From: Methanobrevibacter sp. | GTDB lineage: Archaea > Methanobacteriota > Methanobacteria > Methanobacteriales > Methanobacteriaceae | Reading direction: 5' to 3' | DNA: 64,000 nt | Assembly (NCBI RefSeq): GCF_017468685.1 | Contig: NZ_JAFUHT010000077.1 | Location: 62,001 to 126,000 of the forward strand | Shown: one piece after another, positions 1-64,000 of the stretch | Layout: every line of letters starts with the position of its first letter | Position numbering within the stretch: position 1 is the stretch's first letter | The notes under the pieces: model-generated | The model's input: the letters and a program-made list of their open reading frames with translations, nothing else | Database searches by the model: none | Told to the model about the DNA's origin: nothing | Made by a program: the position numbers and the translations under genes

Positions 1-2
1 CA

Positions 3-1034
3 AAAACAGTTGATGAAAGTCCAATATTTGTATCTGAAAAGGCCAGTTTTGTTATTGAAGTTGAAAATAACGGAACAAGAGCAGTAAACAATGTATATGT
101 GATAGAAAATTTTAATTCTAAATTAATTTATGATTCATTTTCAAAAATTAAAGGAGAATGGGAATTCAGCAATGCTGATGGAAAATATACATTCATCTTA
201 CAATCCTTGGATGTTGGTGAAAAGGCAAGCTTCAGAGTATTCTTCAATACTAATAAAGCAGGTACTTTTGAAAACAACGTTAGTGCAGCATTTGAAGAGC
301 ATGCTCCTGTCAATGCAAGTGATAAAGTTAAAGTTGAAAAGATTCCAACCCACATTAGTGTGGATAACATTACAACTAAACCTGGAGCCAAGATTGATGT
401 TCATATTAGAGTCACTTCGGATGATGGTGTTCCATTCAACGGTAATGTAACTATAACATTCCCTGATGGAACTACTCAGACTGTGGTGATTGTTAATGGT
501 AAAGGAACAGCAAAATGGAATGTGCCTAAGGATTACAAACCTGGTAAATACCCAGATACTGTTAAATTCTCAGGTGATGATAAATACTTACCTTCACAGG
601 GTACAGGAACAATAACCATTCCTAAAGTGCCTGTAGATATTACTGTTGGTAATGTATCAGGCAAACCTGGTGATAAAGTAACAATTCCTATTAAAGTTGT
701 ACCGGAAGATGGATCTAAATTTACAGGTAAAGTAACTGTTAAATTGCCTGATGGAACTAAAAAAGTTGTTAAAATAGTTAATGGAAAAGGTAGTGTTGAT
801 TGGACAATCCCTAAAAATTATAAGGGCGATTATAAAGTGTATGTGTCTTTTGGTGGAAATGATTATTATTATGCTTCCAATGGAACCGGCAATGTTCATG
901 TAATTGTTGATGAACATGTAAAAGTTTCAGCTAAAGTACATAAATCCAATTTAGAAAGTCATCCTACTGGCAATCCTATTTTAGTATTGCTTTTAGTTTT
1001 ATCAGCATTGGTTTGTATCAAAAGAAAACATTAA
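3..1034 (+). CDS. Adhesin-like surface protein, C-terminal part (5' end outside window)
   Basis: The frame is open from base 3, so this is the last 343 residues of a larger protein; the GTG at 99 is internal. Residues about 1-110 look like a DUF11-type extracellular repeat (conserved VEN-NGT and GEKASF segments). Two Ig-like domains of about 90 residues follow, each opening with an ITVGNVSGKPGDKV-like motif and containing a PDGT strand and a GKG turn. The last 25 residues hold TGNPI, a hydrophobic run and a basic KRKH end, which suggests anchoring at the cell surface. The same tail occurs in the genes ending at 3771 and 56316. Such proteins are abundant in Methanobrevibacter and are thought to mediate cell contact; the ligand is unknown. 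Confidence 0.85.
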   Translation, partial: KTVDESPIFVSEKASFVIEVENNGTRAVNNVYVIENFNSKLIYDSFSKIKGEWEFSNADGKYTFILQSLDVGEKASFRVFFNTNKAGTFENNVSAAFEEHAPVNASDKVKVEKIPTHISVDNITTKPGAKIDVHIRVTSDDGVPFNGNVTITFPDGTTQTVVIVNGKGTAKWNVPKDYKPGKYPDTVKFSGDDKYLPSQGTGTITIPKVPVDITVGNVSGKPGDKVTIPIKVVPEDGSKFTGKVTVKLPDGTKKVVKIVNGKGSVDWTIPKNYKGDYKVYVSFGGNDYYYASNGTGNVHVIVDEHVKVSAKVHKSNLESHPTGNPILVLLLVLSALVCIKRKH

Positions 1035-1039
1035 TTTTT

Positions 1040-1066
1040 GGAGTTTAATATAAAACTCCTTTTTTA
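1040..1066 (+). terminator. Hairpin terminator after the first adhesin
   Basis: A perfect 7-bp stem (GGAGTTT / AAACTCC, 1040-1046 and 1053-1059) is followed at once by a run of T, just after the TAA at 1032-1034. Confidence 0.65.
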
Positions 1067-1242
1067 CTTATTTTTTTAATTTAGTTTCCTTGTTAACTTT
1101 TTAGTTTACCCTTTAACTATTGTTTTAAGGCGTTTTTCTTATTTTTTTGAATAACTTATTTATATTAGGTCTGAATTAACCTTATTTGAGAGAAAATACT
1201 TATATTAAATTTTATTTTATCTCAGTTTACTTTATCAAAATT

Positions 1243-1260
1243 AAAGGAGGTGAGAAAACG
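1243..1260 (+). promoter_or_regulatory. Strong ribosome binding site pointing to an ACG start
   Basis: AAAGGAGGTGA (1243-1253) is nearly perfect and lies four bases before ACG at 1258. The same geometry (GGTGA, four bases, start) precedes the ATG at 38941. No ATG, GTG or TTG lies at a usable distance: the in-frame TTG at 1186 is upstream of the site and the first ATG (1282) is 28 bases downstream of it. Confidence 0.5.
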
Positions 1261-3771
1261 AATAAAAAATATATCATTATTATGTCAATAATATTAATAT
1301 TATCATGTTTAAATTGTGTAAATGCTCAAGATAATGACACAAATATTATACAGGATTGTGATGATGCAGTGTTATCTGATAGTGATACAGGATCATTTAC
1401 AGAACTTAATGATTACATTAACTCAAATTATGGCAAAACAATCATTCTCAATAAAAGTTATGAGTATGATTCAGAAAATGACCATGCTTTCAGCAATAAT
1501 GGAATCCAAATTAAAGATAAAATCACTATTAATGGAAATAATCATTCTATAGATGCTAAAGGAATTAGAATATTTACAATAACTTCTCCTGATGTTGTCT
1601 TAAATAATATTACATTTAAAAATGCTGGAAAAAGGGCAATGTATATTGATGGAGAGGCAACTAACCTGGTTATTAATAATTCCTGTTTTACCAATAATTC
1701 AGCTTTAAACTGTGATGGTGGAGCAATGTATTGGGGAGGATCTCAAGGGACATTGCAAAACACTATTTTTAACGAGAATTATGTTTTACGTAATAACAAC
1801 CAAATCGATTATGTTGAAGGAGGAGCTGTTTATTGGGGCGGACACAACGGTACAGTTAAAAACTGTATTTTCACCAATAATGAAGCACGTTCTTATGTTA
1901 TAAACAATGGTGTTTATGAAGTGGAACATTCAGGTAACGGTGGAGCATTATACTGGTATGGTATAAATGGAACCGTTACTGACTGTGTATTTGCAAACAA
2001 TACTGCTTCAAGACATGCCGGAGGACTTTATTGGAATAAACCTAATGGAACTATTAAAAATTGTAATTTCACAAACAATCATGCAGTTCTTCAAGGAGGG
2101 GCTTTTAAAAATAATAATCTTTCATCCACACTTATAAACTGCAGATTCATTGACAATTATCTGGTAGGTACTGATTCTGAAAAAGGTCATGGTGGTGCAG
2201 TATACTATGAAAGAGGAGACAATATAATTATTGATTCCTATTTTAAAGGAAATAATGCATCATATGGTTCTGCAATTGCAGTTAGGAATTTGGAAGGTGT
2301 AAAACTTTCAATAACTACAACAACATTTGAATATAATCAAGCAGAATCCTCAAAGTTACCTATTACATCTTCCAATAGAAATTTCACAGCTACCTTATAT
2401 GGTTATGATAATATCATCAATAATATATGGAATGATAGAAAAAATGAAATTCCGATAACAATTGACGGTGTTACTCCTGTTTCAGGTGTTGAAAACTCTG
2501 ATGATGGGTCAAAATTATATCAGGATACTCGTGAATATAATCAAACCATAATCGTGTCCATTTTTGATGAAAATGATAATCCATTATACACTACAACTTT
2601 AACTACCAATTTGTATGGTAATGTAAGTTTCATCACTTATAATGGTGCAAAAATACAGTTTAAACATCCAAATGATGTGATATATACTGAAATATATAGT
2701 ACTTCAGATATACCTCCGCTAACTTTAACCAGTCAGAATTATGTATCTTATGCTAATGAAAATGTACCTATATTGTTTAATTTAATAGATAATGAGGAAA
2801 ATTTGATTTTGGATGGTACAATCACTGTTAAAGTTGGAAATGAAACTCATGTAATGTCTGCAGATAAAAGACAGGTAACTATCAAATCTCCAGATACTAA
2901 TGGACAATATCCAATAACTATAACTTATACAGATCCATATGGAATCAATTTGACCAAAACTTATACCTTGACTGTTTTGCCACGTTTAATTGAGGTAAAT
3001 ATTACAGTTGATGATGTATATTATCCAAGTTATGCATATGCAGTTGTTAGTGCTAATGTAAGTGGTAAATACATTATTACAGTTCCAGGAACCAATATCT
3101 CAAAAACTGTTGATATTGAACAATCCAATAAGGATTTTAACTTTGTTTTGGGCAAAATTAATTCTCAAAATGAAATTTATGAAGCTCAAACAGATTTAGG
3201 TCAAATATTGCCTGTAGGAAAATACAATGCAATTATTACAAGTTTGGTTGATGGTTATGATACTGCAACTAATAATGATGAGTTTAATGTATTGCCGGGT
3301 AAGATTGATGTGCATATCAAAGCTGATGATATAATTTATCCGGATAAAGTTCGTGCAGTTGTTAGCGCTAATGTAACTGGTAAATATATTATCTCAATTG
3401 ATGGAACCGGCATTACACAGGAAATCACTATTGGTGAGGCTAATAAGGACTATGAAATTATTATTAATCATACATTGCCTGTAGGCAAATATAAAATAAC
3501 AATTAAAAGCGCAATTGACGGATATGAAAATGCAACTAATTCAGATAATTTTACAGTAAAAGATAATCAAACTAATAAAACAAATACAACAATTAATAAT
3601 CAGGATGATTCTGATTCAGATGATTCAAGCCAAAATACAGATAACTCTTCTTTAAAACCAACTAAAAATACAATTTCTAAAACAATAGACAATCATACTA
3701 CTGCTAATCCAATACTTTTATTATTGTTAGTCTTATCAATATTGGGTGTTAACATCAATAGGAAAAACTAA
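1258..3771 (+). CDS. Adhesin-like beta-helix surface protein
   Basis: About 837 residues if translation starts at ACG 1258. That start gives a proper signal peptide: TNKKY basic region, hydrophobic IIIMSIILILSCL core, and a likely cut after VNA. Starting at ATG 1282 would remove the lysines. Residues about 60-400 are parallel beta-helix repeats of the pectate-lyase/polymorphic-membrane-protein type, with recurring GGA-YW-G and NCxFTNN rungs. Three or four Ig-like domains follow (VDDVYYP and ADDIIYP openings, each ending in LPVGKY). An Asn/Asp/Ser-rich linker leads to the C-terminal TANPI plus hydrophobic plus NRKN tail shared with two other proteins here. Likely secreted and surface-attached; ligand unknown. 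Hairpin terminator follows. Confidence 0.85.
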   Translation, partial: TNKKYIIIMSIILILSCLNCVNAQDNDTNIIQDCDDAVLSDSDTGSFTELNDYINSNYGKTIILNKSYEYDSENDHAFSNNGIQIKDKITINGNNHSIDAKGIRIFTITSPDVVLNNITFKNAGKRAMYIDGEATNLVINNSCFTNNSALNCDGGAMYWGGSQGTLQNTIFNENYVLRNNNQIDYVEGGAVYWGGHNGTVKNCIFTNNEARSYVINNGVYEVEHSGNGGALYWYGINGTVTDCVFANNTASRHAGGLYWNKPNGTIKNCNFTNNHAVLQGGAFKNNNLSSTLINCRFIDNYLVGTDSEKGHGGAVYYERGDNIIIDSYFKGNNASYGSAIAVRNLEGVKLSITTTTFEYNQAESSKLPITSSNRNFTATLYGYDNIINNIWNDRKNEIPITIDGVTPVSGVENSDDGSKLYQDTREYNQTIIVSIFDENDNPLYTTTLTTNLYGNVSFITYNGAKIQFKHPNDVIYTEIYSTSDIPPLTLTSQNYVSYANENVPILFNLIDNEENLILDGTITVKVGNETHVMSADKRQVTIKSPDTNGQYPITITYTDPYGINLTKTYTLTVLPRLIEVNITVDDVYYPSYAYAVVSANVSGKYIITVPGTNISKTVDIEQSNKDFNFVLGKINSQNEIYEAQTDLGQILPVGKYNAIITSLVDGYDTATNNDEFNVLPGKIDVHIKADDIIYPDKVRAVVSANVTGKYIISIDGTGITQEITIGEANKDYEIIINHTLPVGKYKITIKSAIDGYENATNSDNFTVKDNQTNKTNTTINNQDDSDSDDSSQNTDNSSLKPTKNTISKTIDNHTTANPILLLLLVLSILGVNINRKN

Positions 3772-3783
3772 AATTTAAATTAA

Positions 3784-3815
3784 ATGGGAATTATTTCCCA
3801 TCAACTTCTTTTTTA
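3784..3815 (+). terminator. Hairpin terminator
   Basis: ATGGGAA (3784-3790) pairs perfectly with TTCCCAT (3795-3801) across a 4-base loop, followed by CAACTTC and a T run, 12 bases after the adhesin stop. Confidence 0.6.
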
Positions 3816-3836
3816 TAAAAATTTAGGCATACCAAA
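3811..3836 (+). promoter_or_regulatory. TATA-like element with TTAGG-type operator
   Basis: TTTTATAAAA (3811-3820) is a TATA candidate about 45 bases before the ATG at 3862. TTAGGCATACCAAA (3823-3836) follows directly. It differs by one base from the perfect inverted repeat TTAGGCATACCTAA at 41181-41194 and is related to 30743-30756. Its place between TATA and the expected start of transcription fits a repressor site. DtxR-family metal regulators bind TTAGG-type boxes, so metal control is an inference. Confidence 0.45.
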
Positions 3837-3861
3837 ATATTTATAGTTTCATATATTAAAT

Positions 3862-4350
3862 ATGATTATGGTAAAAAATAATAATCATTTGCCTTTATAT
3901 GGTGTTGGACCAATTTTGATTGCGCCACTGATTGCAACAGCAATATTGGGATTGATATTAACAAACTATAAGATAATTCCAAAAATCGAAATAAACATAT
4001 TAAACTCATTAATTACAATTTTTGGGATATTGTTGATTGTAATTGGTATAGCAGTTTGGATATTTTCAGCAAAATCAGATATTGATGAAAATATAAAATC
4101 AAATAAACTTAAAACAGACGGAATATATGGAATTATAAGACATCCCATATATGCTGCATTTTTGTATGCATCTACAGGATTAGTCTTAATGTCCACAAAT
4201 ATCTACTTGTTTATCTTACCTGTCTTATATTGGATATTTTTATCAGTATCTCTTAAAAACACTGAAGAAAAATGGTTAACTGACATGTATGGTAATGATT
4301 ATATATTGTATTCTAAAAAAGTAAACAGATTCATCCCTAAGGTGATATGA
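3862..4350 (+). CDS. Isoprenylcysteine carboxyl methyltransferase-family membrane protein
   Basis: 162 residues with hydrophobic segments near 14-34, 48-70 and 105-131. The C-terminal half carries the family signature GIYGIIRHPIYAAF (87-100, with RHP at 93-95), a conserved Glu pair (135-136) and a YxxY-KKVNRFIP end. This is the ICMT/PEMT-like membrane methyltransferase fold, which uses S-adenosylmethionine; substrates in prokaryotes range from lipids to thiols and cannot be told here. It is the first gene of a two-gene unit: its TGA touches the ATG of a soluble SAM methyltransferase. The promoter carries a TTAGG-type box, so both may respond to a metal. Confidence 0.75.
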   Translation: MIMVKNNNHLPLYGVGPILIAPLIATAILGLILTNYKIIPKIEINILNSLITIFGILLIVIGIAVWIFSAKSDIDENIKSNKLKTDGIYGIIRHPIYAAFLYASTGLVLMSTNIYLFILPVLYWIFLSVSLKNTEEKWLTDMYGNDYILYSKKVNRFIPKVI

Positions 4351-5043
4351 ATGGGAATATTTGACAATATGAGAAAACCAAAAGGAAAACTAGGCAATAT
4401 TCAACTTAAATCAATGAACAAAGAACACACTCCGGTATCATTATGGGGTTTAAAACACTTGAATATCAATCCGGATGACATAATACTGGATATTGGCTGT
4501 GGAGGTGGAATTAACATCAACCGCATGGCAAAGGAAGCCAAAAAGGTATATGGTGTAGATTATAGTGTTGAAAGTGTAAACCTGTCACGTGAAGTAAATC
4601 AGGATTATATCGGTGAGGGAAAAGTGGAAGTGCTTGAAGGAAATGTCAAGAATTTACCGTTCGAAGACAATAGCTTTGACATAGTTACAGCATTTGAGAC
4701 AGTATATTTCTGGCCGGACATTGAAAAATCATTCGGGGAAGTAAAAAGAGTATTGAAACCTGGTGGAATATTCCTGATAGGTATGGAATCCAACGGATCC
4801 GATAACATGGTGATGAAAATATCAGAAAAGCTGATTGACATGACTGTTTATAATGATGAGGAATTGAAATCTTATTTACAAAATAATGGCTATTCAGAAA
4901 TTACAGTGTATTTAAGAGATGCAAAAAACAATGAAGAGATTGTCAAATCAGATGGTGGAGTTAAAAGAATTCCCGATGATTATGACCATATTTCCTTTTC
5001 AGATAAGTTTGTACAATGGATGACAATTACTGCCAGAAAGTGA
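4351..5043 (+). CDS. Class I SAM-dependent methyltransferase
   Basis: 230 residues. Motif I reads ILDIGCGGG (45-53), an acidic residue ends the second strand at YGVD (67-70), and motif VLKPGG occurs mid-protein: a standard Rossmann methyltransferase of the Methyltransf_11/25 type. The N-terminal GNIQLKSMNKEHTP segment resembles small-molecule methyltransferases acting on organic substrates. Its ATG follows the TGA of the preceding membrane methyltransferase without a gap, so the two are probably translated together. Substrate unknown. Confidence 0.8.
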   Translation: MGIFDNMRKPKGKLGNIQLKSMNKEHTPVSLWGLKHLNINPDDIILDIGCGGGININRMAKEAKKVYGVDYSVESVNLSREVNQDYIGEGKVEVLEGNVKNLPFEDNSFDIVTAFETVYFWPDIEKSFGEVKRVLKPGGIFLIGMESNGSDNMVMKISEKLIDMTVYNDEELKSYLQNNGYSEITVYLRDAKNNEEIVKSDGGVKRIPDDYDHISFSDKFVQWMTITARK

Positions 5044-5251
5044 ATTTCAGTGGTTTATTTATTAAAACATTTAAAATTTAAAAAATCATATGCCTAATGC
5101 GATTGTGATTTGGCAAAATTATCTTAAAGTTCAATAAAATGAAATATTGCCTACATTATATCAATTCAAATTTAATCATGTAATGAATATTTAAACAACA
5201 TTTTCAATATTATTGAGTCTAAAATAATCCCGTTTCACAGTCAATAAAATA

Positions 5252-5962
5252 TTAGAAATATTCGTCACATATTTTTTTATAAGTGCAGTATCTGCATAAA
5301 AATTGATATTTGGGATAGAAATTGCCGTTGTTGACTTCCTTTCTCACTTCATAGAAAGTATCGATGGCATCATTAATCTCAGTTGAATTTAAAAACTTGC
5401 GTTTATTATCCTCTTCAGCAACATCAAGTAATCTTAGACGGCCATTCTTGGTGAAAAATATTCCAACCTTGGAAACATCCTTTTCATATACATTTTCAAC
5501 AAGCAATTTGTAATAGCATAGTTCACGGCGATATTTGGAAAAAGTATTGGAGTTGCTTGTTTTATAATCTATTACTACAAGATCGCCATTTTCATCCTCT
5601 AAAATGATGTCGCATATTCCCGAAAAGCGGTGGACTTCATCATGAAGATATTCCTCTTGGCTAAAGAGCTTATAATTGCCGTCAACAAATACCTCTTTGA
5701 AAAAAATGCTTAAGTTTTCAATGTGGTTTTCTAAATCATAGCCTATATCCATCTCATTGCTGATTTTTAAAAGTTCATTTTCAATGTTGACATTTTCCAG
5801 TTCATCTCCGAACTTATCGGCAAATGTTTCTGCTACAGAATGAACATCACTTCCCAAAATCATATATTTGTTAGGCTTTGCCTCGATTTCATCAACATAC
5901 TGAAATTTGAACTCCAGCGGGCATTTCAAATAAGTGTTAATTTTAGATTTGGATAATCTCAT
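5252..5962 (-). CDS. Cas4/RecB-like PD-(D/E)XK exonuclease with Fe-S cysteines
   Basis: 236 residues. Nuclease motifs occur in order: GSDVHSVAE (His41, Glu45), GICDII (Asp118), and VVIDYKTS (Asp132, Lys134). Four cysteines suited to a [4Fe-4S] cluster bracket the domain: Cys14 in the N-terminal LKCP motif and Cys223, Cys226, Cys232 in the C-terminal CRYC-x5-C motif. This is the Cas4/AddB layout (PDDEXK_1 family). It probably degrades or trims DNA ends. No CRISPR array or other cas gene is near, so a repair role is more likely than spacer acquisition. Monocistronic, with AAGGAA a few bases before the ATG. Confidence 0.75.
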   Translation of the reverse strand: MRLSKSKINTYLKCPLEFKFQYVDEIEAKPNKYMILGSDVHSVAETFADKFGDELENVNIENELLKISNEMDIGYDLENHIENLSIFFKEVFVDGNYKLFSQEEYLHDEVHRFSGICDIILEDENGDLVVIDYKTSNSNTFSKYRRELCYYKLLVENVYEKDVSKVGIFFTKNGRLRLLDVAEEDNKRKFLNSTEINDAIDTFYEVRKEVNNGNFYPKYQFLCRYCTYKKICDEYF

Positions 5963-6059
5963 AAAAATTCCTTGATTTATTTAATGAAAATTTAACAATA
6001 ACCTATTTATTATTTAAAATATATATTTTTAATCATAATTTTAGGAGAGTAGTGAAAAA

Positions 6060-6602
6060 ATGAAAATTATAGCACTTCAAGCAAGTCCTCGTAAAGGCGG
6101 AAATTGTGACGTATTAATGGATGAAATGATAAAAGGTATTGAAGAAAACGGCGGAGAAGTTGTAAAATACTACCTTGAAGATGAAGAAATTGCACCATGT
6201 AAAGCATGCATGTACTGTGCAGAACACCCTGAATGTATCCGTGGAGATGACGGAAACAAAATAATTGCTGATTTGATTGCAGCTGACGGAGTAATATTTG
6301 CAACACCTATTTATTATGGTCAGATGACCGCTCAAGGCAAATTAATCATTGACCGTTTCTACAAAATCGGTAAAAACGTAGAGGAAAGTTTATCAGGTAA
6401 AGCTGCATTAATATTCACTGAAAACCAGCCTGAAGGAACATATGAACAATACATTGAACTTACAAAATTCTCACCGTTCACATTTGTAGGTTATGATGTA
6501 CTCGGCCATGTTGATGCAGGTTCAGCAGGTCCTGCAGGTATCGTTGCTGAAGAGCAAAAAGACAAACTGAAAGAAGCTTACGAATTAGGATTAAAATTTT
6601 AA
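6060..6602 (+). CDS. Iron-sulfur flavoprotein / NADPH-dependent FMN reductase family
   Basis: 180 residues with a flavodoxin-like fold. ASPRKGGN near residue 8 is the FMN phosphate loop, and TPIYYGQMTAQGK contacts FMN. Cys47, Cys50, Cys53 and Cys59 form a compact Cx2Cx2Cx5C motif, as in the methanogen iron-sulfur flavoprotein Isf, where it holds a [4Fe-4S] cluster. It probably shuttles electrons and may reduce oxygen or peroxide, as shown for other Isf proteins. The ferredoxin gene starting 30 bases downstream is a likely partner. A GGAGAG site lies before the ATG. Confidence 0.8.
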   Translation: MKIIALQASPRKGGNCDVLMDEMIKGIEENGGEVVKYYLEDEEIAPCKACMYCAEHPECIRGDDGNKIIADLIAADGVIFATPIYYGQMTAQGKLIIDRFYKIGKNVEESLSGKAALIFTENQPEGTYEQYIELTKFSPFTFVGYDVLGHVDAGSAGPAGIVAEEQKDKLKEAYELGLKF

Positions 6603-6632
6603 TCCTTTAAATTCTATTTTTTTTTGATAAAT

Positions 6633-6866
6633 ATGGGTTTAGGTTCACTTTTTAAAAGAAAAAAAGACAAACAAGAAGTTATTGAAGAATGCCATATTGA
6701 CATCAATACAAATGATTGTGACGGCTGTGAAAAATGTTCAATTGCATGTCCAAACAATGTTTTGATTGTTGTTGATGACAGCTGCTCAGTTCGTGACGCT
6801 CAGGTCTGTAAAAGCTGCAGGGTATGTGTAGCAATCTGTCCTAATGACTGCATTACAGTTAACTGA
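6633..6866 (+). CDS. 2[4Fe-4S] ferredoxin
   Basis: 77 residues from ATG 6633; an in-frame TTG at 6624 is an alternative without an SD. A basic N-terminus (GLGSLFKRKKDKQ) precedes two clusters: CDGCEKCSIACP and CKSCRVCVAICP, each a classic CxxCxxCxxxCP. It probably carries electrons for the upstream iron-sulfur flavoprotein, from which it is separated by 30 bases. Its last 8 bases overlap the end of the convergent NAD kinase gene (6859-6866). Confidence 0.85.
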   Translation: MGLGSLFKRKKDKQEVIEECHIDINTNDCDGCEKCSIACPNNVLIVVDDSCSVRDAQVCKSCRVCVAICPNDCITVN

Positions 6867-7644
6867 TGTTTTCACGTATAGTGTCGATGAAGCTTCTGTC
6901 TTCAAGTTTTATTATTTTTGTAACTTTATCAGATTTTTTAATCTTTATTGCATCACCGCTGAATACTTCTATTGCGATACCGTCGTACAATACGTAAGAT
7001 GAAGTATTTTCTCTTAATTCTGTTATTTTAATCTCAACCGTGGAGTCGTCAGAAAGAATTATGCTTCTGTTTATAATTGTATGTGGAGCAATCGGTGTTA
7101 ATGTGATGATTTCAGCTGTTGGATCTACAATAGGTCCTCCGCATGACAGATTATAGGCTGTAGAGCCTGTTGGAGTGCAGACTAATATGCCGTCTGCAGT
7201 ATATGAATTAATCAATTTTTCGTTAACAATTGCATCGAACCTAACGACACCGGAAATGTTTTTGGAAATTGCAATCTCATTAAGTGATTCAGGTATTTTA
7301 ATTATCTCTCCATCAGATTTAATGACTTCACCTTCAAGCATCATTCTCTCTTCAATATAATAATTTCCGTCCAAAATGTCTTTTAGTGCAGACTTCAAGT
7401 CACATGGGTTGATTTCTGTAAGATAACCTAAAGTTCCTGTGTTTATCCCAATAATCGGCAAATCAGATAAACGGGCTGTTTTTAAAAATGTTCCATCCCC
7501 ACCAATTGAAAAAATGATATCTGCTTTATCAATATCATCAACGACATCAATATCTAATTCATCAGAATATCCAATCAGTTCATATTCTGTTTTTAAAGCA
7601 ATTTCCTTGTAGCCATCGGCATTAATGAATATATTCATAATCAT
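6859..7644 (-). CDS. nadK: NAD(+) kinase
   Basis: 261 residues. GGDGT (48-52) is the catalytic signature of the NAD kinase/diacylglycerol kinase fold, and the C-terminal half contains CTPTGSTAYNLSCGGPI, the NAD-binding beta-sandwich motif. It phosphorylates NAD to NADP. Some methanogens fuse this domain to an inositol-phosphatase domain; here it stands alone. The start is ATG 7644 or ATG 7638 (MNIFINADGYK), with no clear SD to decide. It converges with the ferredoxin gene and overlaps it by 8 bases. Confidence 0.9.
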   Translation of the reverse strand: MIMNIFINADGYKEIALKTEYELIGYSDELDIDVVDDIDKADIIFSIGGDGTFLKTARLSDLPIIGINTGTLGYLTEINPCDLKSALKDILDGNYYIEERMMLEGEVIKSDGEIIKIPESLNEIAISKNISGVVRFDAIVNEKLINSYTADGILVCTPTGSTAYNLSCGGPIVDPTAEIITLTPIAPHTIINRSIILSDDSTVEIKITELRENTSSYVLYDGIAIEVFSGDAIKIKKSDKVTKIIKLEDRSFIDTIRENIS

Positions 7645-7753
7645 AATTTAATTGGCATTGCTAATAAGATTAATTATTGAATACATTTTGCAAAAAATCT
7701 ATTAATTAAAAACATTAAAAATATAAATAGTAAAAAAATTTTGGAGAAAGAAG

Positions 7754-8446
7754 ATGATATATTCAACAGAAATTGAAAATATGTGTCCTGTAAAAAAAGG
7801 TGCAAATCACGACCCTGCTCCAATACCTGAAGAAGGTAAATGGGTAAAAGCAAAACAGATTAGTGATATTTCCGGTTTTACTCATGGAATCGGATGGTGC
7901 GCACCGCAACAGGGATGCTGTAAATTAACATTAAACGTTAAAGAAGGTATTATTGAAGAAGCTTTGGTTGAAACAATAGGATGTTCAGGTATGACTCATT
8001 CAGCTGCTATGGCAGGTGAAATTCTTGTTGGAAAGACCATTCTTGAAGCATTAAATACAGACCTTGTATGTGATGCGATAAACACCGCAATGCGTGAATT
8101 ATTCTTACAGATTGTATATGGAAGAACCCAGTCAGCATTTTCTGAAGGAGGTCTTCAGATTGGTGCAGGCCTTGAAGATTTAGGTAAAGGCCACAGAAGC
8201 CAAGTTGGTACAATCTATTCCACAAAAGAAAAAGGTCCAAGATATTTGGAGCTTACTGAAGGATACATTACTGAAATCGGACTTGATGAAGATAATGAAA
8301 TTATCGGTTATAAGTATATCAGCTTAGGAATCATGCTTGATTTAATCAAGGATGGTGTTGACCCTGCTGAAGCTATTGAAAAAGCATCAGGCCAATACGG
8401 CAGGTTTGATGATGCAGTTAAAAAAATAGATCCAAGGAGTGAATAA
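7754..8446 (+). CDS. NifU-like Fe-S cluster assembly scaffold protein
   Basis: 230 residues. Cysteines Cys49, Cys55, Cys56 and Cys77 lie in GWCAPQQGCC and GCSGMTHSAAMAGE, the latter matching the NifU/IscU N-terminal core. The C-terminal GVDPAEAIEKASG segment is of the type seen in the family that sits next to GGGtGRT proteins. Two bases separate its stop from the ATG of that partner. The likely role is holding an Fe-S cluster for a partner enzyme; the target is unknown. Confidence 0.75.
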   Translation: MIYSTEIENMCPVKKGANHDPAPIPEEGKWVKAKQISDISGFTHGIGWCAPQQGCCKLTLNVKEGIIEEALVETIGCSGMTHSAAMAGEILVGKTILEALNTDLVCDAINTAMRELFLQIVYGRTQSAFSEGGLQIGAGLEDLGKGHRSQVGTIYSTKEKGPRYLELTEGYITEIGLDEDNEIIGYKYISLGIMLDLIKDGVDPAEAIEKASGQYGRFDDAVKKIDPRSE

Positions 8447-8448
8447 TT

Positions 8449-9447
8449 ATGAGTTTATTTGAAAGTTATGAAAGAAGAATCGACCAGATCACTCCAGTAC
8501 TTGAAAAATATGGAATTAAAGACCTTGAAGAAGCTAGACAGATTTGTCTTGACAAAGGATTTGACCCATATGAAATTGTTAAAGGCGTTCAGCCAATCTG
8601 TTTTGAAAACGCATGCTGGGCATATACTCTTGGAGCAGCAATAGCAGTAAAACAGGGATGCACCAAAGCATCTGATGCTGCAAAAGCTATTGGTGAAGGA
8701 CTTCAGGCATTCTGTATTCCTGGAAGTGTAGCAGATGACAGACAGGTTGGACTTGGACACGGTAATTTGGCTTCAATGCTTTTAAGTGATGAAAGTGAAT
8801 GCTTTGCATTCCTTGCAGGTCACGAAAGTTTCGCAGCTGCTGAAGGTGCAATAGGTATAGCAAACTCAGCAAATGAAGTGCGTGAAAAACCATTAAGAGT
8901 TATCTTAAACGGTCTTGGAAAAGATGCTGCATTAATCATTTCAAGAATCAATGGATTTACTCACGTTGAAACTGAATTTGACTACTTCACAGGTGAAGTA
9001 AAAATCATTAAAGAAAAAGCATATTCTGATGGTGAAAGGGCAAAAGTGAGATGTTATGGTGCAGATGACGTACGTGAAGGTGTAGCAATCATGCATCTTG
9101 AAGGAGTTGATGTATCTATTACAGGTAATTCAACCAACCCTACACGTTTCCAGCATCCTGTAGCCGGAACATACAAAAAAGAATGCCTTCTTCAAGGCAA
9201 AAAATACTTCTCTGTTGCATCAGGTGGAGGAACAGGAAGAACTCTTCACCCGGACAATATGGCAGCAGGACCAGCATCATATGGTATGACAGATACCTTG
9301 GGAAGAATGCACTCTGACGCTCAATTCGCCGGTTCCTCATCAGTTCCAGCACACGTGGAAATGATGGGACTGATTGGTATGGGAAACAATCCTATGGTAG
9401 GAGCTTCAGTTGCAGTAGCTGTAGCTGTTGAAAAAGCAATGAGATAG
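8449..9447 (+). CDS. GGGtGRT family protein
   Basis: 332 residues with the eponymous GGGTGRT motif near residue 259, followed by conserved HPDNMAAGPASYGMTDT. Other conserved parts are the Cys-containing VQPICFENACWAYTLGAA segment and GHGNLASMLL. The family (named after this motif, function unknown) typically pairs with a NifU-like scaffold, as here, where only two bases separate the genes. The pairing suggests an Fe-S-dependent enzyme or maturation step. A hairpin terminator overlaps the stop codon. Confidence 0.8.
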   Translation: MSLFESYERRIDQITPVLEKYGIKDLEEARQICLDKGFDPYEIVKGVQPICFENACWAYTLGAAIAVKQGCTKASDAAKAIGEGLQAFCIPGSVADDRQVGLGHGNLASMLLSDESECFAFLAGHESFAAAEGAIGIANSANEVREKPLRVILNGLGKDAALIISRINGFTHVETEFDYFTGEVKIIKEKAYSDGERAKVRCYGADDVREGVAIMHLEGVDVSITGNSTNPTRFQHPVAGTYKKECLLQGKKYFSVASGGGTGRTLHPDNMAAGPASYGMTDTLGRMHSDAQFAGSSSVPAHVEMMGLIGMGNNPMVGASVAVAVAVEKAMR

Positions 9448-9476
9448 GGATTAAATCCCTTAATTTTCTTTTTTTT
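9447..9476 (+). terminator. Hairpin terminator after the GGGtGRT gene
   Basis: GGGAT and ATCCC (9447-9451, 9455-9459) form a 5-bp stem that begins on the last base of the stop codon, followed by TTAATTTTC and an eight-T run. Confidence 0.6.
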
Positions 9477-9487
9477 AGGTGACATAT

Positions 9488-9904
9488 ATGTCAACAATGT
9501 GGGGATTGACTGTACGTGGAATCTGTGAATATAAGGATAAGATACTGCTTTTGAAAATAAGATCCAAATCAGCACATGATGCAGGAAAATGGGAAATTCC
9601 TGGTGGCAAGGTTAAAAAGTCAGAATTTTTTGATGAAGCCTTGAAAAGGGAATATATGGAAGAGACCGGTTTGGAAATTGATATTGAATCATTATATAAT
9701 GTGGTTCAAAAGCAATATACTGCATGCAAGACAAAAGAGCAAGTAAATTCAATTCAGTTAATCATGAAAGTAACTTGCAAAAGTGATGAGGTAGTCATCA
9801 GTGAAGAGCATGATGATTACGGATGGTTTAGTCAAGGTGAAGTTGATGAAATGATTGAAAAAGAGTTATTGACTCCACCTGCAGTTAATGCATTTAAAAA
9901 GTAA
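9488..9904 (+). CDS. Nudix hydrolase
   Basis: 138 residues. The Nudix box is complete: G-x5-E-x7-REYMEETGL within the GGKVKKSEFF...REYMEETGL stretch. WEIPGG precedes it, typical of MutT-like enzymes that hydrolyse nucleoside or ADP-linked diphosphates. ATG 9488 is chosen because AGGTGA (9477-9482) sits five bases upstream; the in-frame GTG at 9479 lies inside that site. Substrate not determinable. Confidence 0.85.
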   Translation: MSTMWGLTVRGICEYKDKILLLKIRSKSAHDAGKWEIPGGKVKKSEFFDEALKREYMEETGLEIDIESLYNVVQKQYTACKTKEQVNSIQLIMKVTCKSDEVVISEEHDDYGWFSQGEVDEMIEKELLTPPAVNAFKK

Positions 9905-9922
9905 ATAGTTAAAACTATTTAC
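9901..9922 (+). terminator. Hairpin after the Nudix gene
   Basis: GTAAATAGT and ACTATTTAC (9901-9909, 9914-9922) form a perfect 9-bp stem overlapping the stop codon. No strong T run follows, so it may act as a weak or bidirectional terminator. Confidence 0.45.
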
Positions 9923-10275
9923 TATTAAATTCATTTAATGTTTTTTGAGCATTATTGTTTAACAATTCAGGATTAGATGAATTATTCTGACTAATAATCT
10001 GCTAACATGTTTAAGATTAATTCAATATTAGTCATATTGTCCCTTAAACTTTCTTTTTAAAGGCGATTGAATTAGTCTTAATAATTCAATAGTATTTCAA
10101 CATCAGTTTTTCTGAGTTTACCCTTCTTTTGCAGGTATTTTTAAAGTGTGACAATTTGTCACAGTTTCATTACCTAATTCTTTTAGTCGTTGTTTTAATT
10201 TTCTCCAATAGGCATTTGGATTTTTACTTTTAGTTAATGTTCCAACAACATCAATAATAGAATAGTAATTATATT
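9915..10275 (-). pseudogene. Decayed Bro-N / DinD-type gene remnant
   Basis: Read on the minus strand from about 10275, the translation gives YYSIIDVVGTLTKSKNP, then YWRKLKQRLKELGNET and VTNCHTLKIPAKEG. This matches the Bro-N domain of DNA-damage-inducible protein D and phage antirepressors. A frameshift after KEG is needed to continue into KLRKTDVEIL. Later scraps (RLIQSPLK, NIELILNMLAD, NPELLNNNAQKTLNEF) match the order of segments in DinD proteins but lie in different frames with stops. The 5' part is missing. It is a dead gene, probably of mobile or phage origin. Confidence 0.7.
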
Positions 10276-10306
10276 TAAAAATATAAAGAAAAAATATAAT
10301 TGAAAC

Positions 10307-11104
10307 TTATTTAAGTTTTAATATTTTTGAAGCATTGTCATAGAGAATCTGGAATCGTTCTTTATCAGTCAAATCGATTTTATTAAAGTATTCCATTTCA
10401 CTGACAGATTCCCACATAGGATAATCGGTACCCCAAAGCACATGGTCTGCTCCATATGCATGAATCAAATCATATGCCTCTTCAGGTGTCAGGTCATATA
10501 GGCTGGAACTTAAATCAACATAAAGGTTTGGTGTTCCTGCCAGTTTTTCAGTAGCTTCCTTCCAAACGCTCCATCCTGCAAAATGAGCGCCAATAAATGT
10601 TATTTCAGGAAATTTATCTAAAAATGGTTTAATCTGTTCTGGATTGGAATAATTGTATCTGAAGTCTCCACAGTGCACCAGCATTGGAACATTTGCTTCA
10701 TTAACTATTTCACCTATCTTAAATGCACGTTCCTCATCCATTGCAAACATTTGAAAATCAGGATGCAGCTTGACTCCTTTAAGCCCCAATTCAATCAGGT
10801 AATCAAAATCCCCTTGGATATCTTCACTGTCTGGGTGAAGTGTTCCGAAACCTGTGAACTTATCTGGGTGCTGATTTACAGACTCTGCAATGAATTCATT
10901 GATTGATTTTACCTGTTTTGGAGTGGTTGCAACAGAATGAATGAGATAATGTGTCACTCCTACTTTTTCACCGTCTCTAAGCAAGTCATCAACTGTTCCG
11001 TTCAGGGACATGTCCAAATCGTAGAAATCTCTAATTCCAACAACTGCTTTTGAAGCTATTTTTTCCGGGTAAATATGACAATGTGCATTTACAATTTTTT
11101 GCAT
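10307..11104 (-). CDS. Metal-dependent amidohydrolase (amidohydrolase 2 family)
   Basis: 265 residues with a TIM-barrel hydrolase pattern. NAHCHIYPE carries the HxH metal motif (His8, His10), KLHPDF and LVHCGD carry further ligands, and WGTDYPM carries the C-terminal catalytic Asp. This is the aminocarboxymuconate-decarboxylase/TIM-barrel amidohydrolase group (PF04909). The reaction is not predictable from sequence. Its stop lies about 30 bases from the decayed Bro-N remnant on the same strand. Confidence 0.75.
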   Translation of the reverse strand: MQKIVNAHCHIYPEKIASKAVVGIRDFYDLDMSLNGTVDDLLRDGEKVGVTHYLIHSVATTPKQVKSINEFIAESVNQHPDKFTGFGTLHPDSEDIQGDFDYLIELGLKGVKLHPDFQMFAMDEERAFKIGEIVNEANVPMLVHCGDFRYNYSNPEQIKPFLDKFPEITFIGAHFAGWSVWKEATEKLAGTPNLYVDLSSSLYDLTPEEAYDLIHAYGADHVLWGTDYPMWESVSEMEYFNKIDLTDKERFQILYDNASKILKLK

Positions 11105-11193
11105 GATAATTAAACCACCTATTCAAATTTAACTATTAATAATTATTATTTTCATCAATAAAATATTTAATTATTTAAATATATAATATAATC

Positions 11194-11457
11194 ATGGCAA
11201 TGCAAAGATGTCCAAAGTGCAATAAGATTTTATCACCGCAAGAGTCAGTTTGCAGCAATTGCGGTGCAAAACTAGATAATCATGCTATTGGAAGAATTAA
11301 CTCAATATATCACAAAAGCAATGTAATCACATTGATATATCTGGCAATATTTTTCATTACAGCACTGATTTACGGTTTTGTAAATTGGATTTTAGCAATT
11401 ATTGTTTTTGTTGTTTTGATTGCAGTTTCAGTATATTTCATCTTCATTAGAAGATAA
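11194..11457 (+). CDS. Zinc-ribbon membrane protein
   Basis: 87 residues. An N-terminal zinc ribbon (CPKCNKILSPQESVCSNCG, two CxxC knuckles) is followed by two hydrophobic segments near 43-63 and 65-84, ending in basic RR. Such small proteins are common in Methanobacteria and lack a known function. The stop abuts the convergent gene at 11458 with no spacer. Confidence 0.7.
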   Translation: MAMQRCPKCNKILSPQESVCSNCGAKLDNHAIGRINSIYHKSNVITLIYLAIFFITALIYGFVNWILAIIVFVVLIAVSVYFIFIRR

Positions 11458-12108
11458 CTAATATAATTGCTCACCGGTATAAAGGTTCTCTTCAGTATAT
11501 ATTCTAATCAGTCTGTCAATTAAATCATTATACATCATTCTGTGGCCGACTGCTCCTCCCTGTTTTGTTTTAACATTATTCAGGGAAGTGTCTGAAAATT
11601 CACCTGAGTTATTGATTATGTACCACATTCCATGAGGAGTGTATATGAATAATTCACCTTCTCCATTTTCTGCACCATTTTTAAAGCTGTCCTGAGGGTC
11701 ATATATTTTTGTGGAATGGACTGCAAGTCTTGACAGGTCCTGTTCCGGACGGGTACCACTTTTTTCAAATAGCATTTTCAGCCATTCATATGACTGGTCT
11801 ATTAAGTTGGATTTTTTGATAGGGTCTGCAAAAGCTTGTTTTATTTTGTTTTGTCTTGATTCGAGAGTGTTTGTTATCTCAAGTATTTCTTCTACTTTTG
11901 CAACATCCTTTTCAAGGCATCTCCATCCCTCAGGTCTGCCGGTTACCTGAACATTGCCTTCAACAAAATCCATTCTTTTGAATTTTCTAAAATAAGGTTT
12001 CACCTTTTCAAATTCCTCATCCGGAATTTTCTGATTAAGGCCGTATAGATATCCGTATTCATTAGCATCATAACATTTGGTTTCCATTTTTAATTCTTCA
12101 TCTTGCAT
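11458..12108 (-). CDS. Hypothetical protein, 216 residues
   Basis: No family recognised. It is soluble with no signal peptide or membrane segment. It has an acidic N-terminus (MQDEELKMETKCYDANEYG), a mixed helical middle (KVEEILEITNTLESRQNKIKQAF starting near residue 71) and a C-terminal part with aromatic-rich IYTPHGMWYIIN and a GGAVGHRMMYNDLIDR motif. Codon use and composition match neighbours, so it is a real gene. It converges with the zinc-ribbon gene, with zero intergenic distance. Confidence 0.6.
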   Translation of the reverse strand: MQDEELKMETKCYDANEYGYLYGLNQKIPDEEFEKVKPYFRKFKRMDFVEGNVQVTGRPEGWRCLEKDVAKVEEILEITNTLESRQNKIKQAFADPIKKSNLIDQSYEWLKMLFEKSGTRPEQDLSRLAVHSTKIYDPQDSFKNGAENGEGELFIYTPHGMWYIINNSGEFSDTSLNNVKTKQGGAVGHRMMYNDLIDRLIRIYTEENLYTGEQLY

Positions 12109-12250
12109 ATTATTTAATTGGAACGATAAAAAATATAAATCTATTGTTATATGAACAATTACAATTATTTTTAGCTTAACTTATCATTTTTTAAATTTTC
12201 ATATTGAAATTTAAACAATTTTATCATATAATTAATAAATTAGTAAGCTA

Positions 12251-12260
12251 TTTTTATATT
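12251..12260 (+). promoter_or_regulatory. TATA-like element for malate dehydrogenase
   Basis: TTTTTATATT is centred about 25 bases before ATG 12280 and no SD precedes that ATG. This fits a leaderless or nearly leaderless transcript. Confidence 0.4.
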
Positions 12261-12279
12261 GAAAACCAATATAAATGAT

Positions 12280-13230
12280 ATGGTAAAGGTAAGTATTTTA
12301 GGATCAACTGGAATTATAGGTAAAAATGTTGCATTTACCCTAGCACGTGAAGATACAGTTGATGAAATAGTAATGTTTTCAAGACCTGAAAGTCTTGATA
12401 AAGCCAAAGGTGAAACTTATGATATGTATGATGCACTGGCGGCACGTGATATTGACTGTAAGTTAACACCCACTTCAGATTTTAATGATATTGCAGGTTC
12501 AGATATAGTTCTTATAGCAGCAGGAATCCACAGGGAAGAAGGTATGAAACGACTTGATCTTGCTGTTCCTAATGCAAAAATCGTCAGCTGCTATTCTAAA
12601 AAAATTGCAGAATATGCACCGGATTCCATTATTTTGGTTGCAACAAACCCTGTAGATGTGATGACTACTGTTGCTCTTAAGGCATCAGGATTTAAAAAGA
12701 GTAAAGTAATTGGTGTTGGAAATCACCTTGATTCATTGAGACTGAAAAATTATTTCTCAAGACAAATTGACATTAACAGTTCTGAAGTGCACACTAGGGT
12801 AATAGGTGAACACGGTGACCATATGGTGCCTCTTTTAAGTTCTACAACAATTGGTGGTATACCGCTTAAATACTTCGTTGAATATGTTGATTTGGATATA
12901 AGAGGATTGGTAAATCAGCTGAAACACGCTGGAAATACAATCATTTCCAAAAAAGGTGCAACCGAATACGGTCCGGCATTTGCTATTTCGAATTTAATTT
13001 CAACCATTATTACAGATACTCATAGGGTTTTAACAGTAAGCAGTTTTTTAGATGGTGAAATTGAAATGGTTGATGATGTATCATTGGGCGTACCGGCAGT
13101 TATAAGTAAAAGAGGCATTGCCATGATTGTACCTATTCATATGAATGATATTGAGAAAAAAGAGTTCTTTGAAGCTGCTCGAACTGTCAGAGATGCAACA
13201 TATGAAGTCTTTGAAAATCTTGATTTATAG
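12280..13230 (+). CDS. mdh: Malate dehydrogenase (lactate/malate dehydrogenase family)
   Basis: 316 residues from ATG 12280. The N-terminus MVKVSILGSTGIIGKN is the Rossmann NAD(P) loop. Conserved ATNPVDVM, GNHLDSLR and the catalytic-His segment GEHGDHMVPLLS follow. It interconverts malate and oxaloacetate, part of the incomplete reductive TCA pathway of hydrogenotrophic methanogens. The in-frame TTG at 12259 is rejected because it would put seven unconserved residues before the Rossmann strand. An SstT-type transporter follows after nine bases. Confidence 0.85.
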   Translation: MVKVSILGSTGIIGKNVAFTLAREDTVDEIVMFSRPESLDKAKGETYDMYDALAARDIDCKLTPTSDFNDIAGSDIVLIAAGIHREEGMKRLDLAVPNAKIVSCYSKKIAEYAPDSIILVATNPVDVMTTVALKASGFKKSKVIGVGNHLDSLRLKNYFSRQIDINSSEVHTRVIGEHGDHMVPLLSSTTIGGIPLKYFVEYVDLDIRGLVNQLKHAGNTIISKKGATEYGPAFAISNLISTIITDTHRVLTVSSFLDGEIEMVDDVSLGVPAVISKRGIAMIVPIHMNDIEKKEFFEAARTVRDATYEVFENLDL

Positions 13231-13239
13231 TGGTTTTTT

Positions 13240-14481
13240 ATGAATAATATAGTAAAAAAATGGACACAATCCAGTTTAATTTTAAAAATTGTAATAGGAT
13301 TAGTTATTGGAGCAATATTAGGTATTGCTGTTCCTAACTGGAAGATTATTGGTTTTCCTGGAAAAATATTTGTAAGTGCTTTAAAAGCAATTGCACCAAT
13401 TTTGGTTTTTGTATTGGTGACTTCTGCAATATCCAAGGCAAGAACCGGTATTGGCTCAAGATTTAAAACAGTTATTATCCTTTACTTATTCAGTACATTT
13501 TTATCTGCAATGGTTGCAATTATCGGAAGTTACATATTCCCTGTAACAATTCATCTGACTGCTGCAAGTACCGCAACTGCTCCCGGAGGTCTTGATGAAG
13601 TAATCAGAGATATGATTTTGATGATTTTCTCCAATCCTATTGAACTGTTGTCTCAAGGCCAATATCTGGGAATATTGTTTTGGTCAATAGTGTTTGGAAT
13701 TGCTCTTAAGATGGTTGCAAGTGATACAACAAAAGATGTTATTACAGATCTTGCAGATGCAGTTACTGCCATTGTTCGAGGAATAATTCAATGTGCTCCT
13801 ATAGGTATTATGGGATTGGTGTTCACTTCAGTTAGTGAAAGTGGAATCGGAATATTCACTCAGTACGGTCAGTTAATCTTATTGCTTGTAGGCTGTATTG
13901 CATTTGTTGCATTTGTAACAGATCCGCTAGTTTCTGCAGTAGCGCTTAGACGCAATCCTTACCCATTGGTTTTAACCTGTTTAAGGGAAAGTGGAATTAC
14001 TGCATTTTTCTCAAGAAGCTCTGCAGCCAATATTCCTGTAAATATGCAATTGTGTGAACGTTTAGGCTTAGATAGGGATTTCTTTTCAATAAGTATCCCA
14101 TTGGGTGCAACAATCAATATGGAAGGAGCTGCAGTAACAATCACAGTCATGACCCTTGCAGTCTGCCACACCATTGGGATTTCTGTTCCATTACCTATAA
14201 CAATAGTATTATGTATTATTTCAACTATTGGAGCATGTGGTGCATCCGGTGTTGCCGGAGGATCACTTTTACTAATACCAATGGCATGTTCACTATTCGG
14301 AATCAGTGCTGATGTTTCCATGCAGGCAGTAGCTGTCGGATTTATCATTGGAGTCATTCAGGATTCATGTGAAACCGCTATAAACTCTGCAGGTGATGCA
14401 CTATTTTCTGCTACAGCAGAATATCACGACAGAATGAAAAATGGTGAACCGGTCAATTTCTTGGGAGAGTTTAAAAAATGA
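13240..14481 (+). CDS. sstT: Serine/threonine:sodium symporter (SstT-like)
   Basis: 413 residues, very hydrophobic, of the dicarboxylate/amino acid:cation symporter family. Length matches bacterial SstT (about 414). FFSRSSAANIPVNM (near 252-265) is the SstT form of the substrate loop, followed by the hairpin segment GATINMEGAA and the C-terminal SCETAINSAGD. It probably imports Ser/Thr with Na+. Its TGA overlaps the ATG of the tRNA deacylase gene (ATGA), so both are translated as a unit. Confidence 0.8.
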   Translation: MNNIVKKWTQSSLILKIVIGLVIGAILGIAVPNWKIIGFPGKIFVSALKAIAPILVFVLVTSAISKARTGIGSRFKTVIILYLFSTFLSAMVAIIGSYIFPVTIHLTAASTATAPGGLDEVIRDMILMIFSNPIELLSQGQYLGILFWSIVFGIALKMVASDTTKDVITDLADAVTAIVRGIIQCAPIGIMGLVFTSVSESGIGIFTQYGQLILLLVGCIAFVAFVTDPLVSAVALRRNPYPLVLTCLRESGITAFFSRSSAANIPVNMQLCERLGLDRDFFSISIPLGATINMEGAAVTITVMTLAVCHTIGISVPLPITIVLCIISTIGACGASGVAGGSLLLIPMACSLFGISADVSMQAVAVGFIIGVIQDSCETAINSAGDALFSATAEYHDRMKNGEPVNFLGEFKK

Positions 14482-14918
14482 AGTTAGTTGTTCAAAGAGT
14501 AACTTCTGCAAGTGTGGAAGTGGATAATAAAATTATCGGTGAGATTGAAGATGGGCTGATGGTTTTAGTGGGTTTTGGTGAAAATGACACCGTCCGTGAG
14601 GCAGATTATCTTGCACGAAAGCTTGCAAAGCTGAGAATATTTGAAGATGAAAACGGAAGAATGAACAAATCCGTTATGGATATAGGGGGAAAACTATTAT
14701 TGGTTCCCCAATTTACATTATATGCACATACAAAAAAGAATAGACCATCATTTCATAAGGCTTTAGCACCTGATGAAGCTACAGTACTGTTTGATTATTT
14801 CACACAAAAATGCCGGGAATTGGTTGACACTGAAACAGGTGAATTTGGTGCATTTATGAAAGTAAATCTATTGAACAATGGTCCTGTAACTATACTTTTG
14901 GACAAAGAATTTGATTAA
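14478..14918 (+). CDS. dtd: D-aminoacyl-tRNA deacylase, bacterial type
   Basis: 146 residues, full family length. It begins MKLVVQRVTSASVEV and has the two signature loops PQFTLYAHTKKNRPSFHKA (SQFTLYA in most members, here Pro replaces Ser) and the C-terminal NNGPVTILLD (GxPVT motif). It hydrolyses D-amino acids from mischarged tRNA. Most archaea are described as using the unrelated DTD2, so this bacterial-type gene overlapping a bacterial-type serine transporter by 4 bases hints at joint transfer. Confidence 0.85.
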   Translation: MKLVVQRVTSASVEVDNKIIGEIEDGLMVLVGFGENDTVREADYLARKLAKLRIFEDENGRMNKSVMDIGGKLLLVPQFTLYAHTKKNRPSFHKALAPDEATVLFDYFTQKCRELVDTETGEFGAFMKVNLLNNGPVTILLDKEFD

Positions 14919-14994
14919 TAATAACAAATTAAATACAAATATTTAAAAACATTCAATTCTAAATATATTTTTACAACTTCGGAAGTAAATGTAA

Positions 14995-15891
14995 ATGTCT
15001 ATTGAAACTCCAAAATTAAATGAAATCAAAAGATTAACTACACCATTAACCTTTAAAAATCAAAAAGCCTATGACAATAGTGGAAATGAGGTTAAGATTA
15101 GTGAAACATTGTCTGATGTCAGACTGGTTGTTGAACCAAAAAAAGGAATACTGTCAGATGATGAAGTACTGCAATATGCTCCCCTATCAAAATTGGCTTC
15201 TGCAATAAGACTTAAAAAAGGAATTGGAAATTCACAGGATGTATTATATATTAAAGAGTCATTGCCATGGTATTTGGGATTATATTATGTTGTTTTAATA
15301 TGCATTTCATTTGCAGTGACCTATGCAAAAAACACAATATTGATGTTTATTCTTTTAATTTTAACAATTATCCCATTAATATATTTATATTATATATTCA
15401 AGTTAGACAAATACAAGAAAGTAAATACTTCCAAAAAACAAGCTGAAGTGACTCAAGCTACAAAAATTGAAAAACCGATTGATAATTACACAGGTTTGGA
15501 TTCACTTAAGGAATATAAAAAGGAAATCAATAACCTGCATGTAGTATTTGATGTCAAACAGGAGGTAGTTCGTGGATTAATTAAAAAACGATTTGAACCG
15601 CCTCAAATAACTTACGATAAATTTATTAAAACCATTGACAATGCAGAAAAACTATTTCTCACCCAGGAAGAATCAGCATTAAATATCATTAATTTAGCTG
15701 CTGAAGATACTCAAAGAGTACGCAGTGAAATCGATAGTAAAATTGAATCAATGAAAAGAATAATCAATCAGATAGAAGATTTAACAAATGAATTGGTTAT
15801 TAACATTAGTTCTGATGATAATTCCGGAGAGGATGTGAAAAATTTAATTGATGATATGGAAAATTTAATCGGTTCAGTTAAGGATTATTAG
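14995..15891 (+). CDS. XpaC-like coiled-coil membrane protein
   Basis: 298 residues. Residues about 1-90 are soluble, two membrane segments lie near 96-112 and 114-136, and the rest is a lysine-rich then long coiled coil ([36 protein letters not shown]). The coiled coil resembles the XpaC family, which in Bacillus lies next to TelA/YaaN. Here a TelA gene lies two genes downstream. The function is not established. It starts an operon of four closely spaced genes up to 18072. Confidence 0.55.
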
Positions 15892-15899
15892 GTGATAAA

Positions 15900-16478
15900 A
15901 TGACTAAAAATTGTCCAAAATGCGGAAAACAAGTTCCAGATGATGCTAAATTTTGTATGGATTGTGGATATTCATTTGACAATGCTGAAAATGCTAATAA
16001 ATTTTCACTTAGTACATTATTTATTATATTGATTGCAGCAGTTCTTGTTATAGGAGGAATTTTCATTCTTACTTCTGGCTCCGGCAATGATACTTCTTCT
16101 GGAGATGTCGTTGATGATGTAGATCATGTTGATTTAACTATCAGTGATGTTTTAGGTTGGGATTATTCAGGAGACAGTGATTCAAAACCAAGTTATACAT
16201 TATATACTGAAGCTATCTTTAATAGTGTTCCTGATGATATTAAAGGATATAATGTTAAAACAATATATTATGATTCAAACGGTACTGAAATTGGTCATGC
16301 AACAGAGACTTTAGAAAATATTTACTATGAAAGTAATTATGCTCTTAGTTTTGGACATTATACAACTTATAAATTACCTGATGCAGACCATGTAACTGTG
16401 GAAATTATTAAAAGCGGTAAAGTAATTGATTCTTATACAGAAAATATTGATAAAAGTAAAATAGATTATTTGAATTAA
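15900..16478 (+). CDS. Zinc-ribbon, single-pass membrane protein with an extracytoplasmic domain
   Basis: 192 residues. A zinc ribbon ([19 protein letters not shown], residues 5-23) precedes one membrane helix (about 37-60). A 130-residue beta-rich outer domain follows, with an acidic linker ([10 protein letters not shown]) and a [14 protein letters not shown] motif of the FxLYD-like type. AGGTGAT lies three bases before the ATG. It sits between the XpaC-like and TelA genes, so it probably belongs to the same membrane complex. Confidence 0.65.
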
Positions 16479-16487
16479 GGTGATAAT

Positions 16488-17627
16488 ATGGCTGAATTCT
16501 CATTAGATATAGATGGAATTAAAGAAGATGTTGAAACCTCTTTGAATGATGAAAAGGAAAAATTGGAAAATTCTAATCTTAAAAATCAAGCAAATGCCAA
16601 TGCTGTTGCTATTTTCGATGCAGATTTGGAAAATCCTCAAGCAAGAGAAAACATTTTAAAACCATTAGATAATTTTGGTTTAAATGAAATGTCCAGGTCA
16701 GCTTCACACAACGAAATGCTATCTACCAGATTTGTTGACTTAACAAAAGGTGGCAAAGATGCAGATAATATCAGTGAACAGCTAATTGAACTGAACAAAC
16801 AGATGAAAGATCTTGACCCTAGTAAAGTTGATTTTGCAAAAAAAGGAGTTTTAGGCAATTTGATGAATCCTGTTAGGAAATACTTTGCTAAATATGAAAA
16901 AGCTGAAGTGGCAATATCTGATATTGTACAGTCTCTTGATAAAAGCAGTAAAGTATTGCAAAATGACAATACTACTCTTTTAAGTGAAGAAAATTACTTG
17001 AGAGAGGTTACAAACAAACTTTTAGCTGACATTGAACTTGGAAAACAGATGGATGCATCTATTGAACAGCAAATTCAGACTGCCGAAATCGAAGGTGTTG
17101 ACCAGAGCAAAATCGATTTTGTTCGTGAGGAGATTTTATTCCCGTTAAGACAAAGATTAATGGATATGCAACAGATGATTGTTGTTAACCAACAGGGAAT
17201 TGTTTCACTTAATGTAATTAGACGTAACAATAAAGAATTGATTCGCGGAGTTAATAGGGCTAAGAATGTAACCGTTTCAGCATTAAGAACAGGAGTAATG
17301 GTTGCAAGTGCTTTATATGATCAAAAAATTGTTATGGAAAAAATAAATATATTGAACCAGACTACAGAAAATATTATCGAATCAACTTCACACATGCTTA
17401 AAGACCAAGGCAGCGAAATACAAAAACACAGTGCTGAGACAATGATTTCCCCTGAAGTTTTAAAAGCTTCATTTAATGAAGCACTTCAAGCTATTGAAGA
17501 TGTAAGTACTTATAAAGTTCAGGCATTGCCTCAAATGAAAGAAACAATTGATATGTTCAGTGAAATGGCTCAGGATGGCCAAAAAGTCGTTGAAAAAATT
17601 CAAACTAACAATAACTTGATTGAATAA
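16488..17627 (+). CDS. TelA-family protein (toxic anion resistance family)
   Basis: 379 residues, helical throughout. It matches the TelA/YaaN family: NPVRKYFAKYEKAEVAISDIV, then LLADIELGKQMD, then MQQMIVVNQQGIVSLNVIRRNNKELI and the family-typical NVTVSALRTGVMVASALYDQK near residue 260. TelA proteins occur in tellurite and stress operons, but their molecular function is unsettled. AGGTGAT lies three bases before the ATG. Its partners here are the XpaC-like and two small membrane proteins. Confidence 0.8.
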   Translation: MAEFSLDIDGIKEDVETSLNDEKEKLENSNLKNQANANAVAIFDADLENPQARENILKPLDNFGLNEMSRSASHNEMLSTRFVDLTKGGKDADNISEQLIELNKQMKDLDPSKVDFAKKGVLGNLMNPVRKYFAKYEKAEVAISDIVQSLDKSSKVLQNDNTTLLSEENYLREVTNKLLADIELGKQMDASIEQQIQTAEIEGVDQSKIDFVREEILFPLRQRLMDMQQMIVVNQQGIVSLNVIRRNNKELIRGVNRAKNVTVSALRTGVMVASALYDQKIVMEKINILNQTTENIIESTSHMLKDQGSEIQKHSAETMISPEVLKASFNEALQAIEDVSTYKVQALPQMKETIDMFSEMAQDGQKVVEKIQTNNNLIE

Positions 17628-17628
17628 T

Positions 17629-18072
17629 ATGAATATATTGGATAAAATTATCAAATCATGGTGGGTAATCCTTTCATTTATAATGTTTATAAATGGATTT
17701 GGATTTATCTACACTGGTTTAAAGCATGACAATAAAAATTGGGTTTTGGAAGGCATTATCTATGAAATCCCATGGGTATTCTATATCATATATATTGGAA
17801 TATATGGGGTGGAACTCTTTAAAATTAATCCGGCAGATAATGTTTTTCTGTTTGCTTTACTTTTGCTTTTAATAAGCATCATAAGGTCATTTTGGGTTGC
17901 AATTAAGCTTTGGGATGTATATGACAATCATGAAAAATATGCTCAAAATCCAACAGAGCTGTCCAATCCGAAGAAAGTTAAGGAAAATAGCAAACTTTTT
18001 GGAGGACCAATTTGTTGTTTGTGCATTGCTGTAATATTTTTCCTGTTTGCAATTGTGGCAATAATTTTGTAG
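17629..18072 (+). CDS. Hypothetical multi-pass membrane protein
   Basis: 147 residues from ATG 17629, one base after the TelA stop; the in-frame TTG at 17620 lies inside telA and is less likely. Four hydrophobic segments (near 10-28, 43-61, 68-88 and 124-146) surround a basic cytoplasmic stretch (NHEKYAQNPTELSNPKKVKENSK) that looks like an exposed loop. No family recognised. Position suggests the membrane partner of TelA. Confidence 0.6.
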   Translation: MNILDKIIKSWWVILSFIMFINGFGFIYTGLKHDNKNWVLEGIIYEIPWVFYIIYIGIYGVELFKINPADNVFLFALLLLLISIIRSFWVAIKLWDVYDNHEKYAQNPTELSNPKKVKENSKLFGGPICCLCIAVIFFLFAIVAIIL

Positions 18073-18079
18073 TGATAAT

Positions 18080-18550
18080 ATGTTTCGAGACATGAGGAGA
18101 AAAAATAGGGAATTGCCCTATGAAGAATGCATTGAAATACTGACCAATGAACCCCGAGGCGTTTTAGCATTATTGGGAGATTATGATTATCCTTATACTG
18201 TTCCTATGAGTCATGTATATGTTGACGGTAAAATCTATTTTCATGGCGCTCAAACTGGACATAAACATGATGCGGTTGAAAAATATGACAAGGCATCATT
18301 TTGTGTAATAGATAAGGGAGTTAAAAAAGAAGATGACTGGTGGTATACTTTTAGAAGTGTCATTGTCTTTGGAAGAATCAGGCTTTTGAGTGATAATGAT
18401 GAAAAGATTAATAAATTAACCTATCTTGGAGATAAGTTTTTCCCAACTCATGAAGAAACAGTAAGTGAAATCAATAAATTATTGGATAGAACTGCAGTAT
18501 TTGAATTGACAATTGAGCATATTTCAGGCAAGATGGTTGAAGAGAGATAG
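18080..18550 (+). CDS. Pyridoxamine 5'-phosphate oxidase-like flavoprotein (Nim group)
   Basis: 156 residues. It begins MFRDMRRKNRELPYEECIEIL, like the nitroimidazole-resistance (NimA) group of FMN-binding split barrels (usual MRRKDRE). GVLALLGDYDYPYTVPMSHVY and IYFHGAQTGHKHDAV are the FMN-binding and His-containing loops. It probably binds FMN and reduces an unknown small molecule. A hairpin overlaps its stop codon. Confidence 0.75.
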   Translation: MFRDMRRKNRELPYEECIEILTNEPRGVLALLGDYDYPYTVPMSHVYVDGKIYFHGAQTGHKHDAVEKYDKASFCVIDKGVKKEDDWWYTFRSVIVFGRIRLLSDNDEKINKLTYLGDKFFPTHEETVSEINKLLDRTAVFELTIEHISGKMVEER

Positions 18551-18570
18551 TTACTCTCTTTTAAATTTTG
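18541..18570 (+). terminator. Hairpin terminator at the end of the flavoprotein gene
   Basis: AGAGAG (18541-18546) pairs with CTCTCT (18554-18559) around the stop codon, followed by TTTAAATTTTG. The same hairpin is at the end of the convergent 55-codon gene, so it may serve both. Confidence 0.5.
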
Positions 18571-18718
18571 TTTTTAAAAGGCATTGCTCGATGAATTCTT
18601 TAAATTCATCGTCTTTAATGTTATTTGATAATAATTTTCCGGATATTTTTGAAATATTATTTTTAGAATGCAACAAGTAGCATTCATCATCTATGAATCT
18701 GTAATATGGGATATTCAT
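18551..18718 (-). CDS. Possible small protein, 55 residues
   Basis: A minus-strand ORF from ATG 18718 (preceded by AGGAT) to TAA 18551. It begins MNIPYYRFIDDECYLLHSKN and ends in a charged helix (DDEFKEFIEQCLLKTKFKRE). It fills most of the gap between two plus-strand genes and its composition is protein-like (acidic and basic pairs, few rare residues). No family is recognised, and it could be chance. Confidence 0.45.
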   Translation of the reverse strand: MNIPYYRFIDDECYLLHSKNNISKISGKLLSNNIKDDEFKEFIEQCLLKTKFKRE

Positions 18719-18791
18719 ATCCTATTATCTATCTCTTTTTCTATTTGAATTTTAGCAAATGTATTATAGTTTAAATTATATATTTAATTTT

Positions 18792-19451
18792 ATGATTGGA
18801 AATGATTGGGATTTAGTTTTAAAAGAGGAATTTGAAAAGAAGTATTTTTCAGATGTCAAGACATTTGTAGACAGTGAATATGAAACAAAAACAATTTATC
18901 CTCCTTATGAAGAAATTTTTAATGCATTCAGATTAACTCCCCTAAGTGATGTTAAGGTAGTTATTTTAGGTCAAGATCCTTATCATGAACCTGGTCAGGC
19001 TCATGGTCTTGCTTTTTCAACACCTGAAGGAAGACCAGTTCCAAGATCATTAAAAAATATTTTTAAAGAAATAAATGAGGAATATGATTATCCAATTCCG
19101 GAATCAGGTTGTCTTGAGGCCTGGGCTAGACAGGGTGTCTTTTTATTAAATACGGTTTTAACAGTTGAAAAGTCAAATGCCAATTCACATAGCAAATGCG
19201 GATGGCAGACATTCACGGATAATGTTATTAAAATATTGGATAAACAAAAACAGCCTATTGTATTTCTTCTTTGGGGAAAACAGGCTGAAAAGAAAAAGGA
19301 ATTAATTAAAAATCCAAATCATCTGGTTTTAGTCACTTCACATCCTTCACCATTTTCAGCAAGACGTGGATTTTTTGGATGCAATCATTTCAGACTAGCC
19401 AATGAATTTTTAAAGGATAATAATAAAGAGGAAATAAACTGGAAGCTGTAA
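18792..19451 (+). CDS. ung: Uracil-DNA glycosylase, family 1
   Basis: 219 residues from ATG 18792. The family-1 signature VVILGQDPYHEPGQAHGLAF has the catalytic Asp62 and His65. GVFLLNT and the DNA-contact loop HPSPFSARRGFFG are intact. It removes uracil from DNA in base excision repair. The N-terminus IGNDWDLVLKEEF aligns with the usual start, so the 11 residues from the upstream ATG 18759 are probably not translated. Family-1 enzymes are typical of bacteria and eukaryotes and patchy in archaea. Confidence 0.85.
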   Translation: MIGNDWDLVLKEEFEKKYFSDVKTFVDSEYETKTIYPPYEEIFNAFRLTPLSDVKVVILGQDPYHEPGQAHGLAFSTPEGRPVPRSLKNIFKEINEEYDYPIPESGCLEAWARQGVFLLNTVLTVEKSNANSHSKCGWQTFTDNVIKILDKQKQPIVFLLWGKQAEKKKELIKNPNHLVLVTSHPSPFSARRGFFGCNHFRLANEFLKDNNKEEINWKL

Positions 19452-20051
19452 TTAGGTCATTACTCCAAAATTAACTCCATTACTTCCTACACTAACAAAT
19501 GAATGATGTCCGCTATCGCTTGAGGGATAATCATTTCTTTGAGATTCTATAGCATGAACAAGTTTGTAGTTTTGATATTCATCATTTAATATGTCATAGA
19601 ATTCGTCATGACTGTATTTTGAATCTGATGCACTTTTAACCACTTCTTTTATTGTTGGGGTTATTTTTTCTCCCCTCCATGCTATGTAATAGAATTCTTC
19701 TCCAGCTGAAAACCATAATTTTGAGTTGTTTTTTTCATCATGGCGGTCATAAGCGGTAAAATGAACTGCATCATGTCCTGCAACCTCGACCTTTTTTGCC
19801 TGATTGCTTTCAAGGAAATATCCGTACAAATCCATAATTCTCGGATTAACATATCTGATTGTGAAAACATCAATGTCTTCATCAAATTCATACATGTCAA
19901 AGTCACTTTCATATGGGTTTTCGTATTTTGGTGGAATTTTGAAGTTTTCATATCCCACATTGGCTGTTGTCCAATCTGATGAATCTATTGCACTTACTGC
20001 AGTCATTAACATGAATAATGCTATTAGAAAAATAAATATTTTTCTTATCAT
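19452..20051 (-). CDS. Small secreted protein, function unknown
   Basis: 199 residues. A clear signal peptide (MIRKIFIFLIALFMLMTAVSA, cut likely after VSA) is followed by a soluble domain with KIPPKYENPYESDFDMYEF and a central beta-rich part (VAGHDAVHFTAYDRHD). The style matches the secreted protein at 23725 but sequence similarity is only general. It abuts the ung stop with no spacer. Confidence 0.65.
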   Translation of the reverse strand: MIRKIFIFLIALFMLMTAVSAIDSSDWTTANVGYENFKIPPKYENPYESDFDMYEFDEDIDVFTIRYVNPRIMDLYGYFLESNQAKKVEVAGHDAVHFTAYDRHDEKNNSKLWFSAGEEFYYIAWRGEKITPTIKEVVKSASDSKYSHDEFYDILNDEYQNYKLVHAIESQRNDYPSSDSGHHSFVSVGSNGVNFGVMT

Positions 20052-20258
20052 ATTTTTATATTGTTGATAAATTATTAATAAGTATTTTCCCGAAAATTGA
20101 TAATTTAAGCGCTTGAGTATAGATGCTTCCTAAACAAATATTAAATATTAATTTACACTTTAATTTAATGAATAGTATATTTGATAAAAAAAGACAATAT
20201 ATAAAAAAAGTATGTTTTAATTAATCATGAAATTGTTTATATGGGAAGATAAAGATGC

Positions 20259-20825
20259 TCAGATTACAACTTCAAAATTAATTTTACGGTTTTCCCTTCT
20301 TCTTGAATCCATATCTACAAAATCATATACCAGTGGGTTTTGAATTAATATCTTCCATATTTTGTAAGTTTCAATTAAAAAATCCTCTTTGAATGGAATA
20401 TGATCTTCAATAATTGGGCATTTGTAAGGAAATTCGGTGTCATCCAATACCAAATGAAATTCACCATTTTTGGAAATATGTGGGACCAGCGGAAATGTTC
20501 TGCATTGTATCGGTCTGATGCTTCTGTCACATCTTGGAGGATTAATGCATTTAACCAGTGCAACATCACCTTTCCATGAATGAGGAAAATCCAGTTCTTT
20601 TGCATCGATATAATACAATTCAAACTCATCACTGTCTTTATACATCAGCTCTTCACCGGGAAGTAAGAATAATGCAAGATCTTCATTGGGATATTCTTCA
20701 CTATCATATACACAACATACCTCACCGCACAATTTTCCACAGTCAAAATCAACCGGCGATACTTTATCCAATCTGTCATAAATTTTTTCAATTGATTTTT
20801 TCATTTCCTCAGCTGAACTTTCCAT
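20259..20825 (-). CDS. YkgJ-like cysteine cluster protein
   Basis: 188 residues. Cysteines are arranged as CGKLCGEVCC near residues 29-38, then CINPPRCDRSIRPIQCRTFPL, then YKCPI. This is the YkgJ/Fe-S oxidoreductase-like CxxCxxxxC family, which probably binds zinc or an Fe-S centre. Function unknown. Monocistronic. Confidence 0.7.
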   Translation of the reverse strand: MESSAEEMKKSIEKIYDRLDKVSPVDFDCGKLCGEVCCVYDSEEYPNEDLALFLLPGEELMYKDSDEFELYYIDAKELDFPHSWKGDVALVKCINPPRCDRSIRPIQCRTFPLVPHISKNGEFHLVLDDTEFPYKCPIIEDHIPFKEDFLIETYKIWKILIQNPLVYDFVDMDSRRRENRKINFEVVI

Positions 20826-21171
20826 ATTTATCTAATTGTTTTTGGCTCTTTAAATAATTTTCAATCAAAAAATTGAAAAAATTTTTAATTTCATTATTCG
20901 TTCTTAATTTTAATATTATTCGGTTAAATTTTAGGGATTTTATTATAATTCAGTTTAATTCTATGTTTTTTTATAAAATAACTTTAAACTATAAGTTATT
21001 TGATATAATAACTACATTCAATATTATTTTATTTTTTAAAAACTTTTAGTTTGTAAAAGATTAATTCATATGGTTTAATCTTTTTATAGATTAATTCAAA
21101 TAAATATTAATTAAAAGTAGTATTTTTATGTATTTTAAAGCTTGTTTAATAAAAATAAGTAATTTTAAATT
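20826..21171. other. AT-rich intergenic stretch
   Basis: No gene seen. It holds a 7-bp inverted repeat (ATAACTT at 20978-20984 with AAGTTAT at 20993-20999) and a twice-repeated GATTAATTCA element near 21058-21098. Confidence 0.4.
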
Positions 21172-21241
21172 GATTTAGCAAATAAAAAGCTTTATATAAG
21201 ATATTTATAATAAATATTGGTGAAGTGAGATTAATTTCTCA
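21172..21241 (+). promoter_or_regulatory. Promoter and leader hairpin of a transglutaminase surface protein
   Basis: The 35 bases 21172-21206 include TTTATATAA (21191-21199) and match 27811-27845 at 33 of 35 positions. The leader then holds TGAGA / TCTCA (21226-21230, 21237-21241). The equivalent leader at 27865 has CGAGA / TCTCG, a compensatory change. GGAGG follows 25 bases later and TTG at 21280 starts the gene. Confidence 0.6.
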
Positions 21242-21279
21242 TGGATATTTTAAAAATTGTAAAATGGAGGTAAATTATT

Positions 21280-23634
21280 TTGAACAAAAAAATATTACTC
21301 ACTATGCTATTGGTATTGGTAATGATTTTTTCAGTCAGTGCAATTCAGGCTAGTGATGTTAATATAACAGATTCAGATGCATTATCCACAATTGATGATG
21401 AACCTGTTACAGTAGAAAGTTCATCAGATAATGAATTGGAATCTGTTAATTCAAATACTTTATCAACTAACAATGAAGACGCTTCCTTAATGGAAACTGA
21501 TAAGAATCAAACTGAAATAACATCACAAACAACAGATACCTACTATAAAGGATCTTACAGTGTCACATTAAAAGATTCAAATAGCAGCAATGTTTTAGCC
21601 AATAAGACTGTTAATTTAGTAATAAACAATGTAAAATATAATGTGAGCACTGACAGTAATGGTGTTGCAAGATTTGATTTATCATTAAATCCAGGTAAAT
21701 ACTCATTAACTGCTTATTTCGAGGGTGATGATTCATATAGTGCAAGTAATAATTTTACTGCAACTTTAAATGTATTATCCACCATTAAAGCAAATGATAT
21801 TACCAAATATTATAAGGGAAGCACACAATATAGTGCAACATTCCTTGACAGCAACGGAAATGTTTTAGCAAACAGATATGTGACAATTACTGTTAACGGA
21901 AAATCATATAATGTTAAAACTGACGGTAAAGGTGTAGCTAAGCTATCTGTTAACTTAAAGCCAGGTACTTACAAAGTCGTTTCAACTGATCCGATTACTG
22001 GATATAAGTTATCCACCACTTTTAAAATTTTATCAACAATCAGTGCAACTGCAACAACCAAAAAGGTTGCTGGAGATAGCAAAAAGTTCACTGCAACATT
22101 TTTAAAAAGTAATGGAAAAGCCTTAGCTAATAAATATATCAAAATTAAGCTTAAAGGTAAAACTTACAAGGTTAAAACAAACTCAAAAGGTAAAGCAACT
22201 TTATCTTTGAAAAGTCTTAAGAAAGGTACTTACAAGGTTATATGTTACAATAAAGATGGTTTGTCCAAAACTTTCAAGATAAAAGTTTACGGCAAAGTGG
22301 CTACTACACTTACAACCAAACTTTATACTTTCCTTAAAAGTGATAAGAAAACAATTAAAGTCACATTAAAAAATAGTTTAGGTTATGCTCCTACTTCAGG
22401 AAAAATCATTAAGATTAAAATTAATGGTAAAACCTACACTAAAAAAACAAATAGTAAAGGCGTAGTTTATCTTAAATTGCCATCTTTAAAGAAAGGTGTT
22501 TACACTGTTAAATATAAATTTGGAGGAGCTAGTCACTATAAGGCAAGCAGTGCCTCAAACAAGGTAATCATACTTTCTACTAAAAATGCAGCGTTTACAG
22601 TTAAAAGTACAACCTCTTTCGGTTACGGTGCAGGTACTCAGTTTAAAGTAGCTGTTACAGCCGGAGGTGTACCGTTAATTAAAAGAACAGTTACATTTGA
22701 TATTGATGGTAAAACTTATACAGGAACTACAAACAGCAAAGGAATTGCTTCAATACCTATTAATCTGAACTTGGGCAATTACACCATAAAATATTCCATT
22801 AAAAAGGAATCCAAAGTAAATGCAAAGTCCGGATCATCCAATATAAATGTCTTTGAAAGAAGTAATTCAATGCTTACATGGAAGAGCGGAACATCATTCA
22901 CAGACTCTTCACAGACTTTCAAAGTTCTATTAACTGATATTAATGGAAAAGCAATTTCAGGCCAAACTATTAAATTGACAATCAAGTCTAAAACATACAC
23001 TGCAACTACAGCATCAAATGGATATGCGACATTTAAAACTAGTGCACCAATAGGAACATACACTGTTTCAGTTAAATTTGGAGGTAGCAATAATTACATT
23101 TCTAGTTCAACATCCCAGTCAGTCAGCATTACATTTTCTAAATTAACCAAAGGTGTTAATGAGAAAAACACTATTTCAGATTTAAGTGCATATCTTAAAT
23201 CATCAAGTAACTGTCAGGTGGGAAATGCAAAAATCAAATCATTGGTAAACTCTTTGACAAGCGGTTTAACTAGTGATTTGGATAAGGCAAATGCGATATT
23301 CAATTATGTTAGAGACACATTGTCATATAGTTTCTATTATAATACCAAATTTGGTGCTACAGGTACATTAAGCGCTAAAAAAGGAAATTGTGTGGATCAT
23401 ACACACTTGTTAGTTGCTATGTTTAGAACTGCAAACCTTGAAGCAAGATATGTTCACGGTAAATGTACATTTACAAGTGGAAGTACATATGGTCATGTCT
23501 GGGCTCAGGTATTGATTGGCAATACATGGGTTTGTGCAGATGCAACAAGTTCTAAAAACTCTTTAGGAAAAATATCCAATTGGAATACAAAGACTTTTAC
23601 CCTTAAGGGCACATATGCAAGTCTTCCGTTCTAA
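21280..23634 (+). CDS. Surface protein with Ig-like repeats and a transglutaminase-like domain
   Basis: 784 residues, TTG start ten bases after GGAGG (21266-21270). A signal peptide ends near SAIQA, then an acidic Ser/Thr/Asn-rich stretch. About six Ig-like repeats of 80-95 residues follow, with recurring GKTYKVKTNSKG and LKKGTYKV strands. The last 150 residues are a transglutaminase-like cysteine protease fold with the triad Cys704 (GNCVDH), His739 (YGHVW) and Asp754 (ADATSS). It is close to the paralogue at 27916 but lacks that protein's pseudomurein-binding repeats. A role in wall-linked cleavage or cross-linking is inferred. Confidence 0.85.
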   Translation: MNKKILLTMLLVLVMIFSVSAIQASDVNITDSDALSTIDDEPVTVESSSDNELESVNSNTLSTNNEDASLMETDKNQTEITSQTTDTYYKGSYSVTLKDSNSSNVLANKTVNLVINNVKYNVSTDSNGVARFDLSLNPGKYSLTAYFEGDDSYSASNNFTATLNVLSTIKANDITKYYKGSTQYSATFLDSNGNVLANRYVTITVNGKSYNVKTDGKGVAKLSVNLKPGTYKVVSTDPITGYKLSTTFKILSTISATATTKKVAGDSKKFTATFLKSNGKALANKYIKIKLKGKTYKVKTNSKGKATLSLKSLKKGTYKVICYNKDGLSKTFKIKVYGKVATTLTTKLYTFLKSDKKTIKVTLKNSLGYAPTSGKIIKIKINGKTYTKKTNSKGVVYLKLPSLKKGVYTVKYKFGGASHYKASSASNKVIILSTKNAAFTVKSTTSFGYGAGTQFKVAVTAGGVPLIKRTVTFDIDGKTYTGTTNSKGIASIPINLNLGNYTIKYSIKKESKVNAKSGSSNINVFERSNSMLTWKSGTSFTDSSQTFKVLLTDINGKAISGQTIKLTIKSKTYTATTASNGYATFKTSAPIGTYTVSVKFGGSNNYISSSTSQSVSITFSKLTKGVNEKNTISDLSAYLKSSSNCQVGNAKIKSLVNSLTSGLTSDLDKANAIFNYVRDTLSYSFYYNTKFGATGTLSAKKGNCVDHTHLLVAMFRTANLEARYVHGKCTFTSGSTYGHVWAQVLIGNTWVCADATSSKNSLGKISNWNTKTFTLKGTYASLPF

Positions 23635-23724
23635 TCAATATTTTTCTTTTTTTAATCTTTTTTTGAAAACATAGATTATTTTAAATATTAATTTTATTAT
23701 ATTATTAATCATTGAGGTGAAGCA

Positions 23725-24156
23725 ATGATTAAAAAAGTATTTTTAATTTTACTTTTCAGTACAATAATTCTCGGAGCAGTAAGTGCAGCAGATCAAAGCA
23801 GCTTTAAGGCACCTGATGATTTTGAAGATATTGGAGATGGTGTATATGTATTATATGATTCATCCAAAAATGCCGATGAAATTTTATCAGTTGTGAAGTT
23901 TAACCAACATGACTGGGATGATTATATCACCAATGATACTGAAAATCAGTATACTGTTTTAAAAGATGAAAATAATACCTACAATTATACTGATGGAAGT
24001 GTTAATGAAATAGGTTCTTTTGAACTTGTTGAATATGATGGAGATAAATTCATCATCGATTTTGCAAAAACAGGTTCCGACAATGACCTGTCATATACAT
24101 ACGGCAATTTAATGGATTTCAATAAATTGAATAATATAACACCAATTGAAAAATAA
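23725..24156 (+). CDS. Small secreted protein, function unknown
   Basis: 143 residues. The signal peptide MIKKVFLILLFSTIILGAVSA is followed by an acidic domain (pattern DDFEDIGDGVYVLYDSS, VNEIGSFELVEYDGDKF, SYTYGNLMDFNKL). No family recognised. GAGGTGAAGCA precedes the ATG. It stands between a surface protein and the large repeat protein. Confidence 0.65.
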   Translation: MIKKVFLILLFSTIILGAVSAADQSSFKAPDDFEDIGDGVYVLYDSSKNADEILSVVKFNQHDWDDYITNDTENQYTVLKDENNTYNYTDGSVNEIGSFELVEYDGDKFIIDFAKTGSDNDLSYTYGNLMDFNKLNNITPIEK

Positions 24157-24330
24157 TTCAAAACCATTTCCTTTTAATTTTTTTATCCTCTATTTTTTTA
24201 AAGTAAAGTAAATATTAATAAGAACTCGTTATTTTACAAAATAAAATCAATATTGTTGTTAAAAAAACCAATACCTTATATATGTCCAGTTTAAAAGATA
24301 TTACTGCATTAAATATAAAGGTTGGTTAAA

Positions 24331-27300
24331 ATGACAAATTTTGATTATTTAAAAAACTTTAATGATGAATTATATGAAATCGGAAGAAAGTTGGAAGAAG
24401 ATGTGATTAACTCACCAAGGGCAGTAACCGCCGATGCAACACTTTTTCTTGAAAATCTCGTAAAAGACCTGTATAAGCTTTCAAATCATAAATTAAACAG
24501 GAATCTAAAATCTTTCTATAAAAAAATTGATAACCTGTACCGTTTGGGAGCAATCAGCTATATATACAAAAACAAACTCCAGGAAGCATATAATCTAAGA
24601 AACAAAATTCATTCCAAAAACCTAAATTCACGTGAAGAAAAAAACTTGGCTTTAGATTTGCATAAAAGATTATATTATCTGGCTAAAAAATATTTCAAAG
24701 ACAACTTTGAAAATGAAAAATACATAGACATTCCGGATTATAGAAAACCAAAGAACATAGAAATTTATTTTGACAATTGCATAATCTGCGGAAATTCAAA
24801 TAAAAAATCAATGTCAAACATGTGCAGATCATGCAATCAGAAAATAGAAAATGCAAACTTAATGCTGTCACTGCAGACAACATTTAATGATGAGGCTTTT
24901 ACAAGATATGATTTGGTTGAATTTGGAATACCCGAAAGCAGAGCGATTCTACTTTTAATGGATTTATCCAAATTTGGAGCAGTTACCAATAAGGGGGACT
25001 ATTACATACTTAATCCTGATAATTTCAATGATTATCTTTCTGAAATCAATCAGTATGTGGAAATTGGCGTTTTAGTTACAAAGTTTTACAAGGATGAAAT
25101 AAGTGCAAGTGAAATAAAACAAACTGAAGAGTATATTAAAGGATCTGAAAACAAATATCCATTTAGAGAATTTTTCAGACTGGTGAACAGCAAACTTGAA
25201 AAAACATTTGAAGAAAATCTTTTAAAACTAAATGATATATCCAAAAGCAAAAAAATATCATCAATGAGTGAATTCAATATCACTAACTGGTATTATCATG
25301 AAAAAGAAGCGTTTAAGGAAGGTAAATTAAATGAAGCTTTTATATTATATAATGAGATTTTAATTAATGAGTACTTTAAATTAAAAAGGAATCCTAATCT
25401 AGATGACAGGGATGTCCTAAATGAACTTAAAATTTCAAACGAAATGTTTTACTTCTGGCAAAATCAGTTTATCGGCGGAAAATTCTTTAAAAAAAGCAAA
25501 TCAATTAAACAGGACATAATCATTAAGGAGATTAAAAACCATAAGACACTCTCTGATGCTTTAAGATTGGCAAAAATAAGTAAAAATGACTTTGAAAAGA
25601 TGTATCTCATTTCAAAGCAAACAGATGATGACTTCTATAAGAATTTTGAAAAGGAATACACACAGAAAAGAAAAAAATTAGTTATAAAACACCTTAAGAA
25701 TCATAATCTCAATAAGGCCATAAAGTTAAGTAAAATCACTAAAACAGAATTTTTAAATTGGTACTATGACGGAGAAAAAACATTTTCAAATTTTTATGTT
25801 AAAACAACCGAACTGTTAATGGATAAGTATATCAGCTACCGTAAAAATAACTGGGACAAAAAAGAAATTCTTAAAAGGATTAATGTTTCAAAAGACATGT
25901 TTCAGTCATGGTCCAGACATGATGAATTCAAATTATTCCGTGATTTTGAAGATAAAAATAAAGAAATTACATCCTCGTTAGTTAAAAGGGGAAGAATAAT
26001 TAATGGAATAAAAAATGGTAAAGGAAAAGAGGAAGCCATTTTTTGTGCAAATCTCACTCCAAGGGAATTTATGGAAATTTATAACACCAGTAAAAAAGAA
26101 AAAACAGAATTTTATTTGAGATTTGACGTTGAATATGAAAAAAACAGGAAAAAATTATTCACACAGATTATCGCTGAGGAAGATTTTTACTATGCAATCC
26201 AAAAATGTGAAATTTCACAAAAGGAATTTAACAAATGGTATGTTAAGGACCAGGATAAATATCTCTCCACCAATAAATCAAGCGGATTTTATCAGACAGT
26301 AACTTATGAGCTGATGGATAAATATCTGCAAGCTCGAAAAGATGGAAAAAATAAACCGGATGCAGCAAAAAGCGTTGGTCTTTCAAACATTATAATCAAC
26401 AAATGGCTCAATCATCCGGAATATAATATTTTCAAATATTTTATAGATAAAAATCATCAGCTGACCATTGATTTAGTAGTTGAAGGGTTTAAAAATTATA
26501 AATCAAAGCTTGAGGTATATGAAATTTATGACATACCTATTAAAACAATAAATCAATTTATTGATGATGGAAAAAAAGGACTGGAAGAATATGAACAGAT
26601 ATTCGATTTATATGAAAATAAGGTCATTCCTCTTCATCTTGAAAAATTTCTTAAGAATTTTGAAAATAAGAATTTTTACAAGGCATTGAAACTTTCAAAA
26701 ATAAATAATGATGAATTGGATCATTATTATAATTTGGGAAAAAATGGAAACAATCAATTCAGTGATTTTCATTCAAGATTTTTAGAAATGAAAATAGAAA
26801 AATATGTAGAGAATATTCTTTCAAACAAAACAACAAAAATATCTCTAAAAAATTCTAATTTGACTAAAGAGGAATTTTATGAAAACAAAGCAGATATTGA
26901 TGATATGATTTTAAAAGAAAGAGTATATATCATTGCAGGAATGGTAACTCAACATAAATTTAATGGAGTCAGAATGGCAAAATCAGCTGGAATCAATGTT
27001 AATCAATTATATGATTGGTATATTGAAGGTAAAAACGGTAAAGAAAAATATAAAATTCTTTCAATGCTTTTTGAAGTAGGTTTTATCATGCCAAGATTAA
27101 TTGCATATAAAAAAGCTGAAAGTATTGGCATACCTTCAAAATGGTTAAACAAAAAACTTAAAAAGAATTTGGGAGTAACTGACTATAAGTTATGGCTTAA
27201 ACATGACATTTTAAATCGAAAAATGGATTATATTGATAAATCTGGAGAAAATATTGATGAAAACAAAATGAAAAGCGTCATTGAAAATTCCGATTTTTTC

Positions 27301-27429
27301 GATATCAACCTTAAAAATGCCACACCTGAAGAAATTGAAAATAACTTAAATAAACATTCCAATGATTTGGTAAAAATTTCAGTTGTGGACACACCCAAAT
27401 CTTTACGAAAACAGGCAACAGGAAAATAA
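24331..27429 (+). CDS. Large intracellular protein: DUF4145-like domain, zinc ribbon, tandem HTH-like repeats
   Basis: 1032 residues from ATG 24331; an in-frame TTG at 24322 is an alternative. There is no signal peptide, so it is cytoplasmic, and it is lysine- and asparagine-rich. Residues 1-125 resemble DUF4145 (ADATLFLENLVKDLY, then AYNLRNKIHSKN at 86-97). Cys150, Cys153, Cys165 and Cys168 form a zinc ribbon, followed by a winged-helix-like stretch (about 180-226). From about residue 300 to 985 come roughly eleven degenerate units of 50-55 residues with a core like KALKLSKI-EF-WY-GK, each reading as a short helix-turn-helix. Examples are LNKAIKLSKITKTEFLNWYY and NFYKALKLSKINNDELDHYY. It probably binds nucleic acid or acts as a scaffold. 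I do not recognise the whole architecture. Confidence 0.7.
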   Translation: MTNFDYLKNFNDELYEIGRKLEEDVINSPRAVTADATLFLENLVKDLYKLSNHKLNRNLKSFYKKIDNLYRLGAISYIYKNKLQEAYNLRNKIHSKNLNSREEKNLALDLHKRLYYLAKKYFKDNFENEKYIDIPDYRKPKNIEIYFDNCIICGNSNKKSMSNMCRSCNQKIENANLMLSLQTTFNDEAFTRYDLVEFGIPESRAILLLMDLSKFGAVTNKGDYYILNPDNFNDYLSEINQYVEIGVLVTKFYKDEISASEIKQTEEYIKGSENKYPFREFFRLVNSKLEKTFEENLLKLNDISKSKKISSMSEFNITNWYYHEKEAFKEGKLNEAFILYNEILINEYFKLKRNPNLDDRDVLNELKISNEMFYFWQNQFIGGKFFKKSKSIKQDIIIKEIKNHKTLSDALRLAKISKNDFEKMYLISKQTDDDFYKNFEKEYTQKRKKLVIKHLKNHNLNKAIKLSKITKTEFLNWYYDGEKTFSNFYVKTTELLMDKYISYRKNNWDKKEILKRINVSKDMFQSWSRHDEFKLFRDFEDKNKEITSSLVKRGRIINGIKNGKGKEEAIFCANLTPREFMEIYNTSKKEKTEFYLRFDVEYEKNRKKLFTQIIAEEDFYYAIQKCEISQKEFNKWYVKDQDKYLSTNKSSGFYQTVTYELMDKYLQARKDGKNKPDAAKSVGLSNIIINKWLNHPEYNIFKYFIDKNHQLTIDLVVEGFKNYKSKLEVYEIYDIPIKTINQFIDDGKKGLEEYEQIFDLYENKVIPLHLEKFLKNFENKNFYKALKLSKINNDELDHYYNLGKNGNNQFSDFHSRFLEMKIEKYVENILSNKTTKISLKNSNLTKEEFYENKADIDDMILKERVYIIAGMVTQHKFNGVRMAKSAGINVNQLYDWYIEGKNGKEKYKILSMLFEVGFIMPRLIAYKKAESIGIPSKWLNKKLKKNLGVTDYKLWLKHDILNRKMDYIDKSGENIDENKMKSVIENSDFFDINLKNATPEEIENNLNKHSNDLVKISVVDTPKSLRKQATGK

Positions 27430-27458
27430 TTTTTGTCATGTTAAATATAATTAACATT

Positions 27459-27490
27459 CTAAGGTTTAAAACCTTAGAAAAAAATTATTT
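27459..27490 (+). terminator. Hairpin after the large repeat protein
   Basis: CTAAGGTT (27459-27466) pairs perfectly with AACCTTAG (27470-27477) across a 3-base loop, 30 bases after the stop. Confidence 0.5.
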
Positions 27491-27810
27491 TTCAATAAAA
27501 AAACATTTTACCAGTTTTTTAGTAAAAATACAAATTTTTTTCTTATTTTAATAATTCAGTTATTAAACATTGTTTCATTTAAAAAATCAATAAATTGATT
27601 ATTATTTTTATATTTAACATTAGGATAATGCCAAATATTATTATATAAAGAATATTTGTTTTATGTTTGAGTTTTAATTAAATATGATGTCTTTAAAATA
27701 TAGTTCTTATCTTTTAATCTTTTTAATGAAAAATCTGAGTATAAATCTATTCTATGTATATTTTTAATAATATTTTAAGCTTATTTTTTAAAATTAAACT
27801 CATTAAATTG
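27478..27810. other. AT-rich intergenic stretch
   Basis: No gene, RNA or repeat recognised. Very AT-rich, leading into the promoter at 27811. Confidence 0.4.
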
Positions 27811-27879
27811 GATTTAGCTAATAAAAAGGTTTATATAAGATATTTGTATATAATTATAAAATAAGCGAGATATTGTCTC
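27811..27879 (+). promoter_or_regulatory. Promoter and leader hairpin of the second transglutaminase surface protein
   Basis: 27811-27845 is the near-copy of 21172-21206, with TTTATATAA at its centre. CGAGA / TCTCG (27865-27869, 27875-27879) is the leader hairpin, 23 bases before GGAGG at 27902. Confidence 0.6.
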
Positions 27880-27915
27880 GTAGATGTATTAATTTTGTTA
27901 CGGAGGTAAATTATT

Positions 27916-30519
27916 TTGAACAAAAAAATATTACTCACTTTTGTAATAATACTGGCTGTTTCGTTATCAGTCGGTACAATTTATGCTAGTGATGTAAATG
28001 TTACAGATTCATATACATCCAGTTCATTAGATAATCAATCTATTTCGAATGCTGACGATTCATCTCAATTGCAGTCAAATGAATATGCTGCTGTTGCTGA
28101 CTCATCAAATGATGTTTTGCAGTCTGAAGATTCAAGTACTTTATCAACTAACACAGCTGACAGTGATGTTTTGAAAAGTGATGGTAATTCATCATCAAAT
28201 ATTGATGTATCAAAAACCATTACTTCAAAAGATGTTACTAAATATTATAAAGGAAGTGCCAAATACACAGCTACCTTTTTAGATAATAACGGATCAGCAT
28301 TGGCAAATACTGATGTTAAAATTGTATTGAATGGTCAAACATTCACTAAAAAGACTGATGGTAATGGTCTAGCTTCCTTGGATATTAATCTTAAACCTGG
28401 AACTTATAAGGTTGTTGCAACCAATCCTGTTACTGGTTTTACTTTAACCAATACTGTTAAAGTTCTATCCACCATTACTTCTAAAGACATTAGCAAAGTT
28501 TATCTCGACGGTAGAAAATTCTATGCTACTTTTCTTAAAAGCAATGGTAAAGCATTAGCCAAAAAGGTTGTTAAGTTTAAGATTAATGGAAAAACATACA
28601 AAGTAAAAACTAATAGTAAAGGAGTAGCTAGTTTATCACTAAAAACTCTCAAAAAAGGTACTTATAAAATCATTTGTTATAATAAGGATGGTTTAACAAA
28701 AACCAACAAGGTAAAAGTCGTAAAATCAGTTAAAACTTCATTAACTGCTAGTGATTATACTTTCCTTAAAAAGAATAGTAAAAAAATAAAAGTTAAATTA
28801 CTTAATGCATACGGTTATGCACCGGCTAAAGGTAAAGTAATTAAGTTTAAAGTAAACGGCAAAACCTATAAAGCTAAAACTAATAAAAACGGTATTGCTA
28901 CACTTAAATTGCCTTCCCTTAAAGTTGGAGTATACACTGTCAAATACAGCTTTGCTAAATCTGGATATTACAAAGCATCCAGTACAAAAAGTAAATTAAC
29001 AATTATTCCTACTAAAAATCCTACTTTTACAGTAAAAAGTACCACCACATTTGGACATGGGGCACATACACCATTTAAAGTTGCCTTAACATCAGGTAGC
29101 GTTCCTTTAGCAAATAAAAAGGTTTCATTTGTTGTAAATGGAAATACTTATACTAAGACAACAAACAGTAAAGGTGTTGTATCACTGCCGATTGATTTGG
29201 AAATTGGAAAATATACTATAACATACTATAATAAGGCAGATTCTAAAATTAATAAAAAAACAAAATCTACTGTAATTAATGTTATTGAAAGGGGAAATAC
29301 TTCAGTCACTTGGAAAAGTTCAACTACATTCCCTCAAGGTACCCAATCAACCAAATTATTAGTTGTTGATTCCAATAATAAGCCAATATCTGGTGGAACT
29401 GTTAAACTTACCGTAAATTCCCAAACTTACACTGCTAAAACATCTTCAAGTGGTTATGCAACCATTAGTGCAAGTTTCCCATATGGAAATTATAGCGTTT
29501 CTTACTCATTTGATGGGGATAATCTAAATGCACCAAGTTATGGCAGTACCCAGTTAAGTGTTTCACAAGTGCACACAATGTCTATTAAAAATATTGTGAA
29601 TGCTGCAAGCAACTTAAAATCCTATTATGAATCAAATAAAAAGTTACCTGGCAGCGTTACTGCAGGGGGAATTTCATTTACAGTACCTGAATTTTTATAT
29701 CTGATGAGTGAAGCGATAAATAATTTGGGCAACTCTAAAACTAGTGATGTTTCTATTATATATGGAGTTTCCGAGCCTAGTTCACCTACCGGTGATGCAA
29801 TTAATTCTAAAGATTTGACAAAGGCTAATTTCATAACTGTAGCGAAAAATGTGATGGATTATATTAGTACTAATAAACAAGCACCTAACTATGCTTCATC
29901 TTCAGTGGGTAAAATTATCTATTCAGAGTTAGTTGACTCTTCTGCAAGAATTTTAGACTTTTATAGAACAAACAATCGTTTACCAAGTTATGTTACAATT
30001 AGTTATGCTACTAGTAGCTCTTCTCAATCCGGTACAGGTTTAAATGAGAAAAACACAATTACTGATTTATCTCAATACCTTAAAGCTACCACACATTGTG
30101 AAGTGGATAATGCTGCTATCGTGAAAATTGTTAACTCTGTTACTAAAGGTTTAACCAGTACTTCAGCTAAAGCTAAAGCCATATTTAATTATGTAAGAGA
30201 TACTTTATCATATAGTTTCTATTATAATACCAAATATGGTGCTGTTGGAGCATTGAATGCTAAATCCGGAAATTGTGTAGATCATTCACATTTACTTGTC
30301 GCTATGTTTAGAACAGCTGATATTCCTGCTAGGTATGTGCAAGGTACCTGTAAGTTTACAAGTGGTAGCACATATGGACATGTATGGGTTCAAGTGTTAA
30401 TTGATGGTAAATGGACAATTGCTGATGCAACAAGTTCAAAAAATTCTCTTGGAAGCGTAGCTAATTGGAATACTAAATCCTTTACTCTTAAAGGAATTTA
30501 TTCAAGTCTATCATTCTAA
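27916..30519 (+). CDS. Surface protein with pseudomurein-binding repeats and a transglutaminase-like peptidase domain
   Basis: 867 residues, TTG start after GGAGG. Layout: signal peptide (cut near TIYA), a Ser/Asp-rich stretch, and about five Ig-like repeats (GKTYKVKTNSKG type). Two repeats of pseudomurein-binding type follow at about 555-610 (IVNAASNLKSYYESNKKLPG) and 630-695 (FITVAKNVMDYISTNKQAPN; RILDFYRTNNRLPSYV). The C-terminal transglutaminase-like domain has the triad Cys787, His822 and Asp837. Pseudomurein endoisopeptidases PeiW/PeiP join the same two module types, so this is a candidate wall hydrolase or autolysin. The order of modules is as in PeiW; activity is inferred. Confidence 0.8.
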   Translation: MNKKILLTFVIILAVSLSVGTIYASDVNVTDSYTSSSLDNQSISNADDSSQLQSNEYAAVADSSNDVLQSEDSSTLSTNTADSDVLKSDGNSSSNIDVSKTITSKDVTKYYKGSAKYTATFLDNNGSALANTDVKIVLNGQTFTKKTDGNGLASLDINLKPGTYKVVATNPVTGFTLTNTVKVLSTITSKDISKVYLDGRKFYATFLKSNGKALAKKVVKFKINGKTYKVKTNSKGVASLSLKTLKKGTYKIICYNKDGLTKTNKVKVVKSVKTSLTASDYTFLKKNSKKIKVKLLNAYGYAPAKGKVIKFKVNGKTYKAKTNKNGIATLKLPSLKVGVYTVKYSFAKSGYYKASSTKSKLTIIPTKNPTFTVKSTTTFGHGAHTPFKVALTSGSVPLANKKVSFVVNGNTYTKTTNSKGVVSLPIDLEIGKYTITYYNKADSKINKKTKSTVINVIERGNTSVTWKSSTTFPQGTQSTKLLVVDSNNKPISGGTVKLTVNSQTYTAKTSSSGYATISASFPYGNYSVSYSFDGDNLNAPSYGSTQLSVSQVHTMSIKNIVNAASNLKSYYESNKKLPGSVTAGGISFTVPEFLYLMSEAINNLGNSKTSDVSIIYGVSEPSSPTGDAINSKDLTKANFITVAKNVMDYISTNKQAPNYASSSVGKIIYSELVDSSARILDFYRTNNRLPSYVTISYATSSSSQSGTGLNEKNTITDLSQYLKATTHCEVDNAAIVKIVNSVTKGLTSTSAKAKAIFNYVRDTLSYSFYYNTKYGAVGALNAKSGNCVDHSHLLVAMFRTADIPARYVQGTCKFTSGSTYGHVWVQVLIDGKWTIADATSSKNSLGSVANWNTKSFTLKGIYSSLSF

Positions 30520-30712
30520 TTAACTATTCTTTTTTCTTTTTTTATTTTAGTAATTCACTTTCAGATATATATCAATTCAATGATATTTAGCTTTTATTTT
30601 CATGATTAATTTTAAAACTATTCTGTTATTAAATTTTTAAGTGATATATCGGCTGTTTACTTTTTAATCAAATGAATTCATTGAAATATTCAATCTTGCA
30701 TGTTAAAAAAAG

Positions 30713-30756
30713 ATTTATATACTAAATTAAATAAAATTATCTTTAGGTATAACTAA
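30713..30756 (+). promoter_or_regulatory. TATA-like element with TTAGG-type operator
   Basis: ATTTATATAC (30713-30722) is followed at 30743-30756 by TTAGGTATAACTAA. This matches TTAGGTATGCCTAA (the minus-strand reading of 41181-41194) at 12 of 14 positions. It lies at the expected transcription start, just before GAGGTG and ATG 30773. Confidence 0.45.
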
Positions 30757-30772
30757 ATTTGAGGTGAAAATC

Positions 30773-30895
30773 ATGTCCAACATGGCTGATGCAAGAAGAA
30801 AAATGCATGAAATCGAAGAAAAAAAAGAAGCTGATAAACGTTCAAAAGCTAAAAAAGTTAAAAATTTCTTCTTTGGATGTTGTAAAAACAAATAA
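30773..30895 (+). CDS. Small Lys/Glu-rich protein, 40 residues, with a C-terminal Cys pair
   Basis: It starts at ATG 30773 with GAGGTGA just upstream. The N-terminal two thirds form a charged helix (MADARRKMHEIEEKKEADKR); the end is hydrophobic then cysteine-bearing (KNFFFGCCKNK). A TATA element and a TTAGG-type box precede it, which supports a real, regulated gene. Function unknown. The adjacent Cys pair could bind a metal or be lipidated, but there is no signal peptide. Confidence 0.65.
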   Translation: MSNMADARRKMHEIEEKKEADKRSKAKKVKNFFFGCCKNK

Positions 30896-30944
30896 TTACT
30901 ATTTTTTAAAAAAAAGATAGAAAATTGATAAAATAATTATCAAT

Positions 30945-32330
30945 TTATCTATTTGTATTGAACTTGTCGCTTGATTTAATACCAACAAGTGATGCAAAGA
31001 CTGCAAGAACACAGGCAATTGTACATATCAGACAGATTGTTTGTGATGCCTGCACAATCATTGTTGCATATTGAGGAGCCAACTCCAAATTGCCCATCAC
31101 CCAGGCAAATACTAATGTTAAAAGTCCCAGACTCATGGTCTGGCCTATGGTTCTCATAGTGGCCTGTGATGCAGAGGCTGTTGGTGCATCTTTAGGTGGA
31201 ACGGAACTCATTATAGCATTCATATTCGGGCTTGAGAACAATCCCATTCCGATACCCTGCAATATCATTGCTATAACAACTACATATAATGGTGTATCTC
31301 CACTTAGGAAAGTTAAAATAGCCAATGCGATTGCTGCAATACCTATTCCCAAAGCGGCTAATTTTTGAGGGTGGATTTTATCTGAAAGCTTACCTGAATT
31401 AGGTGCCATTAATGCCATAATAATTGGTGTAATAATCAATATCATTCCAGACATCTGAGCATCCCATCCCCTAACATATTGGAAATGATAGTTTAAGATA
31501 GTTGTAACAACCATAATTGCCAAATAACTGCACAATGCCGCTATGTTGGATGAAGTGAATTTCTTGTTTTTAAACAGGTTCATGTTGAATACTGGAGATT
31601 TTTGCTTAAGTTCATAATATCCGAATATTATAAGCAAAATAATTCCCAAAACAGTTAAAAATTTTCCTGTTGTTGAAATTAATGTGGTAAATCCGTATAT
31701 GAATGCCAAAATGCCTATACCATATAATACTGAACCTACTTTATCTATAGTGTCATGTTCATATGTTTTCCATTCTTGTGGGATTTTTAAAATCATCAAT
31801 ATTATACATAAAAGTAAAAATGGAATAACAAAGTAAAACATTGATCTCCAACCGAGATTATGTACTAAAAATCCACATATCACAGGTGAAAGGGATGTTG
31901 CAAGATATACTCCAGTTACTGTAAAACCTAGTGCTTTTCCACGGTTTTGTGGTGCCACAGCTTGCACTACCATAGCCATTGCAGATACGTTTAGAAATGC
32001 AACTCCTGCACCTTGCATCATTCTGAATATTAAAAATGATTCTGTTGAAAATGACAGGCATGCTCCGATTGAACCTGCAAGAAACACTAAAATTCCTGCA
32101 AGCAAAGATTTTTTAACTCCAAATTTTCCTGAAATCTGTCCTGCGGGAACGGTAAATACCGCAACCACTAGGAAGAATATTGTCGGTACCCAATTTTGTA
32201 TTACATTGTTCATTGCAAAGTCCTGTGCTATTGCCGGAACACCAATTATTATTCCGTTTGACAGAAAGACTGCAAAAAATGATGTAATGAATGATACGAA
32301 TATTACGTATGTTTCAAATTTTATTTCCAT
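30945..32330 (-). CDS. MFS multidrug transporter (DHA2/EmrB type), copy 2
   Basis: 461 residues with about 14 hydrophobic segments. PAGQISGKFGVKKSLL is the loop 2-3 motif and GRALGFTVTG-like GKALGFTVTGVYLATSLSP is motif C of drug:H+ antiporters. It is nearly the same as the next gene upstream over its whole length, so the pair arose by tandem duplication. It is the last gene of a marR-MFS-MFS operon. Export substrate unknown. Confidence 0.8.
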   Translation of the reverse strand: MEIKFETYVIFVSFITSFFAVFLSNGIIIGVPAIAQDFAMNNVIQNWVPTIFFLVVAVFTVPAGQISGKFGVKKSLLAGILVFLAGSIGACLSFSTESFLIFRMMQGAGVAFLNVSAMAMVVQAVAPQNRGKALGFTVTGVYLATSLSPVICGFLVHNLGWRSMFYFVIPFLLLCIILMILKIPQEWKTYEHDTIDKVGSVLYGIGILAFIYGFTTLISTTGKFLTVLGIILLIIFGYYELKQKSPVFNMNLFKNKKFTSSNIAALCSYLAIMVVTTILNYHFQYVRGWDAQMSGMILIITPIIMALMAPNSGKLSDKIHPQKLAALGIGIAAIALAILTFLSGDTPLYVVVIAMILQGIGMGLFSSPNMNAIMSSVPPKDAPTASASQATMRTIGQTMSLGLLTLVFAWVMGNLELAPQYATMIVQASQTICLICTIACVLAVFASLVGIKSSDKFNTNR

Positions 32331-32346
32331 ATTTATCTCTCCTTTT

Positions 32347-33732
32347 TTATCTTTCTATATTAAATGAATCTTTTGAACGTATACCCACTAATGAGGCAAA
32401 AATTGCTATTATACAGATTATTGTACAGATTAAACATATTAGCTGTGATTCTTGAACTATCAAATCTGCATAAAGGGGTGATAATTTCAAATTACCCATC
32501 ATCCATGCAAATACCAATGTTAAAAGTCCCAGACTCATGGTCTGCCCAATTGTTCTCATTGCAGACTGTGCTGCAGAAGCATTTGGTGTTTCTTTAGGAG
32601 GAACTGAACTCATAATTGCATTGGTGTTTGGAGTTGTAAATAATCCCATTCCTACTCCCTGTAAAATCATTGCTATTACAATAAGATAAATCGGAGTATC
32701 TGCATCCAGGAACAATAGTATAACAAGGGTTACTGTTGCAATTGCCATTCCTATTGCAGCTAACTTTTGTGGATGTATCTTATCGGATAGTTTTCCTGCA
32801 TTTGGTGCCATTATTGCCATTATTATAGGTGTAATAATTAACATCACTCCGGAAATCTGTGCATTCCATCCTCTCACATATTGGAAATGGTAATTTAAAA
32901 TTGTGGTTATTGCGGCTATGGCCAGATAGCTGCATAGGGCAGCAATGTTGGATGAGGTAAACTTCATATTTTTAAATAATTTCATATTGAATGCTGGACT
33001 GTCAGTTTTAAGCTCGTAATATGCAAATACACTTAATAAAAGGATTCCTGCTATTATGCTTAATATTCCTATTGTATTCATTAAATTTGTAAATCCGTAA
33101 ATGAACAATAGGATGCCTATTCCATATATCAGATAACCTGTTGAGTCGATTTTATCATTTTCATATGTTTTCCATTCTCCAGGAATCTTTAAAATCATAA
33201 TTGCAAGACATAGTAACAAAAATGGTATTACAAAGTAAAACATTGACCTCCAACCGAGATTGTATACTAAAAATCCGCAGATTACAGGAGATAATGATCC
33301 TGCAAGATAAATTCCTGTGACGGTGAATCCCAATGCTTTTCCACGATTTTGTGGTTTAATTGCCTGCACCACCATTGCCATTGCAGATACATTTAGAAAT
33401 GCCATTCCAATTCCCTGTATTACTCTGAAAAACAGGAATGATTCTGTTGAAAATGACAGGCATGCTCCTGCTGAAGCTATAATAAAAATTACAACACCTA
33501 TAATCAGTAATTTTTTAACGCCATATTTTCCCGAAATCTGACCTGCAGGCAATGTAAAAACAGCTACTACAAGCAATGCAATTGTAGGTATCCAATTTTG
33601 AACTACATTGTTCATTGCGAATTCCTGAGCAATTGATGGAACTCCCAATACTATTCCTGATGATAAAAACACTGCAAAAAATGATGTAATGAATGAAACA
33701 AATATTACATATGTCTCAAATTTAATTTTCAT
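32347..33732 (-). CDS. MFS multidrug transporter (DHA2/EmrB type), copy 1
   Basis: 461 residues, same length and layout as its downstream copy; the first 42 residues differ at only a handful of positions. Motifs PAGQISGKYGVKKLL and GKALGFTVTGIYLAGSLSP are intact. Its ATG is four bases after the marR stop, so it is co-transcribed with the regulator. Likely an efflux pump controlled by that regulator. Confidence 0.8.
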   Translation of the reverse strand: MKIKFETYVIFVSFITSFFAVFLSSGIVLGVPSIAQEFAMNNVVQNWIPTIALLVVAVFTLPAGQISGKYGVKKLLIIGVVIFIIASAGACLSFSTESFLFFRVIQGIGMAFLNVSAMAMVVQAIKPQNRGKALGFTVTGIYLAGSLSPVICGFLVYNLGWRSMFYFVIPFLLLCLAIMILKIPGEWKTYENDKIDSTGYLIYGIGILLFIYGFTNLMNTIGILSIIAGILLLSVFAYYELKTDSPAFNMKLFKNMKFTSSNIAALCSYLAIAAITTILNYHFQYVRGWNAQISGVMLIITPIIMAIMAPNAGKLSDKIHPQKLAAIGMAIATVTLVILLFLDADTPIYLIVIAMILQGVGMGLFTTPNTNAIMSSVPPKETPNASAAQSAMRTIGQTMSLGLLTLVFAWMMGNLKLSPLYADLIVQESQLICLICTIICIIAIFASLVGIRSKDSFNIER

Positions 33733-33736
33733 ACTG

Positions 33737-34180
33737 TCACTCCACTAGTTTACTTGCATTTATTGCGATTTCTTTAATTCTCTTTAGTAATTCTTCATCA
33801 TCTTCTGTAATTCCTACTTCCTGTTCCCATTGTCTTGAGTATTGTCTGTATTTCGGTACTAGTTCATCTCCTTTTTTTGTTGTTGTAAGCATGTATTTTC
33901 GACGGTTTTCAGGATTAATTTCTCTTTTTATGTAGTTTTCATCTTCAAGTTTTTTTAACACCTTTGCGATGTTTCCCTTGCTTTGGCCGAACATGTTCAC
34001 CAGTTCTTCCTGTGAGCAGTTGGGATTGTCATAGATAAACATTATATATCTCACGTCATGGCCCAGATTCAGTTGCTTGAATTTGCTTTTCATGTACTTT
34101 TCCTGGTTTAGTGAAATATTATGAATCCATGCTATTAATGGTGATTTTTTAGATATCGCTTGAAATATGTCTTCTTCCAT
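33737..34180 (-). CDS. MarR-family transcriptional regulator
   Basis: 147 residues. The winged helix reads NCSQEELVNMFGQSKGNIAKVLKKLEDENYIKRE followed by the wing PENRRKYMLTTTKKG. It probably represses its own operon with the two MFS pumps and is released by a small ligand. TGTTTC-TTTT-GAAACA upstream (34222-34237) is the likely operator. Confidence 0.85.
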   Translation of the reverse strand: MEEDIFQAISKKSPLIAWIHNISLNQEKYMKSKFKQLNLGHDVRYIMFIYDNPNCSQEELVNMFGQSKGNIAKVLKKLEDENYIKREINPENRRKYMLTTTKKGDELVPKYRQYSRQWEQEVGITEDDEELLKRIKEIAINASKLVE

Positions 34181-34221
34181 TTTTTCACCTGATTATTAAT
34201 TTATATTTAAATATATATAAT

Positions 34222-34237
34222 TGTTTCTTTTGAAACA
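34222..34237 (-). promoter_or_regulatory. Likely MarR operator
   Basis: TGTTTC and GAAACA face each other across four T. Another GAAACA lies at 34247-34252 and a TTTCAATGAAA palindrome at 34310-34320. It sits just upstream of the minus-strand TATA-like run (34207-34220). Confidence 0.5.
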
Positions 34238-34321
34238 GTTAATTATGAAACAATATAAAAGATAGTAAAAATTGATTGATTTTAGATATAGAAAACTATA
34301 TATACTATGTTTCAATGAAAG

Positions 34322-34353
34322 CAATTTTTCAAAGTCACAACAATTTTTCAAAG
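34322..34353. repeat. Tandem direct repeat, 13 bp, 19-bp period
   Basis: CAATTTTTCAAAG occurs at 34322-34334 and 34341-34353 in the divergent region between marR and the gene at 34433. It may be a regulator site for the plus-strand gene. Confidence 0.5.
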
Positions 34354-34432
34354 CCATTACAATTTAATTAAGCTTAAATAAGATGAATATAATACTAATT
34401 AATACAAATAAAGAATTGTAGTTGGGGTAGAG

Positions 34433-34897
34433 ATGTCTAAAATTAAGGAAATTGAAATGATTATAATAGAATTGATAAAAACCAACGAGAAAATAGTCAC
34501 TAAATATGACCCAAAACTTCTCTGTAGCAGTTATGATGATACATTAAACGAAATTAATCAACTGCTTGAAAAGAAAAAAGGACTAATGGATAAATTGGTA
34601 AATTCTATGAACGAATTCTTTCAAATAAAAGAAAATTTTATCACCCGAAAGTTAAAATTCAATTCCTTTAGACTGGTTCCAACATTCATCAGTTTTGAGT
34701 ATAGGTTTTTTATTCCAAAATCAGTTGATGTCACATCAAGACAATATTTCTGCTATATTTGCATGATGGACAAACTGTTAAATGAATATGATGTAATCTC
34801 TCTAAAACATGATGGATATTATTTTTTAGACATTTCTGCAACTTTAAACTTGAATAAATTCTATAGAGGTGACAAATATGCTAGGGGTAAATGTTAA
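34433..34897 (+). CDS. Hypothetical protein, 154 residues
   Basis: No family recognised. The N-terminal half is helical (IKEIEMIIIELIKTNEKIV; LNEINQLLEKKKGLMDKL), the C-terminal half beta-rich with RQYFCYICMMDKLL and a YYFLDISATLNL strand. No signal peptide or membrane segment. It overlaps the next gene by 20 bases, so the two form a translationally coupled pair. Confidence 0.55.
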   Translation: MSKIKEIEMIIIELIKTNEKIVTKYDPKLLCSSYDDTLNEINQLLEKKKGLMDKLVNSMNEFFQIKENFITRKLKFNSFRLVPTFISFEYRFFIPKSVDVTSRQYFCYICMMDKLLNEYDVISLKHDGYYFLDISATLNLNKFYRGDKYARGKC

Positions 34898-35183
34898 TGA
34901 CAGGTTAATAAAGATTTCTGATGATCAACTATCAAAAGAAAAAATCGAATCGATAAAAATAATTATCGATAAATATGGCATAACAGAAATATTGGACTTT
35001 AAATTCACTTTTAAGGAAACTCTCTTTGAGCTGATGGGAAATTCAACTGAAGTGACACTGAATAAATCTTTTTCAATTAAAGAGTTTCTTGAACTTTTGA
35101 CTGAATTGTTTATAAACATGGAAAAAGAATCTGATGACTTGGAAAATGTCACCATATCATTTGAAGGTCTGTTTATTATATAA
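34878..35183 (+). CDS. Hypothetical protein, 101 residues
   Basis: ATG 34878 is chosen because AGGTGA lies six bases upstream. Small, acidic alpha/beta protein (MLGVNVNDRLIKISDDQL; FSIKEFLELLTELFINM; a VTISFEGLFII end). No family recognised. It starts inside the end of the preceding gene, which suggests a joint function. Confidence 0.55.
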   Translation: MLGVNVNDRLIKISDDQLSKEKIESIKIIIDKYGITEILDFKFTFKETLFELMGNSTEVTLNKSFSIKEFLELLTELFINMEKESDDLENVTISFEGLFII

Positions 35184-35281
35184 GTTTGACAAAAAATATT
35201 GATTTAATCAAAAGACATTTGAATAATAATGATGGTCTTTCAAAAGTTATATATTTATAATCACTGGGTGTGTATGAAATC

Positions 35282-35461
35282 ATGAAAATTCATTTAAACA
35301 GTCATATTTATGACACATTTTATATAATGAAAAACATAAATTATCAGCTTAACAATCCTCTTGATACAAAAAATGCCCCAAAACAGGAATTAAATATTAA
35401 AAAGCCATGGAAAAATCCAAAAATAAGCAGAAACAGCTTAGCCAAATTCAGATTAATTTAG
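35282..35461 (+). CDS. Small basic protein, 59 residues
   Basis: MKIHLNSHIYDTFYIMKNIN starts at ATG 35282; GTG 35270 would add four residues. A TATA-like run (35249-35260) lies 25-30 bases before the ATG with no SD, as for a leaderless mRNA. The second half is basic and proline-bearing (KQELNIKKPWKNPKISRNS). It overlaps the end of the convergent TPR-HIRAN gene by 14 bases. Function unknown. Confidence 0.45.
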   Translation: MKIHLNSHIYDTFYIMKNINYQLNNPLDTKNAPKQELNIKKPWKNPKISRNSLAKFRLI

Positions 35462-36257
35462 CGATAACATATTCTCCCAGATAAATAAAAAGGATTTCGG
35501 CCTTTTGATTTTCACCAATCATGCTTTTAATGTCGCTTGCACTTTTAACTTCATCGATTAATGTATAGGGATTATTTGCAACATATCCAACAGTATTACC
35601 ATCTACAATAACGGCCACAGCATCACTGTCATGTTCATTTTCTTCATCCCTTACCAAATCAACAATAACTCCACTTTCAGGTGTAAATTCATAAAAGTTG
35701 CTGCCCACTATATTGATTAATGTATCCTGAGTGTTTTGAAGATAGTTAACCTGATTTTTGAATTCTTCTAGTCTGTCAAATTCCTTATAGGCAATTAAAT
35801 ATGATTTATATGATTCCTTCAAATCATTTAATCCTTCAAGAATTTCAGCCTTTAAAAAATAGAATTCAGACGGATCTTCACCGTCCGGAACATTTTCCAA
35901 TCCGCAATTGATGAGAGTTAATGCCTTATCATAATTTCCTTCAGGAAAAAAACTAACTTTTGCCCAATCATATAATGCATGAGCCTTATTTGACCTGAAC
36001 TCATCATTTTGACTGAAGGACAGGGCTTCATCAAAGCATTCGATGGATTTTTTGAATTGTCCCATTTTGTTTAGGATAATTCCTTTCAAATTCAGATTGA
36101 CATATGTAAATTCATCTTTCAAAATTCCATTTATTTCATCCAAAGCCTCGTCATATTTTTCCTGTTTGATTAGATTTTCAATTGCGGGTGTTTTTGAAAC
36201 TTTAAATTTGGCTTGATGAGCATCATCATCCCTATCAATGTATAGATAATCTTTCAT
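35448..36257 (-). CDS. TPR protein with a C-terminal HIRAN-like domain
   Basis: 269 residues. Residues about 20-165 hold four TPR-like units (YDEALDEINGILKD; FKKSIECFDEALSF; YDKALTLINCGLEN; LKESYKSYLIAYKEF). Residues about 180-269 resemble HIRAN: IVGSNFYEF, then LVRDEENEHDSDAVAVIVDGN and VGYVANNPY. HIRAN domains bind DNA 3' ends or stalled forks in helicases such as HLTF; here the domain is joined to TPRs instead. A role in DNA damage sensing is only an inference. Confidence 0.65.
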   Translation of the reverse strand: MKDYLYIDRDDDAHQAKFKVSKTPAIENLIKQEKYDEALDEINGILKDEFTYVNLNLKGIILNKMGQFKKSIECFDEALSFSQNDEFRSNKAHALYDWAKVSFFPEGNYDKALTLINCGLENVPDGEDPSEFYFLKAEILEGLNDLKESYKSYLIAYKEFDRLEEFKNQVNYLQNTQDTLINIVGSNFYEFTPESGVIVDLVRDEENEHDSDAVAVIVDGNTVGYVANNPYTLIDEVKSASDIKSMIGENQKAEILFIYLGEYVIAKLI

Positions 36258-36360
36258 AACTAATTAAAGCTTTAAATAAATAGATAAATAAATTTTTCTT
36301 TTGAAATAAGTAAAAATTTATATCAACTTGTACTAAATAATTAATTAAGAGGTTAAAAAA

Positions 36361-37809
36361 ATGGATTATGATGTCATTTATATCGGAAGCGGTAATGCCG
36401 CTTGGCAAGGAGGGCGATTCTTAAGGAAAGCTGGCCTTAAAATATTGATTGTCGAAGAAAGTCTTTATGGCGGAACCTGTGCCAACAGAGGTTGCAATTC
36501 AAAGGCACTGCTAGATGCACCCTATGAAATCAAAGCACTGACAGATAATTTTGAAGGTGTTGGAAAATCCGGAAACTTTGAAGTGGACTGGCCTAGCCTA
36601 ATGAAATTCAAAAGAAAAAGAATAGCCAATATGGCTCCATTTTTAGATGGTAAATTCAAGGAGTATGACCTTGATGTTGCCCATGGAAAAGGAGTCATTG
36701 TTGATGAACATACTGTAAAAGTAGGAGATGAAACATACACTACTGACAAAATCGTTATAGCCACCGGTTTAAAGCCAGTTATACCAGATATCCCTGGAAA
36801 AGAATATTTGCATGACAGTACTGATTATTTGGATATTGATGAACTTCCTAAACATGCAATTATTATCGGTGCAGGTTTTGTTGGAATGGAATTTGCTTCA
36901 ATACTTGCTGAAGCCGGCTTGAGCGCCGACGTGATAATCCGTGGAAACATGGCTTTAAAGTACTTCCACCAACCTTATGTTCAAAAAGTAATTGAAATTT
37001 TAAAAGAAAAGAATATTCGCTTCCATTTCAATGAAAATGTAAAAGAAGTAATTAGCAACATAGAAATTGATAATCCTCTAGATAAGGTCTTAAATGTCAC
37101 CAATGCTCAAAACAGTGATGAAATATTAAGGGATCCTGAAGCTAAAATTAATAATAATGCTTATGAAAACGGATTTACAGTAAACTGTGAAAGCGGTTTG
37201 AGCCTTACTGGAGATTATGTTGTCTCAGCAATTGGCCGTGAAGCTAATGTGGAAGACATTGGTCTTGAAAATGTTGGTTTGACATACACCAAACAGGGTA
37301 TTAAAGTAAATGGACACCTTCAAACTGTCGTTCCTAATATATATGCATCTGGTGATGTTGCAGACACCGGCATTGCAAAGCTTGTAACCGTTGCAATACA
37401 TCACTCCAAATATCTTGCAAAAGAACTGTTGGGTGAAGCTGATGAAATTACATATCCTGTCGTTCCTGCTGTGGCATATACCATTCCAAGAATTGCTACT
37501 GTAGGTGTGCCGGCTTATATTGCTGATGAAAGCGATGAATATGATGTGCATCAAATAAGGTATGGTAATTCTTACTCATTAGAACTTAAAAATGACACTA
37601 CTGCTGAGGCCAAGGTCATTGTTGATAAGGATTTACAGATTGTCGGAGCTGAAATCTATGCTGCAGATGCTGAAAACGTTGCAAACATGTTTGCATTCAT
37701 AATCAACAAGAAAATCACATTAGAAGAACTTGATTATATGATTTATGCTTTCCCTTCAAGCAGTTCCGTTTGTCTATATAAACTGCACAATATCCATTAT
37801 GACTTATGA
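36361..37809 (+). CDS. Flavin-dependent disulfide reductase family protein (glutathione-reductase-like)
   Basis: 482 residues. The FAD loop VIYIGSGNAAWQGGRFLRKAG is followed by the redox disulfide GGTCANRGCNSKALL (Cx4C). A second Rossmann loop IIIGAGFVGMEFAS binds NAD(P)H and IYASGDVADTG is the second FAD motif. The family's C-terminal HxxxxE base is changed: the aligned stretch reads YAFPSSSSVCLY. A central insert (about 228-265) is also unusual. It probably oxidises NAD(P)H, with a thiol or metal substrate unknown. Its TGA overlaps the next ATG. Confidence 0.8.
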   Translation: MDYDVIYIGSGNAAWQGGRFLRKAGLKILIVEESLYGGTCANRGCNSKALLDAPYEIKALTDNFEGVGKSGNFEVDWPSLMKFKRKRIANMAPFLDGKFKEYDLDVAHGKGVIVDEHTVKVGDETYTTDKIVIATGLKPVIPDIPGKEYLHDSTDYLDIDELPKHAIIIGAGFVGMEFASILAEAGLSADVIIRGNMALKYFHQPYVQKVIEILKEKNIRFHFNENVKEVISNIEIDNPLDKVLNVTNAQNSDEILRDPEAKINNNAYENGFTVNCESGLSLTGDYVVSAIGREANVEDIGLENVGLTYTKQGIKVNGHLQTVVPNIYASGDVADTGIAKLVTVAIHHSKYLAKELLGEADEITYPVVPAVAYTIPRIATVGVPAYIADESDEYDVHQIRYGNSYSLELKNDTTAEAKVIVDKDLQIVGAEIYAADAENVANMFAFIINKKITLEELDYMIYAFPSSSSVCLYKLHNIHYDL

Positions 37810-38528
37810 AATTCAAAGAGAAAATAATCATTGTTATTTTAATTCTGATTATTTTGATATTCAGCATGCTGATTATTCAACATGGATTATTTAATAATGA
37901 TGAAAATATCACTTATCGTGAGGTTATAGCAAATAACAGTGGCGAACCGGGTAGTGTTGAGGTTATCAGAAATATTGGTAATGCAGATGGTGAAAGAATA
38001 GCTTATGTCGTTGGAGTTCATCCTTTGGAGCATGAAACCCACGAAACGCTAGTTAAATTACTTCCAAAGATGGATAATCTCAACAAATGTTATGATGTGT
38101 ACATAATTAATGTTACTCGTGATATAGGTTATTACGGTGACGGACTGGATAATTATGAAAATCCCGGAAGACAGAATGGACAGAATCTGGCATATGAGTA
38201 TGTATATCCTCAGATAGTTAACGGCAATTATTCTCTTGCAGTTGATGTGCATTCAAATATTGGCGCTTATCCCTTCAAGACTTTTGTATTCTCACCTTTA
38301 AATGAGGGCTTGGGTGTTGATTATGCACAGAAAGTTGCAGACAACTGTCCAAACATTACATATTATGCTCCCGATACAACCACCAGCGGACCATATTTGA
38401 CTATTCCATTAAATAATAATGGAGTGCCTGCATTCTACTTTGAAGAGTATAGCTTTGCTTCACAAAACGTTAAGGATTCACATATGCTTGAACTGATAAG
38501 TGCTATTGACAATTTAGGAGGAATTTGA
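37806..38528 (+). CDS. Membrane-anchored M14-like (succinylglutamate desuccinylase-type) protein
   Basis: 240 residues. An N-terminal signal anchor (KIIIVILILIILIFSMLII) precedes an outer domain. VVGVHPLEHETHE offers an HxxE zinc motif and LAVDVHSNIG a third His, the layout of AstE/M14 carboxypeptidase-like enzymes. FYFEEYSF may carry the catalytic Glu. It probably cleaves an amide in an extracellular substrate such as a wall peptide. It overlaps its upstream neighbour (ATGA) and the next gene (TGATG). Confidence 0.6.
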   Translation: MKFKEKIIIVILILIILIFSMLIIQHGLFNNDENITYREVIANNSGEPGSVEVIRNIGNADGERIAYVVGVHPLEHETHETLVKLLPKMDNLNKCYDVYIINVTRDIGYYGDGLDNYENPGRQNGQNLAYEYVYPQIVNGNYSLAVDVHSNIGAYPFKTFVFSPLNEGLGVDYAQKVADNCPNITYYAPDTTTSGPYLTIPLNNNGVPAFYFEEYSFASQNVKDSHMLELISAIDNLGGI

Positions 38529-38857
38529 TGAGTGAAGATAAGATAACATATAGTGATGTTAGAGAATATGAAACATTATTTACTTTGGCTCCAACATTTT
38601 TGCTTGAAAGATTTGCTCGAAAAAACACCAATCTCGTTTCGAAGTTTGAATCTATTATTCAGGGTTATTTGGACAATTTAACTTCAGATCAAAAACATAA
38701 ACTGGCTATTATCTTAAACAGTGATGTTGACGATTTGCAAAATATCATGAATGAATCATATAGTAAAACTGGTAAAAAGCAGTTCATGATTCTTGCCAAT
38801 CCAAAATATAAACAATTTATTGTGGATAATCTTGAAAGTATTCGTAAAATGATTTAA
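38528..38857 (+). CDS. Hypothetical protein, 109 residues
   Basis: Start ATG 38528 shares one base with the upstream stop and lies five bases after GGAGG (38518-38522). All-helical, charged (YSDVREYETLFTLAPTFLLE; DNLTSDQKHKLAIIL). No family recognised. It ends a three-gene unit with the disulfide reductase and the M14-like protein. Confidence 0.6.
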   Translation: MSEDKITYSDVREYETLFTLAPTFLLERFARKNTNLVSKFESIIQGYLDNLTSDQKHKLAIILNSDVDDLQNIMNESYSKTGKKQFMILANPKYKQFIVDNLESIRKMI

Positions 38858-38872
38858 TTTTATGACTAAAAA

Positions 38873-38920
38873 TTTAAATATAATTTTTTACAAAATATTT
38901 CATACTTAAGTATCTTAAGT
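38873..38920 (+). promoter_or_regulatory. Promoter with a 17-bp palindrome upstream of the ferritin-like gene
   Basis: A TATA-like run (38873-38884) is followed at 38904-38920 by ACTTAAG-TAT-CTTAAGT, a perfect inverted repeat over the expected transcription start. The SD AGGTGA comes next (38931-38936). Confidence 0.55.
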
Positions 38921-38940
38921 AGAATTTAATAGGTGAAACT

Positions 38941-39420
38941 ATGGCTGATAAAGAAAAAACTATTGAAGCTTTACAAGCAATCGTAACCGGTTTATCTGCA
39001 AATTCATTCGGACACAGGATTCAATCAAAAATATTTGCAGGATTAGGTTTCCAGTCTTTAGGAGACAAATATGCAGCTCATGCTAGTGAAGAAATGGACT
39101 TCGTAGAACAGTTCATGGACCGTATTCTTGATTTAGGTGGAGAAATCAAACAGGAAGCTCAGGAAGCTAAACCAATTTACACCGATATTGTTGAGTTTAT
39201 CGAAGCTGATTACCAAGTATCCGTTGAAGGAATTGCTTTTTTAAATGAATTAATGGATTCCGGAATCTTTGATAATACTACTTATGATTTAATGAAAGTC
39301 TATCTCAAAGATGAGGAAGAAGACATGTATTGGAGCGAACAGCAACTTGATTTATGCAAAATGATTGGAAAACAAAATTACCTCACCCAATTATTAATAA
39401 ATAATCAAACTGTTGAATAA
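38941..39420 (+). CDS. Ferritin-like protein
   Basis: 159 residues, fully helical, the length of ferritin/bacterioferritin/Dps chains. Four-helix pattern with spaced carboxylates and a His: DKYAAHASEEMDFVEQFMDRI carries an HxxEE-like metal motif, with further acid pairs in VEFIEADYQVSVEG and LKDEEEDMYWSEQQ. It probably oxidises and stores iron or detoxifies peroxide. The palindromic promoter suggests tight control. Confidence 0.65.
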   Translation: MADKEKTIEALQAIVTGLSANSFGHRIQSKIFAGLGFQSLGDKYAAHASEEMDFVEQFMDRILDLGGEIKQEAQEAKPIYTDIVEFIEADYQVSVEGIAFLNELMDSGIFDNTTYDLMKVYLKDEEEDMYWSEQQLDLCKMIGKQNYLTQLLINNQTVE

Positions 39421-39430
39421 ATTTAATTTC

Positions 39431-39446
39431 AGGTTGTGATATTATC
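39431..39446 (+). promoter_or_regulatory. SD-like site pointing to an ATC start
   Basis: AGGTTGTGAT (39431-39440) matches the consensus AGGAGGTGAT at 8 of 10 positions. ATC at 39444 follows TGAT by three bases, exactly as ATG does at 15900 and 16488. Confidence 0.4.
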
Positions 39447-40220
39447 AAAATTGAAGCTGTTAAAACTTATGAAAATGGATTTATGAAGCAGCCTTTTGCC
39501 TTTGGTGGTGAAGAAGGTATTGAAAACTTTGATGCATCAATAAGATATAGGGCAAGCATCAATAATTATCTGATTGATACAGGAGATGAAGTTATCCTTG
39601 TTGACACTGGAATACCTTCCGATTTTCCTGATCCTGAAGCAGATGATTCAGTCATGATTTATAATGGTGAAAGAATCAGTGATTATATGACTGCTTTTGA
39701 AAAGTTAGGATATAAAAAGGAAGATGTAACTAAAATTCTTTTAACCCACAAGCATCCTGATCACTCCGGTGAGCTAAAGCAATTCCCTAATGCAAAAGTT
39801 TATCTTTCAAAAACCGAAGCTGAAGCATTAGATTTGAATGGAGACAATATTGTAACTGTTGATTATGATGACGAATATTATAATTTCAGCAATGCGCAAA
39901 AAATTATTGATGATGTATATTTAATTGAAGCAATCGGTCATACCAATGGTAACAGTATCGTAATTGTAAAAGATGATGACATATTCTACATGATTCATGG
40001 AGACGTTACATATACTGATGAGGCATTGTATGAAAACAAGTTATCAATTGTTTTTGAGAATATCGAAAAGGCTCGTGAAACATTGGATAATATTCGTGAA
40101 TTCATCATGAATCATCCGACCGTATATCTGTCAACACATACTCCATTAGGTCCTGAAAACCTTGAAAACAAATATATAATGGATTTGGAAAATCCTCCGG
40201 AAAGTATTTATCCAGAATAA
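39444..40220 (+). CDS. Metallo-beta-lactamase fold hydrolase
   Basis: 258 residues from the apparent ATC start; ATG 39483 would give 245. NYLIDTGDEVILVDTG opens the fold, LLTHKHPDHSG is the HxHxDH metal site, and GHTNGNS, MIHGDV and the late His in LSTHTP complete the ligands. It is a general MBL-fold enzyme (glyoxalase II / thiolesterase / quorum-lactonase relatives); substrate unknown. The 13 extra residues (KIEAVKTYENGF) read as a natural first beta strand. It lies 23 bases after the ferritin-like gene and may share its transcript. Confidence 0.75.
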   Translation: MKIEAVKTYENGFMKQPFAFGGEEGIENFDASIRYRASINNYLIDTGDEVILVDTGIPSDFPDPEADDSVMIYNGERISDYMTAFEKLGYKKEDVTKILLTHKHPDHSGELKQFPNAKVYLSKTEAEALDLNGDNIVTVDYDDEYYNFSNAQKIIDDVYLIEAIGHTNGNSIVIVKDDDIFYMIHGDVTYTDEALYENKLSIVFENIEKARETLDNIREFIMNHPTVYLSTHTPLGPENLENKYIMDLENPPESIYPE

Positions 40221-40238
40221 ATACTTTCATAATTTTTT
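40201..40238 (+). terminator. Hairpin terminator after the MBL-fold gene
   Basis: AAAGTATTTA (40201-40210) pairs perfectly with TAAATACTTT (40218-40227), overlapping the stop codon, then CATAATTTTTTT. Confidence 0.65.
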
Positions 40239-40246
40239 TAAAAAAC

Positions 40247-41014
40247 ATGAAAATCTTATACTATACATCAACAGGAAATAACCTTTATATTTCAAAAAGA
40301 TTGGGTGGAGAGCTTTTAAGCATTCCTCAGCTAATTAAAAACGGGATTTATGACATTGAAGATGATATTGTAGGCATTGTTTTTCCCGTATTTTTTGCAA
40401 CTTCTCCTAAAAGCCTAAGGGAATTTATCAAAAAAGTTAAAATTAAAGCAGATTACTTCTTTTTAATAACTTCCTATGGTTCCGATGGCGATCAGAACGC
40501 CTTAAGGATAATGAAGGAAACGTTTGAAAATAGAGGAATTAAAGTTAATTATACCAATTCTGTTTTGATGATTGACAATTTCCTTCCTGTTTTTGATATG
40601 GCTCATGAAAAGGAAATTAAAAAGGATTTGGATGTTGATGGTCAAATTGATGTTATTAAAGATGATATTTTAAATAAAAAAGACTATATTTTTGACAAAA
40701 AGCCTTTCACTGACCAGCCTGACATTGAAGTTTTTTTAGAAACAACAATGACTGAAAAATACCACATTCAGGTTGGTGAGGACTGCAGTTTGTGTAAAAT
40801 CTGCACAAGGGTTTGTCCTAGGGGAAATATCTCCTTTTTAGATGACCGCCCTCAGATTGGTGATAATTGCGACTTCTGTTTAGGTTGTGTGCAGCACTGT
40901 AAAACAAATACATTAACCATTAATGATGAGTTAAATCCTAACGAACGATACAGAAATCCCAATATCAAAATTTCTGAAATCATTAAAAGCAATAATATGA
41001 AAAAAATAGTATAA
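40247..41014 (+). CDS. Flavodoxin-ferredoxin fusion (EFR1 type)
   Basis: 255 residues. The N-terminal flavodoxin-like part begins MKILYYTSTGNNLYISKRL, with an FMN phosphate loop STGN, and ITSYGSDGDQ. The C-terminal quarter has two [4Fe-4S] motifs, CSLCKICTRVCPRGN and CDFCLGCVQHCKTN; the last Pro of the second is replaced by Lys. The family moves electrons between flavin and clusters; partner unknown. A bidirectional terminator follows. Confidence 0.8.
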   Translation: MKILYYTSTGNNLYISKRLGGELLSIPQLIKNGIYDIEDDIVGIVFPVFFATSPKSLREFIKKVKIKADYFFLITSYGSDGDQNALRIMKETFENRGIKVNYTNSVLMIDNFLPVFDMAHEKEIKKDLDVDGQIDVIKDDILNKKDYIFDKKPFTDQPDIEVFLETTMTEKYHIQVGEDCSLCKICTRVCPRGNISFLDDRPQIGDNCDFCLGCVQHCKTNTLTINDELNPNERYRNPNIKISEIIKSNNMKKIV

Positions 41015-41021
41015 TAGTGAT

Positions 41022-41055
41022 AGAATAATGTTATTTTTTAACATTATTCTGATTT
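41022..41055. terminator. Bidirectional hairpin terminator
   Basis: AGAATAATGTTA (41022-41033) and TAACATTATTCT (41039-41050) form a perfect 12-bp stem with a five-T loop between convergent genes. It overlaps the stop codon of the microgene at 41044. Confidence 0.7.
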
Positions 41056-41103
41056 TTCTTCTTCTTTCTGTTTTTCTTTTAGGTTTTCAATTCCTATAAT
41101 CAT
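41044..41103 (-). CDS. Very small protein, 19 residues (microprotein candidate)
   Basis: Minus strand: GGAGGATTAAA directly precedes ATG 41103, which opens MIIGIENLKEKQKEEEKSE before TAA. The strong SD, the TATA element (41169-41179), the operator 41181-41194 and the terminator all belong to it, since no other gene lies on this strand before 41022. The 19-residue peptide is amphipathic at first and then highly charged. It might be a small regulator or a leader peptide. Function unknown. Confidence 0.55.
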   Translation of the reverse strand: MIIGIENLKEKQKEEEKSE

Positions 41104-41168
41104 TTTAATCCTCCATATTTTTAACATGAATAAAACTCAAGTACTCTGTTATTATATTTATTATAATA

Positions 41169-41194
41169 GTATATAAATATTTAGGCATACCTAA
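41169..41194 (-). promoter_or_regulatory. Promoter with a perfect TTAGG-N4-CCTAA inverted repeat
   Basis: On the minus strand TTAGGTATGCCTAA (41194 to 41181) lies directly upstream of ATTTATATACT (41179-41169), a TATA candidate 66 or more bases before ATG 41103. The arms TTAGG / CCTAA are perfect. Related sites: 3823-3836 and 30743-30756. TTAGG half sites are typical of DtxR/IdeR/MntR-type metal repressors; no such regulator gene is in the window. Confidence 0.5.
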
Positions 41195-41219
41195 AAATTC
41201 TATTTTATTAAAAAAATAA

Positions 41220-42173
41220 TTAAATTACATCGAAACCGATTAATTTAATTTGGTTAGAAATTAATTCCGGATTATCATCTACTTTTTCAGACAATTTTGT
41301 AGTAATGTATTTCTTATTATCATCTGCAAAAACAGTAGCGATTTTTAAATCATCACTATCCATCAATACACTTGCTAAAAAGTTAGCACCACTAGAAATG
41401 CCTATTCCCAACCCAAATTCACGTGATATTCTTTTGGACATATTGATTGCATCACAATCATGAATTAAAACTATATCATCAATCAAATCCCTATCGACAA
41501 TACTGGGAATGAAATCATCACCAATTCCCTCAATGAGATGTGATCCCTCATCCATGCCCATTTTTAATATGGATAATGTTGACGGTTCAAGTGCAAATAT
41601 TTTTGAATCAGGATTATTGTCCTTTAATCGTTTACCTATACCCATTAATGTTCCGCCAGTTCCAATTCCTGAAACGAATGCATTAATGTCAGGCACCTTA
41701 TCAAGAATCTCTTTACCGGTTGTGTTATATTGGGCTTGTGTGTTTAAAGGATTGTCAAATTGCAGAGGTCTGAATGCATTGTTTTTAATAGCGAATTCTT
41801 CTGCAAGTTCAAGTGCCTTTTTAAAACCGCCTTCCTCTTTAGATACAAGATGGACATGAGCGCCGTACATTTCAATTAGATTTCTTCTCTCGACAGAAAC
41901 CCAATCAGGCATGAAAATATGCACTTCATGATTTAAAAATGCACCTATTGCACTAAAAGAGATGCCGGTATTTCCGCTAGTCACTTCAACTATTGTTTGG
42001 CCTTCAGCTAAATTGCCATTTTCTTTTTCTTTTTGTAAAATATATAATGCAATCCTATCCTTTATACTTCCAGTATAATTGTAATATTCAAGTTTAGAGT
42101 AAATACTACCTTTCTTTCCATTATATTCATAATTAATCTTAATCATTGGTGTGTTACCAATTAAATTCTGCAT
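41220..42173 (-). CDS. Cysteine synthase / PLP-dependent beta-family enzyme
   Basis: 317 residues. GSIKDR carries the PLP lysine, TSGNTGIS binds the substrate carboxylate, and GIGTGGTLMGIGKRL binds the PLP phosphate; all match CysK/CysM. The C-terminal part is longer than the minimal fold (NPELISNQIKLIGFDVI). ATG 42173 (MQNLIGNTPM) is chosen because GGGGAG lies eight bases upstream; ATG 42179 is only two bases away. It probably makes cysteine from O-acetylserine or O-phosphoserine; the acceptor is not certain. Confidence 0.8.
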   Translation of the reverse strand: MQNLIGNTPMIKINYEYNGKKGSIYSKLEYYNYTGSIKDRIALYILQKEKENGNLAEGQTIVEVTSGNTGISFSAIGAFLNHEVHIFMPDWVSVERRNLIEMYGAHVHLVSKEEGGFKKALELAEEFAIKNNAFRPLQFDNPLNTQAQYNTTGKEILDKVPDINAFVSGIGTGGTLMGIGKRLKDNNPDSKIFALEPSTLSILKMGMDEGSHLIEGIGDDFIPSIVDRDLIDDIVLIHDCDAINMSKRISREFGLGIGISSGANFLASVLMDSDDLKIATVFADDNKKYITTKLSEKVDDNPELISNQIKLIGFDVI

Positions 42174-42246
42174 TTTCATATCTCCCCAAATATAAATAAT
42201 GTAATATAATTTATATTTTTAATAATTAAAAAGTTTTTAGATATGA

Positions 42247-43842
42247 TTAAACATTAATATAGATTGATTTAGGGAAATATTTTGCTTTTCTAACTTTTAA
42301 AGTAACTTTATATGAACCTCTGACTGATTTTGGAATCTTAATCTTTTTATACTTTTTATCGGAAGTATTGTAATATTTTGTTTTAATCTTTTTTGAACCA
42401 TAAAAAATTAATCGAACAAATTTACTTACAGTTTTATCCTCATTGTCAGTTACTTTAACCTTAATATATTTTCCAGACTTGTAAAAATATATTTTGCAAT
42501 ATTTGAACACTTTATTTGATTTAATGTTACATTTGCTAACCTTATTTTTACTTATTGAATAATATGCACCATACAGATAATACGCCTTGTTTTTTGTTAT
42601 GCTGCAGTATTTTGTGGTTGATTTTTTACATGCAAGACATAATGCCCCGGCATATCGTGCCTTGTTTTTAGTGAACTTTGAGTGGGATAGTGATAATTTA
42701 CCCAATCGTGAATAGATAGCTCCACCAAATATTTCTGCTTTATTGGAAGTGAATCTTGAATTTTTAACTGTTAACGCACCACTTACCGCATAAATTGCAC
42801 CACCATATACTGATGCATAATTTTTTGTGAATCTGCAATTGATTACTTTCACATGGGACAGATCCTTTTTTGAAAATATTTTTAAGCTTATTGCACCGCC
42901 TTTATATCCCTTGTTTTTATAAAAATAGCAGTTTTTAACCAATGCATAGATTGATGAATCAAACACTAAAGTGCCTGCATTATCAGGTGAAGTGTTTTTA
43001 GAGAAAACTGAATTAAGGATGCTTCCTTTTCCATATTCATCCAGATATATTACTCCGCACTGTTTTACTTTATTATTACTAAATAAGCAATTATTGATAT
43101 ATAGAGTGCTTGTTTTTCTAACGGAATCGATATAACTTATTACAAGAATTATTGATAGATATGCAGTGTTTTGCTTAAAAGTGGAATCATATATTTTTAA
43201 ATTAGAGTTATATGACACCTGAATTGCACCTGCCATTCCCCGTTTTTTTATGTTACCGTTAGGCTTTTTTAAATCTGTTGCTTTATTCTTTTTAAATGTG
43301 GAAGAATAGATTTTAATGGTGCATGATTTTCCTGCCAAAATTGCTCCACCATTGGAATTGTCTGCAACATTATTAGAAAATTCACAATTCTTAATGGTTA
43401 ATTTACAGTTTGAACCTACCTTAATTCCACCTCCACCGCTTGTTGAATATCCGTTCTTAATTTTAACATTTTCTAGTTTTACAGTGCAGCCGGATTTGAT
43501 ATTCAAACATCTTGCTAGTCCTGATCCGTCGATAGTGCAGTCATTTTTACCGTATATTGTCAAATCCTTATTGATTACAATTCCGTTTTTGAGTGAGGAA
43601 TCAGTATTCTTATCATACTTATATTTGCCGCTGATATACAATGTGGATTTGGGATTGGCGTTTGAAATTTCATTTTGAAGTGCAGTAAATGAATCTGAAG
43701 CTACATTAATGGTTGCAGAAGAGCTTATAGTATTTTCAGTTGAAACAATTTCAAGAGTACTGTTGTCCTCAGCTGAAACACTGGTCACTGCCAATAATAT
43801 AATTAAGATGATTGAAAACAGGAATATTAATTTTTTAAACAA
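42247..43842 (-). CDS. Adhesin-like beta-helix surface protein, 531 residues
   Basis: TTG start after AGGTG. The signal peptide (MFKKLIFLFSIILIILLAVTSVSA) precedes a parallel beta-helix of at least ten rungs (GGGGIKVGSNCKLTIKNCEF; GGAIYAVSGALTVKNSRFTS; GGAIYSRLGKLSLSHSKFTK) rich in Lys and Asn. The last 90 residues form an Ig-like end (YKVTLKVRKAKYFPKSIYINV at the terminus). Unlike three other surface proteins here it has no TxNP tail and no membrane helix, so it is either secreted or bound by another partner. Confidence 0.8.
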   Translation of the reverse strand: MFKKLIFLFSIILIILLAVTSVSAEDNSTLEIVSTENTISSSATINVASDSFTALQNEISNANPKSTLYISGKYKYDKNTDSSLKNGIVINKDLTIYGKNDCTIDGSGLARCLNIKSGCTVKLENVKIKNGYSTSGGGGIKVGSNCKLTIKNCEFSNNVADNSNGGAILAGKSCTIKIYSSTFKKNKATDLKKPNGNIKKRGMAGAIQVSYNSNLKIYDSTFKQNTAYLSIILVISYIDSVRKTSTLYINNCLFSNNKVKQCGVIYLDEYGKGSILNSVFSKNTSPDNAGTLVFDSSIYALVKNCYFYKNKGYKGGAISLKIFSKKDLSHVKVINCRFTKNYASVYGGAIYAVSGALTVKNSRFTSNKAEIFGGAIYSRLGKLSLSHSKFTKNKARYAGALCLACKKSTTKYCSITKNKAYYLYGAYYSISKNKVSKCNIKSNKVFKYCKIYFYKSGKYIKVKVTDNEDKTVSKFVRLIFYGSKKIKTKYYNTSDKKYKKIKIPKSVRGSYKVTLKVRKAKYFPKSIYINV

Positions 43843-43985
43843 TATAACACCTACTATATTAGATATTATAATTTGACATATTATAAAGTTAATGTACAGT
43901 TTTGTGCTAAAAATCTTTATATATATTATGAATATACATATAAATACTGATTTAAATCAAAAGAATATAAAACGGTGAAAATTAA

Positions 43986-44834
43986 ATGAATGACACAACA
44001 AAAATCTTAACAATCCAAGACATCTCATGTTATGGTCAATGTTCCATAACAGTAGCACTTCCAGTTATCTCTGCTTTTGGAATAGAAACTGCAATATTAC
44101 CTTCCGCTGTTTTATCCACTCACACATCAGGTTTTACAGGTTTCACTGTTAGGGACTTAACAGAAGACCTTCCTGCTATTCAAAAACATTGGGAAAGTGA
44201 GGGCATATCTTTTGACGCAATATATACTGGATTTATTGCTTCAGCCGAACAGTTGGATTATATTAAAGACATTATTGATTCCAGATTAAACCCTGATGGA
44301 TTGGTTTTCGTTGACCCTGCTATGGCAGACAATGGTGAGTTTTACTCCACATTCGATCAGGAATTTGCTGATAAAATGGGAGAGCTTTGTAAATTGGGAG
44401 ATTACATTCTGCCAAACACTACAGAAGCATGCTACATATTACATAAGCCATGGAAACCAGATTTCACAAAAGAAGAAATGATTGAAATGGCTAAAGAGTT
44501 ATCTGATTTCACTAAAAGATATGTGATCCTTAAAGGAGACAATCATAGACAAAAAGAAATGGGAATGATTGTATTGGATAAAAAAGAAGATACTCTTAAT
44601 TTTGTCTACAATGATAAAATCGATTATTTATCCCATGGAACAGGAGATGTTTTTGCGTCCGCTTTTGTTGGGTCAACCATGATTGGAAAAACTCCAGAAG
44701 CTGCTGCAAAAGTTGCTGGAGAATTCACCAAAAAGGCAATTGAAAAAACAATCGGCGATGAAACCCATACTTATGGAGTCAAATTCGAACAGGCTATTCC
44801 TGAATTGTATGGTCTATTGGATAAATTTGAATAA
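43986..44834 (+). CDS. Pyridoxamine kinase / pyridoxal kinase
   Basis: 282 residues of the ribokinase/PfkB superfamily. SCYGQCSITVALPVISAFG and PSAVLSTHTSGFTGFT near the N-terminus match PdxY/pyridoxamine kinase, and HGTGDVFASAFVG holds the catalytic Asp and anion hole. It phosphorylates vitamin B6 vitamers to feed PLP synthesis. The radical SAM gene starts 13 bases after its stop. Confidence 0.8.
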   Translation: MNDTTKILTIQDISCYGQCSITVALPVISAFGIETAILPSAVLSTHTSGFTGFTVRDLTEDLPAIQKHWESEGISFDAIYTGFIASAEQLDYIKDIIDSRLNPDGLVFVDPAMADNGEFYSTFDQEFADKMGELCKLGDYILPNTTEACYILHKPWKPDFTKEEMIEMAKELSDFTKRYVILKGDNHRQKEMGMIVLDKKEDTLNFVYNDKIDYLSHGTGDVFASAFVGSTMIGKTPEAAAKVAGEFTKKAIEKTIGDETHTYGVKFEQAIPELYGLLDKFE

Positions 44835-44847
44835 ATTTGGTGTTAAT

Positions 44848-45939
44848 GTGGCGGAAAATTTTAATCTGCAGGAATATTTGGCAAATGGTGCTGAAAATAT
44901 TATTAAAAATGCAATTTCTGCTACATTTAAAAATCCAAAAGAAACCTTGTTTTTAGCTAAATTCATAAAATATAGTCGCAAAGCATCGAAAATTAGAAAA
45001 CAATACGAAAAAAAGGGCATTAACATACCTGCTTTTTTAATTGCAAGCATTACAAGCAGATGTAATCTTCACTGTACAGGGTGTTATTCCCGTGCCAATG
45101 ACAACTGCAGTGACGATATTGCAATTGAACAGCTTTCAGATAGTGACTGGGAAGATATTTTCACACAGTCAAGAGATCTGGGAATTAATTTCATTGTTCT
45201 TGCAGGTGGTGAACCTTTAATTCGTGAAGATGTGATTTTAAAAGCATGCAATTTTCCTGAAATACTGTTTCCTGTTTTTACCAATGGCACCATGCTTGAT
45301 GATTCATACTTTAAATTGATAGATAAGCATAGAAATATTATTCCGATTTTGTCCATTGAGGGTGACAGGCAACTGACTGATTTTAGAAGAGGTGACGGGG
45401 TCTATGACCAATTGATGAGTTCCATGAATTATATGAATGATAATGATTTGATTTTTGGCGCATCAATAACCATCACTAAAGACAATCTTGATTATGCACT
45501 CAGTAAAGATTATATCAATGGATTATATGAATTGGGATGTAAGGTATTGTTCTTTATCGAGTTTGTTCCTGTCGATGCTGACACGATTGATTTAACAATA
45601 ACAGATTCTCAAAGAGATTATCTGTTATCTGAAATAAATAATCTGAGAGACAGATATGATGACATGCTTTTTATGTCTTTTCCTGGTGATGAAAAAGAAA
45701 GCGGAGGATGCCTGGCTGCCGGACGCGGATTTTTCCATATCAATTCACATGGCGGTGCTGAACCTTGTCCTGCTTCACCATACTCTGATATTAATGTTAA
45801 AGATACATCAGTTTTGGATGCTTTGCAGTCAAACCTGTTTAAATCACTTAGAAGTAATGGTCTTTTAATGGATCATCATGAAGGTGGTTGTGTATTGTTT
45901 GAACATGAAAAAGAAGTTAAAAAATTATTAAAAAAATAA
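44848..45939 (+). CDS. Radical SAM protein with a SPASM-like C-terminus
   Basis: 363 residues from GTG 44848, preceded by GGTG five bases upstream; longer in-frame extensions lie inside the kinase gene and are rejected. The radical SAM motif CNLHCTGC holds the [4Fe-4S] cluster, and GGEPLIRED binds SAM. The C-terminal part carries extra cysteines (GGCLAAGRGFF, EPCPASPYSD, GGCVLFEHE), suggesting an auxiliary cluster, as in SPASM proteins and anaerobic sulfatase or peptide maturases. Substrate unknown. Confidence 0.8.
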   Translation: MAENFNLQEYLANGAENIIKNAISATFKNPKETLFLAKFIKYSRKASKIRKQYEKKGINIPAFLIASITSRCNLHCTGCYSRANDNCSDDIAIEQLSDSDWEDIFTQSRDLGINFIVLAGGEPLIREDVILKACNFPEILFPVFTNGTMLDDSYFKLIDKHRNIIPILSIEGDRQLTDFRRGDGVYDQLMSSMNYMNDNDLIFGASITITKDNLDYALSKDYINGLYELGCKVLFFIEFVPVDADTIDLTITDSQRDYLLSEINNLRDRYDDMLFMSFPGDEKESGGCLAAGRGFFHINSHGGAEPCPASPYSDINVKDTSVLDALQSNLFKSLRSNGLLMDHHEGGCVLFEHEKEVKKLLKK

Positions 45940-45956
45940 AAAAAATATTGGTTTAA

Positions 45957-46673
45957 TTATACTTGGGAGTATAATAAACCTAATGCTTTACCGTAGAATA
46001 ATACTGAAAATCCACCAACTAAAATTGTAGCAATTATAAAACCGATATATGGAATTAATGAGATTATTCCACCTATTAATGCTATAATAAATATGATTAT
46101 TGCAACAAGAATGATGAATGCAATTATGTTAATTATTCCGATGGATTTTGCATCTGCAAACACTTCACCAAAGCTTAATGCTTCTGAAATGCTTCCTGTT
46201 TTTGCTAATCTTGCTAATCCTACAATTTCTAAAATTCCGAATAGGATATATATGATTATTGCAACTATTGCTAGTATGCCAAGAGATGCTAAAATATTGT
46301 CTAAACTTGCTCCGATTGCACCGGTTACCACTGCTAATGCTATTAGGATAATTGTTGGAATAATTAAGTATACAATGCTCACTATCACTGATTTAATTCC
46401 ATTTACAATATTTTCTACAATATTGAAATCAGGTATTTCATCAGAATCCTCAATTCCTTTTTTAATTACATCTAATGAGTAACCTCCAAGAATCAATGCA
46501 AAAATTAATGATATAATTCCTGCAATTGATAATATTATTGTATCAGTTACTTGGAATTGCGGTAAAACTATTGTTAAGCCTGCTATTAAGGATATTATTC
46601 CAACAATTAAGAATTTTGTATAGTCATTTAACGGGTATTTGATTGAATTTTTGATTATTTCTATTAAACTCAT
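45957..46673 (-). CDS. DUF4013 membrane protein
   Basis: 238 residues with about six hydrophobic segments. LGGYSLDVIKKGIEDSDEIPDFN (about 63-85) is the DUF4013 signature. Function unknown; common in Methanobacteriales. It diverges from surE across a region with two identical palindromes. Confidence 0.75.
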   Translation of the reverse strand: MSLIEIIKNSIKYPLNDYTKFLIVGIISLIAGLTIVLPQFQVTDTIILSIAGIISLIFALILGGYSLDVIKKGIEDSDEIPDFNIVENIVNGIKSVIVSIVYLIIPTIILIALAVVTGAIGASLDNILASLGILAIVAIIIYILFGILEIVGLARLAKTGSISEALSFGEVFADAKSIGIINIIAFIILVAIIIFIIALIGGIISLIPYIGFIIATILVGGFSVLFYGKALGLLYSQV

Positions 46674-46784
46674 TTTTTATCACCTTTTTATTTTTGTTTA
46701 ATCTATCTTTTAAAATGATTATTTCTGATTCAGTTTTTGATAGTATTTTTTATTATAATCATTAAAAAAAGATTGATGTAATTA

Positions 46785-46825
46785 TATAACTATTGTTATA
46801 CTATATAAATATAACTATTGTTATA
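46785..46825. promoter_or_regulatory. Two identical 16-bp palindromes, centres 25 bp apart
   Basis: TATAAC-TATT-GTTATA occurs at 46785-46800 and again at 46810-46825, each a perfect 6-bp inverted repeat with the same spacer. They lie between the divergent DUF4013 and surE genes, 68 bases before the surE start. They suit two dimers of a repressor but could also be AT-rich promoter sequence. Confidence 0.5.
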
Positions 46826-46892
46826 TATTTAAATAATTATTTTAATATATAAAATATATAATATTAACTAAAGACAGAAGGTTTTAAAGATT

Positions 46893-47708
46893 ATGAATAT
46901 TCTAATATCAAACGACGATGGAGTTGACGCACCGGGAATACTAGCTGCAAAACAGGCCGTAGATGATTTGGCAAATGTATATGTAGTGGCACCAGATGAA
47001 AACAATAGCAGTGTTGGTCGCAGGTTAACCTTATTCAAGCATTTAAATATCAAATCATACAAGCTAGAAGATGGAAGTCAGGCATATTCCGTATCAGGAA
47101 GCCCTGCAGATTCAGTAGTGGTAGGGGCAAAATATGTAATGGATGAAAAACCTGACTTGGTCATATCAGGAATAAATCAGGGCGTAAACATTAGCTGTGA
47201 TATAACCTCATCAGGAACAGTATGTGCGGCACTTGAAGCAGTCAGTCTGGGCATACCTGCAATTGCCGTTTCATTATTCATAGATCCAAAAACAGCATAT
47301 AAACAGGATGAAAATGGAGAATGGTATGTGGAATATGACTTTGAATTGGCAAAAAAGGTATTGCATGATATTGTTTTAAAAATCATTGAGGAAGGATTTC
47401 CTGAAAATGTGGACTTATTCAATCTAAATGTTCCAACCAATTATGAATCAGAAGAGGTTAAAATAACTCACTTATCCCATAAAATGCTTGATAAGAAAGT
47501 TATAGACAAATATGATGAGGATAAAGCTGAAATATTCAATTATCCATTGGATGAAAACCAGCCAAGCGATGATTTGATAATGATTGTCTCGGATCTTGTT
47601 AAGGAATATGATGAAGGAAGCGACGGATATGCACTTTTTGTTGAAAAATGCCCGAGTCTTACTCCTTTAAATATAAATATGACCAATCAGGATTTGAATG
47701 ATTGGTAA
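46893..47708 (+). CDS. surE: 5'/3'-nucleotidase SurE
   Basis: 271 residues. MNILISNDDGVDAPGI holds the two metal-binding Asp residues (8 and 9), and SGSPADSVV and SGINQGVNISCD ITSSGTV-type loops match SurE. It dephosphorylates nucleoside monophosphates. The next gene, a nucleobase/HMP-type permease, starts 38 bases downstream, which fits nucleotide salvage. Confidence 0.9.
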   Translation: MNILISNDDGVDAPGILAAKQAVDDLANVYVVAPDENNSSVGRRLTLFKHLNIKSYKLEDGSQAYSVSGSPADSVVVGAKYVMDEKPDLVISGINQGVNISCDITSSGTVCAALEAVSLGIPAIAVSLFIDPKTAYKQDENGEWYVEYDFELAKKVLHDIVLKIIEEGFPENVDLFNLNVPTNYESEEVKITHLSHKMLDKKVIDKYDEDKAEIFNYPLDENQPSDDLIMIVSDLVKEYDEGSDGYALFVEKCPSLTPLNINMTNQDLNDW

Positions 47709-47746
47709 TGTCTCGTTTCTAAATAATAACTATTTTTAGGTTTAAA

Positions 47747-48937
47747 ATGAAAGACAGTAAAAATATATATCGGACCGGACTTTTCACCAATGCTATAATA
47801 TGGTTTGGAGTTGCAATTTCAGTATCAGAAATTGAAGCGGGAGTGCAGATTGCTTCAGCTGCACCAATAAATTCAATTTGGGTTCCATTAATACTCGGAC
47901 ATGTAGTTGGAGGAATAATGCTTTTTTTAGTTGGTCTTATTGGAGCCCGCCTTAGAGTAAATGCAATGGAATCAATCAAGTCAACTTTCGGAAATATCGG
48001 TTCAAAATTCTTCGCATCACTAAATGTCCTGCAGCTTATTGCATGGGTTGCAGTTTTAAATGCACAGGGAGCACTGGCATTATTGGGCCTGAATTTAGGA
48101 ATACCTTTCCCCGCCATATGTTTTATTCTGGCAATACTGGTTGCCATTTGGGTGTTCATCGGTCTTCAACGCTCATCAAAAATCACCAGTGTTGTAATGA
48201 TTGTTTTAACAGTACTTTTGATATTATTGTCTTTTAAGCTATTGGGATTTAATGCATATAATACATTACCTGTAAAGAATTCATTAACCTTCTGGAACAT
48301 CTTTGAAATCTCCATTGCAATGCCAATTTCATGGCTGCCGGTTATTTCAGATTATACTAAAGATGCACAAAAGCCAGTTAAGGCAACTGCAGTTTCAGCT
48401 ATAGCATATACCATTGCAAGTCTTTGGATGTATTTTATCGGCGTAGAAGTTGTAGGCATTGGAACCACAAGCATTTCACAGGCAATTCTCATTGCAGGAC
48501 TTGGAATTCCTGGAGTGATAATTATGGTTCTTTCAACAGTCACAACCAATTTCCTTGCAACCAATTCAGCAGGAGAATCCGCAAAGGCCATTTTCAACAG
48601 CCTGGACCCTAAGGTCACTGGAGTTATTGTAAGTATTTTAAGTGCACTGTTGGCAATTTCCGGAATAATGGACCATTATATCAATTTCTTATACCTGATT
48701 AGTTCAGTATTTGGTCCGATGGCTGCTGTTCTTTTGGTTTCATTTTACTTTGGAAATGACAATAATAATGTTAAAGACTGGTATTGGAATGTTTTTTCAT
48801 GGTTTGTTGGTTTTATCGTTTATCAGCTGACAGTTAGTTTGGATTCAATATTTTTAGGTCCAACTCTATTAGCAATTATCTCATCAGCCATATTAACATA
48901 CATTTGGATTATTTTAAAAAAAAGAATAGATGTTTAA
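47747..48937 (+). CDS. NCS1-family permease (CytX-like)
   Basis: 396 residues with about 12 membrane segments. AIIWFGVAISVSEIEAG and LAGLGIPGVII-like stretches match nucleobase:cation symporter-1 proteins. Its length and the AIIWFGVAIS start suit the CytX group, thought to carry the thiamine precursor hydroxymethylpyrimidine. Next to SurE, a pyrimidine or purine base would also be reasonable. Bidirectional terminator follows. Confidence 0.65.
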   Translation: MKDSKNIYRTGLFTNAIIWFGVAISVSEIEAGVQIASAAPINSIWVPLILGHVVGGIMLFLVGLIGARLRVNAMESIKSTFGNIGSKFFASLNVLQLIAWVAVLNAQGALALLGLNLGIPFPAICFILAILVAIWVFIGLQRSSKITSVVMIVLTVLLILLSFKLLGFNAYNTLPVKNSLTFWNIFEISIAMPISWLPVISDYTKDAQKPVKATAVSAIAYTIASLWMYFIGVEVVGIGTTSISQAILIAGLGIPGVIIMVLSTVTTNFLATNSAGESAKAIFNSLDPKVTGVIVSILSALLAISGIMDHYINFLYLISSVFGPMAAVLLVSFYFGNDNNNVKDWYWNVFSWFVGFIVYQLTVSLDSIFLGPTLLAIISSAILTYIWIILKKRIDV

Positions 48938-48954
48938 GTTAAATTAACTTAAAC
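48932..48954. terminator. Hairpin between convergent genes
   Basis: GTTTAAGTT (48932-48940) pairs perfectly with AACTTAAAC (48946-48954) around a 5-base loop, overlapping the permease stop and two bases before the end of the MFS gene. Confidence 0.6.
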
Positions 48955-48956
48955 AA

Positions 48957-50345
48957 TTATTGATTAGCTTTCATGGTTGCAATCTGCTCATCACGATTTT
49001 TTAGCCTTAAAGTGAATATGAATGCAATTAATGCAATTGCGGAAGCTAAAATCAGGCTAATAGTATATCCCAATATGCCTGAAAATGATGCAATCACTCC
49101 TCCAATCAACGCTCCGCCTATAAGCTGACCGGCACTTGAAAGCATATTGACGATGGCCTGACCTGCACCTCTTTCATAAGGTTTTGCTTCACATAGGACA
49201 ATATATCTTAATGGTGCTCCAATAATGGTTACAAGACCAACACCGACCAAAAGACCGGAAATGATAAATAAAATTAAATTACCTGGATATATTGAAATAA
49301 CAATCAAACCAATTGCCAATATCAATGTTCCAACCATCATGATTTTACGTGATCCTGTTGAGTCAAGGATTTTACCGAGAATTGGTGCTGCAACAGCATT
49401 TGCCCCTAAAATAGGAATCAGCATCAGACTGGCAAATTGATTAGTCAATCCCATTGATAGGATTACCAATGACGGGACAAAAATAACAGATGAATAGATT
49501 ATGCCATAACATAAAGTTTCAATGCATGCAATGGCTATTTCACTGTTTTTCAACATGTGTATAGGTATGATCGATTCAGTTGCATTTATTTCTATTTTAA
49601 TGAATATCGGAAGCAATATTATGAATATTACCAGGAAAGGCAACACGTTAAATGACAGCAGGCTGTTTAGGAAATTACTTGAGTCAATTTGGTTTAAGCC
49701 ATATGCCAGACATATTGCAAGCAGACTCAAAATAACGATTCCAACATAGTCTATTTTCATTTTTCTGTCATCTTCATTGCCCGGAAGGATGTAGTATGCA
49801 AATACTATAAGGAATATGCTTATCGGAATATTGATTGTAAAGCACCAATGCCAACCGAATGGTATTAATGCAGCACCAACCAATGGTCCTCCAATAGCAG
49901 ATATTCCAAATACGCTTCCAAGTATTCCCAATGCTTTTCCTCTTTCTTTTAATGGGAATGCATCTCCTACAAATGCTCCGGCTACAGGAAATAATCCTCC
50001 ACAACCGAATCCTTGAATGATTCTTCCAAGAAATATTGCTTCTATGTTAGGTGAAAATGCAATTAAAGATGATCCGATACCAAAAAGCACCACATCCAGT
50101 ATGAAAATCTTTTTTCTACCGTAAAAATCAGAAAATTTGGCCAGTACAGGTGATCCGATCATGAACGTGATTACAAATAATGTGAATATCCAACTGGATT
50201 CTCTGCTGGTTAAGTTGAATGTCTGTTCAATTGATGGCAGCACAGGACCTATTATTCCTGTGTCAAGTGAGCCCATAAATACACCTATTAAAAATAATAG
50301 AAGTATCAGGTTTCGTGTTTTTGTATCTAATGTTTTTGATGTCAT
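48957..50345 (-). CDS. MFS drug transporter (DHA2 type)
   Basis: 462 residues from ATG 50345; the ATG at 50375 would add ten residues but lies inside a TATA-like run, whereas AAGAGA precedes 50345. About 14 membrane segments; GSLDTGIIGPVLPSI opens helix 1, LAKFSDFYGRKKIF is the loop 2-3 motif and GILGSVFGISAIGGPLVGAAL motif C. It is related to, but clearly distinct from, the tandem MFS pair at 31-34 kb. Substrate unknown. Confidence 0.8.
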   Translation of the reverse strand: MTSKTLDTKTRNLILLLFLIGVFMGSLDTGIIGPVLPSIEQTFNLTSRESSWIFTLFVITFMIGSPVLAKFSDFYGRKKIFILDVVLFGIGSSLIAFSPNIEAIFLGRIIQGFGCGGLFPVAGAFVGDAFPLKERGKALGILGSVFGISAIGGPLVGAALIPFGWHWCFTINIPISIFLIVFAYYILPGNEDDRKMKIDYVGIVILSLLAICLAYGLNQIDSSNFLNSLLSFNVLPFLVIFIILLPIFIKIEINATESIIPIHMLKNSEIAIACIETLCYGIIYSSVIFVPSLVILSMGLTNQFASLMLIPILGANAVAAPILGKILDSTGSRKIMMVGTLILAIGLIVISIYPGNLILFIISGLLVGVGLVTIIGAPLRYIVLCEAKPYERGAGQAIVNMLSSAGQLIGGALIGGVIASFSGILGYTISLILASAIALIAFIFTLRLKNRDEQIATMKANQ

Positions 50346-50490
50346 AGTATCTCTTGAAAATTGAATTATATTCATGTATTATATTAATTAACTGTTTATT
50401 TAAATTTTCATGTAAGAAATTTGATACAGATAATTTCCATAAGCTTTTCATCATGTTTAATAAGTATGATTGACAAAAATAGTTTTAATT

Positions 50491-51459
50491 ATGACAGAAA
50501 AGTTTTCCCTTAAATACTCAAATGACGTGCCTAGAGATTACGATACTTCAAAAATGCAGTTTACATTTGATTTCATATATCTGGTTTTTAAGCGTGACGT
50601 ATCAATTGACGGAGCAGTTCGTGTCGTTGCAAATGAGTATAATTTATCACAGGACTATCTGAAGGATTATCTGATTAAAAATAAATATATATTAAATAAA
50701 GCGAATAAAAATGAACAGACTAGGCAGCTTAAAAAGTATAATACCAAGACATTAAAAAAGATTCTTAAAAAAGAAGGTCTTAAAGCTTCTGGAAAAAGAG
50801 AAAAAATCGAAGAGAAAATATTGGAAAATGGGCTTTTAGGTCAGGACTATTATCTGTCTTCAAAATCCAGGATATTTTATAAAAACAAGAAAAGAAGAAT
50901 GAATATTTTCACTGATTATCTGTTTGAAAACTATTACTTTGATGAATTCAATGAATATTATATGGATAATTTCAGAAAAAAGGAAGCTAAAATCCCTGTT
51001 GAATTTATAAAGCAGCATATTTCTAAAGCAATTGAAGATAAACACCACAGTAATTATATTTTAAATACACAAATTCTGGCAAATCATTTTTTCATTAAAG
51101 AAAATTACAAAAGAATGCTTGAGTATGTCCTTAAAAGTTTCTGTATGAATTTAAATCCTATTTGGAAGGTCAATGAATTAACAAGTCATGTCGGAATTGA
51201 TATTGAAACCTATGACAATCTGATATTTTTAAATGAAAAAATTGGGAAAAATAGGATTATTCAATCTTTTTATGTTGTCTGGGATTCATTTAACTTTGAA
51301 AAGATTATTGTCTCCAAATATGATGGTTACAGGTGCCTTAAGGATATTCTTCACCTGAAAGACTACAATAAAATTAATGATAATTTGGATGATAAATTCT
51401 ATTTAAATGATGAGTTGAAAATTAAAAGAATCACTCAAAAAACCCTGTTTGACTTTTGA
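50491..51459 (+). CDS. SAP-domain protein, function unknown
   Basis: 322 residues from ATG 50491. Residues about 85-116 form a SAP motif (NTKTLKKILKKEGLKASGKR, then EKIEEKIL), a DNA-binding helix-extension-helix. The rest is helical with aromatic clusters (IFTDYLFENYYFDEFNEYYM; YKRMLEYVLKSFCMNLNPIW) and a basic end. A TATA-like stretch about 27 bases before the ATG, with no SD, suggests a leaderless mRNA. It may act on chromatin, DNA ends or tRNA genes; no family name is known to me. Confidence 0.65.
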   Translation: MTEKFSLKYSNDVPRDYDTSKMQFTFDFIYLVFKRDVSIDGAVRVVANEYNLSQDYLKDYLIKNKYILNKANKNEQTRQLKKYNTKTLKKILKKEGLKASGKREKIEEKILENGLLGQDYYLSSKSRIFYKNKKRRMNIFTDYLFENYYFDEFNEYYMDNFRKKEAKIPVEFIKQHISKAIEDKHHSNYILNTQILANHFFIKENYKRMLEYVLKSFCMNLNPIWKVNELTSHVGIDIETYDNLIFLNEKIGKNRIIQSFYVVWDSFNFEKIIVSKYDGYRCLKDILHLKDYNKINDNLDDKFYLNDELKIKRITQKTLFDF

Positions 51460-51630
51460 TTTTTGCAATTAAATATTTTATATTTCTAAAAAAAGTTAGA
51501 TGTATCATTTGTTTTTAAATAAAAATCAACCAACAATCAATTTAAAAAGAATTATGACTATTAAAATAATAAGTTAGATATTCAACTATTGAAATAAAAA
51601 TAGATTTCTTTGATATAAAATAATAGGGGA

Positions 51631-51649
51631 AGTGTATGATAATACACTA
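51631..51649 (-). terminator. Hairpin after the alanine symporter gene
   Basis: AGTGTAT (51631-51637) pairs perfectly with ATACACT (51642-51648) around a 4-base loop. It overlaps the minus-strand stop codon (51647-51649). Confidence 0.5.
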
Positions 51650-53062
51650 ATACCATGTATCCAACATTTTCGTGTCAATATCAATATCCGTTGCATCAAA
51701 TATCGGATCTTTTCCCTCTTTTTTCTGCTTTTCATAATCTTTAAGACAGTCAACAGCAATCCTGCCCAATGAAACACATGCAGGAAGATTTATCAGTGTC
51801 ATCAGACCCATTGTAATGTCTGCCATTGCCCATGCGGCATCCATTGGAATAATGGCTCCAATAAAAACTATGAAAGCAGCTGCGACATAGAATATATTCA
51901 TGAATCTTTTTGAAGGCTTGTTTTTGCGATTTAAATAGATTAAAGCATTATCCACATAGTATAGGTTTCCAAGCAACGTGGTGAATGCAAAAAGCACCAT
52001 TGCAACTGTTATGAATATTGGTCCTGCAGTGCCGAAAACACTTCCGATTGCACTTTGCACATATGGGGCTCCTGAAACGGCAGCATTTCTTGCAACGCCT
52101 GTTGACAAACACATCAGTGCAGTTGCAGTACATAAAAGCAATGTGTCAATATATACAGATAATGTCTGTACCAATCCCTGTTTTGCAGGATGTGAAACTG
52201 TCGCTGATGCGGATGCATTTGGAGCAGATCCCACACCTGCCTCATTTGAGAACAGTCCTCTTTTTATTCCATATACTATACATGAACCTGCAAACCCTGC
52301 AAAGATTGATTGGAAATCAAATGCATTCTGGAAAATCAAAGCAAACATTGCCGGAATGTTATAATAGTTTACAAGGATGACGATTAATGATACAATAACA
52401 TAAGAAACACCCATTAATGGCACAATGGTATTTGTCACCTTAATTATTCTTTTACCTCCTCCAAGCAAACAATATCCGGTTATTATGGCCAGTATCGCAC
52501 CTATAATCATCGGGGTGGTTGCAGGATTGTAGAATGAATAATCCATAAAGGTTGACTGCAGATTATATGAGCACAGTAAATTGAAACCCAATGCATATGT
52601 AGCAATTAAACATATGCAGAACAGTGCTGCGATTTTAGGTTTTTTCAAGCCCTGTTCAATATAGTATGCAGGTCCTCCGTAAAAGTTTCCGTCATTATCC
52701 ATTCTTTTGAAAATCTGTGCAAGAGTACTTTCAATGAATGCTGAAGATGCACCTATTATACACATAAGCCACATCCAGAATACTGCTCCAGGTCCACCTA
52801 GACATATTGCAGTTGAAACACCTATAATGTTGCCGGTTCCAACCCTTGAAGCGGTAGATACAAGCATTGCCTGCAGGGATGATACAGAACTTTCATCACC
52901 TGAAGGTTCAAAGAGTATCCTTAAAGATTCAACGAACAGTCTGATTTGCACTCCTCTGGTTTTTAGAGTAAAATACAATCCTGCCACTGCCATGACAATA
53001 ATCAATATTGGAAAGTACAATACTCCATCAATTTGATTCAATATATAAACTATATCTATCAT
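51647..53062 (-). CDS. Alanine/glycine:cation symporter (AGCS family)
   Basis: 471 residues, about 11 membrane segments. TASRVGTGNIIGVSTAICLGGPGAVFWMW and KRGLFSNEAGVGSAPNASASA-type stretches are the sodium:alanine symporter signatures. It imports alanine or glycine with a cation. The two acidic C-terminal ATDIDIDTKM residues form a soluble tail. Monocistronic, long AT-rich upstream region shared with the divergent histidine kinase. Confidence 0.85.
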   Translation of the reverse strand: MIDIVYILNQIDGVLYFPILIIVMAVAGLYFTLKTRGVQIRLFVESLRILFEPSGDESSVSSLQAMLVSTASRVGTGNIIGVSTAICLGGPGAVFWMWLMCIIGASSAFIESTLAQIFKRMDNDGNFYGGPAYYIEQGLKKPKIAALFCICLIATYALGFNLLCSYNLQSTFMDYSFYNPATTPMIIGAILAIITGYCLLGGGKRIIKVTNTIVPLMGVSYVIVSLIVILVNYYNIPAMFALIFQNAFDFQSIFAGFAGSCIVYGIKRGLFSNEAGVGSAPNASASATVSHPAKQGLVQTLSVYIDTLLLCTATALMCLSTGVARNAAVSGAPYVQSAIGSVFGTAGPIFITVAMVLFAFTTLLGNLYYVDNALIYLNRKNKPSKRFMNIFYVAAAFIVFIGAIIPMDAAWAMADITMGLMTLINLPACVSLGRIAVDCLKDYEKQKKEGKDPIFDATDIDIDTKMLDTWY

Positions 53063-53326
53063 AAACTCTCCTTTAAAAAATTTAAATTAAATGTTAGATA
53101 TAAATTTCTAATTTTTTATATAAATTATTTTTTAAAATCTTATATTTAATGCATTATATTTAATCAGTTTATAATTTTTTTAAAATATTTTCAAATAATT
53201 CAAAAATAGGACTACCAAATTATACAACTAAGGAATTTAAGTCTATAAAATTAGTACAATTATACTATTTAAATATGATTACAGACAAATAATTATATAA
53301 TATTAATAATTAAGATTGGTGTTTTG

Positions 53327-55195
53327 ATGAGAGTGGAAAAAGAATATAGGCATTTGGAAGGAATTGACGAAATTCGCATTTTTAATGCAAGCCGAAAAGA
53401 TTTTTATAATCCAACACCTAAGGAATTTGATGTGGAAGACCTTCCGCTTCAAGAACTGATAAATAACATCCCTGTTGAAATCCATTCACTGGTTCCATTG
53501 GATGAAGAAAAAGATTTTATCATTCAAAATGTGGGCAAATTCACTCTCAACAAATATAATTGTACACAAAATGATGTTAAAGGCAGACGGTTAAGCAAAC
53601 TGTCACCGTTATTTTACGAAATTCTTTATGATGAATTGGTCGATGTGTATGAAAATCATTCAATTAAAAAGATAAGATTTGTATATTATTCTAAAAACAA
53701 GTTATCAAAGCTAAGCAATGCCAAAATCGTTTATGACAAAGGCAGAATCTTTGTAACAACAAACAATATCGACACAAAAATAAGCAGCCGTGCTGATTTG
53801 GAATATAGAAACTTTGATGAAGATAAAAACGACATCATGGAAAGTTTTTCACAAACCGGCAGTTGCTACAATGTCAACGGAAAATACACCTGGTCACAGG
53901 GAATATACAATATCATAAACCGTGCAAAAGAGGATGCAGACGATTATTACAATATAGTCTTTGATTTGGTAATACCTGAAGACAAACACATTGTCAATAA
54001 AATTTTTGAAATTACAAATAAGGAAACAGCACAGTTTGAGGAAATCATCCGCATTAAAACAAAAGACGGAATCTTAAAAAGAATCCACATAAGCATCAAT
54101 TCATATTATGATGAAAGTGGAATCATTGTCCGTCAGGGCCTCATGAACGACATAACACATTATGTAAATGATGAGCTTACCAAACCTGTTGACTTTCTTT
54201 TGGACGGATTTAAAAACAGCACAAAACTGGCTTTGCTTATGGAACCTCTAAATGCCAAACAATACAAATTCTCCAAAGGATTTTACAGTCTTGTTGAGAT
54301 GGAACCTCCAAAATATTATCATTCAAGAGATATTTTAAACAATATTGTAGAGGAGGAAGCAGTTCAAAAAATCAATAAGTTAATTAATGGTGAATTGGAC
54401 AATATTGATGATACAATCAGTTATTACGTTAACGGAGATCCCAACAATAAGAAAGTGGTTGACCTCTACATTGAACGATTTGAACACGGCAATGAAATTC
54501 ACAGTCTTGGATTTCTAACAGACATTACTGAAGAATGGCGCAAACAGGAACAGCTGATTGCATCAAATGATGACAGGCTGATTCTGATTAAGGAGATTCA
54601 CCACAGGGTGAAAAATAACCTGCAGGTTTTAAACAGTTTTTTAAACCTTGAAAAAAGAGCATATAGAAATAATCCTGATTTGATAATCGAGCATATGCAG
54701 ACACGTCTAACATCACTTGCACTGCTTCATGAAAAGACATACAACTCACAGGATTTCAAAAACATCAGCTTAAAAGACTATCTGACAGATCATGACAGAC
54801 AGACTACAAATGTGGTCGATTCACCTAAACATATCAATTTTGAAACCATTGTGGATGATGATTTGAACCTGTCAATTGAAGTTATTACACCACTACTTCT
54901 GATAATTGACGAGATAACAATGAATGCCGTTAAATATGCTTTTCCAGACAAGTCATCAACTGACAACAGGATTACAAAATCAATTAAAAGCCTGGACAAT
55001 GATACTGCAGAACTGATTATAAAAGATAACGGTGTAGGCCTAAAAGATGTAAATAATATTACTGCAAATTTAGGTTGTGAAATCATCAAAAGCTTAACCA
55101 AGCAGTTAGGCGGAAAAATCAGTTTAATGGAACTTGAAAAGGGAACCGGATACAGATTAGTATTTCCAAAGGTAATGGAGCACACCATTGAATAA
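53327..55195 (+). CDS. PAS-domain sensor histidine kinase (HisKA_2 type)
   Basis: 622 residues. The N-terminal part and three PAS-like domains (around 10-110, 155-285 with FEEIIRIKTKDGILKRIHIS, and 300-410) have no membrane helix, so the sensor is cytoplasmic. The dimerisation box EIHHRVKNNLQVLNSFLNLE (His near residue 424) and the N-box DEITMNAVKYAF and DNGVGL are those of HisKA_2 kinases. No receiver-domain partner is adjacent. It probably senses redox or small ligands. Confidence 0.8.
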   Translation: MRVEKEYRHLEGIDEIRIFNASRKDFYNPTPKEFDVEDLPLQELINNIPVEIHSLVPLDEEKDFIIQNVGKFTLNKYNCTQNDVKGRRLSKLSPLFYEILYDELVDVYENHSIKKIRFVYYSKNKLSKLSNAKIVYDKGRIFVTTNNIDTKISSRADLEYRNFDEDKNDIMESFSQTGSCYNVNGKYTWSQGIYNIINRAKEDADDYYNIVFDLVIPEDKHIVNKIFEITNKETAQFEEIIRIKTKDGILKRIHISINSYYDESGIIVRQGLMNDITHYVNDELTKPVDFLLDGFKNSTKLALLMEPLNAKQYKFSKGFYSLVEMEPPKYYHSRDILNNIVEEEAVQKINKLINGELDNIDDTISYYVNGDPNNKKVVDLYIERFEHGNEIHSLGFLTDITEEWRKQEQLIASNDDRLILIKEIHHRVKNNLQVLNSFLNLEKRAYRNNPDLIIEHMQTRLTSLALLHEKTYNSQDFKNISLKDYLTDHDRQTTNVVDSPKHINFETIVDDDLNLSIEVITPLLLIIDEITMNAVKYAFPDKSSTDNRITKSIKSLDNDTAELIIKDNGVGLKDVNNITANLGCEIIKSLTKQLGGKISLMELEKGTGYRLVFPKVMEHTIE

Positions 55196-55449
55196 TTTCT
55201 ATAATATTATTTTAATCACCCATTATTTTTCTAAAAATTTTTTTTAGTTTTTAGGCATTAATTTTATAAATTAATCAAGATTAATGTAAAAAATTATTTA
55301 CTTTACTTAATTTATCCAATGAATTTTTAAACAAAATAATGATTTAGAGATTATTTTAATCCAATTAAACAATGCTAAAGTTTAAATAAGTTATAAAATT
55401 CAATTATAATTATATGCTATACTATAGCATATTTAAACGGAGGCATCTA

Positions 55450-56316
55450 ATGAAAATAAAAGCATTATGTCTATTTTGTTTATGTTTAATATTAAGTTGC
55501 AGCATTGTTGCAGCACATGACACTAACACGACAGATTCAGAAATTGATGCACTAAAAACATCAGATGACACAATCCTTTCAGACGAGACAACTGTGAATG
55601 CAACAAAAAGCGGAATCAGAAACATTACATTTAGTGACGGCTACAATGGATACTGTATAAACTTATCCAAAGACCATGCTGAAGTTGGAAGCGTATTTAC
55701 ACCAAAAGACACATCACATGCAATGAACAATAAGTACAATACATCCATAGGCAACTATTTAAAAATATTATTCGTTGATTTCTATGATACTGCAAGTACA
55801 GATTCAGATGCTGCTAGTGAAGTAATTTGGGATTTTTCAGACAGATATTATCTAAACAGCAACAATCCCATAACCCAAGCAATTCTAAAACTGGCTGAAG
55901 AAGGCAGAGTAATTCCTGATCATGGACAAACAAAACAGATAGATGAAAAAACAGAAGCTATCTTTGATTTTGAAGTATTTGACCCATTAAATGATGATAT
56001 GCAAAACTACTTCGGATACAAAATAACATTAAAAGAAATACAAAATAATTCATCCGAAAGTAATAATACAAACATTACCAATCAAACAAACAGCAATTCA
56101 ACTAATAAAAGTACTGATAAAACTAATAATATAAATAAAAATGAATCCACTGAAATTCAAAAGGATATGGCAAAAAATAATCAAAAAACAAATGATATTA
56201 AATCAAATAAAAATTCCTCAGCATTTCAAAGCATTTCAAACACTACGGGCAATCCAATTATATTATTACTTTTGGTTTTCTCAATAATAGGATTTAAAAG
56301 AATATACAAAAAATAA
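55450..56316 (+). CDS. Surface protein with a thioester-domain-like region
   Basis: 288 residues from ATG 55450, ten bases after GGAGG; the ATG at 55414 is upstream of that site. The signal peptide ends near IVAA. Residues about 57-210 resemble a thioester (TQXA) domain: NGYCINLSKD (Cys69) and AASEVIWDFSDRYYL, where the usual TQxAIW gives ASEVIW, so the Gln of the Cys-Gln bond is Ser123. An alternative TQ lies at 142-143. An Asn/Ser/Lys linker leads to the TTGNPI plus hydrophobic plus KRIYKK tail. The thioester call is inference. Confidence 0.6.
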   Translation: MKIKALCLFCLCLILSCSIVAAHDTNTTDSEIDALKTSDDTILSDETTVNATKSGIRNITFSDGYNGYCINLSKDHAEVGSVFTPKDTSHAMNNKYNTSIGNYLKILFVDFYDTASTDSDAASEVIWDFSDRYYLNSNNPITQAILKLAEEGRVIPDHGQTKQIDEKTEAIFDFEVFDPLNDDMQNYFGYKITLKEIQNNSSESNNTNITNQTNSNSTNKSTDKTNNINKNESTEIQKDMAKNNQKTNDIKSNKNSSAFQSISNTTGNPIILLLLVFSIIGFKRIYKK

Positions 56317-56349
56317 TGGGAGTTAAATGCTCCCAAACTTTTTTTTAAA
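56317..56349 (+). terminator. Hairpin terminator
   Basis: TGGGAG and CTCCCA (56317-56322, 56330-56335) form a 6-bp stem right after the stop, followed by AACTTTTTTTTT. Confidence 0.65.
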
Positions 56350-56380
56350 TGAAAATTATTAATCATGATGAAAAAGTCAG

Positions 56381-57118
56381 TTAAACTTCTATGACATCCC
56401 CATAATAACCATTATTATAACTTTCATCGTAATACATATCAATTAGCACACCGTTAATGTCTGACATGTTAACCCATGTGCGAAGGCCTTCATATGTATA
56501 TTCCTTTCCGTTTTTTACAAAGGTTCCGTTAACATTATCGCTGGTGAGATACACTTCATCACCTTTGATTACAGAAACCCTTTTTAAAATATCAATATTT
56601 TTAGGATGATATTTGGCACTTACTATATCTCCAACATGGATATCATGGGTTTTATTCAATATGAACATGGATCCATCTTTTATTGTAGGTTCCATTGAAA
56701 TTCCCCTGGCTTTTCCAAGATAAATGAAAGAATCATCACCATAAGGGGATTTGATTGTGATGTCAGGATTATCAATGCCATAGTTCCGACAGATTTCCCG
56801 TATTTCATTTTTTAAAGTGGTAATATTTGCATTGGAATCATAAGTTTGATCAACAATGCATTCATATATCTCATTTTGCAAATTATAGTCATTTTGAGGA
56901 ACATAAACATCAATATAAGAACTTTCGCCCTTTTCAAAAAATTCAATTGTAACCTGATTGGAATCAGAATCTTCATAATAATTGGAGTTCATGTCAAAAA
57001 ATTCCGTGTCATACCACGGATCTGCATATTCGTAGTAATAGTTTGCAGATACAGAAGTGATGAATACAAAAATTACAAAAATGGATATTAAAATGGACAT
57101 GCATATTTTTTTGTTCAT
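56381..57118 (-). CDS. Secreted signal-peptidase-I-like protein (S26/S24 fold)
   Basis: 245 residues. A signal peptide or anchor (MNKKICMSILISIFVIFVFI) precedes a 110-residue acidic and Tyr-rich region. The S26-type core follows: ISMEPTIKDGSMFILNKTH (Ser near 140 as nucleophile), HVGDIVSAKYHP, DILKRVSVIKGDEVYLTSDN. The KRV lysine takes the place of the His used by most archaeal/ER signal peptidases, like a bacterial Ser-Lys dyad. It faces the thioester-like protein gene tail to tail. Role: cleavage of a secreted protein, inferred. Confidence 0.65.
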   Translation of the reverse strand: MNKKICMSILISIFVIFVFITSVSANYYYEYADPWYDTEFFDMNSNYYEDSDSNQVTIEFFEKGESSYIDVYVPQNDYNLQNEIYECIVDQTYDSNANITTLKNEIREICRNYGIDNPDITIKSPYGDDSFIYLGKARGISMEPTIKDGSMFILNKTHDIHVGDIVSAKYHPKNIDILKRVSVIKGDEVYLTSDNVNGTFVKNGKEYTYEGLRTWVNMSDINGVLIDMYYDESYNNGYYGDVIEV

Positions 57119-57269
57119 ATTATCACTTAGAGAAATTAATTAAAGATATTCTATATTTTGAAGGTAATATAGTTTATGAAATGGGATATATCACTTTTCA
57201 TCAGTTTTAAAAATGAATTTAAATAGTTTTGAATAATTCATCAACAAATATGCGCTTTAAACTACTATA

Positions 57270-57380
57270 GATAATGTAAATGCAACATGTAATGTCACAA
57301 TCAACATTGATGGAGTGAATTACACTGCAGAATTAACAAATTAAGTAACATATGCATTCAGTTATACTGCTACAGTAATT
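57270..57380 (+). pseudogene. Adhesin fragment
   Basis: The reading DNVNATCNVTINIDGVNY-TAELTN, stop, VTYAFSYTATVI is an Ig-like adhesin piece with an in-frame stop and no start. It lies next to another decayed gene. Confidence 0.55.
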
Positions 57381-57428
57381 ATTTATAGAATTCCAAGATT
57401 TGGAAAATATATACTGTACATGAGATAA

Positions 57429-57654
57429 TCAGAGGCCGGCGTAGGCGAAACCGGTGAAATCATGTGCAGAGGTTTCAATGTAATGAAAGGATACTATAAC
57501 ATGCCTGAAAAAACTGCAGAAACCATAGAACCTGACGGATGGCTACACTCAGGAGACCTTGCAACTATTTGAGGAGGAATTCCCACTTACAACCAGTGGA
57601 AAAATCCAGAAATACAAGTTAGGCGACTAAGATCTCAAACTATTGGATGAATGA
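57429..57654 (+). pseudogene. AMP-dependent acyl-CoA synthetase remnant
   Basis: [20 protein letters not shown], then [23 protein letters not shown] match the central core of AMP-forming acyl-CoA synthetases. Directly after the stop, in another frame, comes EEFPLTTSGKIQKYKL, the C-terminal end of the same family, so the piece between GDLAT and the C-terminus is deleted. The 5' half is also absent. It is less AT-rich than the surroundings. A terminator-like hairpin (57661-57682) still follows. Confidence 0.75.
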
Positions 57655-57660
57655 TGTGAA

Positions 57661-57688
57661 AGAGGAGAATTGTATCTTCTCTTTTTAT
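57661..57688 (+). terminator. Terminator left from the synthetase gene
   Basis: AGAGGAGA and TCTTCTCT (57661-57668, 57675-57682) form an 8-bp stem with one G-T pair, followed by TTTTAT. Confidence 0.5.
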
Positions 57689-58255
57689 ACTATTTTTTTA
57701 AATTTAAAATAAGCGATTTTTAATTGTTTTTTATTATTATCTGTTTTTTTTAAAATCATTGTAAAGAAATTATTTACATATTGGTTTAATATTTTTTAGT
57801 ATTTTTTTTACTTTATTATATAATTTTTTATACTTTTTTTTTATACATTTAACGATTTTCAATTCATAATGATTAATATTTTTTTAACTTAATAGTTATT
57901 TTTAGTTGATTTGTATAATTTTATTTTTTATTGTGGAAAATTTTATAAAAATTCTGCTATTTGTTGAAAATTATTAAATTTAATATATTGAACATTTTTC
58001 ATTATTTTTTATTTTTTTTAATTATATTGTTAGTAAATTTTATATATAATTAGAAAATAATATCATAAATGCAATAATATTTTGATAATTAGTTTTTTAA
58101 CTTTTAATCTAAATTCAATAGGATGAAATTAAAAAAATTTTAAATAAAAATAATAAATTTTATTTAATTAAATTTAATTTTTTCTACATTGTCAAAATTA
58201 TGTTGTGATATGATAAATTTGATTTATTATATGTGTAAGTAAAAAATTGTATTCA
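57689..58255. other. Extremely AT-rich intergenic stretch
   Basis: No gene seen. The region is almost all A and T with many T runs, and it is the upstream region of the giant adhesin. Confidence 0.4.
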
Positions 58256-58256
58256 T

Positions 58257-58273
58257 AAGGAGGAGATAATATC
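58257..58273 (+). promoter_or_regulatory. Strong SD site pointing to an ATC start
   Basis: AAGGAGGAGAT (58257-58267) ends three bases before ATC at 58271. An in-frame TAA at 58256 closes the frame upstream and no ATG, GTG or TTG lies before the TTG at 58295. Its spacing equals that of AGGTGAT-AAT-ATG at 16488. Confidence 0.5.
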
Positions 58274-61200
58274 AAAAAAATAGAAAAATCTATTTTGATT
58301 ATTTTGATATTATTCTTGCTCGTATTTTTAGTGGGAGTTGTTAGTGCATCACAAGATTCGGCAATGAATAATATGACATTAACGAAAACGGATGATGATG
58401 TTATATACGAGTCGCTGCCGAGTGATTCTGCTGAAGGCTACCTGCAAGCTAGTGATAATGAATTATTGTCAGCTACCCATGATATTTCAGGTTCTACTGT
58501 TCAGGATATTAAAAATTATTTTGATTCCGGAGCAGTTCATGAAGGTGATACAGTATATCTTGGAAATAAAGATTTCACATCCAATTGGCAGCAATGGGAT
58601 GGAAATCAGGTAAATGTCAATGTTGCTAATGTCATTATAACTGGTGGAAGCAGTTCCAACCCAAATGGATTTTCCACAATAAATGCAAATTATGCTAAAG
58701 TATTTAGCTTTAATGCAGCTGGAATCACTTTAAGCAATGTTAAGATTTTAAATTCAAATAGTGGTAGTGGACCAGGTTCTGCTGTTTACGTTCAGTCTTC
58801 AGACTGTAAAATAAATAATTGTTTATTTGATAATTGTGAAAATCAGAACGGTGGTGCTGTTCGTATAAATTCACAGGGAACAAATACTCAGTTTACTAAC
58901 TGTAATTTTACAAATAATGGAAACAAATGGACAGGAGATGGTGGAGCAGTATATGTGGAAGCTAATGACTGTAAATTTAACAATTGTCTTTTCGAAAAGA
59001 ATAATTATGCAAGATCAAATAATGAAATAGCTAATGGTGGGGCAATTTTCTCTACCGGAGCAAGGTTGACTGTAACAAACAGTTATTTCAAACAAAATGT
59101 TGCCCGTTCTGAATGGGGTAATGGTGGAGCTATTTGCTCTAAAGGGGCAGATTCAACAATATCCAATTGTACTTTTGAAGATAATTCTGCACCTTACGGT
59201 AAAGCAATTCACTGTGAAGGTACTAACGGTCTGGTAGACGACTGTAAATTCAGACAAAACATTGAAATGAGTGTTGAAAGTGGATTTTTATCATTGACAT
59301 TTGCTCTTTCAGTAGATTTTTCCCATATGATTAATGGTAATCCTGCTATTGAAAATTTAAAAATATGGGATGGCTCATCATATGTTCCAGGTAACCTGAC
59401 TGACGAGGGTGTGGTTAAATTACCAAATCAGGAACTCACTGTTGTCATTTATGATTCAAACGGTGATGAGATAGACAGAAAAACCGGAGTAACTGATAAA
59501 AATGGTGAAATGAAATATGATTATTCAAATCTCCCTGATGGAAGTTACACTTATAAGGTTTATTCCGGAGAACTTGAAAAAGAGGGCAGTTTTTTTAAAG
59601 GATCTATTCCTGTTGAAGGAAACAGATTTTCCGATATTCAAGCTGCAATAAACTCCGCTGAACCGGGAACAATTCTTCAACTGAAAGATGTCACTTACAT
59701 TAATGACATTCAAAACAATATGGTAATTGATAAATCAATTACAATTTTGGGCAGTAACGGAACTGTTTTGGATGCGGAAGGTTATTCCAGGATATTTAAA
59801 ATAAATGATAATGTAAATACTGTCAATTTAGTAAATCTCACATTTATTAACGGTAAAAGCAAAGAAAATGGTGGTGCAATTTATATTGGTGAAAATTGTG
59901 ATAATGTAAACATTTTAAATTCAAATTTCACCAACAATCATGTTGCAAATGACGGGTCACAGCAGTGGCCTGACAACTTTGGACATGGTGGTGCCGTTGC
60001 AATTTCAGCCAGCGCACACAATGGGCTGATTTCCGATTCAACATTTACAAATAACTCTGCTCCTGCAGGTGGAGGTGCTGTTAAAAACTTTGGTGCCCAA
60101 GGATGGGTCATTTCCAATTCAACATTTACCAACAACACTGCTTACGGTGTGCTCCAAAACAATCCGTCCCTTGTTCCTAATGGTGGTGGAGCGCTTTGGT
60201 CCTGTATGGCTCAAATGGAAATATTTAACTGTAATTTCACAGAAAACAAGGCTCCATATGGTGGTGCAATAAGAGGTTTCGTTGATACATTTGATTGTCA
60301 ATTCTACTTTAATGTCGCTACCAATGGTAACGGCGGTGCTATTGATGTTACTATCGACAGTCAAGTCGGAAGACCTAATCTTAAGTTTGTAAACACAACC
60401 TTTGTAAACAATACTGCAAAAGGACAACGTTCTCAGGACAGGGCACAGGGTGGTGCTCTTCACATGTACGACATTAACCATGTGGACATGATTGGCTGTA
60501 AATGTTTTAATAACACTGCAGACAGAGGTGGAGCTATTGATTTTTTCATTATCGGTACTACTGTAGTTGATAACTGTATTTTGGAAAACAACACTGCTCA
60601 TTCTGAAGGTGGTGCATTTTACATCAATACAACATCTTCACCGTGTGAGTTCATGAATTCCAATATTTCAAACAATAAGGCTGGTACTGATGGTGGTGCA
60701 ATCTATCTGATTACCGATGGTGCTTTCTTTGACAATATTATTTCTGTTAATAACAATGCGTCCCGTGGAGGTTCCGCTTTTATTCGTGGTCATGATGCTG
60801 TTGTACAGCATTCAACCTTCAACAACAATAATGCTATTTATAATGGAACCGACAATTCCGGTATCGGTGGAGCATTTGACATTTTAGGTAACAACTGTCA
60901 GCTGATTGATGTTACATCAAAATATAACAATGCTACTCTTGGTGGTTCAACATTTATTCGAGGGGACCATACAAAAATCAAACAGTCAACATTTGACAAT
61001 AACACTGCTACTTTGCGTGGTGGAGGTATAAATGTTGCTGGTGATTACTGTAACGTGAGTGATGTTGATGTATCCGGCAATTTTGCAGGTACTGATGGTG
61101 GTGCCGTTTACGTTAAAGGTGACTATTCTTCATTTGTTAGAGTAGATTCTATAAATAACACAGCTTGCCGTGGAGGTTCCACTTTTATTGAAGGAGACTT

Positions 61201-64000
61201 TGTTGATGTGCATGACTGTGTTTTAGATGGAAATAAAGCTATTGATAACGGTACAAATCTCAGTGGTAGAGGTGGTGGATTAGACATCGCAGGAGAAAAT
61301 TGTAAGATTTATAATCTTGAGGTTTCTAAAAACACTGCTGCACGTGAGGGTGGTGCATTCTATGTTAAAAGTAATGATATTCATTTCCATCATATTAACT
61401 CTACAGATAACTCTGCTCAACGTGGAGGTTCATCATATATTAGAGGAAATAATATTACCGTATCAGACTCAACATTTGATAGGAATAAGGCTATTTACAA
61501 TGGTACTAATGACACAGGTTTAGGTGGTGCATTGGATGTCTTGGGTAACGACTGTAAATTCATCAATGTCGAATCATTAAATAACAATGCTACTCTTGGT
61601 GGATCAACATTTATCAGAGGAAACAACACACTTATTAAAGATTGTGTACTTGATAACAATTATGCTACCGAACGTGGTGGCGGATTGGATATTGCAGGAA
61701 TAAATTGTACTGTAATTAATGTGGATTTATCAAATAACCATGCAGATGGAATCGGTGGTGCAGTTTACGTTTTAGGAGACAATGCAACATTTGATCATGT
61801 GGATTCAGAAAGAAACACTGCTACTCGTGGAGGTTCATCATTTATTGAAGGTAACTTTACCAAAATTATTGACTGTGATTTGGACAACAATAACGCTTCC
61901 GATAGAGGTGGATCATTGGATATTGCAGGAAACAACTGTACAGTTAGAAATGTAAATCTTTCAAACTGTCATGCAGCTAATGAAGGTGGTGCAATTTACG
62001 TTAAAGGTAATTTCACAACTTTTGACAATGTAATGTCTGTAAATAACACTGCTTCAAAAGGAGGTTCTTCATTCATTGAAGGTCATAATATTACAGTCCA
62101 GAATTGTCATTTGGACAGTAACAATGCTTCCATTCGTGGGGGTGGTTTGGATGTTGCAGGAGACAACTGTACTTTCATCAATGTTACTCTGTCAAACTGT
62201 AATGCCACTATAAATGGTGGTGCCGTTTATGTTAGAGGTGACAATGCATTATTTGATAATGTAACTTCCTTTAAAAACACTGCTTTGGCTGGTGGTTCAA
62301 GTTATATTGACGGAAATAATGTAATTGTTCAAAATTCCAGATTCAAGTATAATACAGCTTTAAAAATTGAAGAAGATCCTGAAACAGGTTTGGGTGGTGC
62401 AATTAATATTGAGGGTGATAATGCCCAGTTCTTAAATAATAACGTTTCCTATAATGAAGCAAACTCCGGTGGTGGAGTCTTTATTATAGGTGAAAATGCA
62501 TTATTCATGAATAATAATCTCACTTTTAACCGTGCAACCGGTAGAAATTCTGCTGGAGGAGCTGCAAGTATTGAAGGTGCAAATACTAATTTCACAAAAA
62601 ACAACATTTCTTCAAACTATGCTGCCGATAATGGTGGTGGAGTATTTGTTGCAAGTGAAAATGCATATTTTGAAGACATATATGCTTTCAATAACACTGC
62701 TGAAAATGGAGGGTTTGCAAAACTTTTCTTCGCTTTTGATTTAATCGTCAAAAATTCCACATTCATCAGCAATCATGCAATTGGTGATATTTCCAGAGAT
62801 AGAGGAGAAGGTGGAGCTTTCCATATAGATTTCTCATTTGATGCAGATATTCAGGCTAACTTCTATAACAACACTGCAACTAACGGTTCCGCAATTTATA
62901 TTCAAGACTCTTCAGTAAGGGTTCATGATTCAGAATTCTTTGATAATCTTGCTAGGTCTTACTTGCTTGTAATTGATTATGATAGGGGAAACAGCAGTGC
63001 AGACTGTACTGTTCAAGGCGTTTGCAACTGCAGTTGCAACTGCTCTAAAAACAAATCATTGATTCAGTCTTATGCATTAAATCGTATTTCTAAAGAAAAT
63101 AGGTTATATGCAAAATATTTGAATAATCTTTTGCGTGCATATGATGCTGAATGCGAATGTGCTTGTGGCTGTGATGGCAATTGTACTGAAGGCACATGTA
63201 ACTGTCACTGCAATGATTTGCAATACATCTCAACAGTTTATGAAGGCGAAAACATTACAATTCTCGTTTTCCATAAGGGTGGAGACAACATTGCAAATGC
63301 AATGTATAACAGAGATGGTGAAGTAACTGTAAACAATATCACTTATCAGTTCTTCGATGAAAATAATGAAGTAAGAACAATTCACAGTAAAGCAGAGGAT
63401 GTTGAACCTGAAGACATCCCAAATTATGATAATGTTTACCAGTATCCGTTTGAAAACAACCAGGTTATCAGAATTGAGGTTTATAACGAGACTGGAAGTT
63501 TAATTAAAAATGTGACTTATTCTGAAATTCCAAGAACTGACATTTATGGTGCTACACGTTTAACACTTGAAAACTTAACAAAAGGAAACTATACTGTTAA
63601 GGCAATCTATGATAAAAGCAGTTATTATACCGTTATCGGTAATCAAAGCAAGTTCAGGGTAATTCCGCTAATTGTTAAAATGGTGGATAAAGTTACTTTG
63701 AATGAAACAGTTATTCTAGGAGATAATGTAAGTTTTACCATTATTGTGAATAACACTAATGTTTTTGCACTACACAATGTGACCGTAACTGAAATTTTCA
63801 ATTCCGGTGAGTTGCAATTTGTAGGTTATACCAATCATGATAAATGGATTACAAAAGACAATATTACTTTTGTTTATAATGGCGTTTTAGGAGTTAATGA
63901 AAGTGCAAGCTTCACTATTACATTTAAAACATTGAAGACTGGTACTTTACTCAACACTGTTAATTTAACAACAAAGGAAACTGGAAACCGTACAGATAGT
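58271..64000 (+). CDS. Giant adhesin-like beta-helix surface protein, 3' end outside window
   Basis: 1910 codons are visible and the frame is still open at the end. From ATC 58271 the N-terminus reads IKKIEKSILIILILF, a full signal peptide with cut near VVSA. From about residue 70 to 1560 it is a parallel beta-helix with rungs like NNTA-GGA-YV-G and a supra-repeat (see 60767-62291). A Cys-rich insert lies at 63002-63211, then an Ig-like region and a DUF11-type domain (SFTIIVNNTNVFALHNVTVTE). Together with the other adhesins it probably mediates surface contact. Confidence 0.85.
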   Translation, partial: MKKIEKSILIILILFLLVFLVGVVSASQDSAMNNMTLTKTDDDVIYESLPSDSAEGYLQASDNELLSATHDISGSTVQDIKNYFDSGAVHEGDTVYLGNKDFTSNWQQWDGNQVNVNVANVIITGGSSSNPNGFSTINANYAKVFSFNAAGITLSNVKILNSNSGSGPGSAVYVQSSDCKINNCLFDNCENQNGGAVRINSQGTNTQFTNCNFTNNGNKWTGDGGAVYVEANDCKFNNCLFEKNNYARSNNEIANGGAIFSTGARLTVTNSYFKQNVARSEWGNGGAICSKGADSTISNCTFEDNSAPYGKAIHCEGTNGLVDDCKFRQNIEMSVESGFLSLTFALSVDFSHMINGNPAIENLKIWDGSSYVPGNLTDEGVVKLPNQELTVVIYDSNGDEIDRKTGVTDKNGEMKYDYSNLPDGSYTYKVYSGELEKEGSFFKGSIPVEGNRFSDIQAAINSAEPGTILQLKDVTYINDIQNNMVIDKSITILGSNGTVLDAEGYSRIFKINDNVNTVNLVNLTFINGKSKENGGAIYIGENCDNVNILNSNFTNNHVANDGSQQWPDNFGHGGAVAISASAHNGLISDSTFTNNSAPAGGGAVKNFGAQGWVISNSTFTNNTAYGVLQNNPSLVPNGGGALWSCMAQMEIFNCNFTENKAPYGGAIRGFVDTFDCQFYFNVATNGNGGAIDVTIDSQVGRPNLKFVNTTFVNNTAKGQRSQDRAQGGALHMYDINHVDMIGCKCFNNTADRGGAIDFFIIGTTVVDNCILENNTAHSEGGAFYINTTSSPCEFMNSNISNNKAGTDGGAIYLITDGAFFDNIISVNNNASRGGSAFIRGHDAVVQHSTFNNNNAIYNGTDNSGIGGAFDILGNNCQLIDVTSKYNNATLGGSTFIRGDHTKIKQSTFDNNTATLRGGGINVAGDYCNVSDVDVSGNFAGTDGGAVYVKGDYSSFVRVDSINNTACRGGSTFIEGDFVDVHDCVLDGNKAIDNGTNLSGRGGGLDIAGENCKIYNLEVSKNTAAREGGAFYVKSNDIHFHHINSTDNSAQRGGSSYIRGNNITVSDSTFDRNKAIYNGTNDTGLGGALDVLGNDCKFINVESLNNNATLGGSTFIRGNNTLIKDCVLDNNYATERGGGLDIAGINCTVINVDLSNNHADGIGGAVYVLGDNATFDHVDSERNTATRGGSSFIEGNFTKIIDCDLDNNNASDRGGSLDIAGNNCTVRNVNLSNCHAANEGGAIYVKGNFTTFDNVMSVNNTASKGGSSFIEGHNITVQNCHLDSNNASIRGGGLDVAGDNCTFINVTLSNCNATINGGAVYVRGDNALFDNVTSFKNTALAGGSSYIDGNNVIVQNSRFKYNTALKIEEDPETGLGGAINIEGDNAQFLNNNVSYNEANSGGGVFIIGENALFMNNNLTFNRATGRNSAGGAASIEGANTNFTKNNISSNYAADNGGGVFVASENAYFEDIYAFNNTAENGGFAKLFFAFDLIVKNSTFISNHAIGDISRDRGEGGAFHIDFSFDADIQANFYNNTATNGSAIYIQDSSVRVHDSEFFDNLARSYLLVIDYDRGNSSADCTVQGVCNCSCNCSKNKSLIQSYALNRISKENRLYAKYLNNLLRAYDAECECACGCDGNCTEGTCNCHCNDLQYISTVYEGENITILVFHKGGDNIANAMYNRDGEVTVNNITYQFFDENNEVRTIHSKAEDVEPEDIPNYDNVYQYPFENNQVIRIEVYNETGSLIKNVTYSEIPRTDIYGATRLTLENLTKGNYTVKAIYDKSSYYTVIGNQSKFRVIPLIVKMVDKVTLNETVILGDNVSFTIIVNNTNVFALHNVTVTEIFNSGELQFVGYTNHDKWITKDNITFVYNGVLGVNESASFTITFKTLKTGTLLNTVNLTTKETGNRTDS
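60767..62291 (+). repeat. Supra-repeat inside the giant adhesin
   Basis: The codons for GGS-(T/S)FI motifs start at 60767, 60941, 61172, 61424, 61598, 61829, 62060 and 62291. Intervals are 174, 231, 252, 174, 231, 231 and 231 bases, all multiples of three. Each block of 231 bases (77 residues) has three beta-helix rungs: GGSSFIEG, GGLDIAG-NCT and GGAVYV-G types. Confidence 0.7.
63002..63211 (+). other. Cysteine-rich CxC segment in the giant adhesin
   Basis: Translation gives DCTVQGVCNCSCNC, a 48-residue helical spacer, then CECACGCDGNC-TEGTCNCHC: 13 Cys in about 70 residues, mostly as CxC. The surrounding beta-helix holds only scattered single cysteines. Confidence 0.75.

Follow-up and report, generated by a model that had tools for sequence, protein, structure and literature searches.

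P0001, a 1032-residue protein of Methanobrevibacter, consists of a HEPN-superfamily head, a zinc ribbon, a winged helix-turn-helix (HTH) domain and a long chain of about eleven degenerate HTH units. Of this anatomy we are highly confident. The reading of its function that we favor, with slightly less than even confidence, is that a multivalent HTH chain docks this HEPN protein on nucleic acid, where it probably serves as an anti-invader co-effector. HEPN fusions are a familiar theme in microbial conflict; our literature search turned up no account of a HEPN domain borne on a long run of tandem terminase-type HTHs.

The Gene and Its Family

The window (the whole 64,000-nucleotide stretch of DNA that was analyzed) belongs to a 2.28-Mb Methanobrevibacter assembly, genome G000. 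The P0001 reading frame begins with an ATG at 24331 and ends with a stop codon at 27427-27429, and its start agrees with the M[TS]NFDFLK start conserved among orthologs. A preliminary description of this DNA had given the same coordinates and length; these are correct, and the open reading frame is real.

24331-27429, + strand: gene for the HEPN/zinc-ribbon/HTH-array protein P0001, 1032 aa; at least 14 other Methanobrevibacter genomes carry long-form orthologs
24276-24283, + strand: candidate archaeal TATA box TTATATAT, about 47 nt 5' of the ATG, read off the sequence
27253-27426, + strand: unstructured, fast-evolving tail, residues 975-1032 (pLDDT <50; ortholog entropy; dN/dS)
27457-27479, unstranded: 10-bp palindrome 3' of the gene, terminator-like

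The tail has the highest ortholog entropy of the protein (2.16 bits) and a dN/dS of 0.66 in the closest ortholog pair. Two paralogous surface proteins, with repeats and, judged by eye, a transglutaminase-like C terminus, are encoded on either side, at 21280-23634 and 27916-30519 of the window. Their promoters, described earlier as near-identical, are homologous, with a score far above shuffles, yet just 168 of 228 alignment columns (74%) match.

No Pfam, NCBIfam, PHROG or PADLOC family matched P0001 at cut-off (the PADLOC defense models gave 0 families), and we therefore built a family from its relatives. These occur in 31 of the 67 Methanobrevibacter genomes searched. They take a long form, about 1030 aa in length and 42-63% identical, and a short paralogous form of about 780-900 aa, one copy of which lies in the same genome as P0001, on contig C30. 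Searches of the wider family and phylum gave matches confined to Methanobacteriaceae. We found no homolog in viral contigs (two scans), phage records or plasmid records, and thus no sign of a phage-borne gene.

A HEPN-Superfamily Head, a Zinc Ribbon and a Winged HTH

The N-terminal part of P0001 carries three domains.

24331-24723, + strand: head, residues 1-131, DUF4145-clade HEPN-superfamily domain (family profiles; it also heads DndF- and BrxL-containing proteins)
24451-24453, + strand: acidic partner residue E41 (acidic in 25 of 25 members)
24598-24612, + strand: R90-N-K-I-H94, HEPN-type R..H motif, Rx3H (25-member alignment)
24778-24834, + strand: zinc ribbon CxxC-x11-CxxC, C150, C153, C165 and C168 (all four Cys invariant, 25/25)
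24889-25014, + strand: winged HTH, residues ~187-228 (AlphaFold order H-H-E-E, pLDDT ~70-77; Foldseek)

Judged by sequence, the head appears to be a DUF4145/HEPN-superfamily domain. P0001 itself scores 12.4 bits against DUF4145 (PF13643; E=0.17), under the Pfam gathering score of 23.1 bits, which two orthologs exceed (G044 at 24.5 and G059 at 23.3 bits); the best match among the 25 members has an E value of 5.5e-4. According to Anantharaman et al. (2013, PMC3710099), DUF4145 belongs to the HEPN superfamily of predicted RNases, whose heads act on RNA, and the HEPN motif comprises an Rx4-6H that ends helix 3, with the Arg followed by a polar residue, and an acidic residue located in helix 2. In the P0001 family, R90 and H94 are invariant in all 25 relatives, Asn follows the Arg in 21, and position 41, within predicted helix 34-51, is Glu in 23 and Asp in 2. 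Together with the two orthologs above the cut-off, these residues bear out the DUF4145-like head of the preliminary description. The likeness to DUF4145-type HEPN domains extends to length and helix order; five helices are predicted for the P0001 head, but at a pLDDT below 50 (4-row alignment).

The spacing of the motif sets the family apart: 24 of the 25 members, P0001 included, have Rx3H rather than Rx4-6H, and only one (L031) has the canonical Rx4H. PMC3710099 gives Rx4-6H as mostly (80%) conserved in DUF4145, so that a domain can belong without strictly having it. Catalysis by the head is doubtful because of the Rx3H spacing, and we lean somewhat against its being an active RNase.

The zinc ribbon, also claimed earlier, is upheld by its invariant cysteines; 12 of the 25 members match DZR_2 at E<1. 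The winged HTH, which the preliminary description lacked, gives weak Foldseek matches to IclR/MarR-type winged HTHs. PMC3710099 already lists DUF4145 fused to a zinc ribbon and to HTH; the passages of it used here do not mention a fusion to a long HTH array.

An HMM of the 25 heads also finds N-terminal DUF4145 domains in other proteins, fused to DndF (L181, L190) and to DpnI_C plus BrxL (L195), at E ~1e-10 in a small database. DndF N termini bear HEPN, zinc-ribbon or winged-HTH domains and are proposed to be suicidal co-effectors (PMC10853773). DndF proteins differ in having an NTPase body and Dnd partners; P0001 is without partners and has an HTH array instead. Separately, the head occurs by itself, in tandem copies that retain the Arg but not the His, at L127:9032-10220 and L128:6493-7430; in two genomes, stand-alone copies adjoin a restriction-modification locus with C5 methylase and MutH-type genes.

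An Array of Terminase-Type HTH Units

For the repeats we used an HMM trained only on distant HTH-repeat proteins, with every P0001 family member left out. It picks out 12 units in P0001 at regular spacing (whole-protein E=1.2e-35), compared with a maximum of 2 in any of 1000 residue shuffles. Matches lie at residues 265, 301, 364 (weak), 395, 450, 497, 556, 622, 662, 713, 771, 823 and 883, with a spacing of ~50-58 aa from residue 395 on. We count ten units across residues 395-908, one at 293-329, and two or three that are further decayed; the earlier figure of about eleven degenerate repeats was right, about eleven of the HMM units being solid.

25207-25317, + strand: HTH unit 1, residues 293-329 (repeat profile)
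25405-25467, + strand: decayed HTH unit, residues 359-379 (marginal, 0.7 and 0.63 in two profile searches)
25513-25656, + strand: HTH unit, residues 395-442 (repeat HMM iE 1.5e-7; AlphaFold)
25678-25797, + strand: HTH unit, residues 450-489 (iE 6.5e-9; AlphaFold)
25822-25956, + strand: HTH unit, residues 498-542 (iE 7e-6; AlphaFold)
25996-26127, + strand: HTH unit, residues 556-599 (iE 1e-5; AlphaFold)
26179-26259, + strand: HTH unit, residues 617-643 (iE 0.003; other profile 4e-6; AlphaFold)
26317-26445, + strand: HTH unit, residues 663-705 (iE 3e-7; AlphaFold; modeled alone as residues 645-707)
26470-26604, + strand: HTH unit, residues 714-758 (iE 5e-8)
26641-26769, + strand: HTH unit, residues 771-813 (iE 1.7e-10)
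26797-26883, + strand: HTH unit, residues 823-851 (iE 5e-4)
26977-27054, + strand: HTH unit, residues 883-908 (iE 5e-8)

Structure prediction agrees with the profile. With the 4-row alignment, AlphaFold gives a recurring long helix plus a short HTH pair, with pLDDT mostly 70-92 for residues 391-740 and below 50 for residues 1-144 and most of 747-856; a single unit modeled from 24 aligned repeats reaches a pLDDT of 83. The unit is tri-helical with a helix-turn-helix pair and a recognizable profile, and the HTH-like nature ascribed to the repeats, which a prediction without HTH units would have contradicted, stands.

The best named relative of the unit is the HTH of phage small terminases. The repeat consensus matches PHROG 4102 at 2e-5, a natural five-unit relative (L129) does so at 1.6e-8, and the repeat HMM in turn detects a 136-aa terminase-type protein in L126 (PHROG 4102, 2.2e-26); the best HTH_28 match among the 25 family members is 1.1e-5. 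Small terminases also set several HTHs in an array, a ring of SF6/SPP1 type whose HTHs bind DNA weakly and with little sequence specificity (PMC4737164). The likeness is confined to the HTH unit: a small terminase has one HTH and an oligomerization domain, whereas the P0001 units are covalently tandem and HEPN-headed. We found no such oligomerization domain in P0001 and no large-terminase or packaging gene nearby.

Foldseek matches of the single unit are mostly to HTH proteins that bind DNA, such as KorB, Fis, Pax, a sigma factor and the phage protein phBC6A51, each at E>2; the whole chain has no significant match in the PDB (best E 0.19). PDB 8vd6, which gives a strong summed match to the repeat profile, was not counted as homology: the common part is a 24-residue turn motif only, and 8vd6 appears to be a designed repeat protein, the one citing paper found being on protein design. 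Matches of the P0001 sequence to ovomucoid in the PDB were put down to chance, and those to GH-E/HNH, Mvb12, ATP-synthase epsilon and a PHROG HNH family lie under any threshold and were dismissed.

In the genome of P0001 the repeat profile finds only P0001, its short paralog and a coiled-coil-like protein of 239 aa that has two HTH repeats and is encoded ~2 kb upstream of the short paralog on contig C30 (L085:5493-6212).

How the Array Might Bind

Among orthologs the head is the most conserved part (mean entropy 0.71 bits, against 1.23 bits for the repeats), and within the unit only core positions are conserved: F3, I7, A16, W30, Y31, G34 and F44. A fixed base-reading code is unlikely on this sequence evidence, because the positions that the recognition helix exposes rank with the most variable in the unit (1.6-2.0 bits) and helix 3 has a net charge of about zero, which is weak for DNA binding.

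The pattern fits many weak contacts as well as it fits a protein scaffold. In the latter case the units would have lost their DNA contacts, leaving an alpha-helical solenoid that holds partners such as the DUF1232 protein or a helicase. The conserved core with drifting exposed positions and the neutral helix 3 speak for such a solenoid, as do the DUF1232 neighbor gene kept by the short paralogs and the designed repeat protein that, sharing the turn motif, is the top summed PDB sequence match. Against this, the single-unit Foldseek matches, though weak, are mostly to DNA-binding proteins, the family keeps its zinc ribbon and winged HTH, and its median net charge (+0.005) exceeds that of other ORFs (-0.027). 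We consider a pure scaffold distinctly unlikely. That the array contacts DNA appears about evenly balanced.

Alternatively, by analogy with PPR- or FASTK-type solenoids, the array might be an RNA-binding helical repeat that delivers RNA to the HEPN head to be cut. The action of HEPN heads on RNA and the all-helical repeat would suit this. The units, however, match DNA-binding HTH and terminase families rather than RNA-binding repeats, and no conserved exposed position could read bases, which makes an RNA-presenting array very improbable.

A Stable Chromosomal Locus

In most genomes the long form occupies one broad, conserved chromosomal neighborhood, and its orthologs rank by identity much as those of a nearby gene do (Spearman 0.77, n=14). 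From this locus conservation and ranking, the sequence evidence is that P0001 is inherited vertically, with loss, and is not part of a mobile defense island. In sister species G056 the gene is missing and its neighbors remain. The earlier suggestion of a recombination spot conflicts with the shared neighborhood, with divergence that tracks the neighboring gene and with this locus: G056 retains the surface genes on either side, together with the small gene that lies between them, and we reject promoter recombination because it would have taken out more than is seen missing there.

The closest ortholog pair has a dN/dS of 0.11 overall and 0.10 in the repeats, indicating strong purifying selection, and repeat positions are constant among long-form orthologs. 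Vertical inheritance combined with strong purifying selection is unusual for defense genes. Vertical inheritance in a stable locus, the low dN/dS and the constant repeat positions would suit a chromosomal regulator or nucleoid-type protein, whose array wraps or bridges host DNA and whose head is a non-catalytic HEPN domain for dimerization or RNA binding, with no role in defense; the non-canonical Rx3H and the lack of defense neighbors at P0001 point the same way. Such a regulator would, however, be patchily distributed, present in under half of the genus genomes and cleanly missing at its locus in a sister species; the family's relatives and head homologs are tied to defense genes; and a purely structural head would not need its invariant Arg and His. 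On balance we think a host regulator unlikely, if a good deal less so than RNA presentation. For the HEPN protein docked on nucleic acid, our confidence is held down mainly because P0001 is inherited vertically with loss, outside a mobile defense island.

Defense Genes beside the Wider Family

No recognized defense gene lies within about 8 kb of P0001. The long form as a whole, P0001 included, has no DUF1232, BrxD/BrxHI or PLD-helicase neighbors, and genome G000 has neither a PF10923 (BrxD) match nor a locus that joins BrxD/SngB to BrxHI/SngC. Links to defense belong to the wider family only. They consist of the head fusions to DndF and BrxL and of BrxD/BrxHI, PLD-helicase/NUDIX and DUF1232 neighbors.

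A divergent DUF1232 gene lies directly upstream at 13 of 19 short-form loci. A genus-wide search found DUF1232 genes of this type at 20 places in 17 genomes, one of them a fragment with a stop. The intact genes adjoin the P0001 family or giant repeat proteins of the c23 type, or lie in two related restriction islands that encode an mREase_IV helicase, NUDIX, PbeA and PbeC. Two P0001-family members likewise adjoin a pair of PLD-helicase (mREase_IV) and NUDIX genes. The c23-type giants are distant relatives that have the zinc ribbon, winged HTH and HTH repeats in common with the P0001 family. Unlike P0001, they adjoin genes like those of the type 2 BREX BrxD/BrxHI dyad and of Shango SngB/SngC, in all six of the genus genomes that encode BrxD; among Methanobacteriaceae, BrxD is found in 14 of 139 genomes.

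A Working Model

These data are consistent with a HEPN-superfamily protein borne on a multivalent nucleic-acid-binding chain. The head would be a DUF4145-clade HEPN domain, of a class predicted to cut RNA, and the zinc ribbon and winged HTH would form the first DNA-contact module. The eleven or so terminase-small-subunit-type units would build a long helical array making many weak DNA contacts with no fixed sequence, a mode resembling the mechanism proposed for the small-terminase ring. Contact with foreign, bent or unusual DNA, or with a partner, might then position or switch on the HEPN head, and the outcome would be an abortive-infection-like or co-effector response. We infer the coupling of array binding to the head. 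An anti-invader role, which would include action against mobile elements, is a tentative assignment, and P0001 itself may be the phage-defense sensor proposed earlier.

Binding through many weak contacts would make the array a natural covalent model for DNA selection by the terminase ring. A bolder version, which we rate as improbable, is that P0001 is a single-chain counterpart of that ring, its HTHs taking hold of an invading virus at the packaging region or at bent DNA and so arming the HEPN RNase head. P0001 would then be a defense protein that exploits the virus's own packaging-recognition principle, and the solitary form of a wider HTH-array and DUF1232 family that in other settings partners BrxD/BrxHI, PLD-helicase or Dnd-type effectors.

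Candidate Cassettes around the Giant Repeat Proteins

To our knowledge, few defense mechanisms have been studied in gut and rumen methanogens, and the DUF1232 and BrxD/BrxHI links point to undescribed defense cassettes in these organisms. At L099-L105, L120 and L125, which are homologous loci in other genomes, three genes stand together: one that is PRK00809-like, one for a BrxD/SngB-like ATPase and one for a BrxHI/SngC-like helicase. A giant repeat protein of the c23 type and, in many cases, a DUF1232 gene flank this cassette, which may represent an undescribed defense system derived from BREX-2/Shango. The gene c24 matches PRK00809 and, on this match, is possibly EVE. A short distance downstream of a BrxD/BrxHI pair, at L126:7654-8064, lies a terminase-small-subunit-like gene (PHROG 4102). 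Finally, a repeated module of ~75 aa, 'GFAWV..W.Y...I..LY..V....WGV.DL.KA', matches no Pfam family at cut-off and looks AP2-like by eye; it occurs at L099:4636-9597, L102:7606-10602 and L169:6890-8704, both within c23 giants and beside DUF1232 genes.

Follow-up and report, generated by a model that had tools for sequence, protein, structure and literature searches.

A 19-codon open reading frame (ORF) on the minus strand of a Methanobrevibacter contig is flanked by a palindrome, a TATA element, a Shine-Dalgarno sequence, and a stem-loop, and it raises the question of whether such a short unit yields a peptide, a regulatory RNA, or neither, and under which signal. The unit lies in a window of 64,000 nucleotides, the whole stretch of DNA that was analyzed (G000:C77:62001-126000), from a draft genome of 2.28 Mb. 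To our knowledge, proteins below 30 residues are rarely annotated; hence a gene of 19 residues makes an unusually clean study case, which rests here on codon-level selection, a fixed promoter layout, a metal-type operator, and a presence in 39 genomes. Methanobrevibacter of the rumen and gut make methane with iron-rich enzymes, and the rationing of iron in these organisms is therefore of practical interest.

The palindrome, TATA element, Shine-Dalgarno sequence, 19-codon ORF, and 12-bp stem that the first-pass annotation had placed on the minus strand were all confirmed base for base (Table 1). The stem-loop at the stop codon probably serves as a 3'-end or stability hairpin and may also be used by the converging plus-strand gene, which encodes an EFR1-family ferredoxin (40247-41014; NF038196), and the transcript probably ends at the run of seven U. 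The upstream neighbor on the same strand is a cysteine-synthase-like gene (42179-41220, minus strand). A sigma-70 promoter and terminator scan of the window did not include the 12-bp stem among its predictions, because it seeks bacterial promoters and G+C-rich stems. Elsewhere in the window, a ferritin-like gene (38941-39420) is repeated almost identically on contig C68 (L178:901-1380), where the repeated copy adjoins a MarR-like regulator gene.

Table 1. Positions of the microprotein unit in the window and of copies of the structured small RNA (sRNA) family
Feature	Position	Strand	Remarks
Operator palindrome TTTAGG-N4-CCTAAA, 16 bp	41180..41195	.	Perfect; proposed DtxR-family half-operator
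TTAGG-N4-CCTAA core of the operator palindrome	41181-41194		Perfect
TATA element TTTATATA	41170..41177	-	Begins 17 bp past the operator start
Shine-Dalgarno GGAGG	41110..41114	-	
Microprotein ORF MIIGIENLKEKQKEEEKSE	41044..41103	-	ATG at 41103; 19 codons plus TAA ending at 41044
Stem-loop AGAATAATGTTA / TAACATTATTCT	41022..41050	-	12 perfect pairs, 5-nt loop; last codon and stop codon inside the stem
Run of 7 U	41000..41006	-	About 16 nt past the hairpin; sequence observed
sRNA copy, own genome	G000:C8:8290-8481	-	
sRNA copy, own genome	G000:C50:12557-12736	+	
sRNA copy, own genome	G000:C75:30059-30246	+	
sRNA copies, further loci	L158, L163, L166, L172		

The microprotein gene and its copies

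A blastn search of 61 genomes recovered 20 loci, and 19 of them carried the same ORF with the upstream box, TATA element, and Shine-Dalgarno sequence (at one of these, in genome G023, the box is only partly in view). An exact degenerate pattern of the first nine codons had one match per genome in 37 of 150 order genomes, all 37 belonging to the same genus, and the reversed control of this pattern had 0 matches in the 150 genomes. A profile (A1) built from 16 distinct peptides identified a single copy of the peptide per genome in 39 of the 67 genus genomes (E <= 6.9e-6; next best score 0.075), a count that is partly circular since the profile was made from peptides already found; the pattern alone gave 37. 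Outside the genus, the profile search of 138 family genomes found no peptide, the best E there being 0.0137.

Among the GTDB r220 species genomes, the exact pattern had 47 matches, which comprised 30 in Methanobrevibacter records and 17 in unrelated bacteria. A spread outside the genus was rejected on the absence of the box from all 15 bacterial matches checked of the 17 (L095 and L098 were set aside). With L096, L097, and L099 set aside, 27 Methanobrevibacter loci were checked, where 25 had the box, one lacked upstream room, and one was the G017 copy, which has no box within the upstream sequence in view. A phage origin was likewise rejected: the one exact match in IMG/VR was a 13-codon frame without a box and was taken as chance, as were low-scoring internal matches to GIENLKEK in frames of about 270 amino acids. 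The peptide is also not the N-terminal fragment of a longer gene, as all 39 copies reach a stop at 18-22 codons. With X added to reach 20 residues, two variants of the peptide matched 0 Pfam families at E <= 10, a search with little power at such length. Literature searches among open-licence papers brought up no description of the microprotein gene or of the sRNA family discussed below.

The gene was absent from 28 of the 67 genus genomes, including 16 of the 37 good-quality ones, and is therefore dispensable, with the caveat that draft assemblies inflate absence counts. Its presence and absence require 11 changes on a DtxR tree (59 of 60 sequences, with 35 of the 39 peptide genomes represented), which suggests a gene that is old within the genus crown and was either lost many times or exchanged.

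Peptide lengths were 18 (two copies), 19 (21 copies), 20 (12 copies), 21 (two copies), and 22 residues (two copies). The consensus is MIIGIENLKEKQKEKEESE, with a near-invariant N-terminus, M-I-I-G-I-E-N-L-K. Positions M1, I2, I3, G4, I5, N7, and K9 were invariant among the 16 aligned peptides, and the copy later found in genome G096 has Q at position 7. The C-terminal part is acidic, rich in Lys and Glu, and variable, and the net charge ranges from -4 to 0 in all 39 copies; RNA binding by the peptide is disfavored because of this acidic charge. No Cys or His occurs in any of the 39 copies, which rules out a peptide that binds metal through these residues.

The codons themselves pointed to a protein product. 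Over codons 2-9 of 38 copies (31 distinct sequences), pS was 0.626 and pN was 0.0128, giving a pN/pS of 0.020; this is a pairwise average that ignores relatedness, so that pairs are not independent, while the contrast is large. Third codon positions are free and first and second positions are nearly fixed. For example, Ile2 is encoded by ATT, ATA, or ATC, Ile3 by ATA, ATT, or ATC, and Leu8 by six different codons among the copies. Changes in codons 2-9 are thus almost all silent, which argues strongly for translation of the ORF and for selection on the peptide. Judged by this pattern, the 19-residue microprotein gene is genuine and conserved. The first-pass annotation had proposed that the unit makes a microprotein or a short regulatory RNA, and had staked this on the conservation of the ORF and the box in close relatives. 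Both are conserved, which supports the proposal, and the balance between silent and amino-acid change favors its microprotein branch over an RNA-only product.

The promoter layout was preserved as well. The 16-bp palindrome was found upstream of 38 of the 39 copies, in its full 16-bp form in all 38. The distance from the start of TTAGG to the TATA element was 17 bp in 36 of the 38 boxed copies and 28 bp in the other two, and a GAGG-type Shine-Dalgarno sequence preceded 38 of the 39 copies. The distance from the box to the start codon ranged from 59 to 137 nt. At the 3' end, 18 of 38 stop-codon regions folded better than shuffled sequences at z < -2, one of the 39 copies having been dropped at a contig end, and hence about half of the copies are without a significant hairpin. 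The same threshold was passed by three of the 38 downstream stretches and none of the 38 ORFs that served as controls. The fold of the whole transcript was unremarkable (z -1.21), and Rfam covariance models had no match at gathering threshold in the window and none at E <= 1 in positions 40900-41300. By eye, a longer leader with an apparent extra hairpin was seen at L213, L214, L228, L231, L232, L234, L239, L244, and L246; at L239, for example, its arms read AGTGTGAGGTTG...CAACAACCCCACACT.

The operator and a proposed iron regulon

The exact core TTAGGYATRCCTAA occurred at six sites in the genome of the window and at 1-11 sites per genome among the 37 genus genomes searched, this genome included, and its reversed control occurred 0 or 1 times. 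The TTAGG-N4-CCTAA pattern had 22 sites in the same genome. The surroundings of box sites in this genome and five relatives included FeoB, P-type ATPase, FdhD, ABC transporters, argininosuccinate synthase, argH, and the sRNA units. Family membership was confirmed for FeoB, P-type ATPase, FdhD, ABC transporters, argininosuccinate synthase, FeoA, and DtxR, and argH was assigned by reading. The feoB box in the genome of the window is TTAGGTTAACCTAA. Upstream of dtxR, a degenerate TTAGG-N4-CCAAA-type box adjoining the TATA element was found in 52 of the 59 genomes with a readable start (L154, L256-L268, L300-L348), as counted with the loose pattern TTAGG-N4-[CT]C[ACT]AA, and autoregulation of dtxR is probable in the genus.

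The DtxR consensus TTAGGTTAGCCTAACCTAA has 19 bp (PMC7762939), and its bases 1-14 are identical to the box TTAGG-N4-CCTAA. As in DtxR/IdeR regulons, feoB and dtxR appear among the boxed genes. Unlike the operators of those regulons, the element described here is a palindrome of 14 or 16 bp with a set spacing to an archaeal TATA element, and its binding by DtxR is predicted. In Methanococcus voltae, FeoB and DtxR rise together in cells that apparently sense iron limitation (PMC8516115). The boxes at feoB and dtxR, the fit to the DtxR consensus, and the M. voltae response together make iron and DtxR the best reading of the operator. Iron is favored over manganese as the signal, because boxes of the same type precede feoB and dtxR. 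We infer that iron is the signal, that its effect is repression, and that DtxR is the binder, and an iron-type regulation of the microprotein gene itself appears moderately well supported. The position of the operator against the TATA element would suit a repressor that excludes TBP/TFB, and an activator at this position would also be possible.

Two observations lie at the margins of this regulon. TTAGG-N4-CCTAA boxes were seen in several genomes upstream of argG (L153, L159, L170) and adjoining argH (L147, L175), a link of the regulon to arginine synthesis; these are not obvious iron genes, and they call for caution in the iron reading. In dtxR genes from two further families of the order, TTAGGTGAACCTAA overlaps both the first start codon and the ribosome-binding site at eight of nine loci (L247-L254), where it may represent an operator, a coding constraint, or both.

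A structured RNA family under the same box

Several boxed units contain no ORF of note and carry a structured RNA instead. These units consist of the box, a TATA element, a second box about 70 bp further on, and a conserved RNA of about 180 nt. The TATA element begins 27 bp past the box start in 16 of 17 units, a spacing that is ten bp, or about one helical turn, longer than that of the peptide gene. A covariance model (R1) built from 11 copies matched 62 of the 67 genus genomes, with between 1 and 5 copies per genome. At 30 loci with 34 copies in all, at least one upstream box was present for 33 copies, and two or more for 27. Among these 34 sequences, 6 of 18 base pairs were kept with both sides changed, a count that leans towards structure since the alignment was fitted to the model. 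For five loci searched against Rfam, no match was found at E <= 0.1. The sRNA often adjoins feoB and occurs in tandem in some genomes; for example, genome G033 has three units in tandem beside feoB. The same operator appears to drive an undescribed structured sRNA family, which the first-pass annotation had not noticed. Its unpaired stretches carry CUCC, UCCAC, UGCC, and CUCUCCUC and might base-pair with Shine-Dalgarno sequences.

Four units, at L148:2759, L158:1905, L163:2434, and L061:1674, all on the plus strand, hold a second RNA type (B) whose loops differ. They share almost identical stretches, TTACTACACTCCGATTGTTATTAAATTAG among them, and a stem that closes an ACUCUC loop, and three of them have an intact TTAGG-N4-CCTAA-type box. 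Viral contigs searched with one exact 25-base sequence returned no copy of type B. On contig C75 (L151:2476-4808), the sRNA copy lies directly upstream of MarR-like, glutathione-peroxidase-like, and thioredoxin-reductase-like genes, all named by reading; the MarR-like regulator had no Pfam hit at 1e-10.

Proposed mechanism and competing readings

Our preferred reading, to which we assign a probability of roughly 0.7, is that the unit is a free-standing microprotein gene of the iron-starvation regulon, in which DtxR repression is lifted and the peptide docks on a partner. When iron is plentiful, an Fe2+-loaded DtxR-family repressor on the 16-bp palindrome would block TBP/TFB. When iron is low, the promoter would open and give a transcript of about 150 nt with its end close to the stop-codon hairpin, and translation from the strong Shine-Dalgarno sequence would yield the peptide. 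The near-invariant hydrophobic N-terminus would dock on a cytosolic partner protein, the variable acidic Lys/Glu tail would keep the peptide soluble, and the docked peptide would adjust iron uptake or an iron-using enzyme. The product is most likely an iron-starvation-induced microprotein. Counting against this reading are the 28 genus genomes that lack the gene, the G017 copy with no box, the four peptide genomes that gave no DtxR hit, and the boxes at argG and argH. How it acts is a more tentative proposal, and we infer the docking step from the conservation pattern of the N-terminus.

Several other readings were weighed against this one. Instead of DtxR, another factor, such as one of the MarR type, could bind the box, with oxidative or another stress as the signal. 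Two boxed units lie near MarR-looking genes, with glutathione-peroxidase-like and thioredoxin-reductase-like genes adjoining at C75, and a DtxR hit at 1e-30 is missing from seven of the 67 genus genomes. Four of these carry the peptide (G006, G007, G023, and G024, one of which is 99% complete), the other 35 of the 39 peptide genomes having a hit. However, the missing hits may reflect draft assemblies, and the boxed feoB, the box at dtxR in 52 of 59 genomes, and the fit to the DtxR consensus make this reading unlikely, though it is the most probable of the rivals. A lower probability is given to the peptide as an accessory of the sRNA, which would aid its pairing with the mRNAs of iron-rich enzymes or destabilize these mRNAs. 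The C-rich-loop sRNA family, present in 62 of the 67 genus genomes, stands under the same box, and none of the 39 peptide genomes is without an sRNA copy (Fisher P 0.010, with no correction for phylogeny or completeness). A precedent exists in FbpA, FbpB, and FbpC of Bacillus subtilis, which are Fur-regulated, very small, induced by iron starvation, and proposed accessories of the C-rich-loop sRNA FsrA, with which they share a regulon (PMC7430163); the likeness is one of description, the iron response of the peptide being predicted. The Fbp proteins are described as basic and lie under a Fur box, whereas the peptide has 18-22 residues, is archaeal, stands under a DtxR-type box, and is acidic, so that none of the 39 copies shows the basic charge of Fbp-type proteins. 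In addition, 23 of the 62 sRNA genomes are without the peptide.

It is still less probable that the RNA is the main product, as a small RNA with a dual or a purely regulatory function in which the ORF is secondary. The short transcript with its stop-codon hairpin, the non-coding nature of other boxed units in the genome, and the extra leader hairpin seen by eye in several copies would fit such a product. Selection acts on the amino acids, however, as the pN/pS indicates, and the untranslated parts vary in both length and sequence, as seen in the wide range of box-to-start distances; the unremarkable whole-transcript fold and the lack of an Rfam match also count against it. That the unit attenuates a downstream gene or encodes its leader peptide, as a short ORF ahead of a hairpin might suggest, is very improbable and was rejected: the neighboring genes downstream vary in identity and strand between genomes, with a shared setting only in clusters of related genomes and no constant downstream gene, and the unit is therefore free-standing. 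The least probable reading, with a negligible chance, is that of a random ORF beside a random palindrome. About two occurrences of the box pattern with one mismatch are expected by chance per window, and a single site is not improbable by itself; its significance comes from its conservation across genomes. This reading was ruled out by codon-level selection and by an ORF, a box, and a spacing that are all conserved across tens of genomes.

The preferred reading of an iron-regulated microprotein has further parallels. MtrI and MtrR of the methanogen Methanosarcina mazei are, like the peptide, unannotated stress-linked small proteins (< 100 amino acids), and both bind and tune enzyme complexes; they come from a different order than the peptide and are likened to it by description. 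A wider scheme, in which DtxR would control duplicated sRNAs that block Shine-Dalgarno sequences along with a microprotein that serves as an sRNA helper or tunes an enzyme or transporter, would resemble the iron-sparing response of Bacillus. This scheme is possible, with clearly less than an even chance; if true, Archaea would have an iron-responsive module that joins sRNAs to a microprotein. Through the shared regulon, an as yet undescribed sRNA family of archaea comes into view, and sRNA-based iron sparing in archaea becomes directly testable. The family looks like the iron-sparing sRNAs FsrA of Bacillus and IsrR of Staphylococcus in its iron-type box, stem-loops, C-rich single strands, and T-rich end. 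It differs from them in being archaeal, in its 1-5 copies per genome, in the additional box where the transcribed part begins, and in having no Rfam match. The C-rich stretches of FsrA and IsrR bind Shine-Dalgarno regions (PMC7430163, PMC9410917), and duplicates of the ryhB and prrF genes are known (PMC9410917).

Follow-up and report, generated by a model that had tools for sequence, protein, structure and literature searches.

Near-cognate start codons probably used behind strong Shine-Dalgarno sequences in some exported surface proteins of Methanobrevibacter

In bacteria, the infC gene for initiation factor IF3 begins with a conserved AUU, one mismatch away from AUG, behind a Shine-Dalgarno (SD) sequence, and this start is under initiation-factor-sensitive control through which the fidelity factor autoregulates. 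In archaea, start codons are selected by aIF1, aIF1A and aIF2, with aIF1 biasing the choice against non-canonical ones (PMC6237735). Single near-cognate starts have been inferred there earlier, namely an ATC for L12ae of Staphylothermus marinus, based on alignment (PMC2678158), and an ATT with a ribosome binding site for the Asgard tubulin AtubA, based on alignment and the position of the binding site (PMC13394414). The pairing of stronger SD sequences with weaker starts is known for GUG and UUG (PMC5622118). Among the near-cognates of yeast, AAG and AGG are the least used (PMC6898956).

The gene described here lies in a 64,000-nt window (the whole stretch of DNA analysed, G000:C77:62001-126000) of the 2.28 Mb draft genome of a Methanobrevibacter sp. 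As the first-pass annotation had noted, direct reading of the forward strand shows the SD sequence AAGGAGGAGAT at 58257-58267, followed by AAT and then by ATC in start position at 58271-58273, with the frame shut upstream by TAA at 58256-58258. The annotation had also likened the spacing to that of ordinary ATG starts. Measured over 284 genes of this genome, the distance from the end of the SD motif to the ATG has its mode at 3 nt, the same distance as at 58271. The duplex of this SD with AUCACCUCCU has an energy of -11.7 kcal/mol, and GGAGGNGANNNNATC has no occurrence in the 2.28 Mb genome other than this site. The codon is thus one base off AUG and stands behind initiation signals at normal spacing, as expected of near-cognate initiation. 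Translation from ATC yields IKKIEKSILIILILFLLVFLVGVVSA, a typical signal peptide (58271-58348, with a predicted cleavage site). The open frame (58271-64000, forward strand) continues for 1,910 codons to the window end and comprises 3,157 codons within the contig (L045). Its product gave Pfam matches to the Chlam_PMP repeat, Beta_helix and DUF11 and has the features of Methanobrevibacter adhesin-like proteins: a signal peptide, beta-helix and/or Ig-like repeats, and large size.

No in-frame ATG, GTG or TTG fits both the signals and the protein at this gene. The canonical codon that comes first in frame is TTG 58295 (codon 9), and a second TTG lies inside the hydrophobic core of the signal peptide (codon 12 in the window gene). 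Either could be the true start, with SD and ATC left as a relic; TTG starts are common in this genome, and the TTG in the core is common to all orthologues. However, neither has an SD at the right distance, and in both cases the signal peptide would lose every basic residue, which bears out the earlier remark that TTG 58295 would cut the basic part. TTG 58295 is moreover not conserved among orthologues, whereas the SD and ATC are invariant, and a downstream start leaves unexplained why near-cognates alone recur behind strong SDs. We therefore consider it unlikely.

The first-pass annotation had proposed comparing the first codon among orthologues. We searched 60 relatives with 601 bases of DNA around 58271 without requiring ATC. 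Eight other species of the genus have the same start region, and in all eight GGAGGAGA is followed by ATC at the corresponding position; counting the window's own, ATC is found in nine of nine species. Three extra species came from a pattern that itself contained ATC, and these ascertained cases were tallied apart from the unbiased nine; with them the count is 12/12, and GGAGGAGA is invariant throughout. As the species are related, the conservation of ATC is not fully independent. Strict conservation spans the SD and ATC and falls off afterwards: the codons past ATC, as well as the leader ahead of the SD, vary while ATC is kept, and all 12 orthologues retain the basic n-region and the hydrophobic core. 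Because the window derives from a 94-contig draft, one might suspect an error of sequencing or assembly, or else a gene in decay that has lost its ATG. Sequencing error is excluded at 58271, since all eight other species carry ATC there. The ATC is shared by nine species with independent assemblies, one of them complete, the frames are intact over 1,000-3,000 codons, and further cases occur in a finished genome and, for a CobN frame with its SD-ACG site, in 15 species (see below). Error or decay is therefore scarcely credible.

No ATG, GTG or TTG lies near the start in six of the eight orthologues, and the other two (G025, G028) have an ATG two codons further on. Together with G105, such an in-frame ATG (ATC-NNN-ATG) is present in 3 of the 12; G123 has ATT at the position of the ATG in G105. 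Part of the family might start at this ATG, with ATC conserved only as spacing within a leader element, and the leader is unusually conserved and contains a possible hairpin. A 10-bp inverted repeat with a 3-nt loop (TATGATAAAT-TTG-ATTTATTATA, 58209-58231, forward strand) is paired 100% in each of 12 species, where the exchanges G-U/A-U/G-C and A-U/C-G/G-C are seen. It is possibly an RNA hairpin, which the G-U pairs favour over a DNA operator, a preference tempered by the fact that most of the pairs never vary. Downstream of it lies a 19-base block, GTAAGTAAAAAATTGTATT (58235-58253, forward strand), in which nearly every column is invariant in the 12 species and which, among the sampled stretches, was found upstream of the giant adhesin gene only. 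A search of Rfam with the leader gave no match to a known RNA family. Against a start at this later ATG, the codon is missing in nine of 12 species, the window's included, strict conservation ends at ATC, and the leaders of other near-cognate genes are unrelated to the 58271 leader, which makes this reading improbable. The start regions L004, L005 and L037 are of this ATC-NNN-ATG form.

Several orthologues have an ATG immediately before GAGGAG (ATGGAGGAGATAATATC...), which overlaps the start region out of frame and from which the frame would have to be reached by frameshifting or reinitiation. This ATG is missing in the window and in other species, the stop positions differ, and no slippery signal was noted, so that we regard initiation there as very improbable.

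Two other genes of the window had been listed as further cases. The first is an adhesin-like gene (1258-3771, forward strand) of 837 aa with a signal peptide and Chlam_PMP/Beta_helix matches, identified by start scan and Pfam. Its ACG start at 1258 was corroborated: the SD AGGAGGTGAG (1245-1254, forward strand) is stronger than that of ATC 58271 and has a spacing of 3. It is a slightly weaker case in that an in-frame GTG or TTG, without a good SD, lies upstream. For the second, ATC 39444, the sequence was as described but the SD AGGTTGTGAT (39431-39440, forward strand) is weaker. This gene (39444-40220, forward strand) encodes a non-exported protein of the metallo-beta-lactamase fold (PF00753). 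Close relatives align with the query beginning at 39447 from its residue 1 or 2, and the downstream ATG 39483 is therefore unlikely as start. A homologue of the TMEM175-type potassium channel (L051:4929-5744, forward strand), likewise non-exported, has ATC in start position within a local start sequence (GGTGAT ATT ATC AAA) identical to that at ATC 39444.

We surveyed near-cognate starts in 590 kb of the same genome and 400 kb from each of three relatives (∼1.8 Mb, four genomes). As an SD scan without context filters was overrun by SD-like sites inside genes, we used scans filtered for a strong SD, an open frame and no canonical start, and then called starts by SD energy, which gave 1,040 genes. 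Near-cognate starts were assigned to 12 of 129 genes with a signal peptide (hydrophobic N-terminus) and to 3 of 911 others (Fisher p = 2.7e-9). All 12 non-canonical calls in signal-peptide genes fell at ATT, ACG or ATC and none at any other codon, while five non-signal calls fell at unrelated codons, which shows the noise level of the start calling. Duplex energies of the near-cognate cases range from -9 to -16 kcal/mol, compared to a median of -7.0 for signal-peptide genes starting with ATG, a gap for which the -9 threshold itself selects.

Among the examples, ATT is in start position at L043 3420, L043 14574, L098 16875, L069 14259 and L077 17220, and ACG at L044 19210, L098 7402 and L073 2637. 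Three more, all ATT, come from one finished genome (L114 7764, 1987 and 18825). Most of the listed proteins contain Ig-like, beta-helix or transglutaminase/PMBR domains. L114 1987 and L069 14259 are slightly weaker cases, with an in-frame GTG or TTG upstream that lacks a good SD. One ATT candidate, L137 19674, was discarded for its in-frame ATGs upstream, and calls at ATT/ATA in L063 and L057 were set aside as probable noise. A gene resembling TiaS (L088:12391, reverse strand) has ATT behind an SD and is ambiguous, with an in-frame GTG three codons upstream.

The codon preference behind strong SDs was tallied in 138 genomes of the family by counting the codon after GGAGGTGANNNN, with shifted canonical starts and immediate stops removed. 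Within the genus, ACG was found 23 times, ATC 13 and ATT 9, and ACA 7, ACT 3, AGG 1 and AAG 0 times; ATA (11) and CTG (6) were counted without gene context and are not clearly above chance. Chance would hardly produce the difference between ACG and the sum of AAG and AGG, though many of the ACG sites represent one orthologous group. The genus thus shows a eukaryote-like preference in which ACG, ATC and ATT recur and AAG and AGG are practically absent. This exclusion agrees with the view that archaea and eukaryotes have one start-selection core (aIF1, aIF1A, aIF2) in common.

A second conserved case is the gene at L098:7402-12264 (forward strand), whose ACG start precedes a CobN/Mg-chelatase-like surface protein with a signal peptide. 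Fourteen further species were picked because they contain GGAGGTGANNNNACG. In these, the site lies ∼0.9-1.2 kb upstream of a CobN domain on the same strand, as linked by coordinates, in one open frame of ∼1,200-1,680 codons. Counting the genome of the window, at least 15 species have an SD-ACG site upstream of the CobN domain, and all but this one had been selected for it. In G018 a second CobN, a paralogue, is preceded by a CTG site in the corresponding position. Near-cognate starts had been associated with very large surface proteins. The three cases listed under-estimated the extent, and the class reaches beyond giant adhesins, since it takes in one enzyme-like protein (CobN) and a small number of cytoplasmic or channel proteins.

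Taken together, we conclude that ATC 58271 is very probably the true start and that it exemplifies a wider habit in the genus, in which some Sec-exported surface proteins begin at near-cognate codons behind strong SDs. The codons would be ACG, ATC, ATT, sometimes ATA and perhaps CTG, and the proteins adhesin-like and CobN-like. At the level of sequence there is strong support for near-cognate initiation at ATC: the codon is conserved and normally spaced, the codons concerned all differ from ATG by a single base, and many more cases exist. We infer that ribosomes begin at this codon with Met. The strong SD duplex would hold the 30S subunit so that ATC sits in the P site, where the ordinary initiator Met-tRNA would be accepted despite the third-position mismatch, the SD making up for weak codon pairing.

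The near-cognate start had been suggested to keep expression of these proteins low. A putative role in lowering or gating surface-protein expression is plausible. As the near-cognate starts stand behind strong SDs, the expected outcome is not simply low output but partial compensation: a weak codon under scrutiny by aIF1, the fidelity factor, may keep synthesis modest or condition-dependent, and the strong SD would rescue it. It is conceivable, if rather doubtful, that gut methanogens of the genus gate part of their surface proteome by start-codon stringency, the level of aIF1 or the fidelity of initiation setting adhesin display with a eukaryote-like codon hierarchy. A special fidelity factor in the form of an aIF1 paralogue was considered and rejected, PF01253 being single-copy in ten relatives. 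In the G000 assembly itself aIF1 (SUI1, PF01253) was not found, probably owing to a gap in this 96%-complete draft.

Annotation with code 11 (ATG/GTG/TTG) would truncate or mis-start such proteins and strip them of their signal peptides. The organisms concerned matter to work on the human gut and on rumen methane, and their adhesins are among the targets suggested for vaccines. The near-cognate genes also offer a natural, conserved test set for archaeal start-codon selection. Adhesin-like proteins as a class, not necessarily the members with near-cognate starts, are abundant in vesicles of M. smithii (PMC12134236). Passages on adhesin-like proteins in two reports (PMC2812497, PMC11532034) make no mention of the start codons of their genes. 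Some M. smithii members are described as lacking a recognisable N-terminal membrane anchor, for which mis-annotated starts might be the cause. The proteins described here resemble the Methanobrevibacter adhesin-like proteins of those reports in their size, in having a signal peptide, and in their beta-helix and Ig-like domains.

Our literature search, mostly beyond subscription journals, found no near-cognate starts reported for Methanobrevibacter surface proteins, and within that scope no report of class-wide, conserved use next to the single archaeal ATC and ATT starts inferred earlier. L12ae and AtubA are likewise archaeal and share the same codons. They are, however, isolated genes, whereas here a class of exported proteins is concerned across a genus, with conservation between species and with ACG included. 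The use of ACG, AUU and other codons, with AAG and AGG the least used, is also shared with near-cognate initiation at yeast uORFs (PMC6898956), with the difference that in Methanobrevibacter the SD would place the ribosome without scanning and that main ORFs instead of uORFs would be started. As in infC, a conserved start with one mismatch stands behind an SD; unlike infC, the genes described here encode surface proteins, adhesin-like in the case of 58271, and not a fidelity factor, a part that in archaea belongs to aIF1.
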